Shown here: positions 1-64,000 of the stretch, piece by piece
How the letters are laid out: each line of letters opens with the position of its first letter
Position numbering within the stretch: the first letter of the stretch is position 1
NCBI GenBank assembly: GCA_017553505.1
Contig: JAFZLD010000022.1
Span: forward strand, 1-64,000
Source of the DNA: Lachnospiraceae bacterium
GTDB lineage: Bacteria; Bacillota; Clostridia; Lachnospirales; Lachnospiraceae
Reading direction: 5' to 3'
DNA length: 64,000 nucleotides
Notes under the pieces: model-generated
Database searches by the model: none
What the model saw: only the letters and a program-made list of their open reading frames with translations
What the model was told of the DNA's origin: nothing
Made by a program: the position numbers and the translations under genes

Positions 1-2
1 AA

Positions 3-74
3 TACGGCGGAAGCGTTAAGCGTGCCGAGATTACCAATTACAAACACGGACTAAAATTAGCGATTAAGAAATAA
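3..74 (+). CDS. C-terminal end of an unidentified protein (partial)
   Basis: An open frame enters from the left edge and gives 23 residues (YGGSVKRAEI...LAIKK) before TAA at 72-74. It is lysine-rich and too short to assign to a family. A strong hairpin terminator follows within 25 bases, which supports this being a real gene end. The start lies outside the window. Confidence 0.45.
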   Translation, partial: YGGSVKRAEITNYKHGLKLAIKK

Positions 75-97
75 AAAAAGACCCCATAAAAGGGAGG

Positions 98-125
98 ATG
101 CCGGGTAAGTTATCTTACCCGGCAT
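98..125 (+). terminator. Rho-independent terminator of the left-edge gene
   Basis: A perfect 12-bp stem (ATGCCGGGTAAG with its complement) closes a TTAT loop and is followed by TTATTATG. It sits 24 bases after the stop codon of the partial gene. Confidence 0.8.
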
Positions 126-272
126 TTATTATGAAAAAGTTTTTGAAAGTATTTAGCAACTTTTGTTGTAAGCTATATTTGTTTTTCTATACTAATACTA
201 TATAAGGTAATCGTGTCTAAATAATGGATACTTATTGAACAAATTGAAAACAAAATATGAACAAATTATGAA
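126..272. other. AT-rich intergenic stretch, no gene seen
   Basis: The gap between the partial gene and the cyclophilin gene (75-377) holds only the two terminator hairpins at its two ends. Between them is AT-rich sequence with no credible ORF or repeat on either strand. Confidence 0.6.
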
Positions 273-300
273 CAAGACCGTCAGAAAACTGACGGTCTTG
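273..300 (-). terminator. Terminator of the cyclophilin gene
   Basis: A perfect 12-bp stem (CAAGACCGTCAG / CTGACGGTCTTG) encloses a 4-base loop. Read on the minus strand it is followed by a T-rich run (TTCATAATTTGTTC) and lies about 80 bases beyond the stop of the minus-strand peptidylprolyl isomerase. Confidence 0.65.
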
Positions 301-377
301 CAAATACAAATCATTTGTTAAAATTTTATTAACAGAATATTAAAATGAATTGATTGTAGCTTTCGAACATTTTCGAT

Positions 378-866
378 TTAAAGCTCAACGGTGACTGACT
401 CCATTTTCTGCTCTTCCATAGGTCTGTCATCCCAGTCGGTTTTGGTCTCCGCAATCTTGTTCACAACTTCCATACCTTCGATAATCTTACCGAAAGCTGC
501 ATATGAACCGTCAAGGTGAGGCGAGTTCTTGTGCATGATGAAGAACTGGCTGCCTGCTGAGTCGGGATCCATGCTTCTTGCCATGGAGATAACGCCTTCG
601 GTGTGTTTTAAGTTATTTTCAAATCCGTTAGCGGAAAATTCGCCGGGGATAGAGTAGCCGGGGCCGCCCATTCCGGTACCTTCGGGGTCGCCGCCCTGAA
701 TCATAAAGCCCTTGATAACTCTGTGGAAGATAAGTCCGTCATAGAACTTCTTCTCTACAAGGCTTACAAAATTCTCAACCGTCTTAGGTGCAATATCGGG
801 ATAAAGCTCAAGCTTCATAACGCCGCCGTCTGCCATCTTGATCGTAACTATGGGATTCTTAGCCAT
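378..866 (-). CDS. Cyclophilin-type peptidyl-prolyl cis-trans isomerase
   Basis: A 162-residue single-domain cyclophilin that catalyses cis-trans isomerisation of prolyl bonds in the cytoplasm. No signal peptide or lipobox is visible. Family landmarks are NFVSLVEKKFYDGLIFHRVI with the catalytic Arg near residue 49, MIQGGDPEGTGMGGPGY, and GSQFFI near residue 105-110. An upstream ATG at 903-905 is in frame, but AGGAGGAA at 871-878 sits just ahead of the ATG at 866, giving MAKNPIV as the N-terminus. The gene is monocistronic, with its own terminator, and divergent from the GNAT gene. Family assignment is secure; the physiological client is unknown. Confidence 0.95.
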   Translation of the reverse strand: MAKNPIVTIKMADGGVMKLELYPDIAPKTVENFVSLVEKKFYDGLIFHRVIKGFMIQGGDPEGTGMGGPGYSIPGEFSANGFENNLKHTEGVISMARSMDPDSAGSQFFIMHKNSPHLDGSYAAFGKIIEGMEVVNKIAETKTDWDDRPMEEQKMESVTVEL

Positions 867-931
867 ATTTATTCCTCCTAAAGTAGAATACTGTCTACCA
901 AACATGATAAAATAAATTAAGGGGAAAGTAA

Positions 932-1747
932 ATGAAGAGAATTGTTTTTATTGTTAAACATAAGCCGGGGCTTGGCACGAGGGTTTCTTTTGCCGCAAGA
1001 ATGCTGGTGCACGGCGTGAAGGTTACTTACGCGGGAGCCGGCTCGGACATTAAGTATAAAAAAGATAATTTGTACGTCACGGACGACAACGACGCCTACG
1101 AAAGAATCACCGCGCAGGGCGGCAAGGCTCTTGCGGTAACGGACGAGAACGGCGCGCGAGGTGCGATGACTAAGGCGGAGTACACCTGCACGGACGTGTA
1201 TGAGGCGGAGTACAAGTACTTCGACGAAGTATGGCACCGCTTCAACGCCCTTCCGATGGAGATACTCAGGACCAAGCGCCTCATCCTCAGGGAGACCACC
1301 GAGGCCGACGTAGATTATTTCTACGAAATGTACAAAGACCCTAAACTCACAGAATTCACCGAAGACCTCTACGACGACCCCGAAGAGGAAAAAGAATACG
1401 TAAGGCAGTACCGCGAGAAAGTTTACAAGGTTTCAATATACGGCATCTACACAGTCATTCGCAAGAAAGATAAGCGAGTCATCGGTCGCGTGGGAACAAC
1501 CGTCAGACAAGGCTTCGATGAGATAGAAGTAGGTTTTGTAATAGGTACGAAGTATCAGCAGCAAGGCTACGCATATGAAGCCATGAAGGCAGTGCTCGAG
1601 CGCATGGACAAGTTTGGCGAGACTAAACGCTTTGCGCTTGTGATGCCCGGCAATGTTTCCTCGCAGGCACTGCTCAAGAAGCTTTCTTTTGCCATGGAAC
1701 GCGAGACGACGGTAGATGGAATAGAGTATCAGGTGTGGAAGGACTGA
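932..1747 (+). CDS. GNAT-family N-acetyltransferase with an extra N-terminal region
   Basis: A 271-residue protein. The C-terminal part, from about residue 110 (LRTKRLILRETTEADVDYF), is a RimJ-type GNAT domain that transfers acetyl from acetyl-CoA to an amine. It has a recognisable acetyl-CoA loop (GTKYQQQGYAYEAMKAVLERM) and the usual late VSSQALLKKLSF segment. The first ~105 residues (MKRIVFIVKHKPGLGTRVSF...) are not part of GNAT and match nothing I can name; they have a beta-alpha pattern. ATG 932 follows AGGGGAAAG at a good distance. The gene is divergent from the cyclophilin. The acceptor substrate cannot be inferred. Confidence 0.8.
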   Translation: MKRIVFIVKHKPGLGTRVSFAARMLVHGVKVTYAGAGSDIKYKKDNLYVTDDNDAYERITAQGGKALAVTDENGARGAMTKAEYTCTDVYEAEYKYFDEVWHRFNALPMEILRTKRLILRETTEADVDYFYEMYKDPKLTEFTEDLYDDPEEEKEYVRQYREKVYKVSIYGIYTVIRKKDKRVIGRVGTTVRQGFDEIEVGFVIGTKYQQQGYAYEAMKAVLERMDKFGETKRFALVMPGNVSSQALLKKLSFAMERETTVDGIEYQVWKD

Positions 1748-1833
1748 CACAAATTAATTAAAAATTTATTGTAATAATATACGATATAATGCATAATTAC
1801 TTTAAGGAATTAAGGGCTAAAGGGAAGGTTTAA

Positions 1834-2217
1834 GTGACCAAAGGACACATACTTATTGTCGATGACGACAAGAACATGCTCAAGATGCTCAGAATGTTTC
1901 TGGTCGATGACTACAATGTTACCATTGTGGATTCGGGGAAGCTGGCGCTTGAGGCGGTTATTAAGAAGACTCCCGATTTGATATTGCTTGATTACATGAT
2001 GCCGCTTTTTGACGGGCCTCATGTGCTGGAGATTATCAGAAAGAGAGAGGAGTCCAAGAATGTTCCCGTTCTTTTCCTTACGTCTGTTACGGACAGGGAG
2101 AAGATTTTGGAGTGCCTTTCTTTGAACCCGCAGGGATACCTTGTGAAGCCGATTTCGAGGGAGGAATTGCTTCAGAGGGTAGATGAGGTACTTAACCCGC
2201 TTAAGAAAATATTATAA
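1834..2217 (+). CDS. Stand-alone CheY-like response-regulator receiver
   Basis: A 127-residue single receiver domain with no output domain. It shows the acidic triad (VDDDKN, residues 9-14), the phospho-acceptor Asp53 in ILLDYMMP, the conserved Thr/Ser switch in LFLTSV, and the Lys of YLVKP near residue 105. Start is GTG at 1834 after AAGGGAAGG. A TATAAT lies at 1785-1790, although no good -35 accompanies it. There is no adjacent kinase. Single-domain receivers act by protein-protein contact or in phosphorelays; the partner is unknown. A hairpin separates it from the aminotransferase. Confidence 0.9.
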   Translation: MTKGHILIVDDDKNMLKMLRMFLVDDYNVTIVDSGKLALEAVIKKTPDLILLDYMMPLFDGPHVLEIIRKREESKNVPVLFLTSVTDREKILECLSLNPQGYLVKPISREELLQRVDEVLNPLKKIL

Positions 2218-2223
2218 ATAAGC

Positions 2224-2253
2224 CGTCGGAGTGCAGTGTTCTGTGCTCCGACG
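2224..2253 (+). terminator. Hairpin after the receiver gene
   Basis: CGTCGGAGTGCAG pairs with CTGTGCTCCGACG through 13 bp that include two wobble pairs, with loop TGTT, followed by TTTCAC. The T run is short, so termination may be partial. Confidence 0.6.
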
Positions 2254-2304
2254 TTTCACAATAAAGAGCAGTCCGCGGCAGGCGGACGCGAGAAAGGGTA
2301 CATT

Positions 2305-3495
2305 ATGATTAACGAAACTTACAAAGAAATGTTAGGCAAGAAATCCGTAATCAGGCAGCTCTCGGAGTTCGCCACCGCAAGGGGTAAGGAGATTGGTTAC
2401 GAGAACGTATACGACTACAGCTTAGGCAATCCTTCGGTGCCCGTGCCCGAGGAGTTCACCAAGGCTATGATTGAAATGCTGGAGCAAGACAGCCCCATGG
2501 CTCTCCACGGCTACAGCCCGAGCCTTGGCAATCCCGAGTTCAAACAGGCAGTTGCGGACTCACTTAACAGACGCTTTGGCATGAACTACAAGGCTTCACA
2601 CATCTTCCCCACTTCCGGCGCGGCAGGAGCTATTGCGCATGCGTTAAGAGCAATTACCAAGCCCGGCGATGAGGTAATTGTGTTTGCACCTTTCTTTCCT
2701 GAGTACATCCCTTATGTAACGGGAACAGGTGCCGAGATTGTAGTGGTGCCCGCGGACACGAAGGCTTTCCAGATTAACTTTGATAAATTCGAGGAGCTTC
2801 TTACAGATAAGGTTAAGGCAGTTCTTATTAACTCACCCAATAACCCTACCGGTATCGTGTATTCCGAAGAGACGGTTAAGCGCCTCGCAGATATCCTCAG
2901 GAAGAAATCTCAGGAGTTCGGCTACAACATTTATCTTGTGTCCGACGAGCCTTACAGGGAGATTCTTTTTGCGGGTGTTGAGTGCCCTTACCCTTCCAAG
3001 TACTATGATTACACGCTTTCGTGCTATTCTTTCTCCAAGTCACTTTCACTTCCCGGCGAAAGAATAGGTTACGTAGCAGCTAATCCCGCCGACCCCGATT
3101 CCGAGACTATCGTCAACATGTGCGGTCAGATTTCGCGCGGCACCGGACACAACTGCCCTGCATCCATTATTCAGCAGGCTTGTGCGAAGGTTATTGATAT
3201 GACTTCGGATTTATCTGTATACGAGACCAATATGAACATTCTGTACAAGGAACTTACCGCTCTCGGATTTGAAGTGGTTAAGCCCGGCGGTACTTTCTAT
3301 ATCTTCCCGAAGGCTTTGGAAGAGGATTCGATTGCTTTTTGCAACAAGGCGCTTAAGTACGATCTGGTGCTTGTGCCTGCGGATTCTTTTGCATGCCCCG
3401 GATATTTCAGAATGGCTTACTGTATAGATACGGACAAGGTAGAGCGCTCCATTGCGGCGCTTAAGAGATTTGTTAAAGAGGAGTACGGACGATGA
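2305..3495 (+). CDS. PLP-dependent aminotransferase, class I/II (AspB-like)
   Basis: A 396-residue fold-type I aminotransferase in the cytoplasm. Landmarks are SLGNPSVPVP near residue 39, SPNNPTG at 178-183, the VSDEPYREI aspartate that binds the PLP pyridine nitrogen, and YSFSKSLSLPGERIGYV with the Schiff-base lysine at about residue 245. ATG 2305 is preceded by GAGAAAGGG; the longer in-frame start at 2236 begins inside the preceding hairpin region and is rejected. The next gene overlaps by ATGA, so it is probably co-translated with the patatin. The amino-acid substrate cannot be fixed from sequence; aspartate/alanine-type is likely. Confidence 0.9.
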   Translation: MINETYKEMLGKKSVIRQLSEFATARGKEIGYENVYDYSLGNPSVPVPEEFTKAMIEMLEQDSPMALHGYSPSLGNPEFKQAVADSLNRRFGMNYKASHIFPTSGAAGAIAHALRAITKPGDEVIVFAPFFPEYIPYVTGTGAEIVVVPADTKAFQINFDKFEELLTDKVKAVLINSPNNPTGIVYSEETVKRLADILRKKSQEFGYNIYLVSDEPYREILFAGVECPYPSKYYDYTLSCYSFSKSLSLPGERIGYVAANPADPDSETIVNMCGQISRGTGHNCPASIIQQACAKVIDMTSDLSVYETNMNILYKELTALGFEVVKPGGTFYIFPKALEEDSIAFCNKALKYDLVLVPADSFACPGYFRMAYCIDTDKVERSIAALKRFVKEEYGR

Positions 3496-4343
3496 TTAAT
3501 GCGGGACTCGTGCTTGAGGGCGGCGGTATGAAAGGTGTTTATACCGCGGGAGTACTGGATTTCTTCCTGGATAAGGGAATTGAATTTAAGGATGTATACG
3601 GAGTTTCTGCCGGCGCGTGCACGATGTGCAGCTACATTTCCAAGCAGCGCGGCCGCGGAAGGGATACCTTCGTGGATTACGTAGGCGAGAAGGGCTATAT
3701 GAGCCTTCACAGTCTGCTCACTACCGGCGACATCTTTAATGTCGGCATGAGTTACAATCTGGTGCCCAATTACCTGAATCCTTTCGATTACGAGACATAC
3801 AAGAAGTTCGAAGGTAACGCTTACGCGGTTGTAACCAATATCGAGACCGGCGAGGCTGAGTATATTAAGATTAAGGATATGCACGACGGAATGGACTATA
3901 TCCGCTCATCGAGCTCGCTTCCCCTTGTGTCACGTAATGTGCGCATCGGTGACAAGCTGTACCTTGACGGCGGAATCGCAGACTCTATTCCTATTAAGAA
4001 GAGCGAGGCCGACGGTAATAAAAAGAACGTCGTAATTCTTACCAAGCCGGTCGGCTACAGACGTAAGCCTGAGGGTAAGAAGTCGCTTGCGGCGATTAAG
4101 GTTCGTTACCTTAATTACCCTAAGGTATATGAGTTAATGAAGGCCCGCTGCGACATGTATAACGATACGATGGACTACATCGAGAAGCAGGCGGAGGAGG
4201 GTAAGCTCTTTCTTTTGCGGCCGCAGGTAGATGCGCAGATCGATCGTCTCGAGAAGGACAAGGATAAGCTCAACGCTCTTTACGAAGAAGGCTACAAAGA
4301 AGCTGAGTTGAGGTATGAAGCGTTGATGGAGTACCTAGAATGA
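3492..4343 (+). CDS. Patatin-like phospholipase / acyl hydrolase (RssA-YjjU type)
   Basis: A 283-residue patatin-fold serine hydrolase. It has the oxyanion-hole motif GGGMKG (residues 10-15), the nucleophile elbow GVSAG with Ser39, and the dyad Asp in YLDGG near residue 159. No signal peptide is seen, so it is probably cytoplasmic and acts on membrane lipids or lysophospholipids. Its start overlaps the aminotransferase stop (ATGA). The last 9 bases overlap the 3' end of the minus-strand peptide gene, so the two transcripts converge. Confidence 0.9.
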   Translation: MINAGLVLEGGGMKGVYTAGVLDFFLDKGIEFKDVYGVSAGACTMCSYISKQRGRGRDTFVDYVGEKGYMSLHSLLTTGDIFNVGMSYNLVPNYLNPFDYETYKKFEGNAYAVVTNIETGEAEYIKIKDMHDGMDYIRSSSSLPLVSRNVRIGDKLYLDGGIADSIPIKKSEADGNKKNVVILTKPVGYRRKPEGKKSLAAIKVRYLNYPKVYELMKARCDMYNDTMDYIEKQAEEGKLFLLRPQVDAQIDRLEKDKDKLNALYEEGYKEAELRYEALMEYLE

Positions 4344-4514
4344 ATTATTCTCGGGCGTATTGTCTGATACATCTGAATGGGGGAGCGTATCGATATACGG
4401 CGGATCATCCGGTCCGGGATCTGCATAGGATGGTTGTTCGAAAAGGGTGAGTAATACAATTACGAGTAATGTTGCTATAAGGGCAAGAGTTATTTTACGT
4501 GGATGTTTATTCAT
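4335..4514 (-). CDS. Putative exported signalling prepropeptide (59 aa), RRNPP-type
   Basis: This small ORF encodes 59 residues beginning MNKHPRKITLALIATLLVIV. A basic N-terminus and an ~18-residue hydrophobic core are followed by a plausible signal-peptidase site (PSYA|DPG). The remaining ~28-residue acidic, proline-rich tail ends in NTPENNSF. A strong GGAGGAAAC Shine-Dalgarno (4515-4523) precedes ATG at 4514. It is divergent from an HTH/TPR regulator, and the palindrome between them overlaps a minus-strand TATAAT (4581-4576), giving a leader of about 55 nt. This is the arrangement of SHP/Rgg- and PapR/PlcR-like pairs. Export and processing to a pheromone are inference; the mature peptide is unknown. 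A plain small membrane or secreted peptide is the alternative. Confidence 0.7.
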   Translation of the reverse strand: MNKHPRKITLALIATLLVIVLLTLFEQPSYADPGPDDPPYIDTLPHSDVSDNTPENNSF

Positions 4515-4569
4515 GTTTCCTCCAAGTTAGTTTATCGAATACATAGTAAGCTTAAATTTTAGAAAGGTA

Positions 4570-4589
4570 AAGGGAATTATAATTCTCTT
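4570..4589. promoter_or_regulatory. 20-bp palindrome in the divergent regulator/peptide promoter
   Basis: AAGGGAATTATAATTCTCTT is an inverted repeat with one mismatched pair. The same 20-mer, with one base changed, recurs at 5576-5595 ahead of the secreted-protein gene. The centre contains TATAAT on both strands (4578-4583 plus, 4581-4576 minus), so a bound protein would control RNA polymerase directly. No good -35 box lies 17 bp upstream on either strand, which fits an activator-dependent promoter. The RRNPP regulator is the obvious candidate ligand; this is inference. Confidence 0.65.
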
Positions 4590-4599
4590 CGTATTGGAG

Positions 4600-5538
4600 A
4601 TGGGGAACATTTTTGGGGAAATGCTTAAGTATTATCGTATAAAGAGGGGATTATCCCAACGAGATTTAGAGAATGCCTATTATACGAGAAAACACATAGG
4701 CAATGTTGAGAAGGGGAAAACTATTCCGACGATAGAATTTGTAAATAACTTGTCTAAGCTTCTTTCAATAGACTTGTATGCCACATATAGTAAGGCCGTG
4801 AATTTTCAAAGTTTCGAGGCATTTTTGCTTGATGCGAAGATAAACGAAGCCATAAAAGCGGAAAGGTATTCCGAGGTAAAAGAATTGGTCTCCATTGCGC
4901 AAGAACGTAAAGATTTTGCCGAAGGGGAAGCAGGAAAGGTTCTTTGTTATGCGAAGGCATTGCTTTTATCCCAAGATAGAAATTTTGAGGCGGCCTTGGA
5001 AATGGATAAAAAAGGATTGGATATACACATAGATAAACCTGAATTCAGCCAAGCCGCAGACGATAACTACAGCACTATCGATAATGCCCTTTACATCGGG
5101 TACGTTGTTAATCTTGCCAGATTGGGAAAAGAAAAAGAGGCTGTTGCGGTTATAAACGAACAAATAAGCAGGTTACGTCGACTTTTGGACGAAGACATAT
5201 ATGTTTTTCAGCAAAACAGAGAAATGTGGCTAATGGCATTAGCTGGTTTTACCTACAACAAATACGTATTATCAATATCTGAAGAGCAAGAGATAAAACA
5301 AAACATAGATTTCTGCAGCAGTTTGATGATAAAGAATAAGGTGATTTATTTGCTTCCGGAATTACTTGTGGCTAAAGCGGCTATACTTATGGCAGAAGGT
5401 AAGCAATTGGAGGCAAATGCATTATATAAAACAGCCATTGAGGTGGGAACGCTTTTTGGAGAGTCTGAAAGTTTTGCAGAAAAGGCAAAATCAATAGTTA
5501 ATGTTAAGTCAGATGAATCCATGTTCAATATATATTAA
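4600..5538 (+). CDS. RRNPP-type regulator: XRE helix-turn-helix plus TPR repeats
   Basis: About 312 residues. Residues ~3-60 form an XRE/Cro HTH (GEMLKYYRIKRGLSQRDLE ... IGNVEKGKTIPT). The rest is all-helical with TPR-like hairpins to the C-terminus, the architecture and length of Rgg, PlcR and ComR, intracellular receptors of exported peptides. Starts at TTG 4594, ATG 4600 and ATG 4621 are possible. ATG 4600 keeps the first HTH helix whole, but GGAG abuts it, so the start is uncertain. It is divergent from a 59-aa prepropeptide gene with a shared palindrome between them. Likely role: bind the re-imported peptide and switch the locus to 11.8 kb. The family call is firm; ligand and targets are inferred. 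Confidence 0.85.
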   Translation: MGNIFGEMLKYYRIKRGLSQRDLENAYYTRKHIGNVEKGKTIPTIEFVNNLSKLLSIDLYATYSKAVNFQSFEAFLLDAKINEAIKAERYSEVKELVSIAQERKDFAEGEAGKVLCYAKALLLSQDRNFEAALEMDKKGLDIHIDKPEFSQAADDNYSTIDNALYIGYVVNLARLGKEKEAVAVINEQISRLRRLLDEDIYVFQQNREMWLMALAGFTYNKYVLSISEEQEIKQNIDFCSSLMIKNKVIYLLPELLVAKAAILMAEGKQLEANALYKTAIEVGTLFGESESFAEKAKSIVNVKSDESMFNIY

Positions 5539-5560
5539 ATAAATAATAAAAAATGTGATG

Positions 5561-5611
5561 GTCGCTTATTAAGGAAAGGGAACTATAATTCTCTTTACCA
5601 AGATGAGCGAC
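5561..5611 (+). terminator. Extended inverted repeat: regulator terminator containing the second palindrome
   Basis: GTCGCTTAT at 5561 pairs with ATGAGCGAC ending at 5611, and the inner bases continue through imperfect pairs into the 20-bp palindrome. TATTTTATTATTT follows. It can therefore form an intrinsic terminator for the regulator gene while its core serves as an operator for the downstream gene. Confidence 0.5.
5576..5595. promoter_or_regulatory. Second copy of the 20-bp palindrome, upstream of the secreted-protein gene
   Basis: AAGGGAACTATAATTCTCTT differs from the copy at 4570-4589 at one base. It includes TATAAT (5584-5589) and lies 84 bases ahead of the start of the 139-aa secreted protein. 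No -35 hexamer is seen, as at the first copy. The repeated site ties the secreted-protein operon to the same regulator. Confidence 0.65.
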
Positions 5612-5679
5612 TATTTTATTATTTAACGCGAAAGCTGCTTTCAAAATCAAACATACAATAAAAGATAAGGAGATTTATT

Positions 5680-6099
5680 ATGAATTTGTCCAAAAAGAAA
5701 TTGCTGAGTACTATGCTCGTTGTTTGTTTAATTTTGGGATCAAGCATTAATTCTTTTGCCGCCAAAGTTGGAACAAAATCGTTACCCAGTCCTTATGGAA
5801 CGTTAAAAGCTGAAGCTAATATTTACTGGGATGTTAATCAGTATTGTGCAAATACTTATGCCAAAACAACCAAGGCAGTAAATAGAATAAGGGCAACTGT
5901 GTCAGTCCATAAGAGTAGTGATGGCTCATTATTGGGTGCGGAAGGATCGGATTGGGTATATAACGCCAGCTATGCATGCACACCGGACTTTGAAACATAT
6001 GGTTACGGAGTGTCTGCAAGCACAAAACTTTCTGTATATGGAACAGGCGATGCAATCATCAAAGATGCGTATGCAGTATATGTTTCAACCGGTAATTAA
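5680..6099 (+). CDS. Small secreted protein of unknown function (candidate regulated effector)
   Basis: 139 residues with a clear signal peptide: basic MNLSKKK, a hydrophobic core to about residue 22, and cleavage near SFAA|K. The mature part (~112 residues) is rich in Tyr, Ser, Ala, Thr and Gly with alternating beta-type patterning. It has two cysteines (QYCAN, YACTP) that could form a disulfide. AAGGAG at 5668 gives a good ribosome site. I recognise no family; the general look is that of small secreted bacteriocin-like or surface proteins, but this is not evidence of toxicity. The palindrome upstream and a stem-loop immediately downstream suggest an induced, highly transcribed first gene of the operon. 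Confidence 0.75.
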   Translation: MNLSKKKLLSTMLVVCLILGSSINSFAAKVGTKSLPSPYGTLKAEANIYWDVNQYCANTYAKTTKAVNRIRATVSVHKSSDGSLLGAEGSDWVYNASYACTPDFETYGYGVSASTKLSVYGTGDAIIKDAYAVYVSTGN

Positions 6100-6110
6100 T
6101 TGATTTGTTG

Positions 6111-6150
6111 TCATCGCCGACATGGATTACCGTGTTGGCGATGATTTTGT
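6111..6150 (+). terminator. Stem-loop attenuator between secreted-protein gene and lipoprotein gene
   Basis: TCATCGCCGACATGG pairs with CCGTGTTGGCGATGA (15 bp, two wobble pairs, loop ATTA) and is followed by TTTTGT. It lies in the only sizeable gap of the operon (6100-6167). Such hairpins let the first gene be made in excess over downstream genes. Confidence 0.7.
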
Positions 6151-6167
6151 ATATGGGAAGGGAAGTA

Positions 6168-7328
6168 ATGATTAAAAAAAATGTTACGACGATATCTTTA
6201 ATTTTAATGATGGCCATAATTGGAGGTTGCTCTACCAAGAACAAATCTGTAAGCAGTGCGGACATGATAGTAAGCGAGGTTAATATTGAGGGTGAAATTG
6301 ATGATGTGGCGGAAACAGATATGTATAACAAGTCCTTCGCACAAATAGAAAGAGTTGATGACTATTTGAAAAACGTCCGCCCTTATGGGATTTTTATTAA
6401 GAATGATGTCATAGGATTGTTAATAGAAGACTACGATGCGAACACCATTGTCTTGACCGATGGAAAAGGAAATGTCTTGAATAAGATTGAGATACCATTC
6501 AGTAGGTCTGTTTATTATGAAAACTGTGAAGTGTACGATGAGGGAATCGTACTACACGGAAAGAGCAATAATGTTTGCTTTTTTGATATATCAACTATGG
6601 AGTTAATGAATATAGAAATACCGGAAGATATTACCACCAAGATTGATGTTCATAGTTCTTTTACCTATCTTCCGAAGAAAGATGCAATAGCTTATGCCAC
6701 TGAAGACGGAGGGTTATATGTTTATGAAAATGGACAGGAACTTTTGTTATATCAAGGTGATATTTCAAATCCGGATTCCTTTATTCCGTACGAAGTAAAA
6801 GGCACATACAATCAGAAAAAGTTGATGCTATGCGGATATATTAACGACACTAATCCGAAAACGGGATATTGTTACAAATGCATTGGGTTGTATGATCTGG
6901 AAACACAAAAAATGGAATGGAAGAAAAACGACAATGAAAGAATGATTTCTACAGCGAACGCTGACATTTTTTGTATGTCTTCCGGTGGCTCTATTGTACA
7001 AGGAGACAGTATTGGTGAAGTATATACTCTTCTGCAAGCAGAAGAGTTTGGAGCTGAAATGGATATCATTTCTGCGGAAAGTATTGTTGATTACATTCCG
7101 GCTCAAGAAAGCTTTTTATGTGCCAGAAAGCTTGAGGGCGGAGACGTGTATATTATTGATAGGGAAGGAAATAGGAAGAGCATAGATATTGGATATGATT
7201 GCCCTGATTTGCTGGCTACCAATGAAGATGGGAGCCTTATAGCCGGAACGGCAATAGTATATGACGATAAAAAGGAAAACTTTACCTCAGTATTGTATCT
7301 TAAGAAATTGGGAGAGAAAAATGATTAA
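6168..7328 (+). CDS. Lipoprotein, possible beta-propeller, unknown function
   Basis: 386 residues starting MIKKNVTTISLILMMAIIGG followed by the lipobox cysteine (IIGGC), so it is exported and lipid-anchored outside the membrane. The body shows repeated short beta segments (IVLTDGKGNVLNKIEIP, GLYVYENGQELLLYQ, YIIDREGNRKSIDI, EDGSLIAGT), in the style of WD40/TolB-like propellers, though I cannot assign a family. ATG 6168 follows GGGAAGGGAAG; the longer TTG frame from 6105 would start inside the hairpin and is rejected. It overlaps the next lipoprotein by 8 bases. Confidence 0.75.
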   Translation: MIKKNVTTISLILMMAIIGGCSTKNKSVSSADMIVSEVNIEGEIDDVAETDMYNKSFAQIERVDDYLKNVRPYGIFIKNDVIGLLIEDYDANTIVLTDGKGNVLNKIEIPFSRSVYYENCEVYDEGIVLHGKSNNVCFFDISTMELMNIEIPEDITTKIDVHSSFTYLPKKDAIAYATEDGGLYVYENGQELLLYQGDISNPDSFIPYEVKGTYNQKKLMLCGYINDTNPKTGYCYKCIGLYDLETQKMEWKKNDNERMISTANADIFCMSSGGSIVQGDSIGEVYTLLQAEEFGAEMDIISAESIVDYIPAQESFLCARKLEGGDVYIIDREGNRKSIDIGYDCPDLLATNEDGSLIAGTAIVYDDKKENFTSVLYLKKLGEKND

Positions 7329-8349
7329 AAAAAGATGTATGGTAGTGACTGCCATAGTGTTGTATATATGCACATTGGGTTGCGGAAAGACGGAGGAACA
7401 TAACTCTGCGCTTTATGAAAAAGAGACAGAAGTGGAGGAACAACCGAAGCTTGAAGAGTTGTTTAATCTAGAGGAAATCGAAGCGAGCGGAAGTATCCTC
7501 GATGGTGCATATAGTTATGGGCTCAGGAATATAGATGACGAAAGCATGGCTGTTTCAATCAATGAAGGAAAGCTTATCTTAGATATAGAGCACGATAATT
7601 CAGGGAAAGAGTGTGAAGTCGGATTTTTGATGTTTGTGGATGGTATTCCGCAGTTTAACGCTAGCGGAGAATCCATGACAAAGTTCAGGACAGAAACAAA
7701 ATCGGTAAATCATGTGAGAGTAGAAACCGACCCGATTGTAGATGTGGAAAGAAATATACACAGACTTGATTGCATGCTTATATTCGAACCGACATATACA
7801 GGAACAAAAGAACACATGGAACACGGTAACTATGGTTCCGGACTGCCGCTCCTCCCCTATACGGTTAACGGGATAGATGAGAAAATCGAGACTACTCGTG
7901 TGGAAAAAGAATTTGAAATGGAGCCGTTATCGAATGATTTGATAGAACGCTATACCAAAGAAAGAAGAGACGGAACAAAGAGATGCCAGATAGATGAAAA
8001 GCCACTGATTATCGAATTGCGGGAAAAGGAATTTCTTATTACCGATGGAATAGTTGCAGATCCCAATATGGAGTTACAATTAGCCTTTTTTGGAAAAAAC
8101 GCTGAGAAGTATAGAGTTTCGGCTTTTTTGAATGATGAGGCATATCCTGCGTTTGATGGTGCTGCTTATGTGGATATAGAAGTAACCCACAGTAATGAGA
8201 CAATAGTGCGTCCAAATGTAAAATATGAGGATTTGCAAAGCGGTGGTAACAATTTGTTTTTTGTATATATACCGGCGGGCGATGATGATATTTATGCGGG
8301 TGAAAGTGCTGAAAAAACGCCGACTTATACACTGTTATGCGGGGAATGA
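7321..8349 (+). CDS. Lipoprotein of unknown function
   Basis: 342 residues with an N-terminal MIKKRCMVVTAIVLYICTLG followed by the lipobox Cys (LGC). The mature protein is acidic (EEHNSALYEKETEVEEQPKL) and then mixed alpha/beta with no motif I recognise. GGGAGAG lies just upstream of ATG 7321, which overlaps the previous gene by 8 bases; the stop overlaps the ABC ATPase reading region. With the preceding lipoprotein and the ABC genes it may sense, bind or protect against the secreted product; this is inferred only from position. Confidence 0.7.
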   Translation: MIKKRCMVVTAIVLYICTLGCGKTEEHNSALYEKETEVEEQPKLEELFNLEEIEASGSILDGAYSYGLRNIDDESMAVSINEGKLILDIEHDNSGKECEVGFLMFVDGIPQFNASGESMTKFRTETKSVNHVRVETDPIVDVERNIHRLDCMLIFEPTYTGTKEHMEHGNYGSGLPLLPYTVNGIDEKIETTRVEKEFEMEPLSNDLIERYTKERRDGTKRCQIDEKPLIIELREKEFLITDGIVADPNMELQLAFFGKNAEKYRVSAFLNDEAYPAFDGAAYVDIEVTHSNETIVRPNVKYEDLQSGGNNLFFVYIPAGDDDIYAGESAEKTPTYTLLCGE

Positions 8350-8351
8350 CA

Positions 8352-9053
8352 ATGCTTCAGATTAATAATATAACTAAGAAATATAAAGATACTTATGCAG
8401 TTAAAGAAGTAACATTCTCATTAAACAATGAAGTTGTAGGGCTGATGGGTGTTAATGGAGCGGGAAAGACAACGCTAATTAAGATTCTCACGACTCTTTT
8501 AAAGCAAAATAGCGGTGAAATCCTATATAACGGAGAAAGAATAGACAAAATAGAGAAAAGGTATTTGTCAGAGCTTGGCTATATGCCGCAATACGCGTGT
8601 TATTATGATGATTTTACTGTAAAAGAATTTTTAAGTTATATGGGAGTTATAAAGGGAATCGATAAAAAAGCTGTCAAAGAAAAAATTGACGAAGTTCTTG
8701 AATTCACCAACCTCACAAGGGAAGTAAAGAAAAAAGTGGGCGCCCTTTCGGGAGGAATGAGGCAAAGGTTGGGTGTAGCACAGGCTATAATCAATGATCC
8801 TTCAATACTTATTTTGGATGAGCCCACAGCAGGACTGGATCCGGTAGAAAGAATCAGATTCAGGCAACTGATAAACAGTGTGGCTCAAAATCGGATAGTG
8901 CTTATAGCTACTCATATTGCAGAGGACGTGGAAGCAGTTGCGGATAGAGTCATAATACTGAATTCCGGAGAAATACTGGAGGACACACCGATAGATAAAT
9001 CTCAAAAGGGATATATCGAAGAACTTTTTATGAGAAAAGTGATGAAAGTATAA
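8352..9053 (+). CDS. ABC transporter ATP-binding protein (ABC-2 / antibiotic-type)
   Basis: 233 residues with all ABC ATPase motifs: Walker A GVNGAGKTT, Q-loop at LGYMPQ, signature LSGGMRQRLG, Walker B LILDEPTAGLD, and switch His in ATHIAED. The short single-NBD form pairs with ABC-2 permeases as in CcmA/NatA or bacteriocin immunity and export systems. Start candidates at 8337, 8346 and 8352 are in frame; GGGGA at 8341-8345 is correctly spaced only for ATG 8352. The two downstream membrane genes are its probable partners. Confidence 0.9.
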   Translation: MLQINNITKKYKDTYAVKEVTFSLNNEVVGLMGVNGAGKTTLIKILTTLLKQNSGEILYNGERIDKIEKRYLSELGYMPQYACYYDDFTVKEFLSYMGVIKGIDKKAVKEKIDEVLEFTNLTREVKKKVGALSGGMRQRLGVAQAIINDPSILILDEPTAGLDPVERIRFRQLINSVAQNRIVLIATHIAEDVEAVADRVIILNSGEILEDTPIDKSQKGYIEELFMRKVMKV

Positions 9054-10190
9054 ATGTTTAAATTTGAATTATTGAAACTATTTAAAGAGAAGTTGCTTTG
9101 GATTTCTTTGGCTGCACTTATGGTGTTTAACAGCCTTTTTATCCGTGTGACTTTTTTTGTTGTGGATGACAGTCAGGCGATGAGGGCGAAGGCTGCCTGT
9201 TTCGGAGAAATAAACAGTAACAACGTAAGCGCTGTTTTGGAGCGTAAAAACAGTCTTGAAGACAAGGTATTAAACGGTGTCTTTAGTACAGAATATGATG
9301 AAACTTTGTATACGGGCTATGAATTCAGTGAATACTGGACGTTTAATGAAATCTTTCAAGAAATGAAAAGGCGCTATGAATACGGCGAGGTGATGGAGAA
9401 GAAAGCGTCAATTTGCCTGGAAAATGCAGAATACTACAAGAAAAGGAACACGGGGCTCTATAAATTCAATCTTAAATTGGCCAAAAACTTTTCGGGAAGA
9501 AAAATAACCGAATACTATGATACGAGAAATCTTGAATTGTTTTTAAACTACGATGTGGGAGTAGTTTGCGCCCTGGCTTTTATGATGGTTGCCATGACGC
9601 TTTCTTTTGACAGAGAGAGGCGAAAGAATACTGCGGGAATAATTGGGTCGTGTGTTGAAACGCTTAACGGAATCTGTGTAATAAAAATCTTCGTGTGTAT
9701 TTTTGTCACAATAGTGGGATACCTGGCAATTGAGACAGCTACTGCGGTTTCGTTTGGAATTATTGATTATCCGAGACAATTATTATTGCCGCTTTATTCA
9801 ATTAACGGATTTGAAATGACATATACAAATGACAGTATTATGGGGTTTATTGTTAAACGTTTTTTTGTAAGAAGCCTGGCCGTAATTGATATCGGAGCTG
9901 TCTTTTTTGTACTGATAAAGTTTATCAAAAACAGATATCTGCTTCTTGTTGCGATGTTAAGTACCTGTGTTGCAATGATTGGTTTTGCAAGAGTTTCTGC
10001 AATGGGTTTTAACCCGGTTGTGGGACTTGGAATTACGAATCTTGTGAGAGAAAGCAGAAATACGGAACTTTTGGGAATGAAGTTTTTGGGCGCCCGGACA
10101 ATTGTTATAGGAATGGTGGTTGAGAGTACGTTTCTTTTTGGTGTTGCAATGCTGTACGGTAAGTTAGGGAGTAACAGAAAATGTTTTTGA
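9054..10190 (+). CDS. ABC-2 type membrane subunit (first)
   Basis: 378 residues. A transmembrane helix near residues 14-37 is followed by a ~125-residue soluble segment with charged helices, then about five further membrane helices from residue ~165. This is the single-helix/large-loop/multi-helix layout of ABC-2 permeases. Its ATG directly abuts the TAA of the ATPase gene and its end overlaps the next permease by 10 bases, so the three form one translationally coupled unit. The cargo is unknown; the secreted 139-aa protein has its own Sec signal, so efflux or immunity rather than primary export is plausible. Confidence 0.75.
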   Translation: MFKFELLKLFKEKLLWISLAALMVFNSLFIRVTFFVVDDSQAMRAKAACFGEINSNNVSAVLERKNSLEDKVLNGVFSTEYDETLYTGYEFSEYWTFNEIFQEMKRRYEYGEVMEKKASICLENAEYYKKRNTGLYKFNLKLAKNFSGRKITEYYDTRNLELFLNYDVGVVCALAFMMVAMTLSFDRERRKNTAGIIGSCVETLNGICVIKIFVCIFVTIVGYLAIETATAVSFGIIDYPRQLLLPLYSINGFEMTYTNDSIMGFIVKRFFVRSLAVIDIGAVFFVLIKFIKNRYLLLVAMLSTCVAMIGFARVSAMGFNPVVGLGITNLVRESRNTELLGMKFLGARTIVIGMVVESTFLFGVAMLYGKLGSNRKCF

Positions 10191-11266
10191 TGATTCAAAA
10201 AGAAATAAAAAAGACATTTGCGGATAAAAAAAGAATTATCATTTTCTTTCTGGGAATGGTGGCGTTGATATTGTACACGTTGTCAAAAGCACCGTCGAGG
10301 TATATTAACAGGGCAATTGAACATGATAAGATATTTTACCTTGAAATATTAGACAGAGTCGGCGGCGAGTACAGTAAGGAAAAGAATGCGGAACTTTCTG
10401 ATATTTCTGATGAAATGGAGGCAGAAAGTAAGATTTACGGCGATTTGGAAATCAGGGATTATTTCAAAGGCATCAATATATTAGACAAGATGGAAGTATA
10501 CAATAATCAGAAGTATACAGCGGCCAACAGAGTTACGCTTGATTATATTAAAATGCAGATGAGATATGTTAAAACGGATGTAGCCGGCAGAAGACTTATA
10601 TACCAAAACGGGTGGATTGAGCTGGTGGAAAAAAGTGGCATTGGAGCAGTAAGTGCCATATTGTCATGGATGTTTGGAATGATGATTATGGCGGGGGATT
10701 ATGACAGCGGAATGCACAACCTTACCAACGCTTGCATAAACGGCAAAAAGAAGCATTATTACGCCAAAATCGGAGCTACAATAATAATCGTATTATTGAT
10801 TCATTTGGTTGAATTGATTGTGAGACTTGTAAGAATCAGTGTGCAATACGGTATTCGGGACATCAAATCACCAATGCGGAGTGTCTCGCTGTTTGGATAT
10901 TCACCTATGAATGTTTCTTTGCTTATGATGACCGTGATTCTTTTATTAATCAAGATAGTAGGACTGTTATTCTGTGTCGGCCTTGTTGCGGTCATTACCG
11001 TTATCGTTAAAAATTCAGTGAAAGTGACATTTGTATTTGCCGGTATTCTTCTTTTTATAAGATATATAGTTCCTCAAAAAGTTGCATTTATGACCGGAAT
11101 CGGGATGTATTCGGGTAAAGAATATATAGAGGGAATAACATCGGTAGCGGATATGGAAAAAATATATTTTTCAAACGGTGTTCTTTTTAGTATAGGCATA
11201 GCCAATTTAGTGGCCTTTTTAGCTCTGTGCTATGTGGGAGGGTGCATATATGCGAAAAAGGATTAG
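10181..11266 (+). CDS. ABC-2 type membrane subunit (second)
   Basis: 361 residues with the same topology as its neighbour: an N-terminal helix (IIIFFLGMVALILYTLS), a long soluble region to about residue 150, then five to six membrane helices. It overlaps the upstream gene by 10 bases and the following lipoprotein by 17. Two unequal permeases with one ATPase would make a heterodimeric channel. Many codons end in A or T, unlike the flanking chromosome. Confidence 0.75.
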   Translation: MFLMIQKEIKKTFADKKRIIIFFLGMVALILYTLSKAPSRYINRAIEHDKIFYLEILDRVGGEYSKEKNAELSDISDEMEAESKIYGDLEIRDYFKGINILDKMEVYNNQKYTAANRVTLDYIKMQMRYVKTDVAGRRLIYQNGWIELVEKSGIGAVSAILSWMFGMMIMAGDYDSGMHNLTNACINGKKKHYYAKIGATIIIVLLIHLVELIVRLVRISVQYGIRDIKSPMRSVSLFGYSPMNVSLLMMTVILLLIKIVGLLFCVGLVAVITVIVKNSVKVTFVFAGILLFIRYIVPQKVAFMTGIGMYSGKEYIEGITSVADMEKIYFSNGVLFSIGIANLVAFLALCYVGGCIYAKKD

Positions 11267-11837
11267 TGTAATAGTGTTACTGCTTTTGCTGACCGGATGT
11301 TCACAAAGAATATATGATGAAGAGATATATGAGTGTAATACTTATGAAAACGACAAGTACTCTGTAAATGTAGAAGAGGGAACGGTTCTTTTTAAGGAAA
11401 CGGGAGAGGAAAGCAGGCTGGTTAAGGATGTATTTTTTGAGTATAAAAAGCCGACTTGCTATTCTCTTTATAACGATATCTTCTATTTTGATTCTTATGA
11501 GAATGAATATGCAATTTATGCGGTATCGGTATCTGAAGGCATACCACGAAAACTTTTTGACGAAAGTGGTGATACAGGCGGAATATCATTTCTGGATGAA
11601 TTGCATAATTACGAGATTCCAAAAGACAGTTATGCTCTGGAAGAGATGAGTTTGACATATATGAATATCTGTGGGCCGGTTTTTGTTTATGTCAGGAATT
11701 ACGAGCTTCATAGTATGGATTTAAGAAGTATGAAGGATATAGTGTTGACTGACGATTGTTCAGATATAATAGAAATTAAGGACAATGCAGTGGAATATTA
11801 CAATTCAAAATACGTAAGAGAGAAAGTTGCATTTTAA
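11250..11837 (+). CDS. Small lipoprotein, last gene of the accessory operon
   Basis: 195 residues starting MRKRISVIVLLLLLTG followed by the lipobox cysteine (LTGC). The mature part has repeating Tyr/Asp-rich beta stretches (DIFYFDSYENEYAIYAVS, SLTYMNICGPVFVYVRNYEL) and no known family. GGGAGG at 11235-11241 selects ATG 11250 over ATG 11232. A strong terminator follows. Three lipoproteins around one ABC exporter is unusual. Confidence 0.7.
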   Translation: MRKRISVIVLLLLLTGCSQRIYDEEIYECNTYENDKYSVNVEEGTVLFKETGEESRLVKDVFFEYKKPTCYSLYNDIFYFDSYENEYAIYAVSVSEGIPRKLFDESGDTGGISFLDELHNYEIPKDSYALEEMSLTYMNICGPVFVYVRNYELHSMDLRSMKDIVLTDDCSDIIEIKDNAVEYYNSKYVREKVAF

Positions 11838-11862
11838 ATGCAGACGGGCTTATTTTGAAATA

Positions 11863-11904
11863 AAAGACTTTACTTTATTGTTTAAAGTAAGGTCTTTTTG
11901 TTTT
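11863..11904 (+). terminator. Terminator of the accessory operon
   Basis: AAAGACTTTACTTTA pairs with TAAAGTAAGGTCTTT (15 bp, one wobble pair, loop TTGTT) and runs into TTGTTTT. It closes the operon 26 bases after the last stop codon. Confidence 0.85.
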
Positions 11905-12027
11905 AACGAGAAAAATGGCAACTTACTGCTCATTTATGTACCGCTTAGCACCGAAACTATTGCATAATCGCACGGATATAATAGAATCAAATTATCAACT
12001 TAAACATGTTTACAGATGAGGAAAAAA

Positions 12028-12471
12028 ATGAGGGTTAACATTATTGCAAACTCCGACACGAAAGAGATATTCGCGGAGATTCACTGTACGGAAGTCACGG
12101 CGGAAGTAAGAAGGCTTGAGTCATACATCGAAAACTTCGACGGACGCATCAAAGGCGAGTGTGACAAAGAAGTCAGCTACGTGGACATTAAGGACATTCT
12201 TTATTTTGAATCCGTGGACAACAAGACCTTTATCTACACTGAGGACAAGGTGCTCACGGCGGAGCTTAGGCTCTACGAGATAGAGAAGAAGCTCAGTGAG
12301 CGTGATTTCTTCAGATGTTCGAAGTCGGTGGTGGTGAATATCGGTAAGATTGTGAAGCTTAAGCCGGAGATTTCGAGAAACATAATTGCGACCCTCGATA
12401 ACGGCGAATCGGTTGTGATTTCCAGAAGATATGTACCCGAACTTAAAAGAATAATCGGTGCGGAGGACTGA
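12028..12471 (+). CDS. LytTR-domain transcriptional regulator
   Basis: 147 residues. The C-terminal ~95 residues are a LytTR DNA-binding domain (VDIKDILYFESVDNKTFIYT, FFRCSKSVVVNIGKIVKLKP, ISRRYVPELK). The N-terminal ~50 residues are a short non-receiver region, as in the small LytTR regulators encoded with DUF3021 proteins. Starts at 12016 and 12028 are possible; GATGAGGAAA makes a Shine-Dalgarno for 12028. A TATAAT sits at 11977-11982. It is followed after two bases by the DUF3021-like gene, the usual partner. Confidence 0.85.
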   Translation: MRVNIIANSDTKEIFAEIHCTEVTAEVRRLESYIENFDGRIKGECDKEVSYVDIKDILYFESVDNKTFIYTEDKVLTAELRLYEIEKKLSERDFFRCSKSVVVNIGKIVKLKPEISRNIIATLDNGESVVISRRYVPELKRIIGAED

Positions 12472-12473
12472 GC

Positions 12474-12920
12474 ATGGAGAGATTTAAAAACTTTTTGGCA
12501 TATATTCGAAACGGACTTTGTTTTTCTTTTACCTGGCTGTTGCTGATGTTAATGGAAGGCGCGGTGTTCAGCGGTATAAAGGCGATTGAGGTGGGATTCT
12601 TGTTTAAGGTATTTCTTATGTGCCTGTACGGAGCCGTGTGCTTTGCGGTATGCTTCACGGACTTTTTGATAAGAACCAAGGGATTCATTTTCAGACTTAC
12701 GATTTTGTTTATAACCTTTATTCCGGTGGAAGTGTTTACATTTTACAAGCTGAACATTTTTGCTGGAAAAGGAACGGCATTGGAATGGACGATATTTACT
12801 GTCATAGTGATTTCTTTTTACATTACCTGCCTGGTGCTTGACAGGACGAAATTCAAGGACAAGGGCGAACGATACACGCAACTTTTGAACGAATATAATA
12901 GGAGACAACAAAATGAATAG
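12474..12920 (+). CDS. DUF3021-like four-helix membrane protein
   Basis: 148 residues with four predicted membrane helices (around residues 13-33, 43-61, 70-90 and 103-121) and a charged C-terminal tail (LDRTKFKDKGERYTQLL). Small integral membrane partners of this kind are encoded next to LytTR regulators and are thought to hold them inactive; the mechanism here is inferred from the pairing. It is 2 bases from the regulator and overlaps the next gene by 8. Confidence 0.75.
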   Translation: MERFKNFLAYIRNGLCFSFTWLLLMLMEGAVFSGIKAIEVGFLFKVFLMCLYGAVCFAVCFTDFLIRTKGFIFRLTILFITFIPVEVFTFYKLNIFAGKGTALEWTIFTVIVISFYITCLVLDRTKFKDKGERYTQLLNEYNRRQQNE

Positions 12921-13476
12921 AATGAGTGATGATAAATTTAATGAGTGTGCTCTGGGGCTCGACGCACTCAGGGATGATATGAAATACAGTCAGAAAGCGG
13001 GACTTCCGTTTATAATAACCGCGGCAATCATCTGGGCATTGATAGCGATTGCGACAAGCCTTGACCTTCCGATGTACACTTCGGATCTGGTGGTGTTCTG
13101 CTGCGCCTGCCCGCTTATGCCGATAGCGCTGCTTGTGGGCAAGATTCTTAAAGTAGATATCCTTGATAAAAAGAACGTGCTTTGGAAAGCCGGCATTCTT
13201 TTTACATGTAATCAAATGATTTATCTTCTTATAGCTATGTGGGCTATGAGCGCAGTGCCTGAGAAGATGGTGATGGTGTACGCAATGATTTTCGGAGCGC
13301 ATTATCTTCCCTACTCATGGCTGTACAAAGAGAAAATTTACCTCGTGTCGGCTATATTGATTACCATAGCGTCACTGATACTCGGCCTTACCGTTCCGAG
13401 GAATGTGCTGGCGATTGTGCTGATGTGCTACGAGATTGTTTTTGCCATTACTTTATACAGAACTACAAGGCAGTAA
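12913..13476 (+). CDS. Six-helix membrane protein, possibly DUF7010 family
   Basis: 187 residues with a short cytosolic N-terminus (MNRMSDDKFNECALGLDALR) and about six membrane helices to the end. The N-terminal ELRDDMKYSQKAG-type helix followed by paired helices resembles proteins annotated DUF7010; I am not certain of that match. It overlaps the DUF3021-like gene, so the three-gene module is co-expressed. No catalytic residues are apparent. Confidence 0.6.
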   Translation: MNRMSDDKFNECALGLDALRDDMKYSQKAGLPFIITAAIIWALIAIATSLDLPMYTSDLVVFCCACPLMPIALLVGKILKVDILDKKNVLWKAGILFTCNQMIYLLIAMWAMSAVPEKMVMVYAMIFGAHYLPYSWLYKEKIYLVSAILITIASLILGLTVPRNVLAIVLMCYEIVFAITLYRTTRQ

Positions 13477-13484
13477 TTCATAAA

Positions 13485-13516
13485 AAGGGTGTCGGTCAGG
13501 CCGGCACCTTTCTTTA
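13485..13516 (+). terminator. Terminator of the LytTR module
   Basis: AAGGGTGTCGG and CCGGCACCTTT form an 11-bp stem with wobble pairs around a 5-base loop, followed by CTTTATTTTTATTT. Confidence 0.8.
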
Positions 13517-13549
13517 TTTTTATTTAATAAAATTGGCACAGATAATTTG

Positions 13550-13578
13550 TTGACATTTGCCAAGAGGGGGTATATTGT
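13550..13578 (+). promoter_or_regulatory. SigA-type promoter of the hrcA operon
   Basis: A perfect TTGACA (13550-13555) is followed at 17 bp by TATTGT (13573-13578); an overlapping TATATT is at 13571. The CIRCE operator lies directly downstream, covering the expected transcription start. Confidence 0.7.
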
Positions 13579-13589
13579 ATCTATAGTAA

Positions 13590-13616
13590 TTAGCACTCGT
13601 ATCACATGAGTGCTAA
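13590..13616. promoter_or_regulatory. CIRCE operator (HrcA binding site)
   Basis: TTAGCACTC, nine bases, then GAGTGCTAA: an exact match to the CIRCE consensus. HrcA binds it to repress class I heat-shock genes, and hrcA itself is the first gene downstream, so the operon is autoregulated. Confidence 0.97.
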
Positions 13617-13665
13617 CAAATTGCAACACCGGACCCTTGGTACAGACATTTGAAAGTGTGATTAC

Positions 13666-14690
13666 GTGGAACTGGATGAGAGAAAAGTTAAGATTTTACA
13701 AGCTATAGTTCGTAACTACCTTGAGACCGGCGAGCCCGTGGGCAGCCGTACAATTTCCAAGTACACGGATTTGAATTTGAGCTCTGCCACCATTCGTAAT
13801 GAGATGGCGGACCTTGAAGAGATGGGCTACATTATTCAGCCCCATACCTCAGCAGGCCGTATTCCTTCCGACAAGGGCTACAGACTCTACGTCGACAAGA
13901 TGCTTGAAGAGAAGGAGAAGGAAGTCGAGGAGATGAAAGAGCTTCTTTTGCAAAAAGAAGACAAGATGGACAATCTCCTCAAGCAAGTGGCCAAGGTTCT
14001 TGCAGTTAATACGAACTACGCCACGATGATAAGCGCCCCTCAGTACAACCGCAACAAGCTTAAGTTCATCCAGTTATCCAGAGTCGATGACGAGCAGATA
14101 CTTGCGGTAATCGTTACGGAAGGCAACGTTATCAAGAATCACATGATTCCCACGCAGGATTACCTCGACGATGAGACGATGCTTAAGCTTAACATCTTGC
14201 TTAACACGCATCTCAACGGACTCAGCATTGAAGAGATTAATCTTGCAATGATAGCCTCCATCAAGAAGATGGCGGGCATTCACTCAGATATCGTAGGTGA
14301 TGTAATCGATGCGGTGGCAGAGGCCATCCACTCCGATGAAGACCTTGAGATATACACAAGCGGAGCCAATAACATTCTTAAATATCCCGAGCTTGCGGAC
14401 AAGGACCACGCGGTCGAGCTCCTGCACGCATTTGAGGAGAAAGCACCGCTCAATGAACTTGCACTTACCAATCTCGCAGGCGAGAACACCGGCATTCAGG
14501 TGTACATCGGCGACGAAGCCCCGGTTGAGGGACTTAAGGACTGCAGTGTGGTAACCGCCACATATGAGCTTGATGAGGGCATGAAGGGCACAATCGGTAT
14601 CGTAGGCCCCAAGCGTATGGACTACGACAAGGTTGTGGGCACCCTTAAGAATATGATGAATCAGCTTGATTCATTGTATAAGAAGAAAGG

Positions 14691-14694
<4 letters not shown>
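13666..14694 (+). CDS. hrcA: Heat-inducible transcription repressor HrcA
   Basis: 342 residues. The N-terminal winged helix has the family signature (ILQAIVRNYLETGEPVGSRT, SATIRNEMADLEEMGYIIQP, TSAGRIPSDKGYR). The central GAF-like and C-terminal regions end in VGPKRMDYDKVVGTL. It represses its own operon at CIRCE and is reactivated by chaperonin. Start is GTG 13666 with only a weak ribosome site. Its TGA overlaps the grpE ATG. Confidence 0.97.
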
Positions 14695-17220
<2,526 letters not shown>

Positions 17221-17236
17221 AGAATAAACTTTAAGA

Positions 17237-17265
17237 GGGGCGGGAGAATCTCTCGCCCCGCTTTT
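17237..17265 (+). terminator. Hairpin between dnaK and dnaJ
   Basis: GGGGC-GG-GAGA pairs with TCTC-GCCCC around a short loop with a two-base bulge, followed by GCTTTTGAG. Its place suggests partial termination or mRNA processing that keeps DnaJ below DnaK levels. Confidence 0.55.
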
Positions 17266-17281
17266 GAGGTTAAAACACATT

Positions 17282-18451
17282 ATGGCAGAACAGAAAAGAG
17301 ACTATTACGAGGTACTCGGAGTCGACAAGAACGCCGATGAAGATGCCCTTAAAAAAGCATACAGACAACTTGCCAAGAAGTACCACCCCGACGTTAATCC
17401 CGGCAACAAAGAAGCAGAAGCCAAGTTCAAGGAAGCATCCGAGGCTTATGCGGTGCTCAGCGATCCCGAGAAGCGTCGCCAGTACGATCAGTTCGGTCAT
17501 GCCGCATTTGACGGCAGCGGCGGAGCAGGCGGATTCGGTGGATTCGACTTCAACGGTGCTGATTTCTCCGATATTTTCGGTGATATATTCGGCGATTTCT
17601 TTGGCGGTTCAAGAGCACGCGGTGCCAGAAGCAACTGCCCCATGAAGGGTGCCAACCTTCGTACCAGCGTACGTATCACTTTCGAAGAAGCGGTATTCGG
17701 CGTTGAGAAGGAGCTTGAGCTTAATCTTAAGGACGAGTGCAAGACCTGTCACGGTACAGGCGCTAAGCCCGGCACATCCAAGGAAACCTGTCCCAAGTGT
17801 AAGGGTCAGGGACAGATTGTGTATACTTCACAGTCTTTCTTTGGCACTGTTAGAAACGTTCAGGTATGTCCCGACTGTAAGGGTTCAGGTAAGATTGTAC
17901 GCGAAAAGTGTCCCGATTGCGGCGGCACAGGCTATGTTACCAGTCGTAAGAAGATTGCGGTTTCTATTCCCGCAGGTATCGACAACGGCCAGTGCGTACG
18001 TATTCCCGGCAAGGGTGAGCCCGGTACCAACGGCGGTGAGAGAGGCGATTTGCTGGTAGAAGTAATTGTGGCCAATCACCCGATTTTCCAGAGGCAGGAT
18101 ACCAACATTTATTCTACCGTTCCGATTTCTTTTGCAGTTGCTGCACTGGGCGGTGAGGTACTTATCGATACTGTTGACGGACGCGTGGCTTATGAGGTTA
18201 AGCCCGGCACCCAGACTGATACGAGAGTTCGTCTGAAGGGCAAGGGCGTTCCTTCCCTCAGATACAGAGACGTGCGTGGCGACCACTACGTAACACTTGT
18301 GGTTCAGACCCCCGACAAGCTTTCCAAGGAAGCCAAGGATTTACTCAAGCAGTTCGACGCGCTCACAGGCGACTCGCTCAACGCAGTCAAGAACGCGGGC
18401 AACTCCTCCAAGGACTCCGACGATTCCAAGAAGAAGAAATTCTGGAAATAA
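17282..18451 (+). CDS. dnaJ: Co-chaperone DnaJ (Hsp40)
   Basis: 389 residues. J-domain at 1-70 with the HPD tripeptide ([10 protein letters not shown]), then a Gly/Phe-rich linker (~75-110), and a zinc domain with four CxxCxGxG motifs ([32 protein letters not shown]). The C-terminal beta-sandwich contains [20 protein letters not shown]. It delivers clients to DnaK and stimulates its ATPase. [14 protein letters not shown] at ATG 17282 is the family start; an upstream in-frame TTG is rejected. Confidence 0.98.
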
Positions 18452-18470
18452 CTTAATTATGCAGTGTAAT

Positions 18471-18509
18471 ACAGACCGTTTTCCGTGTTGGAGGCGGTCT
18501 GTTTCTTTG
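18471..18509 (+). terminator. Terminator of the heat-shock operon
   Basis: ACAGACCG pairs with CGGTCTGT across a 16-base loop and runs into TTCTTTGG, about 20 bases after the dnaJ stop. Confidence 0.7.
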
Positions 18510-18564
18510 GCAGTGCTATTATGGAAAATGAAAGATATTGTGATATTTTAGCGTCTTTTTTGTA

Positions 18565-18593
18565 TTGACTAAGGGAGGGCAGTTTGATAAATT
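18565..18593 (+). promoter_or_regulatory. Promoter of the MATE gene
   Basis: TTGACT (18565-18570) and TAAATT (18588-18593) are exactly 17 bp apart. A start about 7 bases downstream would coincide with the ATG at 18604, implying a leaderless or nearly leaderless mRNA. Confidence 0.6.
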
Positions 18594-18603
18594 AGCAATT
18601 GTT

Positions 18604-20001
18604 ATGAAGAACATAAAGAGATTATTTGGGGATAAGAATTTTTACAAGATGGTACTGACGATTGCGGTACCGATCATAATTCAGAACGGAATCAGCAATT
18701 TCGTTAACATGCTTGATAACATAATGGTGGGACAGGTAGGTACCGAGCAGATGTCCGGTGTCGCTATCGTTAACCAGCTTATGTTTATCTTTAACCTTGC
18801 GCTTTTCGGAGCGATTTCCGGCGCGGGCATTTTCACCGCCCAGTATGTGGGGCAGAAGAATAACGAAGGTATCAGGTACACCGTTAGATTTAAGCTCATT
18901 ACGGTGGTGCTGATAAGTATCGTGGGAATCCTTCTTTTTATGGGATTTGATGAGCCGTTTATCAGGATATTCCTTACGGATAACGGTACCGGGCTCGACC
19001 TTGAGGCTACGCTTTCCTATGCGAGGGATTACCTTAAGATAATGCTGGTGGGATTGCTTCCGTTCGGACTTTCTTTTGCTTACGCAGGTACGTTACGTGA
19101 GGCAGGCGAGACGAGAGTTCCCATGTTTGCGAGCCTTGTGGCCGTATTTACGAACCTCATCCTTAACTACATTTTCATCTTCGGACACTTCGGTGTGCCG
19201 GCGATGGGCGTTTTGGGTGCGGCTGTTGCGACGGTTATTTCAAGATTCGTAGAGGTCGGAATACTGATTATCTGGTCGCATACTCATGAAGTCAGCGCGC
19301 CTTATATGGTGGGCCTTTACAAGAGTATGTTTATTCCGAAGGAGCTTACGGTTAAGATTATCAAGACGGGTATGCCGCTTTTTATTAATGAGTTTCTGTG
19401 GTCTCTCGGAATGTCGATGCTTACGCAGTGCTATTCCACCAGAGGTATGGAGGTTATAGCGGCTTTCAGTATTTCCAATACTATCGTGAACCTGTTTAAC
19501 ATTGTGCTGTTCACTATGGGTAACGTGGTTTCGATTATAATCGGGCAGATTTTAGGCTCCGGCAATACAGACGAGGTTGTGGATACGGACAATAAGCTTA
19601 TTACGCTTGCGGTGCTTGCTTCGGCCGTTATGGGATTGCTTCTTTGGCTGTTTGCGCCGTTGTTCCCGGGATTCTACAATACGACGGACGATATTCGAGC
19701 CATGGCGGTGGTGCTTATGAGAATTGCGGCAGTATTCATGCCCGTAAGCTCATACCTGAACGCGGCATATTTCACCCTTCGTTCCGGCGGCAAGACCATG
19801 ATTACCTTCCTGTTTGACTCGGTATATCTGTGGGTTCTTTGCTGGCCTGTGGCATTCGTGTTGAGCCGCTTTACAGCTCTCAGTATTATGCCGCTTTACA
19901 TCACGGTTCTTTCTTTGGACTTTGTAAAGGTGGTAATCGGACATATACTTTTGAAGAAGAAAATATGGGTGCACGATCTTGTATCCGAGACTCAGATGTA
20001 A
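18604..20001 (+). CDS. MATE-family multidrug/sodium efflux transporter
   Basis: 465 residues with twelve predicted membrane helices in two six-helix halves. MATE signatures are VPIIIQNGISNFVNMLDNIM with GQVGTEQMSGVAIVNQL, and the second-half counterpart TGMPLFINEFLWSLGM. It exports cationic drugs or metabolites by Na+ or H+ antiport. The frame is open upstream to TTG 18565, but that lies in the promoter; ATG 18604 has no ribosome site at normal spacing (AAGGGAGGG is ~25 bases upstream), which fits leaderless translation. Substrate unknown. Confidence 0.9.
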   Translation: MKNIKRLFGDKNFYKMVLTIAVPIIIQNGISNFVNMLDNIMVGQVGTEQMSGVAIVNQLMFIFNLALFGAISGAGIFTAQYVGQKNNEGIRYTVRFKLITVVLISIVGILLFMGFDEPFIRIFLTDNGTGLDLEATLSYARDYLKIMLVGLLPFGLSFAYAGTLREAGETRVPMFASLVAVFTNLILNYIFIFGHFGVPAMGVLGAAVATVISRFVEVGILIIWSHTHEVSAPYMVGLYKSMFIPKELTVKIIKTGMPLFINEFLWSLGMSMLTQCYSTRGMEVIAAFSISNTIVNLFNIVLFTMGNVVSIIIGQILGSGNTDEVVDTDNKLITLAVLASAVMGLLLWLFAPLFPGFYNTTDDIRAMAVVLMRIAAVFMPVSSYLNAAYFTLRSGGKTMITFLFDSVYLWVLCWPVAFVLSRFTALSIMPLYITVLSLDFVKVVIGHILLKKKIWVHDLVSETQM

Positions 20002-20017
20002 CGAATATACGATGTTT

Positions 20018-20043
20018 AAAAGCCTTGGGTAACCAAGGCTTTT
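20018..20043 (+). terminator. Terminator of the MATE gene
   Basis: AAAAGCCTTGG and CCAAGGCTTTT form a perfect 11-bp stem with loop GTAA, ending in TTTTATG. Confidence 0.85.
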
Positions 20044-20077
20044 ATGTTATACTCTTCATAGAAAAAGGAGAGATTGT

Positions 20078-20971
20078 ATGATTTCTTTTAAGTGCAGTAA
20101 CTGCGGCGGTGAGATGACAATTTCCCACGCCGGCGAGCTTATGTGTCCGTACTGCGGCACTAAGCACAATTTCAGTGACAAGGAGCTTGCGGGCTACAAG
20201 GTATTTCGTCATCGCATGCTTGAGTACCTGGCGGCGGTTGCGGAGAATAGGGCCAAGGCTTCGGATTATGACTATCTGTGGACGAATTCCGCTGAGATTT
20301 TGTTTAAGACCATAGGCGATGAAGACATTACTGTCAATTACATATACGAATACACCGATGACAGCATTACTACATATGTGGCCAAGGAGAGCGTGGTGAT
20401 TCTTTTTCCGAAGGAGAAAGCGCATCTTGCGGAAGTTGCCAAGGGCGGAGCGTCCAATGTTACGGCGCCTAAGGCTGACATGAAGAACCTTCTGCAGTAT
20501 ATTCCCACGACCAAGGGCACGTTCAAGTTGCAGGACGGAGGCGTTCTTTGGGTAGTAGCCAAGGACGAGGGTATGTTCCCGCTTGGATTGTTCGGCAATC
20601 TCGATTATCAGGACGTTGCATGGATTGTGTCGCGACTTGAGAATCTTGCGTGCTTATTCGAGTTTAGCGGAATTCTACATGGCGATATAAGCCCGGATAC
20701 GGTATATATCAATCCTGCAACGCACGAGGCGGCTATACTGGGCGGATGGTGGAAATCACACAGGACCGGCAGCGTCAGGACTACGGACCTTAAAGAAATC
20801 AGAGATACTGCGCATAAGCTTATAGGCGACGCGTTCCCCGGCATTCCTAAGATGTTCAGGGAATTCATATCCGGCCCGTCCAAAGAAGACGCGTATGCAG
20901 ATTTTGCTTACTGGGACGAAGTTATTGAGAAAGGCCTCGGTGGCAGGCATTTTCATAAATTTGGTAAATAA
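20078..20971 (+). CDS. Zinc-ribbon protein with a kinase-like (probably pseudokinase) domain
   Basis: 297 residues. N-terminal zinc ribbon with CxxC pairs at Cys6/Cys9 and Cys23/Cys26 (CSNCGG, CPYCGT). A later segment resembles a protein-kinase C-lobe: LHGDISPDTVYINP (200-213) is a version of the HxDxxxxN catalytic loop, but the position of DFG reads LGG (221-223), so the metal-binding Asp is missing. No clear glycine loop is visible. It begins a three-gene run (12 bases to the VWA gene, then a PurA-like gene by 4-base overlap). GGAG lies ahead of ATG 20078. Inferred role: regulatory or scaffold kinase-like partner of the VWA protein; active kinase is less likely. Confidence 0.6.
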   Translation: MISFKCSNCGGEMTISHAGELMCPYCGTKHNFSDKELAGYKVFRHRMLEYLAAVAENRAKASDYDYLWTNSAEILFKTIGDEDITVNYIYEYTDDSITTYVAKESVVILFPKEKAHLAEVAKGGASNVTAPKADMKNLLQYIPTTKGTFKLQDGGVLWVVAKDEGMFPLGLFGNLDYQDVAWIVSRLENLACLFEFSGILHGDISPDTVYINPATHEAAILGGWWKSHRTGSVRTTDLKEIRDTAHKLIGDAFPGIPKMFREFISGPSKEDAYADFAYWDEVIEKGLGGRHFHKFGK

Positions 20972-20982
20972 AGGAGAGTATT

Positions 20983-21876
20983 ATGGGATACGGTAGTTAC
21001 AGAAGCTCCGACTGGAGCAAGTTAAAGGCAAGCGCGAAGATTACGGATTCATCCAGCGTTTCGCAGATTTTCAAGAATCGTTCCATGGAGGAGCGTTTCG
21101 ACCCGAGATTTATTGATATGAGAGAATCCATGGATTCGGAAGAACACCCCAATTCAACACCGGTTATTATCGGTCTTGATACTACGGGTTCGATGGGATA
21201 CCTGTCCGAAGAAATTGCCAAGAACGGTCTCAACGAGACTATGCTTAAGATATATGCAACCAATCCTATCGAGGATCCGCAGCTAATGTTTGCGGCCATC
21301 GGCGATGTGACTGACAGAGCGCCTTTGCAGGTTACTCAGTTTGAGTCTGACATCAGAATTGCCGAGCAGCTGTTTGCGCTTTGGATGGAAGGCTGCGGCG
21401 GAGATTCGCCCGAGGATTTCGAGCTTTTGTGGTACTTCGCTGCTAAACACACACGCATCGATTCTTATGAGAAGCATGAGAAGAAGGGCTTTCTTTTTAC
21501 AATCGGTGATGCAGACCTTCATGAGATGGTTAAGGGACCTTATATCGAGGACATTTTCAAGGATGAGTCGCGCAATTACTCTTCCAAGAACCTCTACGAT
21601 ATGGCTTCCGAGAAGTATCAGGTGTTCCACATTCACTTAAACGACCACGGTCTTGTGCCGACCAATTTCCAGACGATTATGGGCGGAAGAGTGGCTGTGC
21701 TTCCGAAGAGCTCGGTTAACGCAATTCCCGAGACTATCATCACCATCATGCAGCTTGCTAACGGCGGGGACAAAGAAACCGTGCTTTCACAGTGGTCCGA
21801 AGTTGCCCGTCCGGTAGTGGAGAATGCTATCAAGAATATGACTTTTATGTCTAAGAAGAAAGGTCTTTTCTTTTGA
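20983..21876 (+). CDS. VWA-like protein with MIDAS-type metal site
   Basis: 297 residues. After a ~60-residue N-terminus (MGYGSYRSSDWSKLKASAKI) comes a von Willebrand A-like fold: VIIGLDTTGSMGYLSEEIAK carries the DxTxS metal-binding motif (Asp66, Thr68, Ser70), followed by LMFAAIGDVTDRAPLQ and KGFLFTIGDADLH strands. No signal peptide or membrane helix is seen, so it is cytoplasmic. It sits between the zinc-ribbon kinase-like gene and the PurA-like gene with minimal spacing (AAAGGAGAG ribosome site). VWA proteins typically assemble multiprotein complexes; partner and purpose are unknown. Confidence 0.75.
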   Translation: MGYGSYRSSDWSKLKASAKITDSSSVSQIFKNRSMEERFDPRFIDMRESMDSEEHPNSTPVIIGLDTTGSMGYLSEEIAKNGLNETMLKIYATNPIEDPQLMFAAIGDVTDRAPLQVTQFESDIRIAEQLFALWMEGCGGDSPEDFELLWYFAAKHTRIDSYEKHEKKGFLFTIGDADLHEMVKGPYIEDIFKDESRNYSSKNLYDMASEKYQVFHIHLNDHGLVPTNFQTIMGGRVAVLPKSSVNAIPETIITIMQLANGGDKETVLSQWSEVARPVVENAIKNMTFMSKKKGLFF

Positions 21877-23075
21877 GTAAGACGGTTTTCAAAGCAGTAA
21901 TAGGTAAAAATTTCGGAGACGAAGGTAAGGGTCTTGCCACAGATTTTTTGTGCTTAAGCGGCGCAAAGAATCTGGTGGTGAGGGCCAATGGAGGCGCTCA
22001 GTCCGGTCACACTGTGGAGACGGGGACTAAGCGCTTTGTTTTTCATGAGTTATCGTCGGGCTCGTTTCGACATGCTGATACTTACTGGGCTTCGACATAC
22101 CATCCGGACCTTTATAAGCTGGCGGAGGAAGTGGAAGAGTTTAAGGCTGTCAGCGGATTTGTGCCGAGGATATTTGCTTCGAAGGATGCGGGTATTACGA
22201 CGATTCTTGATGTAATACTGAATATGATTTTCGAGACGAATCGTGGTGCCGGCCGTCATGGGAGCTGCGGAATGGGCATTTACGAAACGGAGCTAAGAGA
22301 GCAGGCGGGCTATAAAATAACAGTCGGTGATGTTATTAAGTTCGGTGAAGACGAACTGGCGGAGCATTTGTTTGACATTCGAGAATACTATTCAAAAAAG
22401 CGTCTGAAAGAAGAGAAGTTAACGCATGATTTAATAGCTGAGCAGTTGGAATTGCTTAGTGATGACAATATTGTCATAAATTATGCGAAAACTGTATGCA
22501 ATAATATAAAACTTGTCGAAGCAGTCGATTACGAGGCGGAATTGTTCAAAATGTATGATCAAGTTATCTTTGAAAACGGACAGGGATTATTGCTGGATTC
22601 AGAGTGTAAACGATTTTATCCGAACGTAACCGGCTCCAGGACGGGGCTTGTAAATATAGCATTGATTCTTAATAGTGTGGGAGAACGACTCGATGAAGTG
22701 CTATATGTGTCTCGAAGCTACGTTACAAGACACGGCGCAGGGAAGCTTCCGTGCGAGTTTGAGGCTTCTAAGATACCTGGATTAATAACAGATGTTACCA
22801 ATCAACCCAACGAATGGCAGGGAAAACTGCGTTTTGCGCCTCATGAATCGGTTTCTGAGTTCGTGGGAGCGGTGTCGGAAGACCTTTTGAGTGTGCCTGC
22901 GCGGCCGAAGGTGAGTCTTCTTTTGACGCATTTGAATGAAACTGATGGGCGTGTCATATTTGATGGATTTGAGATGACTCCGGAGGCATTGAAAGCAGAT
23001 GAGCAGATTGGAAAGGTATTCGATAACGTTTATCTTTCGCATGACAGATTTGCAGAGAACATAAAGAGAGGGTAG
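21873..23075 (+). CDS. Divergent adenylosuccinate synthetase-family protein (PurA/PurZ-like)
   Basis: 400 residues, shorter than typical PurA (~430). It keeps the catalytic core: GKNFGDEGKG with Asp16, GGAQSGHT with His46, and YVTRHGAGKLPCEF near 283-295. Three places differ from ordinary PurA: the Lys after GDEGKG is Leu; the GRPRR-GW segment is replaced by TNQPNEWQGKLRF; and the guanine-reading TKLD reads THLN (352-355). The enzyme probably makes a phosphoryl-IMP-aspartate type intermediate but with changed nucleotide specificity (inference). It begins with ATGA-type overlap with the VWA gene, outside any purine operon, so housekeeping AMP synthesis is unlikely to be its job. Confidence 0.75.
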   Translation: MSKTVFKAVIGKNFGDEGKGLATDFLCLSGAKNLVVRANGGAQSGHTVETGTKRFVFHELSSGSFRHADTYWASTYHPDLYKLAEEVEEFKAVSGFVPRIFASKDAGITTILDVILNMIFETNRGAGRHGSCGMGIYETELREQAGYKITVGDVIKFGEDELAEHLFDIREYYSKKRLKEEKLTHDLIAEQLELLSDDNIVINYAKTVCNNIKLVEAVDYEAELFKMYDQVIFENGQGLLLDSECKRFYPNVTGSRTGLVNIALILNSVGERLDEVLYVSRSYVTRHGAGKLPCEFEASKIPGLITDVTNQPNEWQGKLRFAPHESVSEFVGAVSEDLLSVPARPKVSLLLTHLNETDGRVIFDGFEMTPEALKADEQIGKVFDNVYLSHDRFAENIKRG

Positions 23076-23091
23076 GCCTGAAGCCTACCCT
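23069..23091. terminator. Bidirectional terminator holding both stop codons
   Basis: AGGGTAGGC and GCCTACCCT form a 9-bp perfect stem. The TAG of the plus-strand PurA-like gene (23073-23075) and the TAG of minus-strand rsmE (23087-23085) lie in opposite arms. T runs are short on both sides. Confidence 0.6.
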
Positions 23092-23825
23092 TTATCTAAC
23101 ATCATCATTAAGTTACTAAGTACAACCATTCCTGCGGTCTCGGTGCGAAGGATTCTTTTGCCGAGAGTAATTATTTCAAAGCCTGCATTGCGGGCTTTTT
23201 CAATTTCGGCTTGCTCGAAGCCGCCTTCGGGACCGATGAAGATTGCAACCGAGTCGCCGGGCTTAACGGATTCGAAGAGCTCGCGGGTATGAGTCATGCC
23301 GTCGGCCATTTCGTAAGGCACCCACTTATGCGTGCACTCGCTCGCGCGGGCAACTGCCTCACCGTAAGTCATAGGCTTGGTAATCTCGGGAATTACCGTG
23401 CGCTTTGACTGCTTGGCTGCCGCTTCGGAAATCGCCTGCCAGCGTGCAATCTTGGAATCAGCTTTCTTGGGATCGAGCTTCATAACGCAACGCTTCATTT
23501 CGACAGGAATAATTTCAAAAGCACCGAGCTCAACGGCCTTCTGGATAATCAACTCCATCTTATCGGACTTAGGCAATCCCTGATACAGATATATCTTACA
23601 AGGAAGCTCTGTGCCTTCTTTGATAAAAGCAAGCTCACAGGTAATTGCATCATCGCTAAGCTCACGCACGATACAACGATACTCGGCATCAGATTCGCTC
23701 GTACTGACCGAAATTTCTTCGCCGGGCTTCATTCTGAGCACGTTCTTAATATGGTTAACGTCCTTACCCGTGATTGTAATAGTCTTATCGCATATAGCGC
23801 TCGGGTCTACGAAAAAATGATACAT
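23085..23825 (-). CDS. rsmE: 16S rRNA (uracil1498-N3)-methyltransferase RsmE
   Basis: 246 residues, SPOUT superfamily. N-terminal PUA-like part (MYHFFVDPSA, GKDVNHIKNVLRMKPGEEI) and C-terminal knotted SAM domain (GLPKSDKMELIIQKAVELGA, IFIGPEGGFEQAEIEKARNA, LGKRILRTETAGM). It methylates U1498 of 16S rRNA in the 30S subunit. MYHFF at 23825 is the family start but lacks a well-placed ribosome site; an in-frame ATG at 23879 or 23897 would add 18-24 residues, and GGAG lies near those. It is next to prmA, a frequent neighbour, but divergent here. Confidence 0.93.
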   Translation of the reverse strand: MYHFFVDPSAICDKTITITGKDVNHIKNVLRMKPGEEISVSTSESDAEYRCIVRELSDDAITCELAFIKEGTELPCKIYLYQGLPKSDKMELIIQKAVELGAFEIIPVEMKRCVMKLDPKKADSKIARWQAISEAAAKQSKRTVIPEITKPMTYGEAVARASECTHKWVPYEMADGMTHTRELFESVKPGDSVAIFIGPEGGFEQAEIEKARNAGFEIITLGKRILRTETAGMVVLSNLMMMLDKG

Positions 23826-23958
23826 ATATTGATTCTTACAGGCGTGACTGCCTGCTCCTTTGAATATATGATATAACATTTCTTTTTTTTTCTCCATATC
23901 TTTGTGTTGTAAGCGTGTAAAAGCCCGTGGTCAAAACTGTCGCAAATGTGGAAAAATC

Positions 23959-23987
23959 TTGACTATCCGCGCCAACATGTGGATAAT
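23959..23987 (+). promoter_or_regulatory. Promoter of prmA-desulfurase-thiI
   Basis: TTGACT (23959-23964) and GATAAT (23982-23987) are 17 bp apart, about 80 bases ahead of the prmA start. Confidence 0.6.
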
Positions 23988-24066
23988 GTGCTATGGCATT
24001 TATTTGCAAATTGATTTATAGTTAAGTACAAGGGCAATTGTGCCCGAACGTATATAGGATTTAGTT

Positions 24067-25122
24067 ATGAAGTGGATTAAATACAGAGTCAAGACGACAA
24101 CCGAGGCTGAGGACATTATCATCAGCAGCCTCTACGATATAGGCCTTGAGGGCGCGCAGATTGAGGACAAGATTCCTCTTACCACGCTTGAGAAGGAGCA
24201 GATGTTTGTGGACATTCTGCCCCAGACCGAGGAGGACGACGGAGTTGCGTACCTCAATTTCTTTGTGGAAGAGGGCGACGACGGCAAGCTTTTACTCGAC
24301 GACAGAAGCGAAGCGGCCAAAGAAAACTTTGGCGAGGATTTATCCTATTCTCTCTACACCGACGACGGTACCAAGAAGATTATCTGGGACAAGGAAGAGC
24401 TTCTTAAAGCTATTAAGGAAACTCTCGACGAAGTTAAGTCCTGGATGGACATCGGCGCGGGAACCGTTGAGATTGATAAGACCGAGGACATCGACTGGAT
24501 TAACAACTGGAAGAACTATTTCCACCAGTTCACGATTGATGACCTTCTCATCACTCCCTCATGGGAAGCTGTTAAAGATGAAGACAAGGACAAGAAAGTC
24601 CTTCACATAGACCCAGGCACAGCATTCGGAACCGGCATGCATGAGACCACAAGACTCTGCATTAAGCAGCTTAAGAAATATATTAAGGAAGGTGACAGAA
24701 TTCTTGATGTCGGAACGGGTAGCGGTATCTTAGGTATCGTGGCGCTTTTATACGGAGCCGGCCACGTAGTGGGAACCGACCTCGATCCTTGCGCCGAGCC
24801 CGCAGTAGCGGAGAACCTCGAGATGAACGGTCAGCCTCAGGACTCCTTCGACCTGATACTCGGCAACATCATTACCGACGAAGCGGTTCAGAAGCAGGTT
24901 GGAACAGGTTACGACATTGTGTTTGCAAATATCTTGGCGGAAGTTCTGGTACCATTAATGCCCGCGGCAGCAGCTGCTGCGCGAGAAGGCGGTATCATCA
25001 TCACTTCAGGCATTCTTAAGGAAAAAGCATCCATGGTGGCCAAAGCCATGGAGGACGCAGGCCTCACCGTAGTCGAGATTACGGAAGACGGCGAATGGGC
25101 AAGCGTAACAGGACGTAAATAA
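24067..25122 (+). CDS. prmA: Ribosomal protein L11 methyltransferase PrmA
   Basis: 351 residues. An N-terminal L11-recognition region (with an acidic insert, EEGDDGKLLLDDRSE) is joined to a class I SAM methyltransferase: IDPGTAFGTGMHETTRLCIK is diagnostic of PrmA, motif I is ILDVGTGSGILGIVALLYGA, and the NxLA-type motif is VFANILAEVLVPL. It trimethylates amino groups of ribosomal protein L11. The region between motif I and the NxLA motif is slightly unusual (DLDPCAEPAVAENLEMNG). One base overlap with the desulfurase gene indicates coupling. Confidence 0.95.
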   Translation: MKWIKYRVKTTTEAEDIIISSLYDIGLEGAQIEDKIPLTTLEKEQMFVDILPQTEEDDGVAYLNFFVEEGDDGKLLLDDRSEAAKENFGEDLSYSLYTDDGTKKIIWDKEELLKAIKETLDEVKSWMDIGAGTVEIDKTEDIDWINNWKNYFHQFTIDDLLITPSWEAVKDEDKDKKVLHIDPGTAFGTGMHETTRLCIKQLKKYIKEGDRILDVGTGSGILGIVALLYGAGHVVGTDLDPCAEPAVAENLEMNGQPQDSFDLILGNIITDEAVQKQVGTGYDIVFANILAEVLVPLMPAAAAAAREGGIIITSGILKEKASMVAKAMEDAGLTVVEITEDGEWASVTGRK

Positions 25123-26288
25123 TGAAAGAAATATATTTGGACAATTCCGCCACCACTAAGGTCTACCCCGAGGTGGCTAAACTCATGACACAAATCATGC
25201 TCGAGGATTACGGCAATCCTTCCAGCATGCATACCAAGGGCGTAGATGCCGAGAAATACGTCATCGCCGCCACTAAGCAAATGGCCAAAGCCCTGAAGGT
25301 TCAGGAGAAAGAAATCCTCTTCACCTCCGGCGGCACAGAGTCCGACAACCTCGCACTCATCGGCACCGCAAGAGCCAACTGTCGCGCAGGTAAGCACATC
25401 ATCACTACGAAGATCGAGCATCCCGCGATTCTTAAGACTGTTGAATATCTTGCAGGCGAAGGCTACGAGATTGACTACCTCTCGGTTGACAACATGGGAC
25501 GCATCAGTCTTACGGAACTCGAAGAGAAATTAAGACCCGACACCATCCTCGTATCCATCATGCATACGAATAACGAAGTGGGAGCCCTCGAGCCCATAGC
25601 CGAGGCGGGCGCTTTGATTAAAAAGAAAAATCCGGGCTGCCTTTTTCACGTAGACGCAGTTCAAGGCTTCGGCAAGAACGAGATTCTTCCCAAGAAGATG
25701 AACATCGATATGTTGTCTGTAAGCGGTCACAAGATTCACGGCCCCAAGGGCATCGGAATCCTCTACGTAGGCGAGAAGGTTAAGATTAAGCCCATATCCT
25801 ACGGCGGCGGCCAGCAGAAAGGCATGCGTAACGGGACGCTTAACGTTCCCGGTATCGCAGGTATCGGACTTGCGACCGAGCTTATTACCAAGGACTTGCA
25901 GGGTAACCGCGAGCGCCTCTATGAGCTTAAGAGATTCTTTTTACAAGAAGTATCTAAGATAGACAGAGTCAGTATCAACGGCTGCGACCCTGATAAAGTC
26001 GAGGAGACGGCACCTCACATTATCAATATTTCCGTGAAGGGGCTTCGCTCCGAGGTGATGCTTCACGCGCTCGAGGAGAAGGGTGTGTACGTATCCGCCG
26101 GCAGCGCTTGCGCATCACACAGTAAGAAAGAATCCTCTACGCTTAAGTCCATGGGTGCCACAGCCGAGGAAATGGACGGCGCGCTCCGCATCAGTATGTC
26201 GGAGTTCACCACACATGAAGAGTTGGAATTTGCGCTTCAAGCGTTAAAAGAAGTCATAGACATGTATTCACGATTTGTTAGAAAGTAA
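25122..26288 (+). CDS. Cysteine desulfurase (NifS/IscS family)
   Basis: 388 residues, PLP-dependent. MKEIYLDNSATTKVYPEVAK start, PLP-binding Lys in SVSGHKIHGPKGIG, and the sulfur-accepting Cys in SAGSACASHSKKESS. It removes sulfur from cysteine as a protein persulfide. The adjacent thiI suggests the sulfur goes to 4-thiouridine in tRNA, as for the dedicated NifZ-ThiI pair of Bacillus. ATG 25122 overlaps the prmA stop by one base. Confidence 0.95.
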   Translation: MKEIYLDNSATTKVYPEVAKLMTQIMLEDYGNPSSMHTKGVDAEKYVIAATKQMAKALKVQEKEILFTSGGTESDNLALIGTARANCRAGKHIITTKIEHPAILKTVEYLAGEGYEIDYLSVDNMGRISLTELEEKLRPDTILVSIMHTNNEVGALEPIAEAGALIKKKNPGCLFHVDAVQGFGKNEILPKKMNIDMLSVSGHKIHGPKGIGILYVGEKVKIKPISYGGGQQKGMRNGTLNVPGIAGIGLATELITKDLQGNRERLYELKRFFLQEVSKIDRVSINGCDPDKVEETAPHIINISVKGLRSEVMLHALEEKGVYVSAGSACASHSKKESSTLKSMGATAEEMDGALRISMSEFTTHEELEFALQALKEVIDMYSRFVRK

Positions 26289-26295
26289 GGTAAAT

Positions 26296-27486
26296 ATGTT
26301 CAGTTCATTTTTGATTAAGTACGCCGAGATAGGCGTCAAAGGAAAAAACAGATACATCTTCGAGGATATGCTCGTACGCCAGATTAAGTACGCGCTTAAG
26401 AGCGTTGACGCTCACAAGGCGGTCACCAAGACCTCCGGCCGTATCTTCGTGGATTTCGAAGGCGACTTCGACTACGACGAAGTAATCGAGAGCCTTCAGC
26501 ACGTATTCGGTATTTCGGGCATCTGCCCCATGGTTCGCATCGAGGACATGGAGCCCGAGAACCTGTACAAAGAAGTCGTTAAGTACTTCGACAACGTATA
26601 CCCCGACAAGAACAAGACCTTTAAGGTTAATGCAAGACGTTCCAACAAGACCTATCCTCTTGATTCAATGGAACTTAATGCAACCGTCGGCGGCGCGCTT
26701 CTCGATGCGTTCCCCGAACTTAAGGTTGACGTTCACAATCCTGAAATTACCGTTACCGTAGAGGTACGTGAGAAGATATTTATTTACAGCGAGATTATCC
26801 CCGGTCCCGGCGGACTTCCCGTGGGCACCAACGGCAAGGCGATGCTCCTTCTTTCGGGCGGTATCGATTCTCCCGTTGCAGGTTACATGATTGCCAAGCG
26901 CGGCGTTAAGATTGACGCGACCTATTTCCATGCGCCCCCTTACACCAGCGAGCGCGCCAAGCAGAAGGTTGTGGACCTTGCCCGCTACGTATCACGTTAC
27001 AGCGGTCCCATCTACCTTCATATCATCAACTTTACGGACATTCAGTTATACATCTACGAGAAATGTCCTCACGAAGAGCTTACCATCATCATGCGTCGTT
27101 TCATGATGAAGATTGCAGAGGAGATTGCCAAAGAAACCGAGTGCCAGGCCCTCATCACCGGCGAGAGCATTGGCCAGGTAGCCAGCCAGACCACGCACTC
27201 CCTTGCTGTTACCAATGAAGTCTGCACACTTCCCGTATTCAGACCCCTCATCGGATTTGACAAGGAAGACATTGTTACGATTTCCAAGAAGATTGACACT
27301 TACGAGACCAGCATTCAGCCCTATGAAGACTGCTGTACCATCTTCGTGGCCAAGCATCCCGTTACCAAGCCGAATCTTTCTGTTATCAAGAAACACGAGC
27401 TTAATTTAAATGAGAAAATAGACGAACTTGTGAAGATTGCGCTTGAGACAAGAGAAACTATTATTGTAAGCGCAGACGAAGAATAA
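26296..27486 (+). CDS. thiI: tRNA 4-thiouridine synthase ThiI (short form)
   Basis: 396 residues: NFLD plus THUMP domain (about 60-165), then a PP-loop ATPase domain with the motif LLLSGGIDSPVAGYM near residue 185 and the CPHEEL and GESIGQVASQT stretches. It adenylates U8 of tRNA and inserts sulfur. There is no rhodanese domain, as in Firmicutes, so the sulfur comes directly from the desulfurase encoded just upstream. ATG 26296 after AAGG is chosen over the overlapping TTG frame at 26275. Confidence 0.95.
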   Translation: MFSSFLIKYAEIGVKGKNRYIFEDMLVRQIKYALKSVDAHKAVTKTSGRIFVDFEGDFDYDEVIESLQHVFGISGICPMVRIEDMEPENLYKEVVKYFDNVYPDKNKTFKVNARRSNKTYPLDSMELNATVGGALLDAFPELKVDVHNPEITVTVEVREKIFIYSEIIPGPGGLPVGTNGKAMLLLSGGIDSPVAGYMIAKRGVKIDATYFHAPPYTSERAKQKVVDLARYVSRYSGPIYLHIINFTDIQLYIYEKCPHEELTIIMRRFMMKIAEEIAKETECQALITGESIGQVASQTTHSLAVTNEVCTLPVFRPLIGFDKEDIVTISKKIDTYETSIQPYEDCCTIFVAKHPVTKPNLSVIKKHELNLNEKIDELVKIALETRETIIVSADEE

Positions 27487-27499
27487 AAGGTAAAAAAAT

Positions 27500-27515
27500 A
27501 AGCCCTTTAGGGCTT
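27500..27515 (+). terminator. Short hairpin after thiI
   Basis: AAGCCC and GGGCTT pair around TTTA, 14 bases after the thiI stop; no strong T tract follows, so it is probably weak. Confidence 0.4.
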
Positions 27516-27558
27516 CGCGGTTGAAGTATTATTAATATTGTTAACAGTTACAAAATTT

Positions 27559-27580
27559 CGGGGCGCGTTTCGGCGCCCCG
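27559..27580 (-). terminator. GC-rich terminator facing the HPr-like gene
   Basis: CGGGGCGC and GCGCCCCG form an 8-bp stem around a 6-base loop. Read on the minus strand AAATTTTG follows, so it mainly serves the HPr-like gene; it can also stop thiI read-through. Confidence 0.6.
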
Positions 27581-27595
27581 CATATTACTTATTGA

Positions 27596-27826
27596 TTAAA
27601 CCATGTAAGCCTTGAGAACTTCAAGAACTTCTTCAGCGCCGTCTTCAGCGTGGATGTTTAAGTCGATGGGCTTGGAAAGATCCAAACTGAAAATACCCAT
27701 AATGGACTTAGCGTCGATTACGTATCTTCCTGATACAAGGTCGAAATCATAATCGAACTTGGTGATGTCATTAACGAATGACTTAACTCTGTCAATTGAG
27801 TTTAAAGAAATCTGAATTGTCTTCAT
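27596..27826 (-). CDS. HPr-like protein lacking the PTS active-site histidine (Crh-like)
   Basis: 76 residues with the HPr fold. The regulatory serine region is clear (DAKSIMGIFSLDLSK, Ser41 equals Ser46 of HPr), but the place of the phosphocarrier motif GIHARP reads SIDRVK, so the PEP-dependent His is replaced. In this it resembles Crh of Bacillus, which keeps only the HPr-kinase serine site and works in carbon catabolite repression. It stands alone with its own promoter and terminator. A regulatory rather than sugar-transport role is inferred. Confidence 0.8.
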   Translation of the reverse strand: MKTIQISLNSIDRVKSFVNDITKFDYDFDLVSGRYVIDAKSIMGIFSLDLSKPIDLNIHAEDGAEEVLEVLKAYMV

Positions 27827-27868
27827 GTTGTATAACCTCCTATAGGTAGAACTTCAACCTTCGGTATA

Positions 27869-27898
27869 ATTATCCGACAATTCAACATGTTTTGTCAA
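27869..27898 (-). promoter_or_regulatory. Promoter of the HPr-like gene
   Basis: On the minus strand TTGACA (27898-27893) is followed at 18 bp by GATAAT (27874-27869), about 43 bases before the start codon; GGAGG precedes the ATG. Confidence 0.75.
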
Positions 27899-27932
27899 CG
27901 CTTAATGTTTAACAAAAATATAGGACGATTTA

Positions 27933-29246
27933 ATGAATACTGTAGCATTTCACAGCTTAGGCTGTAAGGTAAATTCATACGAGACTGATATTATGCAACA
28001 AAAATTCACGGAAAACGGTTTCCGAGTTGTGCCATTTACTCAAAAAGCCGATGTTTACGTGATAAATACCTGCACAGTTACCAATATTGCGGACCGTAAG
28101 AGCCGCCAGATGTTACATCGTGCCAAGGCCATGAATCCCGATGCGATAGTAATAGCAACCGGCTGCTACGTTCAGACCGACACCGAAGGCGTACTTAAAG
28201 ACGCCTCTGTTGACATTGCCATCGGTAACAACGAAAAGTCCCGTATCATCGAGATTTTGCAGGAATACGCTTCTAAGCAAAAGAAAACTTCCAGCATCTT
28301 AGACATTATGCACACCTCCGAATACGAGAGCATGATGCTCACCGAGACTGCCGAGCGTACCCGCGCATATATTAAGATTCAGGACGGCTGCAACCAGTTT
28401 TGTACATATTGCCTTATTCCTTTTGCCAGAGGTCCCGTAAGAAGCCGTGCCAAAGAAGAAATCCTTGAGGAAATAAAGGCTCTTGCAATTAAAGGCTACA
28501 ACGAATTTGTCTTAACCGGCATCCACGTAAGTTCATATGGAGTAACCCGTCCCGGACACTTGGAAGAGAACCGTCTCGCGGAACTTCTTGAAGACATCAA
28601 CGCTATGCCCGAGGTACACCGTATTCGCTTAAGTTCCCTCGAGCCCAGAGTCATGACCGAGGAATTTGTACAGCGTATAAGCGCTCTTAAGAAGCTCTGC
28701 CCGCACTTCCACTTATCATTACAGAGTGGCTGTAACGAGACCTTAAAGCGCATGAACCGCCACTACACCTGCGAGGAGTTTCTTGCCGGTGTTAGTCTGT
28801 TACGCAAGTATTTCGACGACCCCGCAATCACCACCGATGTTATCGTAGGCTTCCCCGGCGAGACTGACGAAGAGTTCGATAAGTCTCTTAAATTTGCCGA
28901 GACCGTAGGCTTCTACGAAATGCATATATTCAAATATTCAAAGAGAAAAGGCACCGTTGCCGAGAAAATGCCCGGTCAGGTAAGCGGCGTTATTAAGGAT
29001 GCCCGCTCCGACAAGATGGAAGCTCTCGAACATGAAATGTCCGTAGCTTTCAGAAAGCGACATATCGGCAAGTCCTACAGCATTCTTTTTGAAGAAGAGA
29101 AGACTATTGACGGTAAAAAGTACTACATCGGCCACACGCCTGAGTACATTAAGGTTGCCACAGCATCTGATGCCGACCTTTCAGATAAGATTGAAACCCG
29201 CACACTTACGGGCTTTTTGACCGACGACATTTTGCTCGCCGAATAG
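27933..29246 (+). CDS. mtaB: tRNA t6A37 methylthiotransferase MtaB
   Basis: 437 residues, radical-SAM methylthiotransferase. N-terminal MTTase domain with three cluster cysteines (LGCKVN, INTCTVTN, ATGCYVQ), radical SAM CxxxCxxC in DGCNQFCTYCLIP, and a C-terminal TRAM-like region. The sequence is of the MtaB rather than MiaB subgroup. It converts t6A37 to ms2t6A37 in ANN-decoding tRNAs. Monocistronic as far as can be seen. Confidence 0.95.
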   Translation: MNTVAFHSLGCKVNSYETDIMQQKFTENGFRVVPFTQKADVYVINTCTVTNIADRKSRQMLHRAKAMNPDAIVIATGCYVQTDTEGVLKDASVDIAIGNNEKSRIIEILQEYASKQKKTSSILDIMHTSEYESMMLTETAERTRAYIKIQDGCNQFCTYCLIPFARGPVRSRAKEEILEEIKALAIKGYNEFVLTGIHVSSYGVTRPGHLEENRLAELLEDINAMPEVHRIRLSSLEPRVMTEEFVQRISALKKLCPHFHLSLQSGCNETLKRMNRHYTCEEFLAGVSLLRKYFDDPAITTDVIVGFPGETDEEFDKSLKFAETVGFYEMHIFKYSKRKGTVAEKMPGQVSGVIKDARSDKMEALEHEMSVAFRKRHIGKSYSILFEEEKTIDGKKYYIGHTPEYIKVATASDADLSDKIETRTLTGFLTDDILLAE

Positions 29247-29337
29247 TTTTCTTTGACCGCGAAATTCTATTTAAGGATTGTTTAATAAATTCTGTCTTAC
29301 AGTGTGTACGATCAATCAAGAAAGGGAGGACACATAA

Positions 29338-31710
29338 TTGTTTTTCAGAATTCTCGGAAGAGACCTTAAGAGAAAAAAGATAATGAACACCATACTGCTG
29401 CTGTTTGTAATCCTTTCAACAATGTTTGCAAGCAGCAGTGTCAACAACATGGTCTCCGTATACGGAGGCATCGACTACTTCTTCGAGAAGGCGGGTATGC
29501 CTGATTTTGTCATACTTACCCTTAACACCGGAGGAGAGAACCCGGCAGATAAGATTATTAAAGAAGCTGATTCCGTAACAGATTACGGGCGCGAGGACCT
29601 GATTTATTTCCCGGCCAAGAGCTTAACCAAAGACGGCAATAAATATGTGGAATTCGAGAACCCCGGCCTTATCACTTCCATTGATGATGCGGACCTTAAC
29701 TACTTCAACATGGATGATGAGAAGATTACGGAAGTTCCGAAAGGACACATTTACTTCAGCGGACTTTTGGCAGACTCATCCAAAACTACCATCGGCGACA
29801 CCGTCACCATAGAGCTTGGAGAGGTTTCGATTGACTTTGTGATTGAAGGATACTGCAAAGATGCACTGTTCAGTTCACCCTTCCTCGGTAACCCCAGAGT
29901 CCTTATGAACGACGAAGACGTGCAGGCTTTCCTTGCCGACGAAGAAGTGAAAAATGCGGATTGCGGTTGCGTCTACTATGTAAACACCGACGATCTCAAA
30001 GAGCTCAAGAAAGACTTTGCGTACATACCCAGCGCCCTCTTCGCCAAAGAAAGCTCAGTTATCAAGCTTACATACATGCTCGATATGCTAACGGCCGCAA
30101 TTATCCTTGTGGTGAGCATCTGCCTGATACTTATATCTTTCACGATGCTTTCTTTTACCATTAAGTTCACGCTCACGGAAGATTTCAGAGAAATCGGCGT
30201 TATGAAAGCAGTGGGACTTAAGAACAGCGCGGTAAGAGGCCTTTACATGATTAAGTACCTCTGCATTGCCTGTGTAGGTGCGGCAATCGGATATGTTTTA
30301 AGCGTTCCTTTCGGGAAAATGCTTCTTAAGAGCGTTTCTGCCAGACTGGTGCTTGGCAACGACAACAGCGTACTTCTCGGCATCTCAAGCGCAATCGCGG
30401 TTGTAGTGATAATAGTTGCTTTCTGTTATTCCTGTACAAGGGGTATTAAGAAGCTTTCTCCCATCGACGCAGTAAGAAGCGGTGAGACGGGTGAGAGATA
30501 TCATAAGAAATCTGTCTTAAGACTTACCAAAAGCAAGGGCAGCAATAACTGGTTTCTCGCAGCCAATGACGTACTCAGTAAGCCCGGCCAGTACATGAGC
30601 ATGCTTATCACATTTACGGTGTGCCTGCTTTTAATCACGATGCTTGCAACAACAGCCAACACTCTTGTAAGCGACAAGCTCGTATTCTTATTCGGAACGA
30701 CTGAAAGTGATTTGTACTACTCATCTACGGAAAAGATTATGGAGACTATGGGTACGGATGACCCCGAGGCTCTTGATAAGATAATCGCCGACATGGAAGA
30801 AGAGTTAAAAGAAAACGGAATGCCCGGCAAGGTTCATGTGGAACTCATGTACACGCTTCCAATCGAATTTAAGGGCGAAAAGATGCAGATGACGATGCAG
30901 CAATGCAAAGATACCAAGGCATCTGATTACGTTTACAGCGAGGGCGTCGCTCCCATGTACGAGAACGAAGTTGCCTTTGCACCTCAGGTTCTTAAGGACC
31001 TCGGAGCTTCCATAGGCGACAAGGTTACCATGGAGATAAACGGGGAAAAGAAAGAGTACTTAATTACCGCAACATTTTCTTCTTTTAACCAGATGGGACA
31101 GATAGGAAGACTGCACGAAGATGTGCCTGTATGCGCTAATGACGCTTCTTCCGCTCATGCTTTCCAGATAGACTTTGATGACAATCCTTCCGATGAAGTG
31201 ATTGAAGAAAGACTTATTAAGCTTAAAAGCATTTTTAACACCAATAAGATATACAACAAAGCTGACTTCGTGGACATTTCCACCAATTCCTCATCGGCTA
31301 TCGGCAGTGCCAGGAATCTTGTAATGATAATTGCACTCATTATCGCAGCGTTAGTTACGGTTTTAATGGAGCGTTCTTTTATCAGCAAAGAAACCGGCGA
31401 GATAGCGCTTATGAAGGCTATCGGCTTCAAGAACCGTTCCATCAGCGCGCAGCACACCTGCAGATTCGTGATACTGATGATTGCGGCGACTGTAATTGCT
31501 TCGGCTTTGTCATATCCTTTTACGAAGCTTATATGTGACAGAATCTTCGCCATTATGGGAGCGTTGTCGGGCGTTGAGTATGCAATCGAACCCCTTGAAA
31601 TCTTTGTGATTTATCCGTTGATTCTCGGCGCGATTGTAGTGGCGGCGGCATTCCTTACATCACTTTACACGAAGACCATTCATTCAGACCAAATGGGCAA
31701 TATCGAATAA
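29338..31710 (+). CDS. ABC transporter permease with two FtsX domains
   Basis: 790 residues with about eight membrane helices. An N-terminal helix and extracellular domain are followed by a three-helix FtsX unit (residues ~245-380), then a second helix-extracellular-FtsX copy (~425 to end). The layout is the duplicated FtsX/MacB type rather than the ten-helix Bce type. TTG 29338 is the start, seven bases after GGGAGGA. It is followed by its ATPase, a response regulator and a kinase, so it probably exports or detects an envelope-active compound or lipid; this is inferred from context. Confidence 0.85.
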   Translation: MFFRILGRDLKRKKIMNTILLLFVILSTMFASSSVNNMVSVYGGIDYFFEKAGMPDFVILTLNTGGENPADKIIKEADSVTDYGREDLIYFPAKSLTKDGNKYVEFENPGLITSIDDADLNYFNMDDEKITEVPKGHIYFSGLLADSSKTTIGDTVTIELGEVSIDFVIEGYCKDALFSSPFLGNPRVLMNDEDVQAFLADEEVKNADCGCVYYVNTDDLKELKKDFAYIPSALFAKESSVIKLTYMLDMLTAAIILVVSICLILISFTMLSFTIKFTLTEDFREIGVMKAVGLKNSAVRGLYMIKYLCIACVGAAIGYVLSVPFGKMLLKSVSARLVLGNDNSVLLGISSAIAVVVIIVAFCYSCTRGIKKLSPIDAVRSGETGERYHKKSVLRLTKSKGSNNWFLAANDVLSKPGQYMSMLITFTVCLLLITMLATTANTLVSDKLVFLFGTTESDLYYSSTEKIMETMGTDDPEALDKIIADMEEELKENGMPGKVHVELMYTLPIEFKGEKMQMTMQQCKDTKASDYVYSEGVAPMYENEVAFAPQVLKDLGASIGDKVTMEINGEKKEYLITATFSSFNQMGQIGRLHEDVPVCANDASSAHAFQIDFDDNPSDEVIEERLIKLKSIFNTNKIYNKADFVDISTNSSSAIGSARNLVMIIALIIAALVTVLMERSFISKETGEIALMKAIGFKNRSISAQHTCRFVILMIAATVIASALSYPFTKLICDRIFAIMGALSGVEYAIEPLEIFVIYPLILGAIVVAAAFLTSLYTKTIHSDQMGNIE

Positions 31711-31725
31711 CAGGGAGGATTAATA

Positions 31726-32493
31726 ATGAGCACAGTAATAGATGTTAAAGATCTTTGCAAGACATATGTAGTAAATAAAAAGCACAACAACGTACTTAAG
31801 AACGTAAACTTTCATATTGACGAGGGCGAGATGGTGGCCATCATGGGTCCCTCCGGTTCGGGTAAGTCCACACTTTTATACACAGTATCCGGCATGGACA
31901 AGATGACCGCCGGCAACGTAACTTTCTGCGGTAAAGAGCTTGCGAACCTCTCCGATAATGAGATGGCTGACGTAAGACTCGACGACATGGGATTTATCTT
32001 CCAGCAGATGTATATGATGAAAAATTTAACAATACTGGATAATATTATATTACCTGCTGTAAAATCAAATAGGAATCATGAAAAAAGAAGCGAGACCGAG
32101 AAGCGCGGCCGTGCCCTCATGAAGAAGCTCGGCATCGAGGAAACCGCCGACAACGACATCAACGAGGTATCCGGCGGACAGCTTCAGAGAGCCTGCATCT
32201 GCCGCAGCATGATTAACAATCCCAAGGTGATCTTTGCCGACGAGCCCACCGGCGCCCTCAACCGCACATCTTCCGACGAAGTTATGTGCGAGATGGTCAA
32301 GCTCAACAAAGAAGGCACCACAGTAATGCTCGTAACCCACGACGTTAAGGTTGCCGCGAAGTGCACCAGAGTCCTCTACATCGTAGACGGCAACATCCAG
32401 GGCGAGTACAATCTCGGCAGCTACAACAAGCCTGAGGAACTTAGAGACAGAGAAAGACAGCTTAACAACTGGCTTATGGAAATGGGCTGGTAA
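31726..32493 (+). CDS. ABC transporter ATP-binding protein (MacB/LolD type)
   Basis: 255 residues. Walker A GPSGSGKSTLL, Q-loop FIFQQ, signature NEVSGGQLQRACICR (here VSGGQ), Walker B VIFADEPTGAL, and His in MLVTHDVKV. It powers the FtsX-type permease 15 bases upstream. Bases ~32015-32095 (residues ~97-123, MKNLTILDNIILPAVKSNRN) are strikingly AT-rich compared with the rest of the gene. GGGAGG precedes ATG. Confidence 0.93.
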   Translation: MSTVIDVKDLCKTYVVNKKHNNVLKNVNFHIDEGEMVAIMGPSGSGKSTLLYTVSGMDKMTAGNVTFCGKELANLSDNEMADVRLDDMGFIFQQMYMMKNLTILDNIILPAVKSNRNHEKRSETEKRGRALMKKLGIEETADNDINEVSGGQLQRACICRSMINNPKVIFADEPTGALNRTSSDEVMCEMVKLNKEGTTVMLVTHDVKVAAKCTRVLYIVDGNIQGEYNLGSYNKPEELRDRERQLNNWLMEMGW

Positions 32494-32527
32494 CACAACC
32501 CGGGGCCAAAGAAAGCGATAAGGCATC

Positions 32528-33190
32528 ATGACAGACATTTTGATTGTTGAAGACAATACCGAATTAAGAGAAGTCTTAACCGACTTTTTAAGAAACGAAG
32601 GCTACACCGTCTCCTCCGCGGGAGACGGCGACAAAGCCCTCGCTCTTTACGAGCGCTACGGAGCAAGGCTCTTGGTACTGGATATCATGCTTCCCGGCGC
32701 AAGTGGCATGACCATTCTTAACAAGGTACGTGAACAGTCCAACACTCCCGTCATCATGGTCAGCGCGAAGCTTGCCAAGGACGATAAGCTCAACGCTATA
32801 ATTTCCGGCGCTGACGACTATATCGAGAAGCCTTACGACATAGATATTTTAATTGCCAAGATTAAGGGCATCTTCAAGAGACGACTTGCGGTAGATGAGC
32901 TTACAGACGACAACATCAAGCTCGACATAGCGCACGAGCAGATTCTTAAAGACGGAAAAGTCATTGACGCAACCGCCAAGGAGTTTGAACTGCTTAAGCT
33001 CCTTATGGAGAATAAAGGACAGACTCTTTTAAAACACTATATATTTGATACGGTTTGGGGTTCCGACTCCGAATCCGAATCTCAGACGCTTACGGTTCAT
33101 ATCAGGTGGCTTCGCGAGAAGCTCGAGGACGATCCTCAGAATCCGAAAAAAATCATAACCGTCTGGGGAAAGGGGTACAGATACGAATAA
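32528..33190 (+). CDS. OmpR/PhoB-family response regulator
   Basis: 220 residues. Receiver with the acidic pair EDN near the start, phospho-Asp in LLVLDIMLPG near residue 54, switch Ser in VSAK, and Lys in YIEKPYD; then a winged-helix domain (TAKEFELLKLLMENKGQTL, LTVHIRWLREKLEDDP, TVWGKGYRYE). It probably controls the ABC operon in which it is encoded, in response to the downstream kinase. Confidence 0.95.
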   Translation: MTDILIVEDNTELREVLTDFLRNEGYTVSSAGDGDKALALYERYGARLLVLDIMLPGASGMTILNKVREQSNTPVIMVSAKLAKDDKLNAIISGADDYIEKPYDIDILIAKIKGIFKRRLAVDELTDDNIKLDIAHEQILKDGKVIDATAKEFELLKLLMENKGQTLLKHYIFDTVWGSDSESESQTLTVHIRWLREKLEDDPQNPKKIITVWGKGYRYE

Positions 33191-33230
33191 CTCGGAAGAC
33201 AAAAACATAATCCGTAAGAATTACTTTCGG

Positions 33231-34466
33231 ATGTGTCTCATGATTCTGGCGGCACTGCTCATCATAGCGGTGGCGGCAGATTTTGTCGTGCGCGTAAAGA
33301 ACGACAAGCTTGTCAACCTATACAAAATTGAGATAAATCGCGTAGAGCATGAACTTCGCAAGACAAGTGACACGTCAGTCACGGACATGGATTTGTCGGC
33401 GTTTAAGACCATAACGGGAGTCGTTATGCTTACGGATGAGAATGCGGATTCTTTTTACGAGTCCGGCAACAATTACAAAGTTGCCGACATAGACGGGAAG
33501 CTCTATCGCATCGAATACACCATAGACTTATCCGGTGAAAAAAGAAGCATGCTCAGAGTGACGCACATCGTAATTGCGCTGATGCTTGCGGCAGCAGTGC
33601 TGGTGATGGTTTATATTTACTCGGTACTTATCAGACACTTTAACAAGATTTTGGAATACCCGACGGAGCTTGCGAAGGGCAACCTCACAATCCCTCTTTC
33701 GGAAGAGCGCAGCAAGTACTTCGGAAGATTCCTGTGGGGCCTCGATATGCTTCGCGAGAAGCTTGAAGACGAGAAGCGCAAGAACCTCGAGCTTCAGAAA
33801 GAGAGAAACGTATTCCTTCTTTCGCTGTCACATGATATGAAGACGCCCATATCAGCTATCAAGCTTTATGCCGCGGCGATTAAAAAGAATCTGTACAAGG
33901 ATTCCGAGAAGCTTCAGGAGGTAGCGGCCAAAATCGATGAGAACGCCAATGAGGCTGAGGGTTATGTTGCCAAGATTATTTCTGCTTCCGGTGACGATTT
34001 CCTCGACCTTAGCGTAAAGAGCGGAGAGTTCTACCTGTCGGAGGCCATAACGCCTATCAAGGAGTATTACAGGGACAAGCTTAAGACTGTTGGAACGGAG
34101 CTTAACGTAGGCGCGTATACAGATGTACTTTTGAAGGGTGACCAAGAGAAATTTACGGAAGTGCTCCAGAATATATTTGAGAACGCTATCAAGTACGGCG
34201 ACGGGGGCTATATTAAGGTTTCTTTTGTCGACGAAGAGGATGCAAGGCTCGTCACGATAACCAACAGCGGCTGCACGCTCAAAGAAGAGGAGACGGAGCA
34301 TATTTTCGACAGCTTCTACAGGGGCACGAATGTGGGAAGCAAGCCGGGAAGCGGTCTGGGACTGTATATCTGCAGGAAGCTCATTCATAAAATGGGCGGC
34401 GAAATCTTTGCGGAAATCGAAGGCGGCGAGATGCGCGTTACCGCCTTGTTACACAGACCCGGTTGA
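33231..34466 (+). CDS. Sensor histidine kinase of the ABC-linked two-component system
   Basis: 411 residues from ATG 33231. Two membrane helices (first at the N-terminus, second near 105-130) flank a ~75-residue extracellular region. HisKA box LSLSHDMKTPISAIKLYA contains the phospho-His, the N box is NIFENAIKYGD, and the G box is KPGSGLGLYICRK. The open frame extends upstream to overlap the regulator with no ATG/GTG/TTG in it, although GGGGAAAGGGG is present at 33165-33175 and a basic RKNYFR would precede the first helix. The real start may therefore be a rare codon; ATG 33231 is the minimal choice. Confidence 0.88.
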   Translation: MCLMILAALLIIAVAADFVVRVKNDKLVNLYKIEINRVEHELRKTSDTSVTDMDLSAFKTITGVVMLTDENADSFYESGNNYKVADIDGKLYRIEYTIDLSGEKRSMLRVTHIVIALMLAAAVLVMVYIYSVLIRHFNKILEYPTELAKGNLTIPLSEERSKYFGRFLWGLDMLREKLEDEKRKNLELQKERNVFLLSLSHDMKTPISAIKLYAAAIKKNLYKDSEKLQEVAAKIDENANEAEGYVAKIISASGDDFLDLSVKSGEFYLSEAITPIKEYYRDKLKTVGTELNVGAYTDVLLKGDQEKFTEVLQNIFENAIKYGDGGYIKVSFVDEEDARLVTITNSGCTLKEEETEHIFDSFYRGTNVGSKPGSGLGLYICRKLIHKMGGEIFAEIEGGEMRVTALLHRPG

Positions 34467-34521
34467 TTCTGTGATATTTCCAAAGGAATTTTTAAAAGTT
34501 TATTCAGATTTCTGTAATTGA

Positions 34522-34550
34522 TTGAAAACACTTTTATGATAGATTAAAAT
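34522..34550 (+). promoter_or_regulatory. Promoter of the ireB-ruvX group
   Basis: TTGAAA (34522-34527) and TAAAAT (34545-34550) separated by 17 bp, about 34 bases before the ireB start. Confidence 0.7.
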
Positions 34551-34583
34551 AGCAAGTGTAGTACAAAGAAAGAGAGACTATTT

Positions 34584-34847
34584 ATGGCAAGTATTGACCA
34601 GACTCAGTTTTTTAAAGTTGAACAGGAAAGACCTTTAAGCGCTTCCGAGATACTCGAGATTGTGTACAGAGCCAATGTGGAGAAGGGTTACGATGCGGTT
34701 AACCAGATTACGGGCTACCTTGTATCCGACGACCCTACGTACATAACCTCTCATAACGATGCCAGAAAGATGGTTCGTCGTATCGAGAGAGACGAGATTA
34801 TCGAAGAGCTCCTTCTTTCTTACGCTAAGGTTAAAGGCTGGAACTAG
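34584..34847 (+). CDS. ireB: IreB-family regulatory phosphoprotein (DUF965)
   Basis: 87 residues. Family signature throughout: QTQFFKVEQERP, YRANVEKGYDAVNQITGYLV, SDDPTYITSHNDARKMVRRI. In enterococci IreB is phosphorylated by the PASTA kinase IreK and modulates cephalosporin tolerance. The order ireB-ruvX-DUF1292 is conserved across Firmicutes and confirms the call. AAAGAGAG lies upstream of the ATG. Confidence 0.95.
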   Translation: MASIDQTQFFKVEQERPLSASEILEIVYRANVEKGYDAVNQITGYLVSDDPTYITSHNDARKMVRRIERDEIIEELLLSYAKVKGWN

Positions 34848-34857
34848 GTATTAATTT

Positions 34858-35280
34858 ATGAGAATAATGGGACTCGATTTGGGCTCAAAGACAGTGGGTG
34901 TGGCAGTAAGCGACCCACTTCTTAATGTTGCCAGAGAAGTGGAAATAATAAGGCGCAAAGAAGAGAATAAGTTAAGACAGACCCTTGCCCGCATCGAGGA
35001 ACTGATTGTTGAATACGATGTTAAGGAGATAGTGCTGGGACTTCCCCTTAACCTTGACGGAACCGAAGGCGAAAGGGCCGAACTGTCACGTGAATTCAAG
35101 GACAAGCTCGAGCGTCGCACCGGACTTCCGGTTCATATGTGGGACGAGCGTCTTACTACCGTTGAGGCCATTGAGATAATGGACGCGGACGGTATTAAGC
35201 CCAAGGATAGAGAGAAATATGTTGACATGATAGCCGCGCGTGTTATACTTGAGGGCTATATGGAGTTTGCGGGCAAGTAG
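34858..35280 (+). CDS. ruvX: RuvX/YqgF RNase H-fold nuclease
   Basis: 140 residues. [20 protein letters not shown] carries the first catalytic Asp, [15 protein letters not shown] the middle region, and [10 protein letters not shown] the later acidic residues. YqgF processes the 5' end of 16S rRNA and is also annotated as a putative Holliday-junction resolvase. It starts 10 bases after ireB. A tight inverted repeat covers its stop codon. Confidence 0.95.
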
Positions 35281-35289
35281 ACTTGCCCG
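35270..35289 (+). other. Inverted repeat across the ruvX stop codon
   Basis: CGGGCAAG and CTTGCCCG form an 8-bp stem with loop TAGA that contains the stop codon. No T tract follows, so it is not an ordinary terminator; it may stabilise or process the mRNA between ruvX and the DUF1292 gene. Confidence 0.45.
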
Positions 35290-35306
35290 GATAAAGGGAA
35301 GCTTAT

Positions 35307-35564
35307 ATGGAGAAAATTTCTTTTGCCGGCAACAACGGCGATGCCATTGAATTTTATGTAATTGAAAAAACCACCCTTGGCGGTGTTGATTATATGTTGG
35401 TAACCGAGAGCGAGACCGAAGACGGTGACGCGTATGTGCTGAAGGACCTTTCGAAATCGGGTGATTCGGAAGGCGTTTACGAAATCGTTGATGACGAGGA
35501 CGAACTTCAAGCCGTAGGTCAGGTATTCGGCGCACTTTTAGAGGATATCGACATCCTGCAGTAG
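35307..35564 (+). CDS. DUF1292 protein (YrzB family)
   Basis: 85 residues, highly acidic, with the family pattern ISFAGNNGDAIEFYVIEKTT, YMLVTESETEDGDAYVLKD and DDEDELQAVGQVF. Function unknown; it is almost always next to ireB and ruvX as here. Confidence 0.88.
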   Translation: MEKISFAGNNGDAIEFYVIEKTTLGGVDYMLVTESETEDGDAYVLKDLSKSGDSEGVYEIVDDEDELQAVGQVFGALLEDIDILQ

Positions 35565-35582
35565 TCAGGAGAAAGGATTTAA

Positions 35583-37259
35583 TTGAATAAAGAGAAAGAA
35601 AAGAACGTTTCAAAGCTTAAGATAATCCCCTTAGGCGGCTTGGAACAGATCGGAATGAACATTACTGCCTTCGAGTATGAAGACAGTATTATTGTCGTGG
35701 ACTGCGGTCTTGCATTCCCCGAAGGCGATATGCTGGGAATCGACCTTGTAATCCCCGACGTAACATATCTTAAAGAGAATATTGATAAGGTAAAGGGATT
35801 TGTAATTACTCACGGTCACGAAGACCATATCGGCGCGCTTCCCTATGTGCTTAGGGATGTTAACGTGCCTATTTATGCTACTAAGCTTACAATCGGCATC
35901 ATTGAAAACAAGCTCAAAGAACACGAAGGACTTTTAAAGAACGTTAAGAGAAAGGTCGTTAAGTTCGGTCAGAGCATTAATCTCGGACAGTTCAGGGTTG
36001 AGTTCATCAAGACCAATCACTCTATTGTCGACGCTGCTGCTCTTGCCATCTTCTCTCCCGCGGGAGTTATAGTGCACACCGGCGACTTTAAGGTAGACTA
36101 CACACCTGTATACGGCGACTCTATCGACCTTGAGCGTTTTGCCACTCTCGGTAAGAAAGGCGTGCTTGCACTTATGTGCGACTCCACCAACGCCGAGCGT
36201 CCCGGATTCACCCCTTCGGAGCGTACCGTCGGCAGAACCTTCGACACTATATTTAATGAGCACAAGAATACGCGTATCATAATTGCTACTTTTGCATCCA
36301 ACGTTGACCGAGTTCAGCAGATTATAAACACTGCTCACGCTCACGGACGTAAGGTTGCGGTGGAAGGCCGCAGCATGGTCAGCATCATTGATATTGCGCA
36401 GACTTTAAAAAGAATATCCATTCCTCAGAATACTCTCGTGGATGTGGACCAGATTAAGAACTTCCCGCCGGAGCAGACGGTTATCATCACCACCGGAAGC
36501 CAGGGCGAAAGCATGGCTGCTCTTTCCAGAATGGCTAACGGCACTCACAAGAAGGTTTCCATCGGTGCCGGCGATACAGTAATTTTCTCATCTAACCCCA
36601 TTCCCGGTAACGAGAAGGCGGTTACGAAGATTATCAACGAGCTTTTGGTTAAGGGCGCAGACGTTATCTTCCAGGATGCTCACGTATCCGGACACGCATG
36701 TGCCGAAGAGATTAAGCTCATTTATTCCCTTGTACAGCCCAAGTACTCACTTCCCGTACACGGAGAATACAAGCACTTAAAAGCTCAGGCCAAGATTGCC
36801 GAGTCTCTCGGATTTGAGAAGGACAAGATTGTTATTCTTCGCTCGGGCGACGTGCTCGAACTTTCCGAAGACGAGGCCAAGGTTGTGGACAAGGTTCCTT
36901 GCCAGTCTGTTTACGTAGACGGACTCGGTGTCGGCGACGTAGGTAACTCGGTTCTTAAGGATCGTCAGAGACTTTCCGAAAGCGGTGTTGTTATCGCAAG
37001 CATCGTAGTGGACGAGTACTCAGGCACCATGATTGCGGGCCCCGACGTATATACCCGTGGCTGCATTTATGAGAAAGAATCCGAGGAGATTCTCGAAGGC
37101 GCACGTCAGGAACTTACCAGAGCACTCAACAGTGCCTTTGACAGGAATATTTTTGACTGGGGCAAGCTTAAGACGATTATGAAGGATACTCTTTCAGAGT
37201 ACTTCTGGCGTACCAACAAGCGTCGCCCGGTTATCGTACCCATTATAAGCGGAGTGTAG
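35583..37259 (+). CDS. rnj: Ribonuclease J
   Basis: 558 residues. Metallo-beta-lactamase motif THGHEDHIGALPYVL binds the catalytic zincs, followed by the beta-CASP domain (ATFASNVDRVQQIINTAHAH) and the C-terminal domain after the VPVHGEYKHL-type segment (SLPVHGEYKHLKAQA). It is a 5'-3' exonuclease and endonuclease of mRNA decay and rRNA maturation. Start is TTG 35583 with GGAGAAAGGA upstream. Eighteen bases after DUF1292, so probably same transcript. Confidence 0.96.
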   Translation: MNKEKEKNVSKLKIIPLGGLEQIGMNITAFEYEDSIIVVDCGLAFPEGDMLGIDLVIPDVTYLKENIDKVKGFVITHGHEDHIGALPYVLRDVNVPIYATKLTIGIIENKLKEHEGLLKNVKRKVVKFGQSINLGQFRVEFIKTNHSIVDAAALAIFSPAGVIVHTGDFKVDYTPVYGDSIDLERFATLGKKGVLALMCDSTNAERPGFTPSERTVGRTFDTIFNEHKNTRIIIATFASNVDRVQQIINTAHAHGRKVAVEGRSMVSIIDIAQTLKRISIPQNTLVDVDQIKNFPPEQTVIITTGSQGESMAALSRMANGTHKKVSIGAGDTVIFSSNPIPGNEKAVTKIINELLVKGADVIFQDAHVSGHACAEEIKLIYSLVQPKYSLPVHGEYKHLKAQAKIAESLGFEKDKIVILRSGDVLELSEDEAKVVDKVPCQSVYVDGLGVGDVGNSVLKDRQRLSESGVVIASIVVDEYSGTMIAGPDVYTRGCIYEKESEEILEGARQELTRALNSAFDRNIFDWGKLKTIMKDTLSEYFWRTNKRRPVIVPIISGV

Positions 37260-37294
37260 TTTTTCTTTGGCCACCGTAGGATAGGAGGCATGAT

Positions 37295-37618
37295 ATGACA
37301 GATTTAACCTACTTAAGCAATCAGGTACTCGACGCGATTCGCAATACGCCCGAGTATGCGGAGTTTATAAGGCTTCTCAATCATTTGAGAGAGAATCCCG
37401 AGCTTTATGCCCGCGTGGATGAGATGAGGGACAAGAATTTCCTGATTCAGCAGGGCGATGTCGGCGATCCGTACGATATGATGGATGCATTGACTAATGA
37501 GTACGAAGATGTTATTAATAATAAAGCGGTAGGCGAGTTTATCACTGCCGAAGTGGCACTTTGTAAGATGATACATGAGTTCAACAGAAATGTTGCCGCG
37601 GGTTTGGAGATTGAATAA
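37295..37618 (+). CDS. YlbF/YmcA-family protein
   Basis: 107 residues, all helical (LSNQVLDAIRNTPEYAEFIR ... EDVINNKAVGEFITAEVALC). In Bacillus, YlbF, YmcA and YaaT form a complex that helps RNase Y-dependent mRNA processing and development. Location next to RNase J is suggestive. AGGAGG sits six bases ahead of ATG 37295; the stop overlaps the next start (TAATG). Confidence 0.85.
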   Translation: MTDLTYLSNQVLDAIRNTPEYAEFIRLLNHLRENPELYARVDEMRDKNFLIQQGDVGDPYDMMDALTNEYEDVINNKAVGEFITAEVALCKMIHEFNRNVAAGLEIE

Positions 37619-38016
37619 TGAAACTCACACAGATTTTGGCCACGATTCTTTCGGCAATCATTAAGATTGCCGTAGCAATCTGGATAGTTAATTTCTTATA
37701 TACGAAGACATTGGCGGCGTACGATTTTGGGTACAGAATCTTTACCGAAGCACCCATTGCGCCCTCACCCGGAAGAGATGTGGTAGTGTCTTACACCGAG
37801 GGCAAGTCCTTTAAAGACCTTGCCAAGACCCTTGAAGAAAAGGGACTTGTAAGAGACTACAAGCTTGCCATGATTCAGATGTACGTATCCGTTTACAAGG
37901 ATACCATCAGACCCGGCTCATACACGCTCAACACATCCATGACTACCGAGGAAATGATGAAGGCTATGAGCCCTTCCAAGAACGGCTCGGAAGATGATAA
38001 AGACAAAGAGGAATAG
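37618..38016 (+). CDS. MltG N-terminal-like membrane protein without the catalytic domain
   Basis: 132 residues. One N-terminal membrane helix, then a LysM-like region typical of the start of endolytic transglycosylase MltG (VVVSYTEGKSFKDLAKTLEE, KDTIRPGSYTLNTSMTTEEM). It ends in an acidic tail without the YceG catalytic domain with its glutamate. Bacillus has full-length mltG (yrrL) at this place in the operon, so this looks like a reduced descendant that might bind glycan or partners only. There is no frameshift visible around the stop. Confidence 0.75.
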   Translation: MKLTQILATILSAIIKIAVAIWIVNFLYTKTLAAYDFGYRIFTEAPIAPSPGRDVVVSYTEGKSFKDLAKTLEEKGLVRDYKLAMIQMYVSVYKDTIRPGSYTLNTSMTTEEMMKAMSPSKNGSEDDKDKEE

Positions 38017-38019
38017 CAC

Positions 38020-38673
38020 GTGATAGTCAATGAGCGCATGACCTCATTCATAAATTCATATGCCTCGGCGGATTCCGAAGCCCTTTCGGAACTTGAGAGG
38101 TTCTCACTTGAAACCAATGTACCGATTATACGCAAGGAGATGCAGACACTTATTAAGTTTCTTCTTGCCGCGCACAGTCCGCGCTCCGTTTTGGAGGTAG
38201 GAACCGCCATTGGTTTTTCCGCTGTTTTGATGGCCGATAATCTGCCCGAAGATTCCCACATCACCACCATCGAGAAGTACGAGAAACGTATCCCGGTGGC
38301 ACGCGAGAACTTCAAGAAGTTTGGATATGAGGACAAGATTACACTTCTAGAAGGGGACGCCACAGATATACTTAAGGAGCTTACAGGTTCTTTTGACTTT
38401 ATCTTCATGGATGCAGCCAAGGGGCAGTATATTAACTTCTTCCCGGATATCATGAGGCTTCTCGCACCGGGCGGAATCCTTCTTACGGACAACGTGATGC
38501 AGGAAGGCGATATCTTAGAGTCCAAATTCGCGGTTGAACGCCGTAACCGCACCATATACAAGCGTATGCGCGACTATCTTTACGAGCTTACGCACAATGA
38601 CGCACTTACAACCGTAATTCTTCCCATCGGGGACGGAGTTACCATCAGCACCAAAAGGAAACAAAATGATTAA
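38020..38673 (+). CDS. trmR: tRNA 5-hydroxyuridine O-methyltransferase TrmR (YrrM family)
   Basis: 217 residues, class I SAM O-methyltransferase: VLEVGTAIGFSAVLMADNL (motif I), TTIEKYEKRIPVARENF, FDFIFMDAAKGQYINFFPD and the LLTDNVMQEGD motif. TrmR methylates ho5U34 to mo5U34 in tRNA. GTG 38020 start follows GAGGA at a good distance. It overlaps by 8 bases the U32 gene, whose product makes ho5U, so the two steps are co-encoded. Confidence 0.9.
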   Translation: MIVNERMTSFINSYASADSEALSELERFSLETNVPIIRKEMQTLIKFLLAAHSPRSVLEVGTAIGFSAVLMADNLPEDSHITTIEKYEKRIPVARENFKKFGYEDKITLLEGDATDILKELTGSFDFIFMDAAKGQYINFFPDIMRLLAPGGILLTDNVMQEGDILESKFAVERRNRTIYKRMRDYLYELTHNDALTTVILPIGDGVTISTKRKQND

Positions 38674-39910
38674 AAAACCCGAACTGCTGGTTCCCGCCGG
38701 CAGCCTTGAAGTATTAAAAACCGCAGTTATATACGGAGCCGACGCCGTCTTCATCGGTGGCGAGGCTTTCGGTCTGCGCGCCAAGGCCAAGAACTTTTCC
38801 AAAGAAGAGATGGCCGAAGGCATCAAATTTGCTCACGACCACGGCGCCAAGGTTCACGTTACCGCCAATATCCTTGCGCACAATTACGATCTTGACGGCG
38901 CCCGCGAGTATTTCAAAGAGTTAAAAGAACTGGGCCCCGATGCCCTTATCATCGCCGACCCCGGCATGTTTCAGATTGCAAGGGAAATCTGCCCTGAGAT
39001 AGAGATTCACATTTCCACCCAGGCCAATAACACGAACTATGCAACCTGCAATTTCTGGTACGGCCTCGGCGCCAAGCGCGTAGTTATGGCGCGCGAATTG
39101 TCTCTTCGTGAGATTAAGGAGATTCGTGAGAATGTTCCCGCCGACAAGGAAATCGAGTGCTTTATACACGGCGCCATGTGCATTTCCTATTCCGGCAGAT
39201 GCTTACTCAGCAATTATTTCGTAGGTCGCGACGCCAACCGAGGTGCCTGCACTCACCCTTGCCGCTGGAAGTATGCGGTAGTGGAAGAGAAGCGTCCCGG
39301 CGTATACCTTCCCGTATACGAGAATGAGCGCGGAACCTTTATTTTTAATTCCAAAGACCTTTGCATGGTGGACCACATCCCCGAGCTCGTGGATGCGGGT
39401 ATCGACAGCTACAAGATTGAAGGCCGCATGAAGACCGCCTTGTACGTTGCCACCGTTGCGCGTACTTACAGGAAGGCCATCGACGATTTCTTTGAGTCCC
39501 GTGCAAAGTACGAGGCTAACCTTGGGTGGTACCGCGAAGAGATTGCCAAGTGCACTTACCGACATTTTTCCACGGGCTTTTATTTTGGCAAGCCCGACGA
39601 AGACAGTCAGGTGTACGATTCCAACACATACGTCAATGAATACATTTACCTCGGCACCGTAGAGCGCGCCGACGGTAATCGCGCATATATAGAGCAAAAG
39701 AACAAGTTCCTCGTAGGCGACGAGATTGAAATCATGAAGCCTTCGGGAGACAACGTTAAGGTCAAGGTTCTTTCCATACAGGACGAAGACGGTAACGAAA
39801 TGGAGTCCTGCCCTCATTCAAGGCAGAAGCTCTGCATCACGCTGTCAGAGCCGGCTAAGGAGTATGACATTTTGCGCGTCAAAGGTGTAAATTCAACAAA
39901 CGCGGAATAA
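38666..39910 (+). CDS. U32-family protein, tRNA uridine-34 hydroxylation (TrhP-like)
   Basis: 414 residues. U32 signature: KPELLVPAGSLEVLKTAVIY, ADAVFIGG, and the cysteine-rich stretch FIHGAMCISYSGRCLLSNYF with RGACTHPCRWKY, which ligates an iron-sulfur cluster. The C-terminal part is a beta-barrel domain. Despite the old name peptidase U32, TrhP-type members form 5-hydroxyuridine at tRNA position 34 using prephenate; here the downstream-acting TrmR is encoded immediately upstream with overlap. Confidence 0.9.
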   Translation: MIKKPELLVPAGSLEVLKTAVIYGADAVFIGGEAFGLRAKAKNFSKEEMAEGIKFAHDHGAKVHVTANILAHNYDLDGAREYFKELKELGPDALIIADPGMFQIAREICPEIEIHISTQANNTNYATCNFWYGLGAKRVVMARELSLREIKEIRENVPADKEIECFIHGAMCISYSGRCLLSNYFVGRDANRGACTHPCRWKYAVVEEKRPGVYLPVYENERGTFIFNSKDLCMVDHIPELVDAGIDSYKIEGRMKTALYVATVARTYRKAIDDFFESRAKYEANLGWYREEIAKCTYRHFSTGFYFGKPDEDSQVYDSNTYVNEYIYLGTVERADGNRAYIEQKNKFLVGDEIEIMKPSGDNVKVKVLSIQDEDGNEMESCPHSRQKLCITLSEPAKEYDILRVKGVNSTNAE

Positions 39911-39941
39911 TTATATTTTTCTTATTTATCTAAGAGTTATA

Positions 39942-39971
39942 TTGACCGAATTTACGACTTTGGGGTAAAAT
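39942..39971 (+). promoter_or_regulatory. Promoter of glnN
   Basis: TTGACC (39942-39947), 18-bp spacer, TAAAAT (39966-39971), 30 bases before the start codon. Confidence 0.65.
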
Positions 39972-40001
39972 CCATTAAAAAGCATAAAAGAGGAAACCGA
40001 C

Positions 40002-42113
40002 ATGTGTGCTAAAGCCAATATCGAAGAGATTTTTGCCAAAAATGTTTTTACCGTCGGAAAGATGAAGGAATACCTTCCCGAGCAGGTATTTAAGGAAGTC
40101 ATGCAGGTCAGAGAAGAGGGCGGAGAGCTTTCTTTGAAAACAGCTGACGTTGTGGCCGCTGCCATGAAAGACTGGGCAGTTTCAAACGGTGCCACTCACT
40201 TCACACATTGGTTCCAGCCTCTTACAGGCATCACTGCCGAGAAGCAGGATGCATTTATTAAACACCCCGACGAGGAAGGCAGATGCCTCCTTGAGTTCTC
40301 GGGTAAAGAATTGATTAAAGGCGAGGCGGATGCGTCAAGCTTCCCTTCGGGCGGACTTCGCGCTACTTTCGAGGCGCGCGGTTACACAGCCTGGGACATG
40401 ACCAGCCCCGCATTTCTTAAAGAAGACGCCATCGGCGTTGTTCTCTGTATTCCCACGGCATTTTGTTCATACAAAGGCGAAGCGCTTGATATGAAGACAC
40501 CGCTCCTTCGTTCCATGGAGGCAGTGAGTGAGCAGAGTATCAGGCTCCTTAGATTGTTCGGAAATACCACGTCCAAGAAAGTTACCGCTTCGGTAGGACC
40601 CGAGCAGGAATACTTCCTTGTGGACAGAGATAAATATTTAAAGAGACAGGACCTTATTTTTGCGGGTCGCACTCTTTTCGGCGCTCCCGCTCCCAAGGGT
40701 CAGGAGCTTGACGATCACTACTACGGCACCATCGAAGAGAGCATCGGAAGCTACATGAGCGACTTAAATGTGGAGCTTTGGAAGCTTGGCGTTACCGCCA
40801 AGACTCAGCACAACGAAGCTGCTCCCGCTCAGCACGAACTTGCTCCCATCTACGAGACTGCCAACATCGCTATGGACCACAACCAGCTTACCATGGAGAT
40901 TATGAAGAAAGTGGCTACCCGCCACAATCTTGCGTGCCTCCTTCACGAGAAGCCCTTCACAGGTGTCAACGGTTCCGGTAAGCACGATAACTGGTCGCTC
41001 AGCACCGATGACGGTATTAACTTAATCGATCCCGGCGATACGCCCAATGAAAATATACAGTTTCTTTTGGTGCTTTCCTGCATCCTTAAGGCTGTTGACA
41101 GACATGCGGACTTATTAAGACTCAGCGCCGCATGCCCCGGTAACGATGAACGTCTCGGAGGTTCAGAGGCTCCGCCCGCTATCATTTCCGTGTTCTTAGG
41201 CGCTCAGCTTGAGGATGTTGTACGTCAGCTTGTAGAGACAGGTGCTGCCAGCAAACTTATTTCAGGCGGTAAGCTTATGACCGGCGTATCCACCATTCAG
41301 GATTTTGAGAAGGATGCGACAGACCGTAACCGTACTTCGCCGTTTGCTTTTACCGGTAACAAGTTTGAGTTCAGAAGCGTAGGTAGCTCAGATTCCATAG
41401 GTAGCGCTAACACTACTCTTAATACTATCGTTGCAGAGAGCTTCTCCGAAGCTTGCGATATACTTGAGAAAGCGGATGATTTCGGTGCCGCTGTTCATGA
41501 TTTGATTAAGAAGAATCTTACCGAGCATCAGAGAATTATTTTCTCCGGCGACGGTTATTCCGAGGAATGGGTAGAGGAAGCCAAGAGACGCGGTCTTCCC
41601 AATCTTCCCACTATGGCTGAGGCTATTTCCGCTCTTACCACCGATAAGGCGGTTGCGCTTTACGAGAAGTTTAAGATATTTACCAGAGCCGAGCTTGAAT
41701 CCAGAAGCGAAGTTTTGTACGAGACATACTCAAAGACCATTAACATTGAGGCTCACACCATGACCGGTATGGCTTCCAAGCAGATTATTCCTGCGGTTAT
41801 GTCTTATGCGAAGTCTCTTGCGGACACCATTAACTCCATGAAGGCAGCAGGCGTAGAGCCCGAAGTTCCCGTTAAGATGCTTAAGCAGGTCAATGAGTAC
41901 TTAAGCGAAATGCAGGATGCTCTTGAGAAGATGAAGGATGCCAGAAAAGCCGCTGTAGGTATCAGCAATCAGAAAGAACGTGCTCTTGCTTACATGCGCA
42001 CTGTAGTTCCCGCCATGAAGGCACTTCGCGATCCTGCGGATAAGCTTGAGAAGATTGTCAATAAGAAGTATTGGCCGTTCCCGACTTATGCGGATTTGAT
42101 GTTCGAAGTATAA
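40002..42113 (+). CDS. glnN: Glutamine synthetase type III (GlnN)
   Basis: 703 residues, the type III length. ThtxWFQP-type motif (FTHWFQPLTG), VGPEQEYFLVD with metal-binding glutamates, AAPAQHELAPIYE, TGVNGSGKHDNWS for ATP/glutamate binding, and RNRTSPFAFTGNKFEFRSVG with the catalytic loop. It condenses ammonia and glutamate to glutamine. Type III enzymes are frequent in rumen and gut anaerobes. AAAGAGGAAA precedes ATG 40002. Monocistronic with its own promoter. Confidence 0.97.
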   Translation: MCAKANIEEIFAKNVFTVGKMKEYLPEQVFKEVMQVREEGGELSLKTADVVAAAMKDWAVSNGATHFTHWFQPLTGITAEKQDAFIKHPDEEGRCLLEFSGKELIKGEADASSFPSGGLRATFEARGYTAWDMTSPAFLKEDAIGVVLCIPTAFCSYKGEALDMKTPLLRSMEAVSEQSIRLLRLFGNTTSKKVTASVGPEQEYFLVDRDKYLKRQDLIFAGRTLFGAPAPKGQELDDHYYGTIEESIGSYMSDLNVELWKLGVTAKTQHNEAAPAQHELAPIYETANIAMDHNQLTMEIMKKVATRHNLACLLHEKPFTGVNGSGKHDNWSLSTDDGINLIDPGDTPNENIQFLLVLSCILKAVDRHADLLRLSAACPGNDERLGGSEAPPAIISVFLGAQLEDVVRQLVETGAASKLISGGKLMTGVSTIQDFEKDATDRNRTSPFAFTGNKFEFRSVGSSDSIGSANTTLNTIVAESFSEACDILEKADDFGAAVHDLIKKNLTEHQRIIFSGDGYSEEWVEEAKRRGLPNLPTMAEAISALTTDKAVALYEKFKIFTRAELESRSEVLYETYSKTINIEAHTMTGMASKQIIPAVMSYAKSLADTINSMKAAGVEPEVPVKMLKQVNEYLSEMQDALEKMKDARKAAVGISNQKERALAYMRTVVPAMKALRDPADKLEKIVNKKYWPFPTYADLMFEV

Positions 42114-42137
42114 GGAATCACCGACGTGTCTTTAGAT

Positions 42138-42166
42138 TTACAAATTTAATTTCTTTATGCTATAAT
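42138..42166 (+). promoter_or_regulatory. Promoter of the aldolase gene
   Basis: TTACAA (42138-42143), 17-bp spacer and perfect TATAAT (42161-42166) with an extended TGC just before it. The leader would be about 85 bases. I saw no riboswitch-like structure in it. Confidence 0.7.
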
Positions 42167-42258
42167 ACTTGTTGGTTTCGCGACCGTACCAAGATTCTAA
42201 TGTGCCCTCGCGCATATTATTATAAAAATCAATTATTTCACATAAAGGAGGACAAAAA

Positions 42259-43227
42259 ATGTCTTTAGTTACCACAACTGAAATGTTTAAGAAGGCATAT
42301 GACGGCGGTTACGCAGTCGGCGCTTTCAATGTAAACAACATGGAAATCGTACAGGGTATCACTGAAGCTGCAGGCGAGTTAAAGAGCCCTGTTATTCTTC
42401 AGGTTTCAAAGGGTGCGCGTGCATACGCTAACCACACTTATCTTGTAAAGCTTGTTGAAGCAGCTGTTATCGAGAATCCCGAGATTCCGATCGCTCTTCA
42501 CCTTGACCACGGCGATTCTTTCGAACTTTGTAAGTCTTGTATCGACGGCGGATTCACTTCCGTTATGATCGATGCATCTTCCAAGTCTTTCGAGGACAAC
42601 ATCGCTCTTACCAAGCAGGTAGTTGAATACGCTCACGAGCACGGCGTAGTAGTAGAAGCAGAACTTGGTACCCTTGCAGGTATCGAGGATGAAGTAGTTG
42701 TAGAAGCAGGTCACGAGTCTTACACCAGACCTGAAGAAGTTGAAGAGTTCGTTACACGTACAGGTTGTGACTCTCTTGCAATCGCTATCGGTACTTCACA
42801 CGGCGCTTACAAGTTCACCGCAGCACAGTGCACCAGAAATGCTGACGGCATCCTTGTTCCCCCTCCGCTTCGTTTCGACGTACTTGAAGAGGTTTCCAAG
42901 CGTCTTCCCGGCTTCCCCATCGTACTTCACGGTTCATCTTCGGTTCCTCAGGAATTCGTTAAGATGGTTAACCAGTACGGCGGCAACATGCCCGACGCTG
43001 TAGGTATTCCGGAAGAACAGCTTCGTAAGGCTGCTACCCTTTCCGTATGTAAGATTAACATCGACTCCGATATTCGTCTTGCAATGACCGGTAACATCCG
43101 TAAGTACTTCGCTGAGCATCCCGATCACTTCGATCCCAGACAGTACTTAAAGCCCGCTCGTCAGGCTGTTAAGGACATGGTTGCTCACAAGATCGTTAAC
43201 GTTCTTGGTTCTAACGGTAAGGCTTAA
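42259..43227 (+). CDS. fba: Class II fructose-bisphosphate aldolase
   Basis: 322 residues. Zinc and substrate motifs of class II aldolase: AFNVNNMEIVQGI, IALHLDHGDSFELCKSCIDG, VEAELGTLAGIEDEVV, IAIGTSHGAYKF, and IVLHGSSSVPQEFV with the second zinc His. It cleaves fructose 1,6-bisphosphate in glycolysis. The AAAGGAGGA ribosome site and codon choice suggest high expression. Followed by a strong terminator. Confidence 0.96.
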   Translation: MSLVTTTEMFKKAYDGGYAVGAFNVNNMEIVQGITEAAGELKSPVILQVSKGARAYANHTYLVKLVEAAVIENPEIPIALHLDHGDSFELCKSCIDGGFTSVMIDASSKSFEDNIALTKQVVEYAHEHGVVVEAELGTLAGIEDEVVVEAGHESYTRPEEVEEFVTRTGCDSLAIAIGTSHGAYKFTAAQCTRNADGILVPPPLRFDVLEEVSKRLPGFPIVLHGSSSVPQEFVKMVNQYGGNMPDAVGIPEEQLRKAATLSVCKINIDSDIRLAMTGNIRKYFAEHPDHFDPRQYLKPARQAVKDMVAHKIVNVLGSNGKA

Positions 43228-43244
43228 TTAAAAAAGTATAAATT

Positions 43245-43276
43245 TCGCCCTGGAGTATTTCTTCAGGGCGATTTTT
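43245..43276 (+). terminator. Terminator of the aldolase gene
   Basis: TCGCCCTG and CAGGGCGA pair around an 11-base loop and run into TTTTTATG, about 18 bases after the stop. Confidence 0.88.
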
Positions 43277-43346
43277 ATGCTACCATATGAATTGCGCGAG
43301 ATTTTACCGCGCTAAATCATCAAAGAGAGGTTACGGGTTAGTTTAT

Positions 43347-45023
43347 ATGATGAAATTTTCCGAAATGCCCTATGAAAGGGCAGACTACGCTAAGCTTAAA
43401 GAAGAAATCGTTAAGCTTACCGAAGACTTAAAGAACGCCAAAAGCGGCGAGGAAGCTTTCGAAATCAATCGTAAAGCTACCAAGGCTTACGGACACGCAA
43501 GCACCATGCGTACCCTTTGCCACATCAGACACGACATTGACACTGCAGATAAATTCTATGAAGACGAGCAGGCTTACTACGATGAAATGGGTCCTACCAT
43601 GACAGAGGTAAGCGTTGCGTTCAAGAAGGCATTGTATGATTGTCCCTTCAGAGATTATCTTGTGGAGAAGTTAGGTCCTGTTACTTTTAAGAACATTGAA
43701 CTTGAGATGCGTTCTTTTGTACCTGACATGGTACCCCTTATGCAGGAAGAGAATGCACTTGTAACAGAGTACGGCAAGCTCATCGCTTCTGCCAAGATTG
43801 ACTGGGAAGGTGAGGTATTGAACCTCTCCCTTATGACCAAGTATACGACTGACAAGGACCGTGAAGTACGTAAGAAAGCCTACGCTAAGACCACAGGCTT
43901 CCTTCTTTCGGTACAGGACAAGCTTGACGAGATTTACGACAAGCTCGTTAAGAATCGTACCGCTCAGGCTAAGCTCCTTGGCTACGACAACTATCTTCCT
44001 CTCGGCTACGACCGCATGGGACGTAACGACTACGGCCCCAAGGAAGTTGAAGTCTTCAGAGACGAAGTTAAAAAGAAAATCGTTCCTCTTGCCTGCAAGA
44101 TTAACGAGAGACGTCGCGAGAGACTGGGTCTTGACCACTTGTACTACTACGATCCCGTTAACTTTAAGGACGGCGATCCCAGACCCATCGGAACTCCCGA
44201 AGAGATATTAAAAGAAGGCCAGAAGATGTACGCCGAGCTTTCTCCCGAGACCAAGGAATTCTTTGATTTCATGACAGAGAATGAGCTCTTCGACGTACTC
44301 GGTCGTAAGACCAAGCGCGCCGGCGGTTACATGACTTCCCTTCCCGACTATGATTATGCACCCTTTATTTTTGCTAACTTCAACGGTACTCAGCATGACG
44401 TAGAGGTTATCACTCATGAAGCAGGTCACGCATTCCAGGGATACGTTACTCGTAAGTACTATCCTGAGCTTAATGAAATCGGTATGGAGACAGCCGAGAT
44501 TCACTCCATGTCCATGGAATTCTTTACCGAGCCTTGGATGGAGCAGTTCTTTGGCGACAAGACCGACGATTACAGACTTGCTCACCTTGAAGGCGCCATT
44601 ACTTTCATCCCTTACGGATGTATGGTCGATGAGTTCCAGCACATCATCTATGCCAATCCCGAGATGAGCCCCAAGGAAAGACGCGACGTTTGGCTTAAGC
44701 TTGAGAAAGAATACAGACCTGACTTAGATTATGCAGACAACGCATTCTACACAAGCGGCGGATGGTGGCAGAGACAACCTCACATCTACAATTATCCTTT
44801 CTACTACATCGACTACTGTCTTGCTCAGACCGTAGCACTTGAGTACAAGGCTAAGATGGACGAGGATTACAAGGCTGCATGGGAAAGCTACTTAAAGCTT
44901 TGCAAGCTTTCCGCAAGCGATTTCTACTCCAAGATGCTTCCTCAGGCAGGCTTACGCGTTCCTTTCGAGGCAGGCTGCCTTGATAAGACTGTTGAAGTCA
45001 TCTCCAAGAAACTTGGATTCTAA
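43347..45023 (+). CDS. M3-family oligoendopeptidase (PepF-like)
   Basis: 558 residues, cytoplasmic zinc metallopeptidase. Zinc motif HEAGH in EVITHEAGHAFQGYVTRKYY, with a downstream Glu (GMETAEIHSMSMEFF). It degrades short peptides. The starts at 43347 and 43350 (MMKFSEMPYERADY) fit the family; upstream frame to 43287 is in the terminator and rejected. The GAGAGG ribosome site is a little far (about 16 bases). Confidence 0.93.
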   Translation: MMKFSEMPYERADYAKLKEEIVKLTEDLKNAKSGEEAFEINRKATKAYGHASTMRTLCHIRHDIDTADKFYEDEQAYYDEMGPTMTEVSVAFKKALYDCPFRDYLVEKLGPVTFKNIELEMRSFVPDMVPLMQEENALVTEYGKLIASAKIDWEGEVLNLSLMTKYTTDKDREVRKKAYAKTTGFLLSVQDKLDEIYDKLVKNRTAQAKLLGYDNYLPLGYDRMGRNDYGPKEVEVFRDEVKKKIVPLACKINERRRERLGLDHLYYYDPVNFKDGDPRPIGTPEEILKEGQKMYAELSPETKEFFDFMTENELFDVLGRKTKRAGGYMTSLPDYDYAPFIFANFNGTQHDVEVITHEAGHAFQGYVTRKYYPELNEIGMETAEIHSMSMEFFTEPWMEQFFGDKTDDYRLAHLEGAITFIPYGCMVDEFQHIIYANPEMSPKERRDVWLKLEKEYRPDLDYADNAFYTSGGWWQRQPHIYNYPFYYIDYCLAQTVALEYKAKMDEDYKAAWESYLKLCKLSASDFYSKMLPQAGLRVPFEAGCLDKTVEVISKKLGF

Positions 45024-45091
45024 GTTGTTAATTGCTTAGTAATAATCCGTATGTATAATTGCTGTACTAACCTGATAAGGAGGTTGTGGCT

Positions 45092-45283
45092 ATGAATATT
45101 ACAGGATTGTCGATGGCAATTTCACAGATAAACACTAAGACTGAAGTAGGCACTGCCGTACTCAGCAAGGCGATGGATACTAACGAAGCCATAGGAGAAG
45201 GCATTGTTAAGATGATTGACAAGGCCGAGATGGAGAGAAGCGTTAATCCTGCTGTGGGATCCAATGTAGACTTCTACGCATAA
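45092..45283 (+). CDS. YjfB-family putative motility protein
   Basis: 63 residues (MNITGLSMAISQINTKTEVG ... NPAVGSNVDFYA). The short N-terminal LSMAxSQ motif, a central helix with VLSKAMDTNEAIGEGIVKMI and the terminal PxxGxNxD match PF14070-type YjfB proteins. These are associated with flagellar motility in Bacillus, role undefined. AAGGAGG is correctly spaced for ATG 45092, not for the upstream GTG. A TATAAT lies at 45054-45059. No other motility genes are in the window. Confidence 0.8.
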   Translation: MNITGLSMAISQINTKTEVGTAVLSKAMDTNEAIGEGIVKMIDKAEMERSVNPAVGSNVDFYA

Positions 45284-45297
45284 CAGAATAAGAAAGA

Positions 45298-45323
45298 ACC
45301 CCGGACGATGATTCGCCCGGGGT
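45298..45323. terminator. Terminator between yjfB and trkA (convergent)
   Basis: ACCCCGG and CCGGGGT form a 7-bp GC-rich stem with a 12-base loop, followed by CTTGTATTTC. It lies between convergent gene ends and can serve both. Confidence 0.65.
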
Positions 45324-45332
45324 CTTGTATTT

Positions 45333-46700
45333 CTAGCGGAATATTTCGTTCAAGTTTTTAATCTTATTCTTGCTTGCCGAAACGATAAATACCTTGTCGC
45401 CGACCTGCAATGTCGACGAACCGCCGGGGATTTTCATCTCGCCGTTGCGGATGATGGCGGCTACAAGAGTGTCTTTCTTTAGCTTAAAGGCTTTGTCGCG
45501 GAAAGGTATATTTAAATGGCTGCAGTTTTCGGTGATGTTGAACTCCATAAGTTCGGCGAGAGAGTCGCAGATGGTATTGAAGCGTAAGATTTCGTTCTCT
45601 GCATCCTTCATTTGAGAGTTACGTACATATCTGTACAGCTTATTGGCTGCCACTTCACAAGGGGATACGGTAATGTCCATATTGACCTTGTGAAGCATCT
45701 TGGCATGAGCGACAGTTTCGATTCTGGTGATAATCGAAGGAACACCTTCGGACCAGGCATACATACTTACCACAAGGTTGGCTTCGTCACGGTCTGTGAT
45801 GGATACAACAACGTCTTTTTTGGATATACCTTCGGCATCGAGGATTTCGACAGACTCGGCGTTGCCGTAGGAAATCTTGGCATTGGGGTATTTCTCCATA
45901 AGCCTCTTGCAGTTCTGAATGTTCTCTTCGATGATGGTTACATCTTTGCCTTTTCTGAGTAACTTCTCCGCAAGATAATCGCCTGTAAAGCCTCCGCCAA
46001 CTACCAGTACTTTCTTGGAACTCGTAGTGATGATGCCCATCTTCTTAAAGGTCTCGGCAACACCTTCCTGGTCGGAGGTGAGGTAGACGTTATCGTCTTC
46101 TTCACATACGAAGTTGCCGTCCGGAATGAATAGCTTACCGTCGCGCACAACCGCAACGACAAGGAAGCTTCCGTTAAGCTCCTTGTGAAGGTCGAGAAGA
46201 GACTTGCCACAAAACGGAGAATCCTTTAAAGCAACAATCGAAAGCATCTGTATAGCATCGTCAAAGAAAGAATCCAGACGCACATGACCGGGAAGACCGA
46301 TATTGTTGTAAATAATCTCAGCCACATCAATCTTCGGGCGCACGATATAATCTATATGGTACTCCTTAATAAGAGAATCCTTTTCAAGAGAAAGGTCCGA
46401 AAGAACAAGTCTTGCAGCGGTATAACGGGTACCGAGGTTCTTGGCCTGGAGGCAGCTTAGGAGATTAATCTCATCAACTGCGGTAAGCGCAATGAGCATG
46501 TCGGCCGTCTCGGCTCCTGCTTTTTTCAAAGTCTCACGAGAGGCACCGCTTCCCTCAACCCCTGTAACATTGTACTTGTCGGTTACGGCGTCGATTATTT
46601 TCTTAGAGCAATCAATAACGGTAATCTCGATGCCTTCGCGAGTCAGCATCTCTATCAGAGTAAGACCGGTCTTGCCCATTCCAACAACTATAACTTTCAT
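45333..46700 (-). CDS. trkA: TrkA-type regulatory subunit (two RCK-N/RCK-C units)
   Basis: 455 residues, cytoplasmic. Two Rossmann RCK-N domains (VIVVGMGKTGLTLIEMLTRE and VLVVGGGFTGDYLAEKLLRK, both with dinucleotide-binding GxGxxG-type motifs), each followed by an RCK-C domain. It gates transporters in response to NAD(H) or nucleotides. No TrkH/KtrB is nearby; instead it overlaps by ATGA a CPA1 antiporter gene upstream, suggesting that this antiporter is what it regulates. Confidence 0.92.
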   Translation of the reverse strand: MKVIVVGMGKTGLTLIEMLTREGIEITVIDCSKKIIDAVTDKYNVTGVEGSGASRETLKKAGAETADMLIALTAVDEINLLSCLQAKNLGTRYTAARLVLSDLSLEKDSLIKEYHIDYIVRPKIDVAEIIYNNIGLPGHVRLDSFFDDAIQMLSIVALKDSPFCGKSLLDLHKELNGSFLVVAVVRDGKLFIPDGNFVCEEDDNVYLTSDQEGVAETFKKMGIITTSSKKVLVVGGGFTGDYLAEKLLRKGKDVTIIEENIQNCKRLMEKYPNAKISYGNAESVEILDAEGISKKDVVVSITDRDEANLVVSMYAWSEGVPSIITRIETVAHAKMLHKVNMDITVSPCEVAANKLYRYVRNSQMKDAENEILRFNTICDSLAELMEFNITENCSHLNIPFRDKAFKLKKDTLVAAIIRNGEMKIPGGSSTLQVGDKVFIVSASKNKIKNLNEIFR

Positions 46701-47986
46701 CGTCTGTTCTCCCTCTTAAGTCTTTCTGTCTTGTGCTTCTCAAGCGAGAAGTAAACTTTCTTAATGGTTAATCCCTGTACCAAAACCGTGAAGAAAATCG
46801 TCACGTAAGTCACATTCATGAATATAAGATATATGTTATGTGGCAGGAATTCCTTGGTACCCAATGCAAGGGCCAGTGAAAGTCCGCCTTTAAGCGCCGA
46901 CCAGGTCATAAGAGCTACAAACTCGCGAAGACTGTAGTTGCCGGGCATCTTGCGACCGGTAAGCAAACTGCTTATGAATACGCCGAATGCTCTTGAAACT
47001 ACGATTATCACAATCGCAACAGGTACCAGCAAAAGAACATACTCACTAAGCTCGATATTAAGTACAAGCAGTGCAATCATTACGAACAACACAGCGTTAA
47101 GTATGGACTCGAGTATCTCCCAAAAGTCTCTGTACAAATCCTTCTCATCGATAACCACCACACGGTTTTCAATCTTGGAGAATGCATAGGAGAAGTACAT
47201 TCCACACACAACCGAAGCGATAACTCCCGAGAAACCGAGATGCTCGCAGATAATGTATACAAGCGAAACGTTGAGAAGCGATATCAAAATGTATTTAATC
47301 GGGTCACGCGTAAGCTTAATAAGTGAAAAGAAAATGAATGACATTATCAAAGCAACCGCGATGGCACCGAGAATTTCCTTGAAGAAAAGAACCATGAAGT
47401 TCGAGCCTTCGCTCTTGGTAATGAGCCCGCGCACGAAGATAAAAAGCGTTACGCCGGTACCGTCGTTAAAGAGCGATTCGTTCTCGATGATGGAGCACAC
47501 ATTCTTGGAAAGACCTATCTTATTAAGAATACCTGTCGCCGCAATCGGGTCGGTGGGCGATACCACGCAACCGAGAAGCACGCAGGTCGTAATGTCCAAA
47601 GGAAGCCTGAACACAAGGCTCACCAGATAGAACAGCACCCCGTAGAAAACCGACGAAATAACCGTGGTAAGAAGCGCCAGAAGCGATATCGGGCGGATGT
47701 TCTGTCGGAACTTCCTCATATTTACCTTGCTGGCTCCGGCAAAGAGCATGAAGCACAACACGCCGTCCATAAGGTACTCTTCGAATCCGAAGTCGCCCAG
47801 CTGATCTATAAAAGTGTTAAGTGAATCAATATTTGAGAACTTTCTTGCAAAAAGAAGCCCCAGAGAAATAATCAAAGAAAAAAGAATCAGAGCTATATCG
47901 CTTTGAAGCTTGAAGATGCGTTCGTTAAGCAATCCGATTCCTACAATGAATATTAAAACGATAATCAAAAACAACAGAATATTCAT
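46697..47986 (-). CDS. Cation:proton antiporter, CPA1 (NhaP-like) family
   Basis: 429 residues with about twelve membrane helices. CPA1 marks: GCVVSPTDPIAATGIL in helix 4-5 and ENESLFNDGTGVTLFIF with the ND pair of the ion site. It exchanges Na+ or K+ for protons. GAGGGG precedes ATG 47986; the in-frame extension to 48031 runs through the upstream terminator and is rejected. Its stop overlaps the trkA start, so it makes a transporter/gate pair. Confidence 0.9.
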   Translation of the reverse strand: MNILLFLIIVLIFIVGIGLLNERIFKLQSDIALILFSLIISLGLLFARKFSNIDSLNTFIDQLGDFGFEEYLMDGVLCFMLFAGASKVNMRKFRQNIRPISLLALLTTVISSVFYGVLFYLVSLVFRLPLDITTCVLLGCVVSPTDPIAATGILNKIGLSKNVCSIIENESLFNDGTGVTLFIFVRGLITKSEGSNFMVLFFKEILGAIAVALIMSFIFFSLIKLTRDPIKYILISLLNVSLVYIICEHLGFSGVIASVVCGMYFSYAFSKIENRVVVIDEKDLYRDFWEILESILNAVLFVMIALLVLNIELSEYVLLLVPVAIVIIVVSRAFGVFISSLLTGRKMPGNYSLREFVALMTWSALKGGLSLALALGTKEFLPHNIYLIFMNVTYVTIFFTVLVQGLTIKKVYFSLEKHKTERLKRENRR

Positions 47987-48004
47987 ACGACCCCTCAGAA
48001 TAAA

Positions 48005-48045
48005 AAAAGGATATCTAAATCTATGATACATTCAGATATCCTTTT
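48005..48045 (-). terminator. Terminator of the CvfB-like gene
   Basis: AAAAGGATATCT and AGATATCCTTTT form a perfect 12-bp stem with a 17-base loop. On the minus strand a run of seven T follows. Confidence 0.85.
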
Positions 48046-48060
48046 ATTGTCTTTATTATT

Positions 48061-48918
48061 CTATATCAACTTTATTTTGCCGTCAAAAGTTATTTCTATC
48101 TTACGGTTCTTATAAAGGTGGCCTACAGCCTTCTTGAACTCGTTCTTGCTCATGCCGGTTTCACGGGTGATGACCTCGGGAGATGCCTTCTCGGTAAAAG
48201 GAAGAACTCCGTCGTAAGACTTAATCAGCTCGAGAATCTTCTCGGAATCGGCCTCAGCCTGAAGGTGAGACTTCTCACGGATGCTCAAATCAATCTTGCC
48301 GTCAGTTCTTACATTAATTACGCGGGCTTCGATTGTGCTGCCGATTTCACACTTGCCGTAGACCTCACGCTTGGGGATAAGTCCCTGATACATATCGTCG
48401 ATGGCCACGAACACGCCGAAATTGTCGCTGGTCTGGTATACGGTGCCGGTAACCTTGTCATCCTTTTTGTACTTATCTGTGGTAGTAAGGTAAGGATACA
48501 CGTTCATGGTAGAGCAGATACGGCTTGATTTATCAAGGTATACGGCTACGAGAACTTCATCTCCCTCAGAAACCTTCGATGTCTGCTCGCGGAAGGGAAG
48601 CAACAAGTCCTTCTCAAGTCCCCAGTCAAGGAACGCACCAATCTTGGTAACCTGTTTAACGGTAAGTCTTCCGACCTGCCCGAGAGAAAGCTTCGGGGTA
48701 ACGGTGGTAGCTATGAGTCTGTCGGCTGAATCAAGATACAGGAACACATCCACCGCATCGCCACGCTTGAGCCCTTCGGCAACCTGCTTCTTGGGAAGTA
48801 AAACGTGCTCGTTGGCAGCGGGAACTTTCTTGTCCTTCAATTCTTCGGGCACGAGATAAGCGCCGAACTCAACGAGCTTCTCAACATATAAAGTTTGCAT
48901 TTGCGCAAGATTAAACAT
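48061..48918 (-). CDS. cvfB: CvfB/YitL-family S1-domain RNA-binding protein
   Basis: 285 residues with tandem S1-like domains and a C-terminal winged helix. GRLTVKQVTKIGAFLDWGLE and GTVYQTSDNFGVFVAIDDMY are S1 segments, and SPEVITRETGMSKNEFKKAV is the winged-helix end. CvfB in Staphylococcus influences virulence and post-transcriptional control. AAGG lies nine bases before ATG 48918; ATG at MQTLYVEKL is an alternative shorter start. Confidence 0.88.
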   Translation of the reverse strand: MFNLAQMQTLYVEKLVEFGAYLVPEELKDKKVPAANEHVLLPKKQVAEGLKRGDAVDVFLYLDSADRLIATTVTPKLSLGQVGRLTVKQVTKIGAFLDWGLEKDLLLPFREQTSKVSEGDEVLVAVYLDKSSRICSTMNVYPYLTTTDKYKKDDKVTGTVYQTSDNFGVFVAIDDMYQGLIPKREVYGKCEIGSTIEARVINVRTDGKIDLSIREKSHLQAEADSEKILELIKSYDGVLPFTEKASPEVITRETGMSKNEFKKAVGHLYKNRKIEITFDGKIKLI

Positions 48919-48935
48919 AAAAAACAGCCTTTCTT

Positions 48936-48973
48936 AAGCCACCCGAAATGATGAGTGGCTTTGGGCTATTATA
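48936..48973 (-). promoter_or_regulatory. Promoter of cvfB with a leader hairpin
   Basis: On the minus strand TATAAT (48973-48968) is preceded at 17 bp by TTTATT. Just downstream AAGCCAC and GTGGCTT pair around 12 bases (48961-48936), so the hairpin falls in the cvfB leader or terminates the upstream operon. Confidence 0.45.
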
Positions 48974-48999
48974 TCAAAACGTTATTAAGAAATAAAGTG

Positions 49000-49731
49000 C
49001 TACTTGTTGGCAGCATATTTTGACTTCATTTCATCATATTTTTCCGAAGTCATAAGAGCTGTCTCTGCTGTGCCTTTAAGCGTTACCGAGTATGTCCATC
49101 TGCCGTAAACTTCAAGCTTTTTGACGGCATCAATCTTTATAATGTAGGACTTGTGGCAACGCATGAATTTCTCGGGATCCAGCTTTTCTTCAAGAGTGGA
49201 AAGCGCCTGCGAAGTAAGATAAATTTCGTCTCCGGTGACGATTCTGGTCATACCGTCGGTGCGCTCTATCATGATGATGTCTTCGGTATCCACAAGATTG
49301 ATTTCTTCTTTGCCCTTGATAATGAGCTTGTCGGGCGAAGACTCGGATTTGTCGCCCAAAGAAGCTGCGTCAGACAAGCTTTTGATGCGGGAAAGAGTTT
49401 TGCCTATTCTTTCGAGGTTGAAAGGTTTTACGAGATAGTCAAAAGCATAAATCTCAAAGGCATTGGCCATGTACTCGCTGTGGGCGGTGGCAAAGACTAT
49501 CTTGATCTTGGGGTCCACTTCGGTGATGGCTTTGGCGCATTCAAGACCGCTTTCGCCGTTTAAGTCTATGTCCATAAAGACAACATCGGGGCGGAGCTTA
49601 ATAAAGTCACTGATGGCCGAGGCAAAGCTGTCGCAAGCGGAAATTACCTTGCAATCATCGGTACGCTCTATCATTTTCTGAAGGATGTAACGAATCTCGG
49701 CTTCATCCTCGACTATCATGACTTTAATCAT
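49000..49731 (-). CDS. LytTR-family response regulator
   Basis: 243 residues. N-terminal receiver with EDEAE, phospho-Asp in VVFMDIDLNGESG near residue 53, Thr in FATAHSEYMANAF and Lys in YLVKPFN; C-terminal LytTR DNA-binding domain (EDIIMIERTDGMTRIVTG, KFMRCHKSYIIKIDAVKKLE). It is the last gene of a minus-strand operon whose first gene is a sensor kinase, with nfeD and floA between. Targets not visible. Confidence 0.93.
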   Translation of the reverse strand: MIKVMIVEDEAEIRYILQKMIERTDDCKVISACDSFASAISDFIKLRPDVVFMDIDLNGESGLECAKAITEVDPKIKIVFATAHSEYMANAFEIYAFDYLVKPFNLERIGKTLSRIKSLSDAASLGDKSESSPDKLIIKGKEEINLVDTEDIIMIERTDGMTRIVTGDEIYLTSQALSTLEEKLDPEKFMRCHKSYIIKIDAVKKLEVYGRWTYSVTLKGTAETALMTSEKYDEMKSKYAANK

Positions 49732-49752
49732 ATCTGTAACCCCTTAATCGGC

Positions 49753-50715
49753 TTATTTATCTTTTTTGTTCTTAACGTAATCGGTCACGCCTGTTCCGAT
49801 ATCGTTCTTCATCTTGGTATCGGCCTGAACGTTCTTTAAGTTGTAGTAATCAAGCACACCGATGTTTCCTGATTTTAAGGCTTCTGCCATAGCTCTCGGA
49901 ACTTCGGACTCAGCCTTTACTACTTCGGCACGCATCTCCTGCTCGAGAGCGACTGCCATAGCACGTCTTTCTTCGGCCTTGGCTTGAGCAATCTTGGTGT
50001 TGGCTTCTGCCTGCAAGCTCTGGAGGTTGGCACCGATGTTTCTTCCGATATCGATGTCTGCTATATCAATAGAAATTATCTCATAAGCGGTGCCTGAATC
50101 AAGACCCTTCTCAAGAACAACCTTGGAAATATCGTCGGGATTCTCAAGTACGCTGCTGTGTGTCTGTGCGGAGCCTACGGTTGTGACGATACCTTCGCCG
50201 ACTCTTGCGAGAACGGTCTGTTCGCCGGCACCACCGATTAATCGCTCAATGTTGGTCCTTACGGTTACACGTGCTTTAACCAAGAGCTCGATACCGTCTT
50301 TGGCAACTGCAGAGATCTGAGGTGTTTCGATAACCTTGGGAGTTACGCTCATCTTAACTGCATCAAAAACGTTACGGCCTGCAAGATCGATAGCGGAGGC
50401 CTGTTCGAAAGAAAGATCGATTCCGGCGCGTTCCGCTGCGATAAGAGCGTTAATAACATTGTCTACGTCGCCGCCTGCGAGATAGTGTGCTTCCAGCTGA
50501 TTGCCTTTGACTTTAAGGCCTGCTTTGGTTGCTTTGATCATAGGGCGTACAATCTTGGCGGGTCTGACGCGACGAAGCTTCATACCCACAAGAGAGAAGA
50601 TGTTAATCTTAACGCCGCTCGCGATGGCTGTAATCCATACACCCACAGGAATAACCGTAAAGAATACCAGTAATAATACAATAATGATTGCCGAAATGAT
50701 AAGTGTCAGTTTCAT
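49753..50715 (-). CDS. floA: Flotillin-like protein FloA (YqfA family)
   Basis: 320 residues. N-terminal membrane hairpin ([20 protein letters not shown]), SPFH domain with [20 protein letters not shown], and a C-terminal Glu/Ala coiled coil ([20 protein letters not shown]) and [16 protein letters not shown]. FloA assembles ordered membrane microdomains that scaffold signalling and secretion proteins. It directly follows nfeD (no gap) and lies inside a two-component operon. Confidence 0.96.
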
Positions 50716-51198
50716 TTATTTACCCTCCTCAACCAGTATTTTGTTGTTTTTGATTGCTGTTATTATTAATTCCGAATCCTTTTTGATGTAATAATTGGAA
50801 GAATAAATATCCAGCTTTACCCCGTCGAATTCTCCTTTGCCCGAAGGCCTTAAATCTGTCAGAGCTATGCCCTTTTTGCCGATAAGGTATTCCATGTCTT
50901 TTTCGTCTATAAAAAGGTTCTTACCCTGAAGATCCGTCTCCAGTTTGATGGGAGATTTTACTTTCTTGGAACTAAAGAGGATGATGCTTACTACGAGCAT
51001 CACAGCTATCACTACGATAGCAATTACCCCGACAATAACTCTTTCCGACGCGTTGCGGCCGGCCAGGAATATGCCTGCGGCGGTACAGATTATTCCGCTG
51101 ATTCCGGGAAGACCGAAACCGGGAAGATAGAATTCCACACCGATTAAGACAATTCCGATAATAAGTACTACTATGCCCAAAATCTGAATTGTGCCCAT
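50716..51198 (-). CDS. NfeD-family membrane protein (short form)
   Basis: 160 residues. Two or three membrane helices (IQILGIVVLIIGIVLIGVEF, GLPGISGIICTAAGIFLAGR, VGVIAIVVIAVMLVVSIILF) followed by the OB-like NfeD domain (LIGKKGIALTDLRPSGKGEF, VKLDIYSSNYYIKKDSELII). It lacks the ClpP-like protease part of long NfeD proteins. It partners with FloA, which begins at the next base. Confidence 0.9.
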   Translation of the reverse strand: MGTIQILGIVVLIIGIVLIGVEFYLPGFGLPGISGIICTAAGIFLAGRNASERVIVGVIAIVVIAVMLVVSIILFSSKKVKSPIKLETDLQGKNLFIDEKDMEYLIGKKGIALTDLRPSGKGEFDGVKLDIYSSNYYIKKDSELIITAIKNNKILVEEGK

Positions 51199-51200
51199 AC

Positions 51201-51938
51201 CTATGCTCCTTTTTCAAATTTAACCGTAAACACGGTTTCTTCTGTGCTTGACTCTGATTCTATGGTGCCTTTGTTGGCACTAAGTATTTCCGAAACTATG
51301 GAAAGCCCCATTCCGTGGCCGGCTTCTTTCTTGGTGGTAAAGCCTTTCTTAAACATGTTGGCTTTAACGTCTGCGGGAATTTCAGGACCGTTGTTGTCGA
51401 CATCAAAGATGTATTCGTTTGGTGTTTCGGTTATGTTGACGCGGATTCTTTTACCCTGACGGTCGCAGTCTTCAAGAGCGCGGATGGCATTGTCGATTAA
51501 ATTCGAAAGAACCTTGCAAAGTTCCCAGTCCTCGATGTGAAGGTTCGAAAGATCGGATTTCACTTCGATGATGAATTCGATGCCTTTGCTCTCGGATTCG
51601 GCGGCCTTGGCGGCAAGGAGGGCGTTGATGGCGGGCTTGGAAGTTTTGATGGCTTTGCCGGTTTTTAAAAGCTCACGATATACCTTCTTAAGATAAGAAG
51701 TCATCTCGTCGTATTCTTCTAGCTCCATAAGACCATACACAACCTGCAGGTGATTCAGATAATCGTGTCTGTCCATTCGAAGCTTGTCGTTAAGGCTCGA
51801 GAGATTGTTGATGCTTTCGCGAAGAGCGGCATTTCTCGCAGCTAACTTTAAATAACTTCTGACCAGCACAAAAATGCATCCTGTAAGTATTACCACCAAT
51901 ATCACACATAACAACAAATAGAATGATACGTCTCCCAC
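51201..51938 (-). CDS. Sensor histidine kinase (GHKL, Spo0B/CitA-like dimer box)
   Basis: 245 residues. One N-terminal membrane helix, then a dimerisation helix with phospho-His in MDRHDYLNHLQVVYGLMELE. The ATPase domain has LSNLIDNAIRALEDC (N box) and FDVDNNGPEIP and GHGMGLSIVSE (G boxes). No extracellular sensor is present, so stimulus is read through the membrane or a partner. GTG 51938 is preceded by GGAGGG; the longer frame to 52010 starts at or above the promoter -10 and is rejected. First gene of the operon with nfeD, floA and the LytTR regulator. Confidence 0.87.
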   Translation of the reverse strand: MGDVSFYLLLCVILVVILTGCIFVLVRSYLKLAARNAALRESINNLSSLNDKLRMDRHDYLNHLQVVYGLMELEEYDEMTSYLKKVYRELLKTGKAIKTSKPAINALLAAKAAESESKGIEFIIEVKSDLSNLHIEDWELCKVLSNLIDNAIRALEDCDRQGKRIRVNITETPNEYIFDVDNNGPEIPADVKANMFKKGFTTKKEAGHGMGLSIVSEILSANKGTIESESSTEETVFTVKFEKGA

Positions 51939-52009
51939 AATTCCCTCCGGTGTCAACTTGTGATGTAAGCATAGCATTGTCATAAAAAGAAACAACTCGT
52001 ATTGTCTCA

Positions 52010-52038
52010 ATTATACAAAAATCGCACTGAAATGTCAT
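52010..52038 (-). promoter_or_regulatory. Promoter of the kinase-nfeD-floA-regulator operon
   Basis: On the minus strand ATGACA (52038-52033), 17-bp spacer, TATAAT (52015-52010). The leader to GTG 51938 is about 65 bases. Confidence 0.65.
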
Positions 52039-52054
52039 TTTGATATATGAACGC

Positions 52055-52090
52055 AAAAAAAGAACTGACTCAGAAATTCTGAATCAGTTC
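52055..52090 (-). terminator. Terminator of tRNA-Gln
   Basis: GAACTGATTCAG pairs with CTGAGTCAGTTC (12 bp, one wobble) around five bases and ends in seven T on the minus strand. Confidence 0.85.
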
Positions 52091-52097
52091 CGTATAG

Positions 52098-52169
52098 CTG
52101 GGGTACAAGGATTCGAACCTTGAAATGACGGAGTCAGAGTCCGTTGCCTTACCGTTTGGCGATACCCCA
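52098..52169 (-). tRNA. tRNA-Gln (anticodon CTG)
   Basis: 72 bases. Acceptor TGGGGTA pairs with TACCCCA followed by discriminator G; the anticodon loop CTCTGAC gives CUG, reading CAG; the T arm is AAGG-TTCGAAT-CCTT. CCA is not encoded. The promoter and terminator flank it closely. Confidence 0.95.
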
Positions 52170-52207
52170 AAGGTATTTGTAAACCGCTCTCGCGATTGCA
52201 CTACGTT

Positions 52208-52236
52208 ATTATAGGGGATAGTTTTTCAAAAATCAA
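52208..52236 (-). promoter_or_regulatory. Promoter of tRNA-Gln
   Basis: On the minus strand TTGATT (52236-52231), 17-bp spacer, perfect TATAAT (52213-52208), 39 bases before the tRNA. The remaining gap to 52465 is AT-rich and shows no other gene. Confidence 0.8.
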
Positions 52237-52465
52237 GTATTTTTTTAAAAAGTTTTTTGAAGGGGCTCCTTTGGTTATTTTTTAGGTTCTTTTTGGCGCC
52301 GTAAAAGGCAAAAAAACAAAAAAATGCATAAAAAATGCACATTTAGGGGTTGGCTTTTTAAGTAAAAGATAATAAAATGGTAACGTAAATATGTTTTTTT
52401 CACGATTCGAGGTGCAATTTTCGTTGTGAAAATTGTCTAATCAGAAACATTCTTTGGAGGAAATC

Positions 52466-53554
52466 ATGATATCTAATCAGATATTGCAGACTACCATCGA
52501 CGGACTTAAGGGAATTTCCAGAGTAGAACTTAGCGTCGTAGATACTGAAGGAAAGGACGTTGTATCCACAAGCGGACATACCGGTACGGTTTCCAAGGCC
52601 GCAAGAGAATTCGCGCAGGGACCGGCAGACTCCCAGGAGATACAGGGCTATCAGTACTTTAAGATTTACGATGAGCAGCAGGTTGAGTACATTCTTATCG
52701 CATGCGGTACGGGTGAAGACGTATACATGATCGGTAAGATGGTTGCCTTCCAGATTCAGAGCCTCATAGTTGCCTACAAGGAGCGTTTCGACAAGGACAA
52801 CTTTATCAAGAACCTTCTTCTTGACAACCTTCTTTTGGTAGATATCTACAGTCGTGCCAAGAAGCTTCATATCGCTACCGACGTTAAGCGTGTAGCCATG
52901 ATTATCGAAGCGGGCGAGAGAAAGGACAATAACGTTCTTGAGTGCATCCGTACTCACTTCGGTTCCAACAATCAGGACTTTATCACTGCTGTTGACGAGA
53001 ACAACGTTATCGTGGTTAAGGAGCTTGAGGACACAGACTTCTCCAAGGAAGTGGACCGTGCGGCTCGCGCCATCATCGGCGTCCTTGCCAAAGAAGGCAT
53101 TGAAGGCGTACACGTATCTTACGGTACCGCTGTAGGTGAGATTAAGGAAGTCAGCCGTTCTTACAAAGAAGCCAAGATGGCTCTCGATGTAGGAAAGATT
53201 TTCTTTGGCGACAGAGACGTTGTCGCTTACTCGGAGCTTGGAATCGGACGTTTGATTTATCAGCTTCCCATTCCGCTTTGCAAGATGTTTATTAAGGAAA
53301 TCTTCGGCGGTAAGAGCCCCGATGAGTTCGATGAGGAAACCCTCACCACAATCATGAAGTTCTTCGAGAACAGCCTTAACGTTTCCGAGACTTCCAGACA
53401 ATTGTTTATTCACCGCAATACTCTCGTATATCGTCTTGATAAGCTTCAGAAGCTTACAGGGCTTGATTTGAGAGTCTTTGAGGACGCAATTACATTCAAG
53501 ATTGCCCTTATGGTAGTCAAGTACATGAAATACATGGAGAGCATTGAATACTGA
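52466..53554 (+). CDS. CdaR/PucR-type transcriptional regulator
   Basis: 362 residues. N-terminal ligand-sensing region (ILQTTIDGLKGISRVELSVV, a CdaR-type sugar-diacid recognition-like start), central GGDEF-like fold (VHVSYGTAVGEIKEVSRSYK EAKMAL), and C-terminal PucR helix-turn-helix (NVSETSRQLFIHRNTLVYRL). GGAGG five bases ahead selects ATG 52466 over TTG 52433. It precedes ftsE by 18 bases and may be co-transcribed with the division genes, an unusual partner; the inducer is unknown. Confidence 0.85.
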   Translation: MISNQILQTTIDGLKGISRVELSVVDTEGKDVVSTSGHTGTVSKAAREFAQGPADSQEIQGYQYFKIYDEQQVEYILIACGTGEDVYMIGKMVAFQIQSLIVAYKERFDKDNFIKNLLLDNLLLVDIYSRAKKLHIATDVKRVAMIIEAGERKDNNVLECIRTHFGSNNQDFITAVDENNVIVVKELEDTDFSKEVDRAARAIIGVLAKEGIEGVHVSYGTAVGEIKEVSRSYKEAKMALDVGKIFFGDRDVVAYSELGIGRLIYQLPIPLCKMFIKEIFGGKSPDEFDEETLTTIMKFFENSLNVSETSRQLFIHRNTLVYRLDKLQKLTGLDLRVFEDAITFKIALMVVKYMKYMESIEY

Positions 53555-53572
53555 TTCTAAGGAGCAGAGGTT

Positions 53573-54304
53573 ATGGCTTTACCTAACAGAAAGAAAAAGC
53601 TGATGGAAGATGATGAAGTCATTGTAATGGAGAATGTCTCCAAGTCCTACCAGGCCGGAATTCCGGCGCTGAGCAACGTATCCCTTAAGATTAAGAAGGG
53701 TGAGTTCGTGTTCGTTGTAGGCGACAGTGGCTCGGGTAAGTCTACTTTCATCAAGCTGTTATTAAGAGAAATCGTTCCCACAGAGGGAAATCTTTATGTG
53801 CTTAATTACAATCTCAACAAGATTAAGCATCGCAAAATCCCCAAATTCAGAAGAAATCTCGGAGTTGTGTTCCAGGACTTCAGATTACTTAAGGACCGTA
53901 ATGTTTACGAGAACGTTGCTTTTGCGCAGCGTATTATTCAGGTACCCGGCAAGCAGATTCGAAAGAACGTGCCCAAGGTCCTTGCAACCGTAGGCCTTGC
54001 GGGTAAGTATAAGGCTAAGCCCGGCAAGTTATCGGGTGGTGAGCAGCAGAGAGTTGCCATTGCGAGAGCATTGGTTAATCGTCCCACAGTTCTTCTTGCG
54101 GACGAGCCCACAGGTAACCTCGATCCCAACAACTCAATGGAAATCATGAGACTGCTTGAGGAGATTAACAACGCAGGCACCACCGTTATCATGGTTACCC
54201 ACAATAAAGATATCGTTAATGCCATGCAGAAGCGAGTTATCACACTCCGCAAGGGCGTGATAGTAAGCGATCATGAGAGGGGAGGATACGACGATGAAGA
54301 TTAG
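53573..54304 (+). CDS. ftsE: Cell-division ABC ATPase FtsE
   Basis: 243 residues. Walker [16 protein letters not shown], FtsE-typical Q-loop region [11 protein letters not shown], signature [15 protein letters not shown], Walker [12 protein letters not shown], His in MVTHNKD. An N-terminal extension of ~18 residues ([15 protein letters not shown]) precedes the core. With FtsX it transmits ATP hydrolysis across the membrane to activate peptidoglycan hydrolases at division. FtsX starts inside its last codons. Confidence 0.95.
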
Positions 54305-55190
54305 TTCGTTTTTCTACACCCTCTGGCAGGGCATCAAGAACATATTCCGCAACAAGCTGTTTTCACTTGCTTCCGTTGCTACCATCAGTGCATGTTTGTT
54401 CTTATTCGGTTTGTTCTACTCCGTACTGGCTAACTTCCAGCACATCGTTAAGACGGCCGAAGAAGGCGTGTGCATAGTCGTTTTCTTTGACGAAGACATC
54501 ACAGATGCCAGAATCGAAGAAATCGGCGACATGATTAAGAGAAGAGCAGAAGTTTCCAAGGTTAACTTCGTGTCCGCAGATGAAGCGTGGGAAGGATTTA
54601 AGACCGAGTATCTTCGCGATTACAGCGACGGCTTCCTTGAGAACCCGCTTGAAGGTCTTTCCAACTACGAAGTGTACCTTAACGACGTTTCCATGCAGAG
54701 CGCGCTGGTTACTTACCTTGAGTCGGTTCCCGGCGTTAACGAGGTTAAGCGTTCAGAACTTACCGCCCTTACCTTAAGCAATGCGAATAAACTTATCGGA
54801 TACATTTCCATCGGTATCATCGCGATACTGCTTGCCGTATCCATTTTCCTTATCAGCAATACAGTTACCATAGGTATCACCGTCCGTAAGGAAGAGATTT
54901 CGATAATGAAGTACATCGGTGCGACAGATTTCTTTGTACGCGCGCCTTTCGTAATCGAAGGTATCATCATAGGTCTTGTCGGTGCGGCGATTCCTTTGGC
55001 ACTCATATATTTCGTATACAACAGAGCACTTAACTTCTTAAAAGAGCAATTCTCCGTTCTTTCGTCATTACTTAATTTCCTGGCGATTGAGGAAATCTTT
55101 AAGAACCTGCTTCCCGTTTCGCTTGCAATCGGCGTAGGTATCGGTTTCCTCGGAAGTTTCATTACGGTGAGAAAGCATTTAAGAGTTTAG
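54294..55190 (+). CDS. ftsX: Cell-division membrane protein FtsX
   Basis: 298 residues. N-terminal helix (SLASVATISACLFLFGLFYS), extracellular domain (~50-165) and three C-terminal helices (GIIAILLAVSIFLISNTVTI and two further). FtsX couples cytoplasmic FtsE to extracellular hydrolase activators. GGGGAGG selects ATG 54294, overlapping ftsE by 11 bases. The secreted M23 protein encoded next is its probable partner. Confidence 0.95.
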   Translation: MKISSFFYTLWQGIKNIFRNKLFSLASVATISACLFLFGLFYSVLANFQHIVKTAEEGVCIVVFFDEDITDARIEEIGDMIKRRAEVSKVNFVSADEAWEGFKTEYLRDYSDGFLENPLEGLSNYEVYLNDVSMQSALVTYLESVPGVNEVKRSELTALTLSNANKLIGYISIGIIAILLAVSIFLISNTVTIGITVRKEEISIMKYIGATDFFVRAPFVIEGIIIGLVGAAIPLALIYFVYNRALNFLKEQFSVLSSLLNFLAIEEIFKNLLPVSLAIGVGIGFLGSFITVRKHLRV

Positions 55191-55212
55191 ACCGGCCGAA
55201 CAGGAGGGCGTT

Positions 55213-56442
55213 TTGAAGAGAATAAGACGCATTTTATGTGTGGCTGTCGCCTGTTTGATACTCGCCCACACAGCCATACCTGCCACCTACGCCGGGACAT
55301 CCATTTCTTCGATTACCAATGAAAGCATTAAGCAGAAGAAAGACCAGATATCTCAGTCGGAAGAGGCCAAGAAACAATTAAAACAAAATATAGCCAATGC
55401 CCAGGCTCTTAAGAAAGAACTTGAGGGTCTTAAGAATGACGTTGCTTCATACATTAAGAAAATCGATGCTGAGATAGTGGCAATCGAAGGACGTATTGAA
55501 GAGTACAAAGGCCTCATCGCCGAGAAGGAGCAGGAGATTGAAGTAATCACTGCCGAGCTCAACGAAGCCATCGAGCGCGAGAATGCCCAGTACGAAGCCA
55601 TGAAGCAGCGTATCCGCTTTATGTATCTGAAAGGTGATTCTTTCTACCTTGAGATAATGCTCAATGCCAAGAGCTTCGCGGATTTCCTTACTAAGGCAGA
55701 TTACATAGAGAAGTTAGAAGCTTACGACCGCAAGATGCTTGACGAGTACACGGCTGCCAGAGAGTGGACCGAGCTTTGTAAGCAGGCTCTCGAAGCGGAG
55801 AAAGAATACCTCGACCAATGCAAGGCCAATGAAGAAGCCGAGCGCCAGGCACAGCAGGAACTTCTTGCCGAGAAGGAACAGCAGCTTGCCCAGTACACAA
55901 GCGACATCAAGGCCAAAGAAAACCAGATAGCCGACTACGAGGCTGAGTACGAAGAGCAGACCCGTGTCATCGAGACATTGGAAGCAGCCATCTTAGCCGA
56001 GCAGAAAGCAATCGCAGCAGCCAACGGCATAATCTTAAGCTACGACGGCGGTAAGTTCACCTGGCCGGCACCTGCATACACACGTATCAGCGACGACTTC
56101 GGTTACAGAACCGACCCCATCAACGGCTCCACATCCTACCATTCCGGTATCGATATGGCTGCCCCCGCAGGCTCCAAGATTCTTGCGGCTTACGACGGTG
56201 TAGTGGTAGCTGCCGATTATAACTGGTCCATGGGTAACTACATCATGATCAGTCACGGCGACGGACTCTACACGATTTACATGCACGCCTCCAAGCTTTT
56301 CGTTAAGAAAGACGACATCGTGGCACGAGGCGACCACATTGCGGCAGTAGGTACCACAGGACGTTCCACAGGTAACCATCTGCACTTCGGTGTACGACTC
56401 AACGGCTCATACGTAAGCCCCTGGCCGTATCTCGGATACTAA
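55213..56442 (+). CDS. PcsB/EnvC-like M23 murein hydrolase or activator
   Basis: 409 residues. Signal peptide (MKRIRRILCVAVACLILAHT ... cleaved near TYA|GT), a long coiled coil (about 35-270, repeated Glu/Lys/Ala heptads), and a C-terminal M23 domain with HSGIDMAAP (HxxxD), MISHGDGLYTIYMHAS and HLHFGV, so zinc ligands are kept. TTG 55213 follows AGGAGGG. Coiled-coil M23 proteins of this kind dock on FtsX and open septal peptidoglycan; the intact site suggests real endopeptidase activity. Confidence 0.93.
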   Translation: MKRIRRILCVAVACLILAHTAIPATYAGTSISSITNESIKQKKDQISQSEEAKKQLKQNIANAQALKKELEGLKNDVASYIKKIDAEIVAIEGRIEEYKGLIAEKEQEIEVITAELNEAIERENAQYEAMKQRIRFMYLKGDSFYLEIMLNAKSFADFLTKADYIEKLEAYDRKMLDEYTAAREWTELCKQALEAEKEYLDQCKANEEAERQAQQELLAEKEQQLAQYTSDIKAKENQIADYEAEYEEQTRVIETLEAAILAEQKAIAAANGIILSYDGGKFTWPAPAYTRISDDFGYRTDPINGSTSYHSGIDMAAPAGSKILAAYDGVVVAADYNWSMGNYIMISHGDGLYTIYMHASKLFVKKDDIVARGDHIAAVGTTGRSTGNHLHFGVRLNGSYVSPWPYLGY

Positions 56443-56466
56443 AATTTTAGGTTAGGATTTAAGAAC

Positions 56467-57777
56467 ATGGAAGAACTTACAAGAGAGAAAAAACGCTCCT
56501 TCTGGGGCGGTATCCTGGCAGGTGTGTTTGTAACCGGCACACTCCTGACCATATTATTTATCGTTCTTTTGGAAAAAGAAACCAAGCTCGCCGAGCAGCG
56601 CATAAGCGAAGTAGCCACATCGGTTCAGGGCACAGCTTCATCCCAGAACGGCACTTCTTCAAACACATCCAAGGACACTTCGGTTAAGACCGACGGTAGC
56701 CTTATTTCAGGCGATTTCGTCGATAAGGCTAACCTGATATACGACAATGTAGTCAAGAAGTTTTATTTTGAAGAAGACATCGATACATCCAAGATGTACG
56801 AGAACATGTATAAGGCCATCATCGATTCTTTGGGCGACAAATACGCAGAGTACTACACCGCCGAGGAACTCAACGAAATGTTCATGTCGAGCGAAGGCAT
56901 TTACTATGGAATCGGTTCCTACGTTATGATGGACGAGGAAACGGGCTATCCTATTCTTACCAAGATTTTCAAGGATTCACCCGCGGCAAGAGCCGGACTT
57001 TTGGATAATGATATTATCTACGCGGTTAACGGCGAGAGCCTCTTCGGATACAAGCTTGACGATGCCGTAGCATTGATCAGAGGTCCTGAGAATACGACAG
57101 TTGACCTTACCGTATACAGAGAGGGCGCTCCCGATTATATCGAAGTAACCGTTACCAGAGGTAAGGTTGAGTCCCCTACCGTTGAATACGAGATGAAAGA
57201 AGACGGTATCGGATACCTTCAGATTACAGAATTTGACGAAGTTACCACAGACCAGTTTATTAAGGCTTACAACAGCCTCTATGAGCAGGGCATGAAGGCT
57301 ATGATTCTTGACCTTCGAAGCAACGGCGGCGGTAACCTCGATACAGTACTCAGCATCGGTGAACAGATGCTTCCCAAGGGAATCATCACCTACACCGAGG
57401 ACAAGCAGGGTAAACGCGATGAGTACAAGTGCAGAGGCAAGAACGTTATCAGCATTCCTCTTGTAGTACTTACCAACGAATATACCGCAAGCGCTTCCGA
57501 GCTTCTTACCGGCGCGCTTCACGATTACGGCCTTGCTACCGTAATCGGTACCAACACTTACGGCAAGGGTATCGTTCAGACGATTTATCCCTTAAGCGAC
57601 GGCAGCGGTATCAAGATCACCACCAGCCGCTACTACACTCCCAACGGTGTATGTATCCACGGCGAGGGTATCGCTCCCGACATCGAGCTTGAGTACGACT
57701 CAGAGCTTTATGCTACCGAGAAGATTGACAATCAGCTTGTATATGCAATCGATTTCTTAAAAGAAAAACTTAAATAG
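56467..57777 (+). CDS. C-terminal processing serine protease (S41, CtpA/CtpB-like)
   Basis: 436 residues. N-terminal membrane anchor (GGILAGVFVTGTLLTILFIV), Ser/Thr-rich linker, S41 helical region, PDZ domain (GIGSYVMMDEETGYPILTKI to ~260) and the catalytic core with Ser in YTASASELLTGALH and Lys in YGKGIVQTIYPL. It sits outside the membrane and trims or degrades envelope proteins; in this operon, control of the M23 hydrolase is plausible. It begins 24 bases after the M23 gene. Confidence 0.94.
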   Translation: MEELTREKKRSFWGGILAGVFVTGTLLTILFIVLLEKETKLAEQRISEVATSVQGTASSQNGTSSNTSKDTSVKTDGSLISGDFVDKANLIYDNVVKKFYFEEDIDTSKMYENMYKAIIDSLGDKYAEYYTAEELNEMFMSSEGIYYGIGSYVMMDEETGYPILTKIFKDSPAARAGLLDNDIIYAVNGESLFGYKLDDAVALIRGPENTTVDLTVYREGAPDYIEVTVTRGKVESPTVEYEMKEDGIGYLQITEFDEVTTDQFIKAYNSLYEQGMKAMILDLRSNGGGNLDTVLSIGEQMLPKGIITYTEDKQGKRDEYKCRGKNVISIPLVVLTNEYTASASELLTGALHDYGLATVIGTNTYGKGIVQTIYPLSDGSGIKITTSRYYTPNGVCIHGEGIAPDIELEYDSELYATEKIDNQLVYAIDFLKEKLK

Positions 57778-57785
57778 GCTTACAG

Positions 57786-57815
57786 AAAATGCTTTCCCAC
57801 GAAAGCATTTTTTGT
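57786..57815 (+). terminator. Terminator of the ftsEX-hydrolase-protease operon
   Basis: AAAATGCTTTC and GAAAGCATTTT form a perfect 11-bp stem with loop CCAC, then TTTGTC. A second weak repeat (AAGCATT/AATGCTT) lies just after. Confidence 0.85.
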
Positions 57816-57890
57816 CATATATTAAGCATTAGGAATGCTTTATGTCAGAAACTCAAAATGATAGTATAGTCAGGTATAAGAAGGGTGATT

Positions 57891-59042
57891 ATGTATCGAA
57901 ACACATACGTTGAGATTAATAACAGTGCAATTGAACATAACGCGAAGCTTCTAAGTGAGACATTCCCTCACGCTTACAATATTGCGGTTGTGAAGGGCAA
58001 CGCTTACGGACACGGTTACGGTATCATACCGGCACTTGTGCGAGGCGGCATGAATGCTTTTGCGGTATCGAATCTTTGGGAAGCTTTGGAGGTACGCAAG
58101 TACGACACCGAGCATCCGGTGATAATACTTCAGCCCGTTCCGGTAGATTACCTCAGAGAGTGCGCGGCTTACAACATTTCCGTATGTGTAAATGATCGTG
58201 ATACCTTCGAGGCAATCGTTGAAAGCGGATTCAATCTTAAGCTTCAGTTTAAGGTTAACTGTGGCATGAACCGCCTGGGATACAGAGACGGCAAGGCATT
58301 GCAGGAAGACGTGGCCAAGGCTCAGTCATCTGACAGACTTTCGGTCGAGGGTATATTCTCTCACTTCCACACTTCGGGTCTTACCGATACCGAGTATGCG
58401 GCTAATCGCAAGCGCTTTGAGGAGATTACGGCAGGAATTGATTTATCTAAGATTCATATGGTGCATATAGACAAGACGCAGACCATTCTTTTGCATGATA
58501 CTCCGACCTATTGTAACGGAGCGCGTTTCGGGATATCGCTTTACGGATTCACTTCGGTCTATCCTTACGACAAATCTTTGAAGGGACGCCTGCTTCAGAA
58601 GCGAAGAGACCTGCGTAACAAGCTTAATCACGTGGAGCCGTCTCATGCGCTTAAGAGATATGATTTGAAGACTGCTTTTACCTTGTATTCCGAGGTTATT
58701 CAGGTCAATAAGATTGATGCCGGCGAATACGCAGGCTACGGACTCTTACACAAGGCCGATAAGCCCGAGTACATCGCAGTCATCGATACAGGCTACAGCG
58801 ACGGAATCGGTCGTAAGCGAAGCAACACCAACGTCTGCATTAATGGTAAGAAATATCCTATTGTCGGCGAGGTCGGCATGGGAATGTGCCAGGTACTGGT
58901 GGATGAAACCGTTAAGAAACACGACAAGGTAACAGTGTTAGGCTCAGAGATTTCCATTCGCGGAATCGCGCATGCACTCGGGACTACCACATATGAAACA
59001 ATGACATCCGTTAAATCTGAAATAGATAGAAAGTATATTTAG
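57891..59042 (+). CDS. Alanine racemase-family amino-acid racemase
   Basis: 383 residues, PLP fold-type III. The PLP lysine is in VVKGNAYGHGYG (usual KADAYGHG, so slightly divergent), with the catalytic Tyr region at YAGYGLLH and substrate motifs in VNCGMNRLGYR and VGEVGMGMCQVLVD. An insert of ~25 basic residues (KGRLLQKRRDLRNKLNHVEP) is uncommon. AAGGG selects ATG 57891 over GTG 57885. It starts a five-gene run with a D-aspartate-ligase-type ATP-grasp gene three bases away, so a racemase supplying a crossbridge D-amino acid (D-Asp or D-Ala) is likely; specificity is not shown by sequence. Confidence 0.85.
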   Translation: MYRNTYVEINNSAIEHNAKLLSETFPHAYNIAVVKGNAYGHGYGIIPALVRGGMNAFAVSNLWEALEVRKYDTEHPVIILQPVPVDYLRECAAYNISVCVNDRDTFEAIVESGFNLKLQFKVNCGMNRLGYRDGKALQEDVAKAQSSDRLSVEGIFSHFHTSGLTDTEYAANRKRFEEITAGIDLSKIHMVHIDKTQTILLHDTPTYCNGARFGISLYGFTSVYPYDKSLKGRLLQKRRDLRNKLNHVEPSHALKRYDLKTAFTLYSEVIQVNKIDAGEYAGYGLLHKADKPEYIAVIDTGYSDGIGRKRSNTNVCINGKKYPIVGEVGMGMCQVLVDETVKKHDKVTVLGSEISIRGIAHALGTTTYETMTSVKSEIDRKYI

Positions 59043-59044
59043 TT

Positions 59045-60271
59045 ATGAATCACAACATCGTACTTATTGGCTCAGATATAAATGCATATTACATGGCTCG
59101 TTGCGTGCACGAGCGCTACGGCGAGGTTCCGGATCTGATTGCGGCTGAACGTATTCGTTTTACGGAGTTTTCATCCATCGTGAACGTAATTTACTATCCC
59201 GAGCTCAGAACTTCGGAAGGCTTCCTTCAGGCACTTCTTGAGTATGGCAAGTCTCATCTTGAGAAGGGCAGAAGCCTCATAATTCCCTGCCATGACATTT
59301 ACGTGCGCCTGCTTCTTGAGAATGCGGAAGCGCTTACATCCTACTACGTATTTAACTGTCCGAGCCTCGACATAGCAGACAGCTTCCTGGACAAAGAAAT
59401 CTTTTATAAGAAATACGCAGACTCGGGACTTGATTTTGCCCGTACCATTTATTACGACTGTTCCGTAAGCCGTACCGAGCCGATTCCCGTAGATATGGTA
59501 TACCCGCTTATTATTAAGCCGGGCGACGGTATTGAGTACAACAAGCATCACTTCGAGGGTCAGCCCAAGGTCTTCAAGGCTACCACTCCGGACAATGCGG
59601 TTAATTTCATAGACAAGGTTAAGGCATCGGGCTACACGGGTACACTTATCGTTCAGGAATTCATACTGGGCGATGACTCCAATCTTTTTGACTGTGTATT
59701 CTATTGCAATACCAAGGGAAAAGCCGAGCTTGCTTCTTTTGCCCAGATAGGACTTCAGGAGCACTCACCCACAGCCATCGGCAACTGCACCGTACTTATA
59801 AACGGTTACAATCAGCACGGCGGCACGCAGGAAGTTGTGGCCAAGCTTAAGGCGTTTCTTGAGAACATCGGCTATACCGGTTTCTGCGAGTTCGACCTTA
59901 AGTACGATAACCGCGACGGTAAGTTCAAGGTTATGGAGATTAATCCGAGACAGGCGCGTTCGAGCTACTACCTTGCGGCTCTTGGATACAATCTTATCGA
60001 TTGCCTCACCGAAGACATCTTCGAGCACAAGGAGAACACCTTCGCCCTCGTAGACAGAGAGTACCTTCTTTCCATGGTACCTAAGAGCGTCATTAAGAAG
60101 TATATCGCTAACGACGACTACAGAGCCGAAGCGCTTAAGCTCTGGCGCAAAGGCAGAAAGTGCGACCCGCTTAAGTACAGCGACGAGAGATCGCTTAAGC
60201 ACAAGTTCTACCTGATTCTTAGAGCAATTAATTACAAGAAGAAATACAAGATTTATACCAATACGATTTAG
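59045..60271 (+). CDS. ATP-grasp ligase of the D-aspartate ligase (Asl) type
   Basis: 408 residues. The N-terminal IVLIGSDINAYYMARCVHER, then ATP-grasp segments FEGQPKVFKA, GTLIVQEFILGDDSNLFDC, YTGFCEFDLKYDNRDGKFKV and MEINPRQARSS, closely recall the Enterococcus D-aspartate ligase that attaches D-Asp to the stem lysine of peptidoglycan precursors. It starts three bases after the racemase. No signal peptide; acts in the cytoplasm on UDP-MurNAc-peptides or lipid intermediates. Substrate identity is inferred from recalled similarity, not from a search. Confidence 0.8.
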   Translation: MNHNIVLIGSDINAYYMARCVHERYGEVPDLIAAERIRFTEFSSIVNVIYYPELRTSEGFLQALLEYGKSHLEKGRSLIIPCHDIYVRLLLENAEALTSYYVFNCPSLDIADSFLDKEIFYKKYADSGLDFARTIYYDCSVSRTEPIPVDMVYPLIIKPGDGIEYNKHHFEGQPKVFKATTPDNAVNFIDKVKASGYTGTLIVQEFILGDDSNLFDCVFYCNTKGKAELASFAQIGLQEHSPTAIGNCTVLINGYNQHGGTQEVVAKLKAFLENIGYTGFCEFDLKYDNRDGKFKVMEINPRQARSSYYLAALGYNLIDCLTEDIFEHKENTFALVDREYLLSMVPKSVIKKYIANDDYRAEALKLWRKGRKCDPLKYSDERSLKHKFYLILRAINYKKKYKIYTNTI

Positions 60272-60281
60272 AGGTTAAGAT

Positions 60282-62147
60282 ATGTGTGGATTTGCAGGCT
60301 TTATAGACAACCTGAGCATTGACAGAAAGAACATCATAATCAAGAGAATGAGCGATACCATAGCGCACCGCGGTCCCGACGGCGAGGGTTTCTATACCGA
60401 TGATACCATCGCTATGGGCTTCAGACGTCTGAGCATCATCGACTTAAGTACAGGTGACCAGCCGCTTTACAATGAGGACCGTTCTCTTGTTATCAACTTT
60501 AACGGTGAGATTTACAACTACAAGGAGCTTCGCGAGGAACTCATTGCGAAGGGACATGTATTCGCATGCCACGCCGATACCGAGGTAATTATCCACGGTT
60601 ACGAAGAATACGGCGAGGCAATTGTGGATAAGCTCCGCGGAATGTTTGCTTTTGTCATCTGGGACAATAAGAAAAAAGAACTCTTCGGTGCGAGAGACCC
60701 CTTCGGCATCAAGCCTTTTTACTACTATGACACTCCCGAGCTTTTCGAGTACGGTTCAGAGATTAAGACATTCCTTAAGCACCCGCTGTTTAAGAAAGAA
60801 CTTAACAAGGACGCTCTTAAGACATACCTTATGTACCAGTATTCGGTGCCTACGGATTCTTTCTTTGTGAATGTTCACAAGCTTAATCCCGGACATTGCT
60901 TCAAGTACAAGGACGGCAAGATGAACATCCGCCAGTACTTCAAGATTGAATACAGAAATAACGACGACGACCTTGACACTGCTGTCGATAAGATTAATTC
61001 CATCATGAAAGAAAGCATTGAGTACCACAAGATTTCCGACGTTGAGGTAGGCGCTTTCCTTTCAAGCGGTGTTGACTCAAGTTATATTGTTGCCAACGCT
61101 AACGTTGACAAGGCTTTCACCGTAGGCTTCAAGAGCGACCACTTCGATGAGACAGAGGACGCTCACGCGCTTTGCGAAATCTTAGGCATGAAGCATTCAA
61201 GAAAGCACATTACGGCAGACATGTTCTTTGACATTCTTCCGACGGTTCAGTATCACTCCGATGAACCTCATGCGAATCTTTCCGCGGTACCGCTTTATTT
61301 CCTTGCCAACATGGCATCCAAGGAAGTTAAGGTAGTGCTTTCGGGCGAGGGCGCCGATGAGCTGTTCGGCGGTTATTACGAGTACGAGACACCTCCGGAA
61401 TATGCAAGATACAATAAATTGCCTTTCGGCTTCAGACGCTTTATGAAGGGCGTTGCCGAGAAGCTTCCCAACATGAAGGGCCGTCACTTCCTTATCCGTG
61501 CGGGCTCCACACTTGAAGAGTCTTACATCGGACAGGCCTTCATTATGAACAACGAAGAGGCTGACGCACTCCTTAAGCCGGCTTACAGAAGCGGCAAGCT
61601 TTATCAGGATGTTACCCGTCCTATCTTTGAAGAGATTAAGGACAAGCCCGATCTGCTTAAGAAGATGTACCTTGATATGCACTTGTGGTTGCCTTACGAC
61701 ATCCTTCTTAAGGCCGATAAGATGACCATGGCTAACTCCCTCGAGCTTCGTGTTCCTTTCCTGGACAAAGAAGTATTCAAGGTAAGCGAAGAGATTCCTT
61801 TCAAGTACATCATTCACAATTACATTACCAAGTATGCCTTCAGAAAGGCGGCCAATAAGACCATTCCCGAGGAGTGGGCTAAGCGTAAGAAGCTTGGATT
61901 CCTCGTTCCCTTCAGAGAGTGGCTCAAGGAAGACAAGTGGTACGAGAAGGTTAAAGAACAGTTCACCAAGCCTTGGGTAAGCGAGTTCTTTGACGTTGAC
62001 GCTATCGTGCACATCCTCGACGAGCACAAGGCAGGACGCTGGCACAATCAGCGAAAGCTTTATACAATTTACGCATTCCTTATTTGGTACGAAGTATTCT
62101 TTATCAACGACGGCGAGGCTCCTAAGAAGCCCGAGTGCATAGCATAA
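60282..62147 (+). CDS. asnB: Glutamine-hydrolysing asparagine synthetase (AsnB/AsnH-like)
   Basis: 621 residues. Class II glutaminase domain beginning MCGFAGFIDN with catalytic Cys2, then the synthetase domain with the PP-loop GAFLSSGVDSSYI and VLSGEGADELFGGYYEYE. In Lactococcus (AsnH) and Bacillus (AsnB) such enzymes amidate peptidoglycan D-Asp crossbridge or meso-DAP carboxylates. Position after the Asl-type ligase favours amidation of the crossbridge here, with free asparagine synthesis as alternative. It begins 10 bases after the ligase. Confidence 0.9.
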   Translation: MCGFAGFIDNLSIDRKNIIIKRMSDTIAHRGPDGEGFYTDDTIAMGFRRLSIIDLSTGDQPLYNEDRSLVINFNGEIYNYKELREELIAKGHVFACHADTEVIIHGYEEYGEAIVDKLRGMFAFVIWDNKKKELFGARDPFGIKPFYYYDTPELFEYGSEIKTFLKHPLFKKELNKDALKTYLMYQYSVPTDSFFVNVHKLNPGHCFKYKDGKMNIRQYFKIEYRNNDDDLDTAVDKINSIMKESIEYHKISDVEVGAFLSSGVDSSYIVANANVDKAFTVGFKSDHFDETEDAHALCEILGMKHSRKHITADMFFDILPTVQYHSDEPHANLSAVPLYFLANMASKEVKVVLSGEGADELFGGYYEYETPPEYARYNKLPFGFRRFMKGVAEKLPNMKGRHFLIRAGSTLEESYIGQAFIMNNEEADALLKPAYRSGKLYQDVTRPIFEEIKDKPDLLKKMYLDMHLWLPYDILLKADKMTMANSLELRVPFLDKEVFKVSEEIPFKYIIHNYITKYAFRKAANKTIPEEWAKRKKLGFLVPFREWLKEDKWYEKVKEQFTKPWVSEFFDVDAIVHILDEHKAGRWHNQRKLYTIYAFLIWYEVFFINDGEAPKKPECIA

Positions 62148-62167
62148 GAATACGGGGAGGACAGATT

Positions 62168-63433
62168 ATGAATAAATCAATTTTTGAACAGAACGAATCA
62201 TGTGTAAGATCATATTGCCGTAAGTATCCCGTAATCTTTAAGAAGGCTAAGGGTTCTTACATCTACGATGAGGACGGCAATCAGTACCTTGACTTCCTCG
62301 CAGGCTGCGGCGCGCTTAACTACGGCCACAACAACGACGAGATTAAAGGCGCGGTAATCGATTACCTCATGCAGGACAACATCACTCATGCCATGGATAT
62401 GTATACCGAAGCCAAGGCTGAGTTTATCGAAGCTTTCAAGACGCAGATTCTTGATAAGAGAGATTTGCAGTATCGCATAATGTTCTGCGGCTCTACCGGC
62501 ACCAATGCAGTTGAGGCTGCTTTGAAACTCTGCCGAAAGAACAAGAAGCGCTCCAACATCGTAGCTTTCATGGGTGCATTCCACGGGATGACTCTCGGAA
62601 GCCTTGCGCTTACCACAGATCGCACCAGCCGCGACGGTGCAGGTGTTTCCCTTGACAACGTTACGTTTATTCCTTACGAGAGCGGCTTCCATACCAAGCT
62701 TGATTCTCTCGATTATCTTGAGACCATTCTTCTCGACGACCACTCCGGTGTTGAGAAGCCGGCAGCAGTAATCCTTGAGACCGTACAGGCCGAGGGTGGT
62801 ATTTACGTTGCAAGCGTTGAATGGCTTCAGAGACTTGAGAAGATTTGCCACGACAACGACATTCTTCTTGTAGTAGACGATATTCAGGTAGGCTGCTCGA
62901 GAACAGGCACTTTCTTTTCCTTCGAGCGTGCAGGTATTAAGCCTGATATGGTAACCCTCAGTAAGTCAATCGGCGGCTACGGCTTCCCTATGTCACTCCT
63001 TCTTATCAAGGATGAACTTGATATCTGGAAACCCGCCGAGCACAACGGAACCTTCCGCGGCAATCAGGTTGCTTTTGTCGCTGCCAAGAAAGCTGTTGAG
63101 TACAACGTCAATCACGATTTGAATGCCGATGTACGCAGAAAAGGCGAGATTGTTAAAGAATTTGTTGAGAAGAATATTCTTTCGCTGTCTTCGGACATTT
63201 CTCTTCGCGGTATCGGTCTTATCTGGGGTATCGACTTCGGTAAGATGAAAGACGGCGGCGAGATTGCCCACAAGATTGCGGACAAGTGCTTTGAAAAGAA
63301 AATGATTATCGAGCGTGCCGGTCGCGGTGACTCGGTAGTTAAGATTCTTCCTCCTCTTACGATTTCCGACGAGGAGCTTAAGAAGGGCCTTAATATCATT
63401 CTTGAGGCGACTAAGGAAGTACTTGGAAAGTAG
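62168..63433 (+). CDS. ectB: Diaminobutyrate-2-oxoglutarate transaminase (EctB family)
   Basis: 421 residues, class III aminotransferase. Closely fits EctB: NESCVRSYCRKYPVIFKKAK, LDFLAGCGALNYGHNN, FCGSTGTNAVEAALKLCRKN, VDDIQVGCSRTGTFFSFE, the PLP lysine in TLSKSIGGYGFP, and EHNGTFRGNQVAF. EctB converts aspartate semialdehyde plus glutamate to L-2,4-diaminobutyrate. No ectA or ectC is present, so ectoine is not the product. GGGGAGGA selects ATG 62168. It is followed after nine bases by a MurE-like gene, suggesting diaminobutyrate is used in the cell wall. Confidence 0.88.
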   Translation: MNKSIFEQNESCVRSYCRKYPVIFKKAKGSYIYDEDGNQYLDFLAGCGALNYGHNNDEIKGAVIDYLMQDNITHAMDMYTEAKAEFIEAFKTQILDKRDLQYRIMFCGSTGTNAVEAALKLCRKNKKRSNIVAFMGAFHGMTLGSLALTTDRTSRDGAGVSLDNVTFIPYESGFHTKLDSLDYLETILLDDHSGVEKPAAVILETVQAEGGIYVASVEWLQRLEKICHDNDILLVVDDIQVGCSRTGTFFSFERAGIKPDMVTLSKSIGGYGFPMSLLLIKDELDIWKPAEHNGTFRGNQVAFVAAKKAVEYNVNHDLNADVRRKGEIVKEFVEKNILSLSSDISLRGIGLIWGIDFGKMKDGGEIAHKIADKCFEKKMIIERAGRGDSVVKILPPLTISDEELKKGLNIILEATKEVLGK

Positions 63434-63442
63434 ATTTGAGTT

Positions 63443-64000
63443 ATGAAGTTAAGAGATTTAATTCCCTGCGACTATGACACGGAGATTGATAATATCACCG
63501 ACGATTCGAGACAGGCGCGGGAGAAGACTTTATTTGTATGCATTAAGGGCCTTACGGTTGACGGCCACAAATATGCGGCCAAGGCTGTTGAGAAGGGTGC
63601 TGCGGCAATCGTGTGCGAGCATACCGTTGATGGTATCGACGTTCCTCAGATTGTGGTGGATTGCCCCGACAGAGTGTTTAACGAGGCGCTTAATAAGTTA
63701 TACGGTGAGCCCTTAAGCAAGCTTAAGATGATCGGTGTCACCGGTACCGACGGTAAGACTACCACCGCCGATATTATGTACCAGATTTTAAACGGATTGT
63801 CACACAAGACAGGATATATCGGTACCAACGGTATTCTGTCCGACGGATATGAGCAGGACAATGAATATACGACGCCGCTTCCGGTTGATTTGTTCAAGGC
63901 GCTTGACGGATTTTCTTCCGTGGGTTGTGAGTACGTATCCATGGAGGCTTCCGGGGAGAGACTCGGAACGGATAAGATGAAGGGAGTTTCTTTTGACGCT
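63443..64000 (+). CDS. MurE-like UDP-N-acetylmuramyl-peptide ligase (N-terminal part, cut by window)
   Basis: 186 residues visible, open to the right edge. MurE N-terminal domain (ITDDSRQAREKTLFVCIKGL, DGHKYAAKAVEKGAAAIV) and the ATP-binding motif MIGVTGTDGKTTTADIMY, then NEYTTPLPVDLF. Where MurE usually reads EVSSHAL this one has EASGERLG, so the substrate-site loop differs. Mur ligases of this group add the third residue, lysine or diaminopimelate, to the stem peptide; next to ectB, diaminobutyrate is a candidate. The specificity loop lies beyond the window. Confidence 0.82.
   Translation, partial: MKLRDLIPCDYDTEIDNITDDSRQAREKTLFVCIKGLTVDGHKYAAKAVEKGAAAIVCEHTVDGIDVPQIVVDCPDRVFNEALNKLYGEPLSKLKMIGVTGTDGKTTTADIMYQILNGLSHKTGYIGTNGILSDGYEQDNEYTTPLPVDLFKALDGFSSVGCEYVSMEASGERLGTDKMKGVSFDA

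What the first reader, a model, noticed from the sequence alone, without database searches (positions are those of the whole stretch)
4335..5538. Divergent prepropeptide and RRNPP-type receptor: candidate new quorum-sensing pair
A 59-codon minus-strand ORF with a strong ribosome site, a signal-peptide-like N-terminus and an acidic Pro-rich tail is divergent from an XRE-HTH/TPR regulator of Rgg/PlcR/ComR length. The promoter region between them holds a near-perfect palindrome. Such peptide genes are usually missed by annotation. The peptide sequence does not match PapR, SHP, XIP, Phr or NprX forms I know.
Basis: partly seen in the sequence, partly recalled or inferred. Interest (0 to 1): 0.85.

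Follow-up and report, generated by a model that had tools for sequence, protein, structure and literature searches.

The report
Peptide quorum-sensing pair in Lachnospiraceae
A Lachnospiraceae bacterium carries a small secreted-peptide gene beside a PlcR-like receptor gene, with a shared DNA switch repeated in front of a secreted-protein operon, so it is probably a new local cell-to-cell signalling system of a known kind.

Summary
A 59-codon prepropeptide ORF (4335-4514, minus) is divergent from an HTH/TPR regulator (4600-5538) whose family profile hits PlcR over nearly its whole length (E 6.4e-11). The box also precedes peptide and secreted-protein genes in G013 and G016 and the peptide in G299, with a -10 hexamer about 31 bases from its centre (0 of 5000 shuffles, eight pairs). 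G011, with a receptor gene 98.8% identical to G016's, has lost both peptide gene and secreted-protein gene but keeps receptor and transporter. Best reading: an RRNPP-type autoinducing pair controlling a bacteriocin-like secreted protein. Direction (activation), pheromone and cargo function are inferred. My paper searches found none joining Lachnospiraceae with RRNPP.

The parts
4335..4514 (-). prepropeptide gene, 59 aa: basic start, hydrophobic core, likely signal-peptidase site PSYA|D, acidic Pro-rich tail with DDPP
   Evidence: related peptides at related receptor loci in G013, G016, G299
4543..4548 (-). putative -10 (TACTAT, 4 of 6) of the peptide promoter, 31 bases from box centre
4567..4592 (.). 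operator box 1, GTAAAGGGAATTATAATTCTCTTCGT
4600..5538 (+). PlcR-like HTH + TPR receptor/regulator, 312 aa (TTG 4594 is the mechanical start)
5573..5598 (.). operator box 2, GGAAAGGGAACTATAATTCTCTTTAC; its right arm gives a -35-like TTTACC
5617..5622 (+). putative -10 (TATTAT, 5 of 6) of the target operon, 17-nt spacer from TTTACC at 5594
5680..6099 (+). secreted protein, 139 aa with signal-peptide-like start, no family match; candidate bacteriocin-like cargo (inferred from position)
6110..6145 (+). terminator-like hairpin (16 pairs) right after the secreted-protein gene
6168..7328 (+). lipoprotein-like, 386 aa (inner ATG of ORF 6105-7328)
   Evidence: no curated Pfam match
7321..8349 (+). lipoprotein-like, 342 aa (inner ATG of ORF 7261-8349)
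8337..9053 (+). ABC transporter ATPase (ABC_tran over cut-off; GldA, DrrA and lantibiotic-protection models all below cut-off)
9054..10190 (+). membrane protein by eye, presumed ABC permease (no family match)
10181..11266 (+). membrane protein by eye, presumed ABC permease (no family match)
11232..11837 (+). small lipoprotein, 201 aa (LPAM_1)
11862..11898 (+). terminator-like hairpin after the last gene

Best explanation
An RRNPP-type autoinducing pair. The 59-aa prepropeptide is exported by the Sec route and cut after PSYA; a fragment of the tail, probably around the conserved D-x-P-P, is the pheromone. It re-enters by an oligopeptide permease and binds the TPR domain of the HTH/TPR receptor. 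The receptor, as a dimer, sits on a 26-bp palindrome (about GTAAAnnGAAyTATArTTCnnTTTAC) centred about 43 bases before transcription starts, over poor -35 elements, and switches on both the peptide gene (positive feedback) and the operon 5680-11837: a secreted bacteriocin-like protein plus a lipoprotein/ABC-transporter export or immunity module. Shown by sequence: peptide ORF, its recurrence, receptor homology, box repetition, -10 spacing, the double loss in G011. Inferred: export and cleavage, binding, activation rather than repression, pheromone identity, cargo function.
For: Receptor profile hits PlcR over positions 3-288. Peptide genes at 4 of 6 clade loci, D-x-P-P in 4 of 4 tails against 1 of 67 other small secreted-type ORFs (Fisher 5.1e-6, motif chosen after seeing the data). 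The best non-self match of the peptide in 18 genus genomes (own included), E 0.0128, lies beside the G013 homologue of the receptor. Tails of window and G013: 0 of 5000 shuffles as good. Box: two sites in the own genome, none for the reversed control; same box before peptide and secreted-protein genes in G013 and G016, beside the regulator and before the peptide in G299, and before a lipoprotein gene next to an HTH-only fragment in Falcatimonas sp. MSJ-15. -10 at +31 over 8 box-target pairs, 0 of 5000 shuffles. G011 lost peptide gene + box 1 and the secreted-protein gene, keeping receptor (11 of 930 nt, 3 aa different from G016) and transporter. Oligopeptide-binding proteins (PF00496) in the genome.
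Against: G013's peptide gene is convergent; G012, in the same clade, shows neither peptide nor box. Tails of G013 and G016 are not significantly alike (1007 of 5000 shuffles), window and G016 only weakly (72 of 5000); the G016 peptide was not found by the sequence search. The peptide profile gave no further member with support: 52 of 397 family genomes match at E 0.05 or better, the window's and G299's first, the next at E 1.9e-6 in a 288-aa frame; of the 28 further loci held, none has a receptor or a small D-x-P-P ORF. The box is not enriched in the family: 16 sites in 14 of 397 genomes against 20 genomes with a hit to the reversed control; in the genus 2 of 18 genomes, control in 3. Box 1 is only 20 nt from the regulator's ATG, so control of the regulator itself is unclear. 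The secreted proteins of window and G016 are not similar. No structure was obtained.
Confidence: 0.8

Rival explanations
1. Same pair, opposite sign: the receptor represses by covering the -35 region, and imported peptide releases it (somewhat like Rgg3).
For: The right arm of box 2 is itself a -35-like TTTACC with a 17-nt spacer to TATTAT. A review says that Rgg3 represses from the same site that Rgg2 activates (passages of PMC4162386).
Against: The -35s are poor and a centre at about -43 suits a class II activator, as the same review describes for Rgg2 and ComR targets.
Confidence: 0.25
2. The small ORF is not a pheromone but a small secreted effector or modified peptide of the cluster, and the HTH/TPR regulator senses something else.
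For: The tail (about 28 aa) is longer than a typical pheromone and D-x-P-P lies nearer its start than its end. G299's peptide heads an operon of secreted proteins.
Against: No modification enzyme recognised among the annotated neighbours; prepropeptide-type ORFs recur next to this receptor family with unrelated tails, which fits a signal better than a product.
Confidence: 0.12
3. Chance small ORF next to an ordinary XRE regulator.
For: No close homologue to test codon substitution; single-gene similarity is weak.
Against: Recurrence at related loci, shared motif, shared box and promoter spacing.
Confidence: 0.03

Closest known systems
PlcR-PapR (Bacillus cereus group)
   Same: Receptor profile aligns with PlcR (2qfc) over HTH and TPR; prepropeptide with signal-peptide-like start; palindromic operator (last two for PlcR-PapR recalled).
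   Different: Peptide gene divergent, not downstream in the same direction (papR position recalled); different peptide and operator (PlcR box recalled); only two operator sites found, so a local regulon.
Rgg2/Rgg3-SHP (streptococci)
   Same: Divergent peptide gene; regulator site in the -35 region of the pheromone promoter, poor -35, suggestive of class II (PMC4162386 passages).
   Different: SHP2/3 are 22-23 aa with the active octapeptide at the C-terminus (same source); here 59 aa with a PSYA site and an acidic Pro-rich tail. Of the solved chain 4yv6 (Rgg2 by recall) only profile positions 1-102 matched.
Qsr/QssR systems of Clostridium
   Same: RRNPP in Clostridia (named in PMC10075063 passages).
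   Different: QssR is placed with nine-TPR folds in PMC12700828 (passages); the present receptor, 312 aa, is of PlcR length. No direct comparison was run.

Membership tests
RRNPP/RRNPPA receptor-pheromone systems | HTH + TPR cytosolic receptor of the PlcR/Rgg/PrgX type | tested here: met
   profile of six homologues hits PlcR nearly end to end, E 6.4e-11; ComR and PrgX by the HTH; fold not obtained (job unfinished)
RRNPP/RRNPPA receptor-pheromone systems | adjacent gene for a small exported propeptide | tested here: met
   peptide gene at 4 of 6 clade loci, three of them adjacent; 12 of 41 receptors against 5 of 160 controls. Export itself not tested
RRNPP/RRNPPA receptor-pheromone systems | mature peptide re-imported by an oligopeptide permease | tested here: inconclusive
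   four PF00496 stretches at three places in the genome; such proteins are common (11 of 14 control genomes)
RRNPP/RRNPPA receptor-pheromone systems | peptide binds the TPR domain and changes activity | not testable with these tools
   needs binding and reporter assays
PlcR subfamily | sequence similarity over the full length | tested here: met
   placement by a tree that includes PlcR not done
PlcR subfamily | papR directly downstream in the same direction (recalled) | tested here: not met
   peptide gene is divergent
Lactococcin 972-type bacteriocin cluster (considered for the cargo) | match of the secreted protein to a lactococcin 972 family | tested here: not met
   no Pfam or NCBIfam family for 5680-6099 at E 1; only the ABC ATPase has a below-cut-off match to TIGR03608

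The most novel reading that the evidence does not exclude
A distinct Lachnospiraceae pheromone class with a D-x-P-P code read by a PlcR-like receptor through its own 26-bp operator, governing secreted bacteriocin-like proteins; G011 is a natural signal-mute, cargo-less line that keeps receptor and transporter, as expected of a cheater or immune line.
Probability: 0.4. Interest if true: 0.72.

Novelty: new member of a known kind. Interest (0 to 1): 0.56.

Why it matters
Lachnospiraceae are major members of gut and rumen communities (general knowledge), and my search found no held paper with both Lachnospiraceae and RRNPP. This gives a concrete peptide, receptor, operator and target to test, a short motif (D-x-P-P) for a synthetic pheromone, and a natural genome pair (G011/G016) for signal loss.

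Tried and rejected
Close relatives of the receptor: none by peptide patterns in genome contigs or viral contigs, none in phages; four weak plasmid matches, not followed. The six-row receptor alignment was too variable for a further scan, so the last genome-contig scan went to the box pattern: 11 stretches; L090 (YSD2013) holds a full receptor, L084 (Falcatimonas) an HTH-only fragment, L093 only a weak HTH match; the other eight, Bacteroidota by title, show no receptor and were taken as chance. 13 viral stretches with the box hold no receptor. Box search in 397 family genomes gave no excess over the control; of its 14 loci searched for receptors none had one. Peptide profile in 397 genomes: further hits mostly lie in longer frames; a few frames under 100 aa were checked only for a receptor and a D-x-P-P ORF nearby, none seen in the 28 loci held. 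Lactococcin 972 membership of the cargo rejected. DUF2712 is only a weak hint for the G016 cargo (E 0.013). A match of the receptors' shared Asn (N220) to PlcR's peptide-contact Asn (recalled) was looked for and not borne out by the HMMER alignment.

Rows dropped: 8 of 51 receptor matches that were not full length; L052 as duplicate of L076, and control genes within 1.5 kb of a receptor; G016 as near-copy of G011 in the receptor alignment; L033 from the 70 small ORFs, where its peptide was added by hand and its other small ORF (4576-4722, no D-x-P-P) was not counted. In one search the G013 peptide start was entered as 9438 instead of 9450; the -10 offsets do not depend on it. The query for the 6168 gene began one codon early.

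Full report
What is there. The minus-strand ORF 4335-4514 (59 aa) and the plus-strand regulator 4600-5538 are present as described. The ORF has GGAGG just before ATG, a basic start, a hydrophobic core, PSYA and the tail DPGPDDPPYIDTLPHSDVSDNTPENNSF. Homologues favour ATG 4600 as the regulator's start. Pfam gives HTH_3. The window is from a Lachnospiraceae genome: G013, of the same genus by the tool's kinship table, shares a contig of the same length (58328) and the same receptor and box with the record of Lachnospiraceae bacterium YSD2013.

The palindrome is an operator used twice. It recurs at 5573-5598, upstream of a secreted 139-aa protein. A search of the own genome with up to three mismatches found only these two places, none for the reversed control. 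Behind box 2 lie seven codirectional genes (5680 to 11837), with a terminator-like hairpin of 16 pairs after the first (6110-6145) and another after the last (11862-11898). A hairpin after the first gene would let the secreted protein be made in excess of the rest (inference). The 139-aa protein has no family match, and no relative in the other 96 genomes searched.

Receptor family. One search found 15 of 97 genomes with a match; seven, own included, match over nearly the full length, the rest over part. The five that I aligned with the window's (G016 left out as near-copy of G011) are 22-27% identical to it. A profile of the six hits PlcR over positions 3-288, E 6.4e-11, and ComR and PrgX through the HTH. 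A tree of 22 receptors puts window and G013 together (97/90), then G016/G011 (95/93), then G012 and G299 (96/97). A profile search of 397 family genomes gave 53 with a match at E 1e-10, many over the HTH only.

Peptide conservation. G016: divergent, MKSKIYKFLFVFAIIISVLSASIPGYADDNPPSKPITPTHGITVSENDFSS. G013: convergent, MKKVISFLLVSVAIGIMLSFVPSQKSYAGDGGDGPPLGDEYIRFDDVSSNDSDN; it is also the best match of the window's peptide in the other 17 genus genomes (E 0.0128). G299: MKKRAIALIMVLALTLIPLGNVNDPPPVGNEGVPIMTDNNTY at the head of an operon 2.6 kb off, whose promoter region repeats the one beside its regulator; there the divergent side keeps box and ribosome site but only a very short ORF (the last point is my reading). 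All four tails have D-x-P-P. Of 71 small secreted-type ORFs (70 plus G016's), one other has it, and that one also lies beside a receptor (G308). The motif was chosen after seeing the data, so the Fisher value of 5.1e-6 is optimistic. Tail alignments beat shuffles for window/G013 (0 of 5000), weakly for window/G016 (72), not for G013/G016 (1007).

Wider family. With a strict filter (ATG, ribosome site, 30-90 aa) in 40 fetched stretches, prepropeptide-type ORFs lie within 500 bp of 12 of 41 receptors and 5 of 160 control genes; divergent ones 5 of 41 and 0 of 160; among the 16 receptors nearest the profile 6 of 16, of which 5 divergent. G182 has two tandem divergent copies; G399 has five tandem receptors and one divergent TTG-start candidate not counted.

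Promoter geometry. For eight box-target pairs (window 2, G013 3, G016 2, Falcatimonas 1; regulators left out) the -10 score peaks 31 bases from the box centre, 37 of 48 with one base of play either way, reached in 0 of 5000 dinucleotide shuffles. G013's 106-aa gene fits poorly, and the Falcatimonas gene better at +34. G299, looked at afterwards, has TATTTT (4 of 6) at +31. In the window, box 2's arm supplies TTTACC at the -35 place. A review (passages only, PMC4162386) describes such a class II layout for Rgg2 and ComR targets, and the same site for the repressor Rgg3, so the sign is open; I put activation ahead.

Double loss. G011 and G016 agree closely here (receptor gene 11 of 930 nt different, 3 aa; the gene before it 6 of 372 nt), but G011 lacks about 210 bp with the peptide gene and box 1, and most of the secreted-protein gene, of which only a short remnant is left, while receptor, transporter genes and box 2 remain. 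G016's two boxes match at 20 of 26 positions, the best place in its contig bar self. Loss of signal and product with retention of receptor and transporter suits a system where the transporter protects (inference). Draft assemblies are a caveat.

Limits. The box is rare: 16 sites in 14 of 397 family genomes, no more than the reversed control (20 genomes), so only sites beside receptors or an HTH remnant carry weight. The peptide profile gave no further supported member. No structure came back. Literature: no held paper with Lachnospiraceae and RRNPP; five with Lachnospiraceae, PlcR and quorum sensing, seen as a listing with abstract beginnings; none for two narrower searches. The RRNPP surveys PMC10075063, PMC9765709 and PMC12700828 do not hold Lachnospir- in the main text (find only; supplements not read, so their tables may hold such receptors). 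Most subscription papers are not held.

Verdict. Most likely a real RRNPP-type pair with a local regulon: a new member of a known kind, with its own peptide motif, operator and taxon.

Noticed in passing
L070 (G000:C14:134001-144000) 2906-3121 and 3306-5195: Own genome: a 629-aa HTH-TPR receptor with, downstream on the other strand, a 71-aa prepropeptide-type ORF holding a near-repeat GDEDVGYSAE / GDEDVGYAAE, as if two pheromone copies.
   Followed up: no
L069 (G000:C9:47001-56000) 2892-6980: Own genome: four adjacent HTH-TPR receptor genes and a 61-aa prepropeptide-type ORF at 6795-6980.
   Followed up: no
L037 (G000:C28:5000-24000) 7708-17924: Own genome: another receptor of this family (E 1.3e-40), near ABC-transporter-like ORFs and a subtilisin-like ORF, perhaps a peptide-export cluster; names by eye.
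   Followed up: no
L068 (G399:C1:349001-366000) 3982-11345: Five tandem receptor copies, split by a transposase-like ORF (by eye), with one divergent small ORF.
   Followed up: partly
L071 (G182:C3:50001-62000) 5198-5658: Two tandem, closely similar 52-aa prepropeptide ORFs divergent from one receptor.
   Followed up: partly
L084 2386-2781 (Falcatimonas sp. MSJ-15): HTH-only 70-aa fragment of such a regulator, followed by a perfect 26-bp box before a lipoprotein-like gene: orphan operator.
   Followed up: partly
window 12016-12920: LytTR regulator (PF04397) and a membrane-protein-like ORF follow the operon.
   Followed up: no
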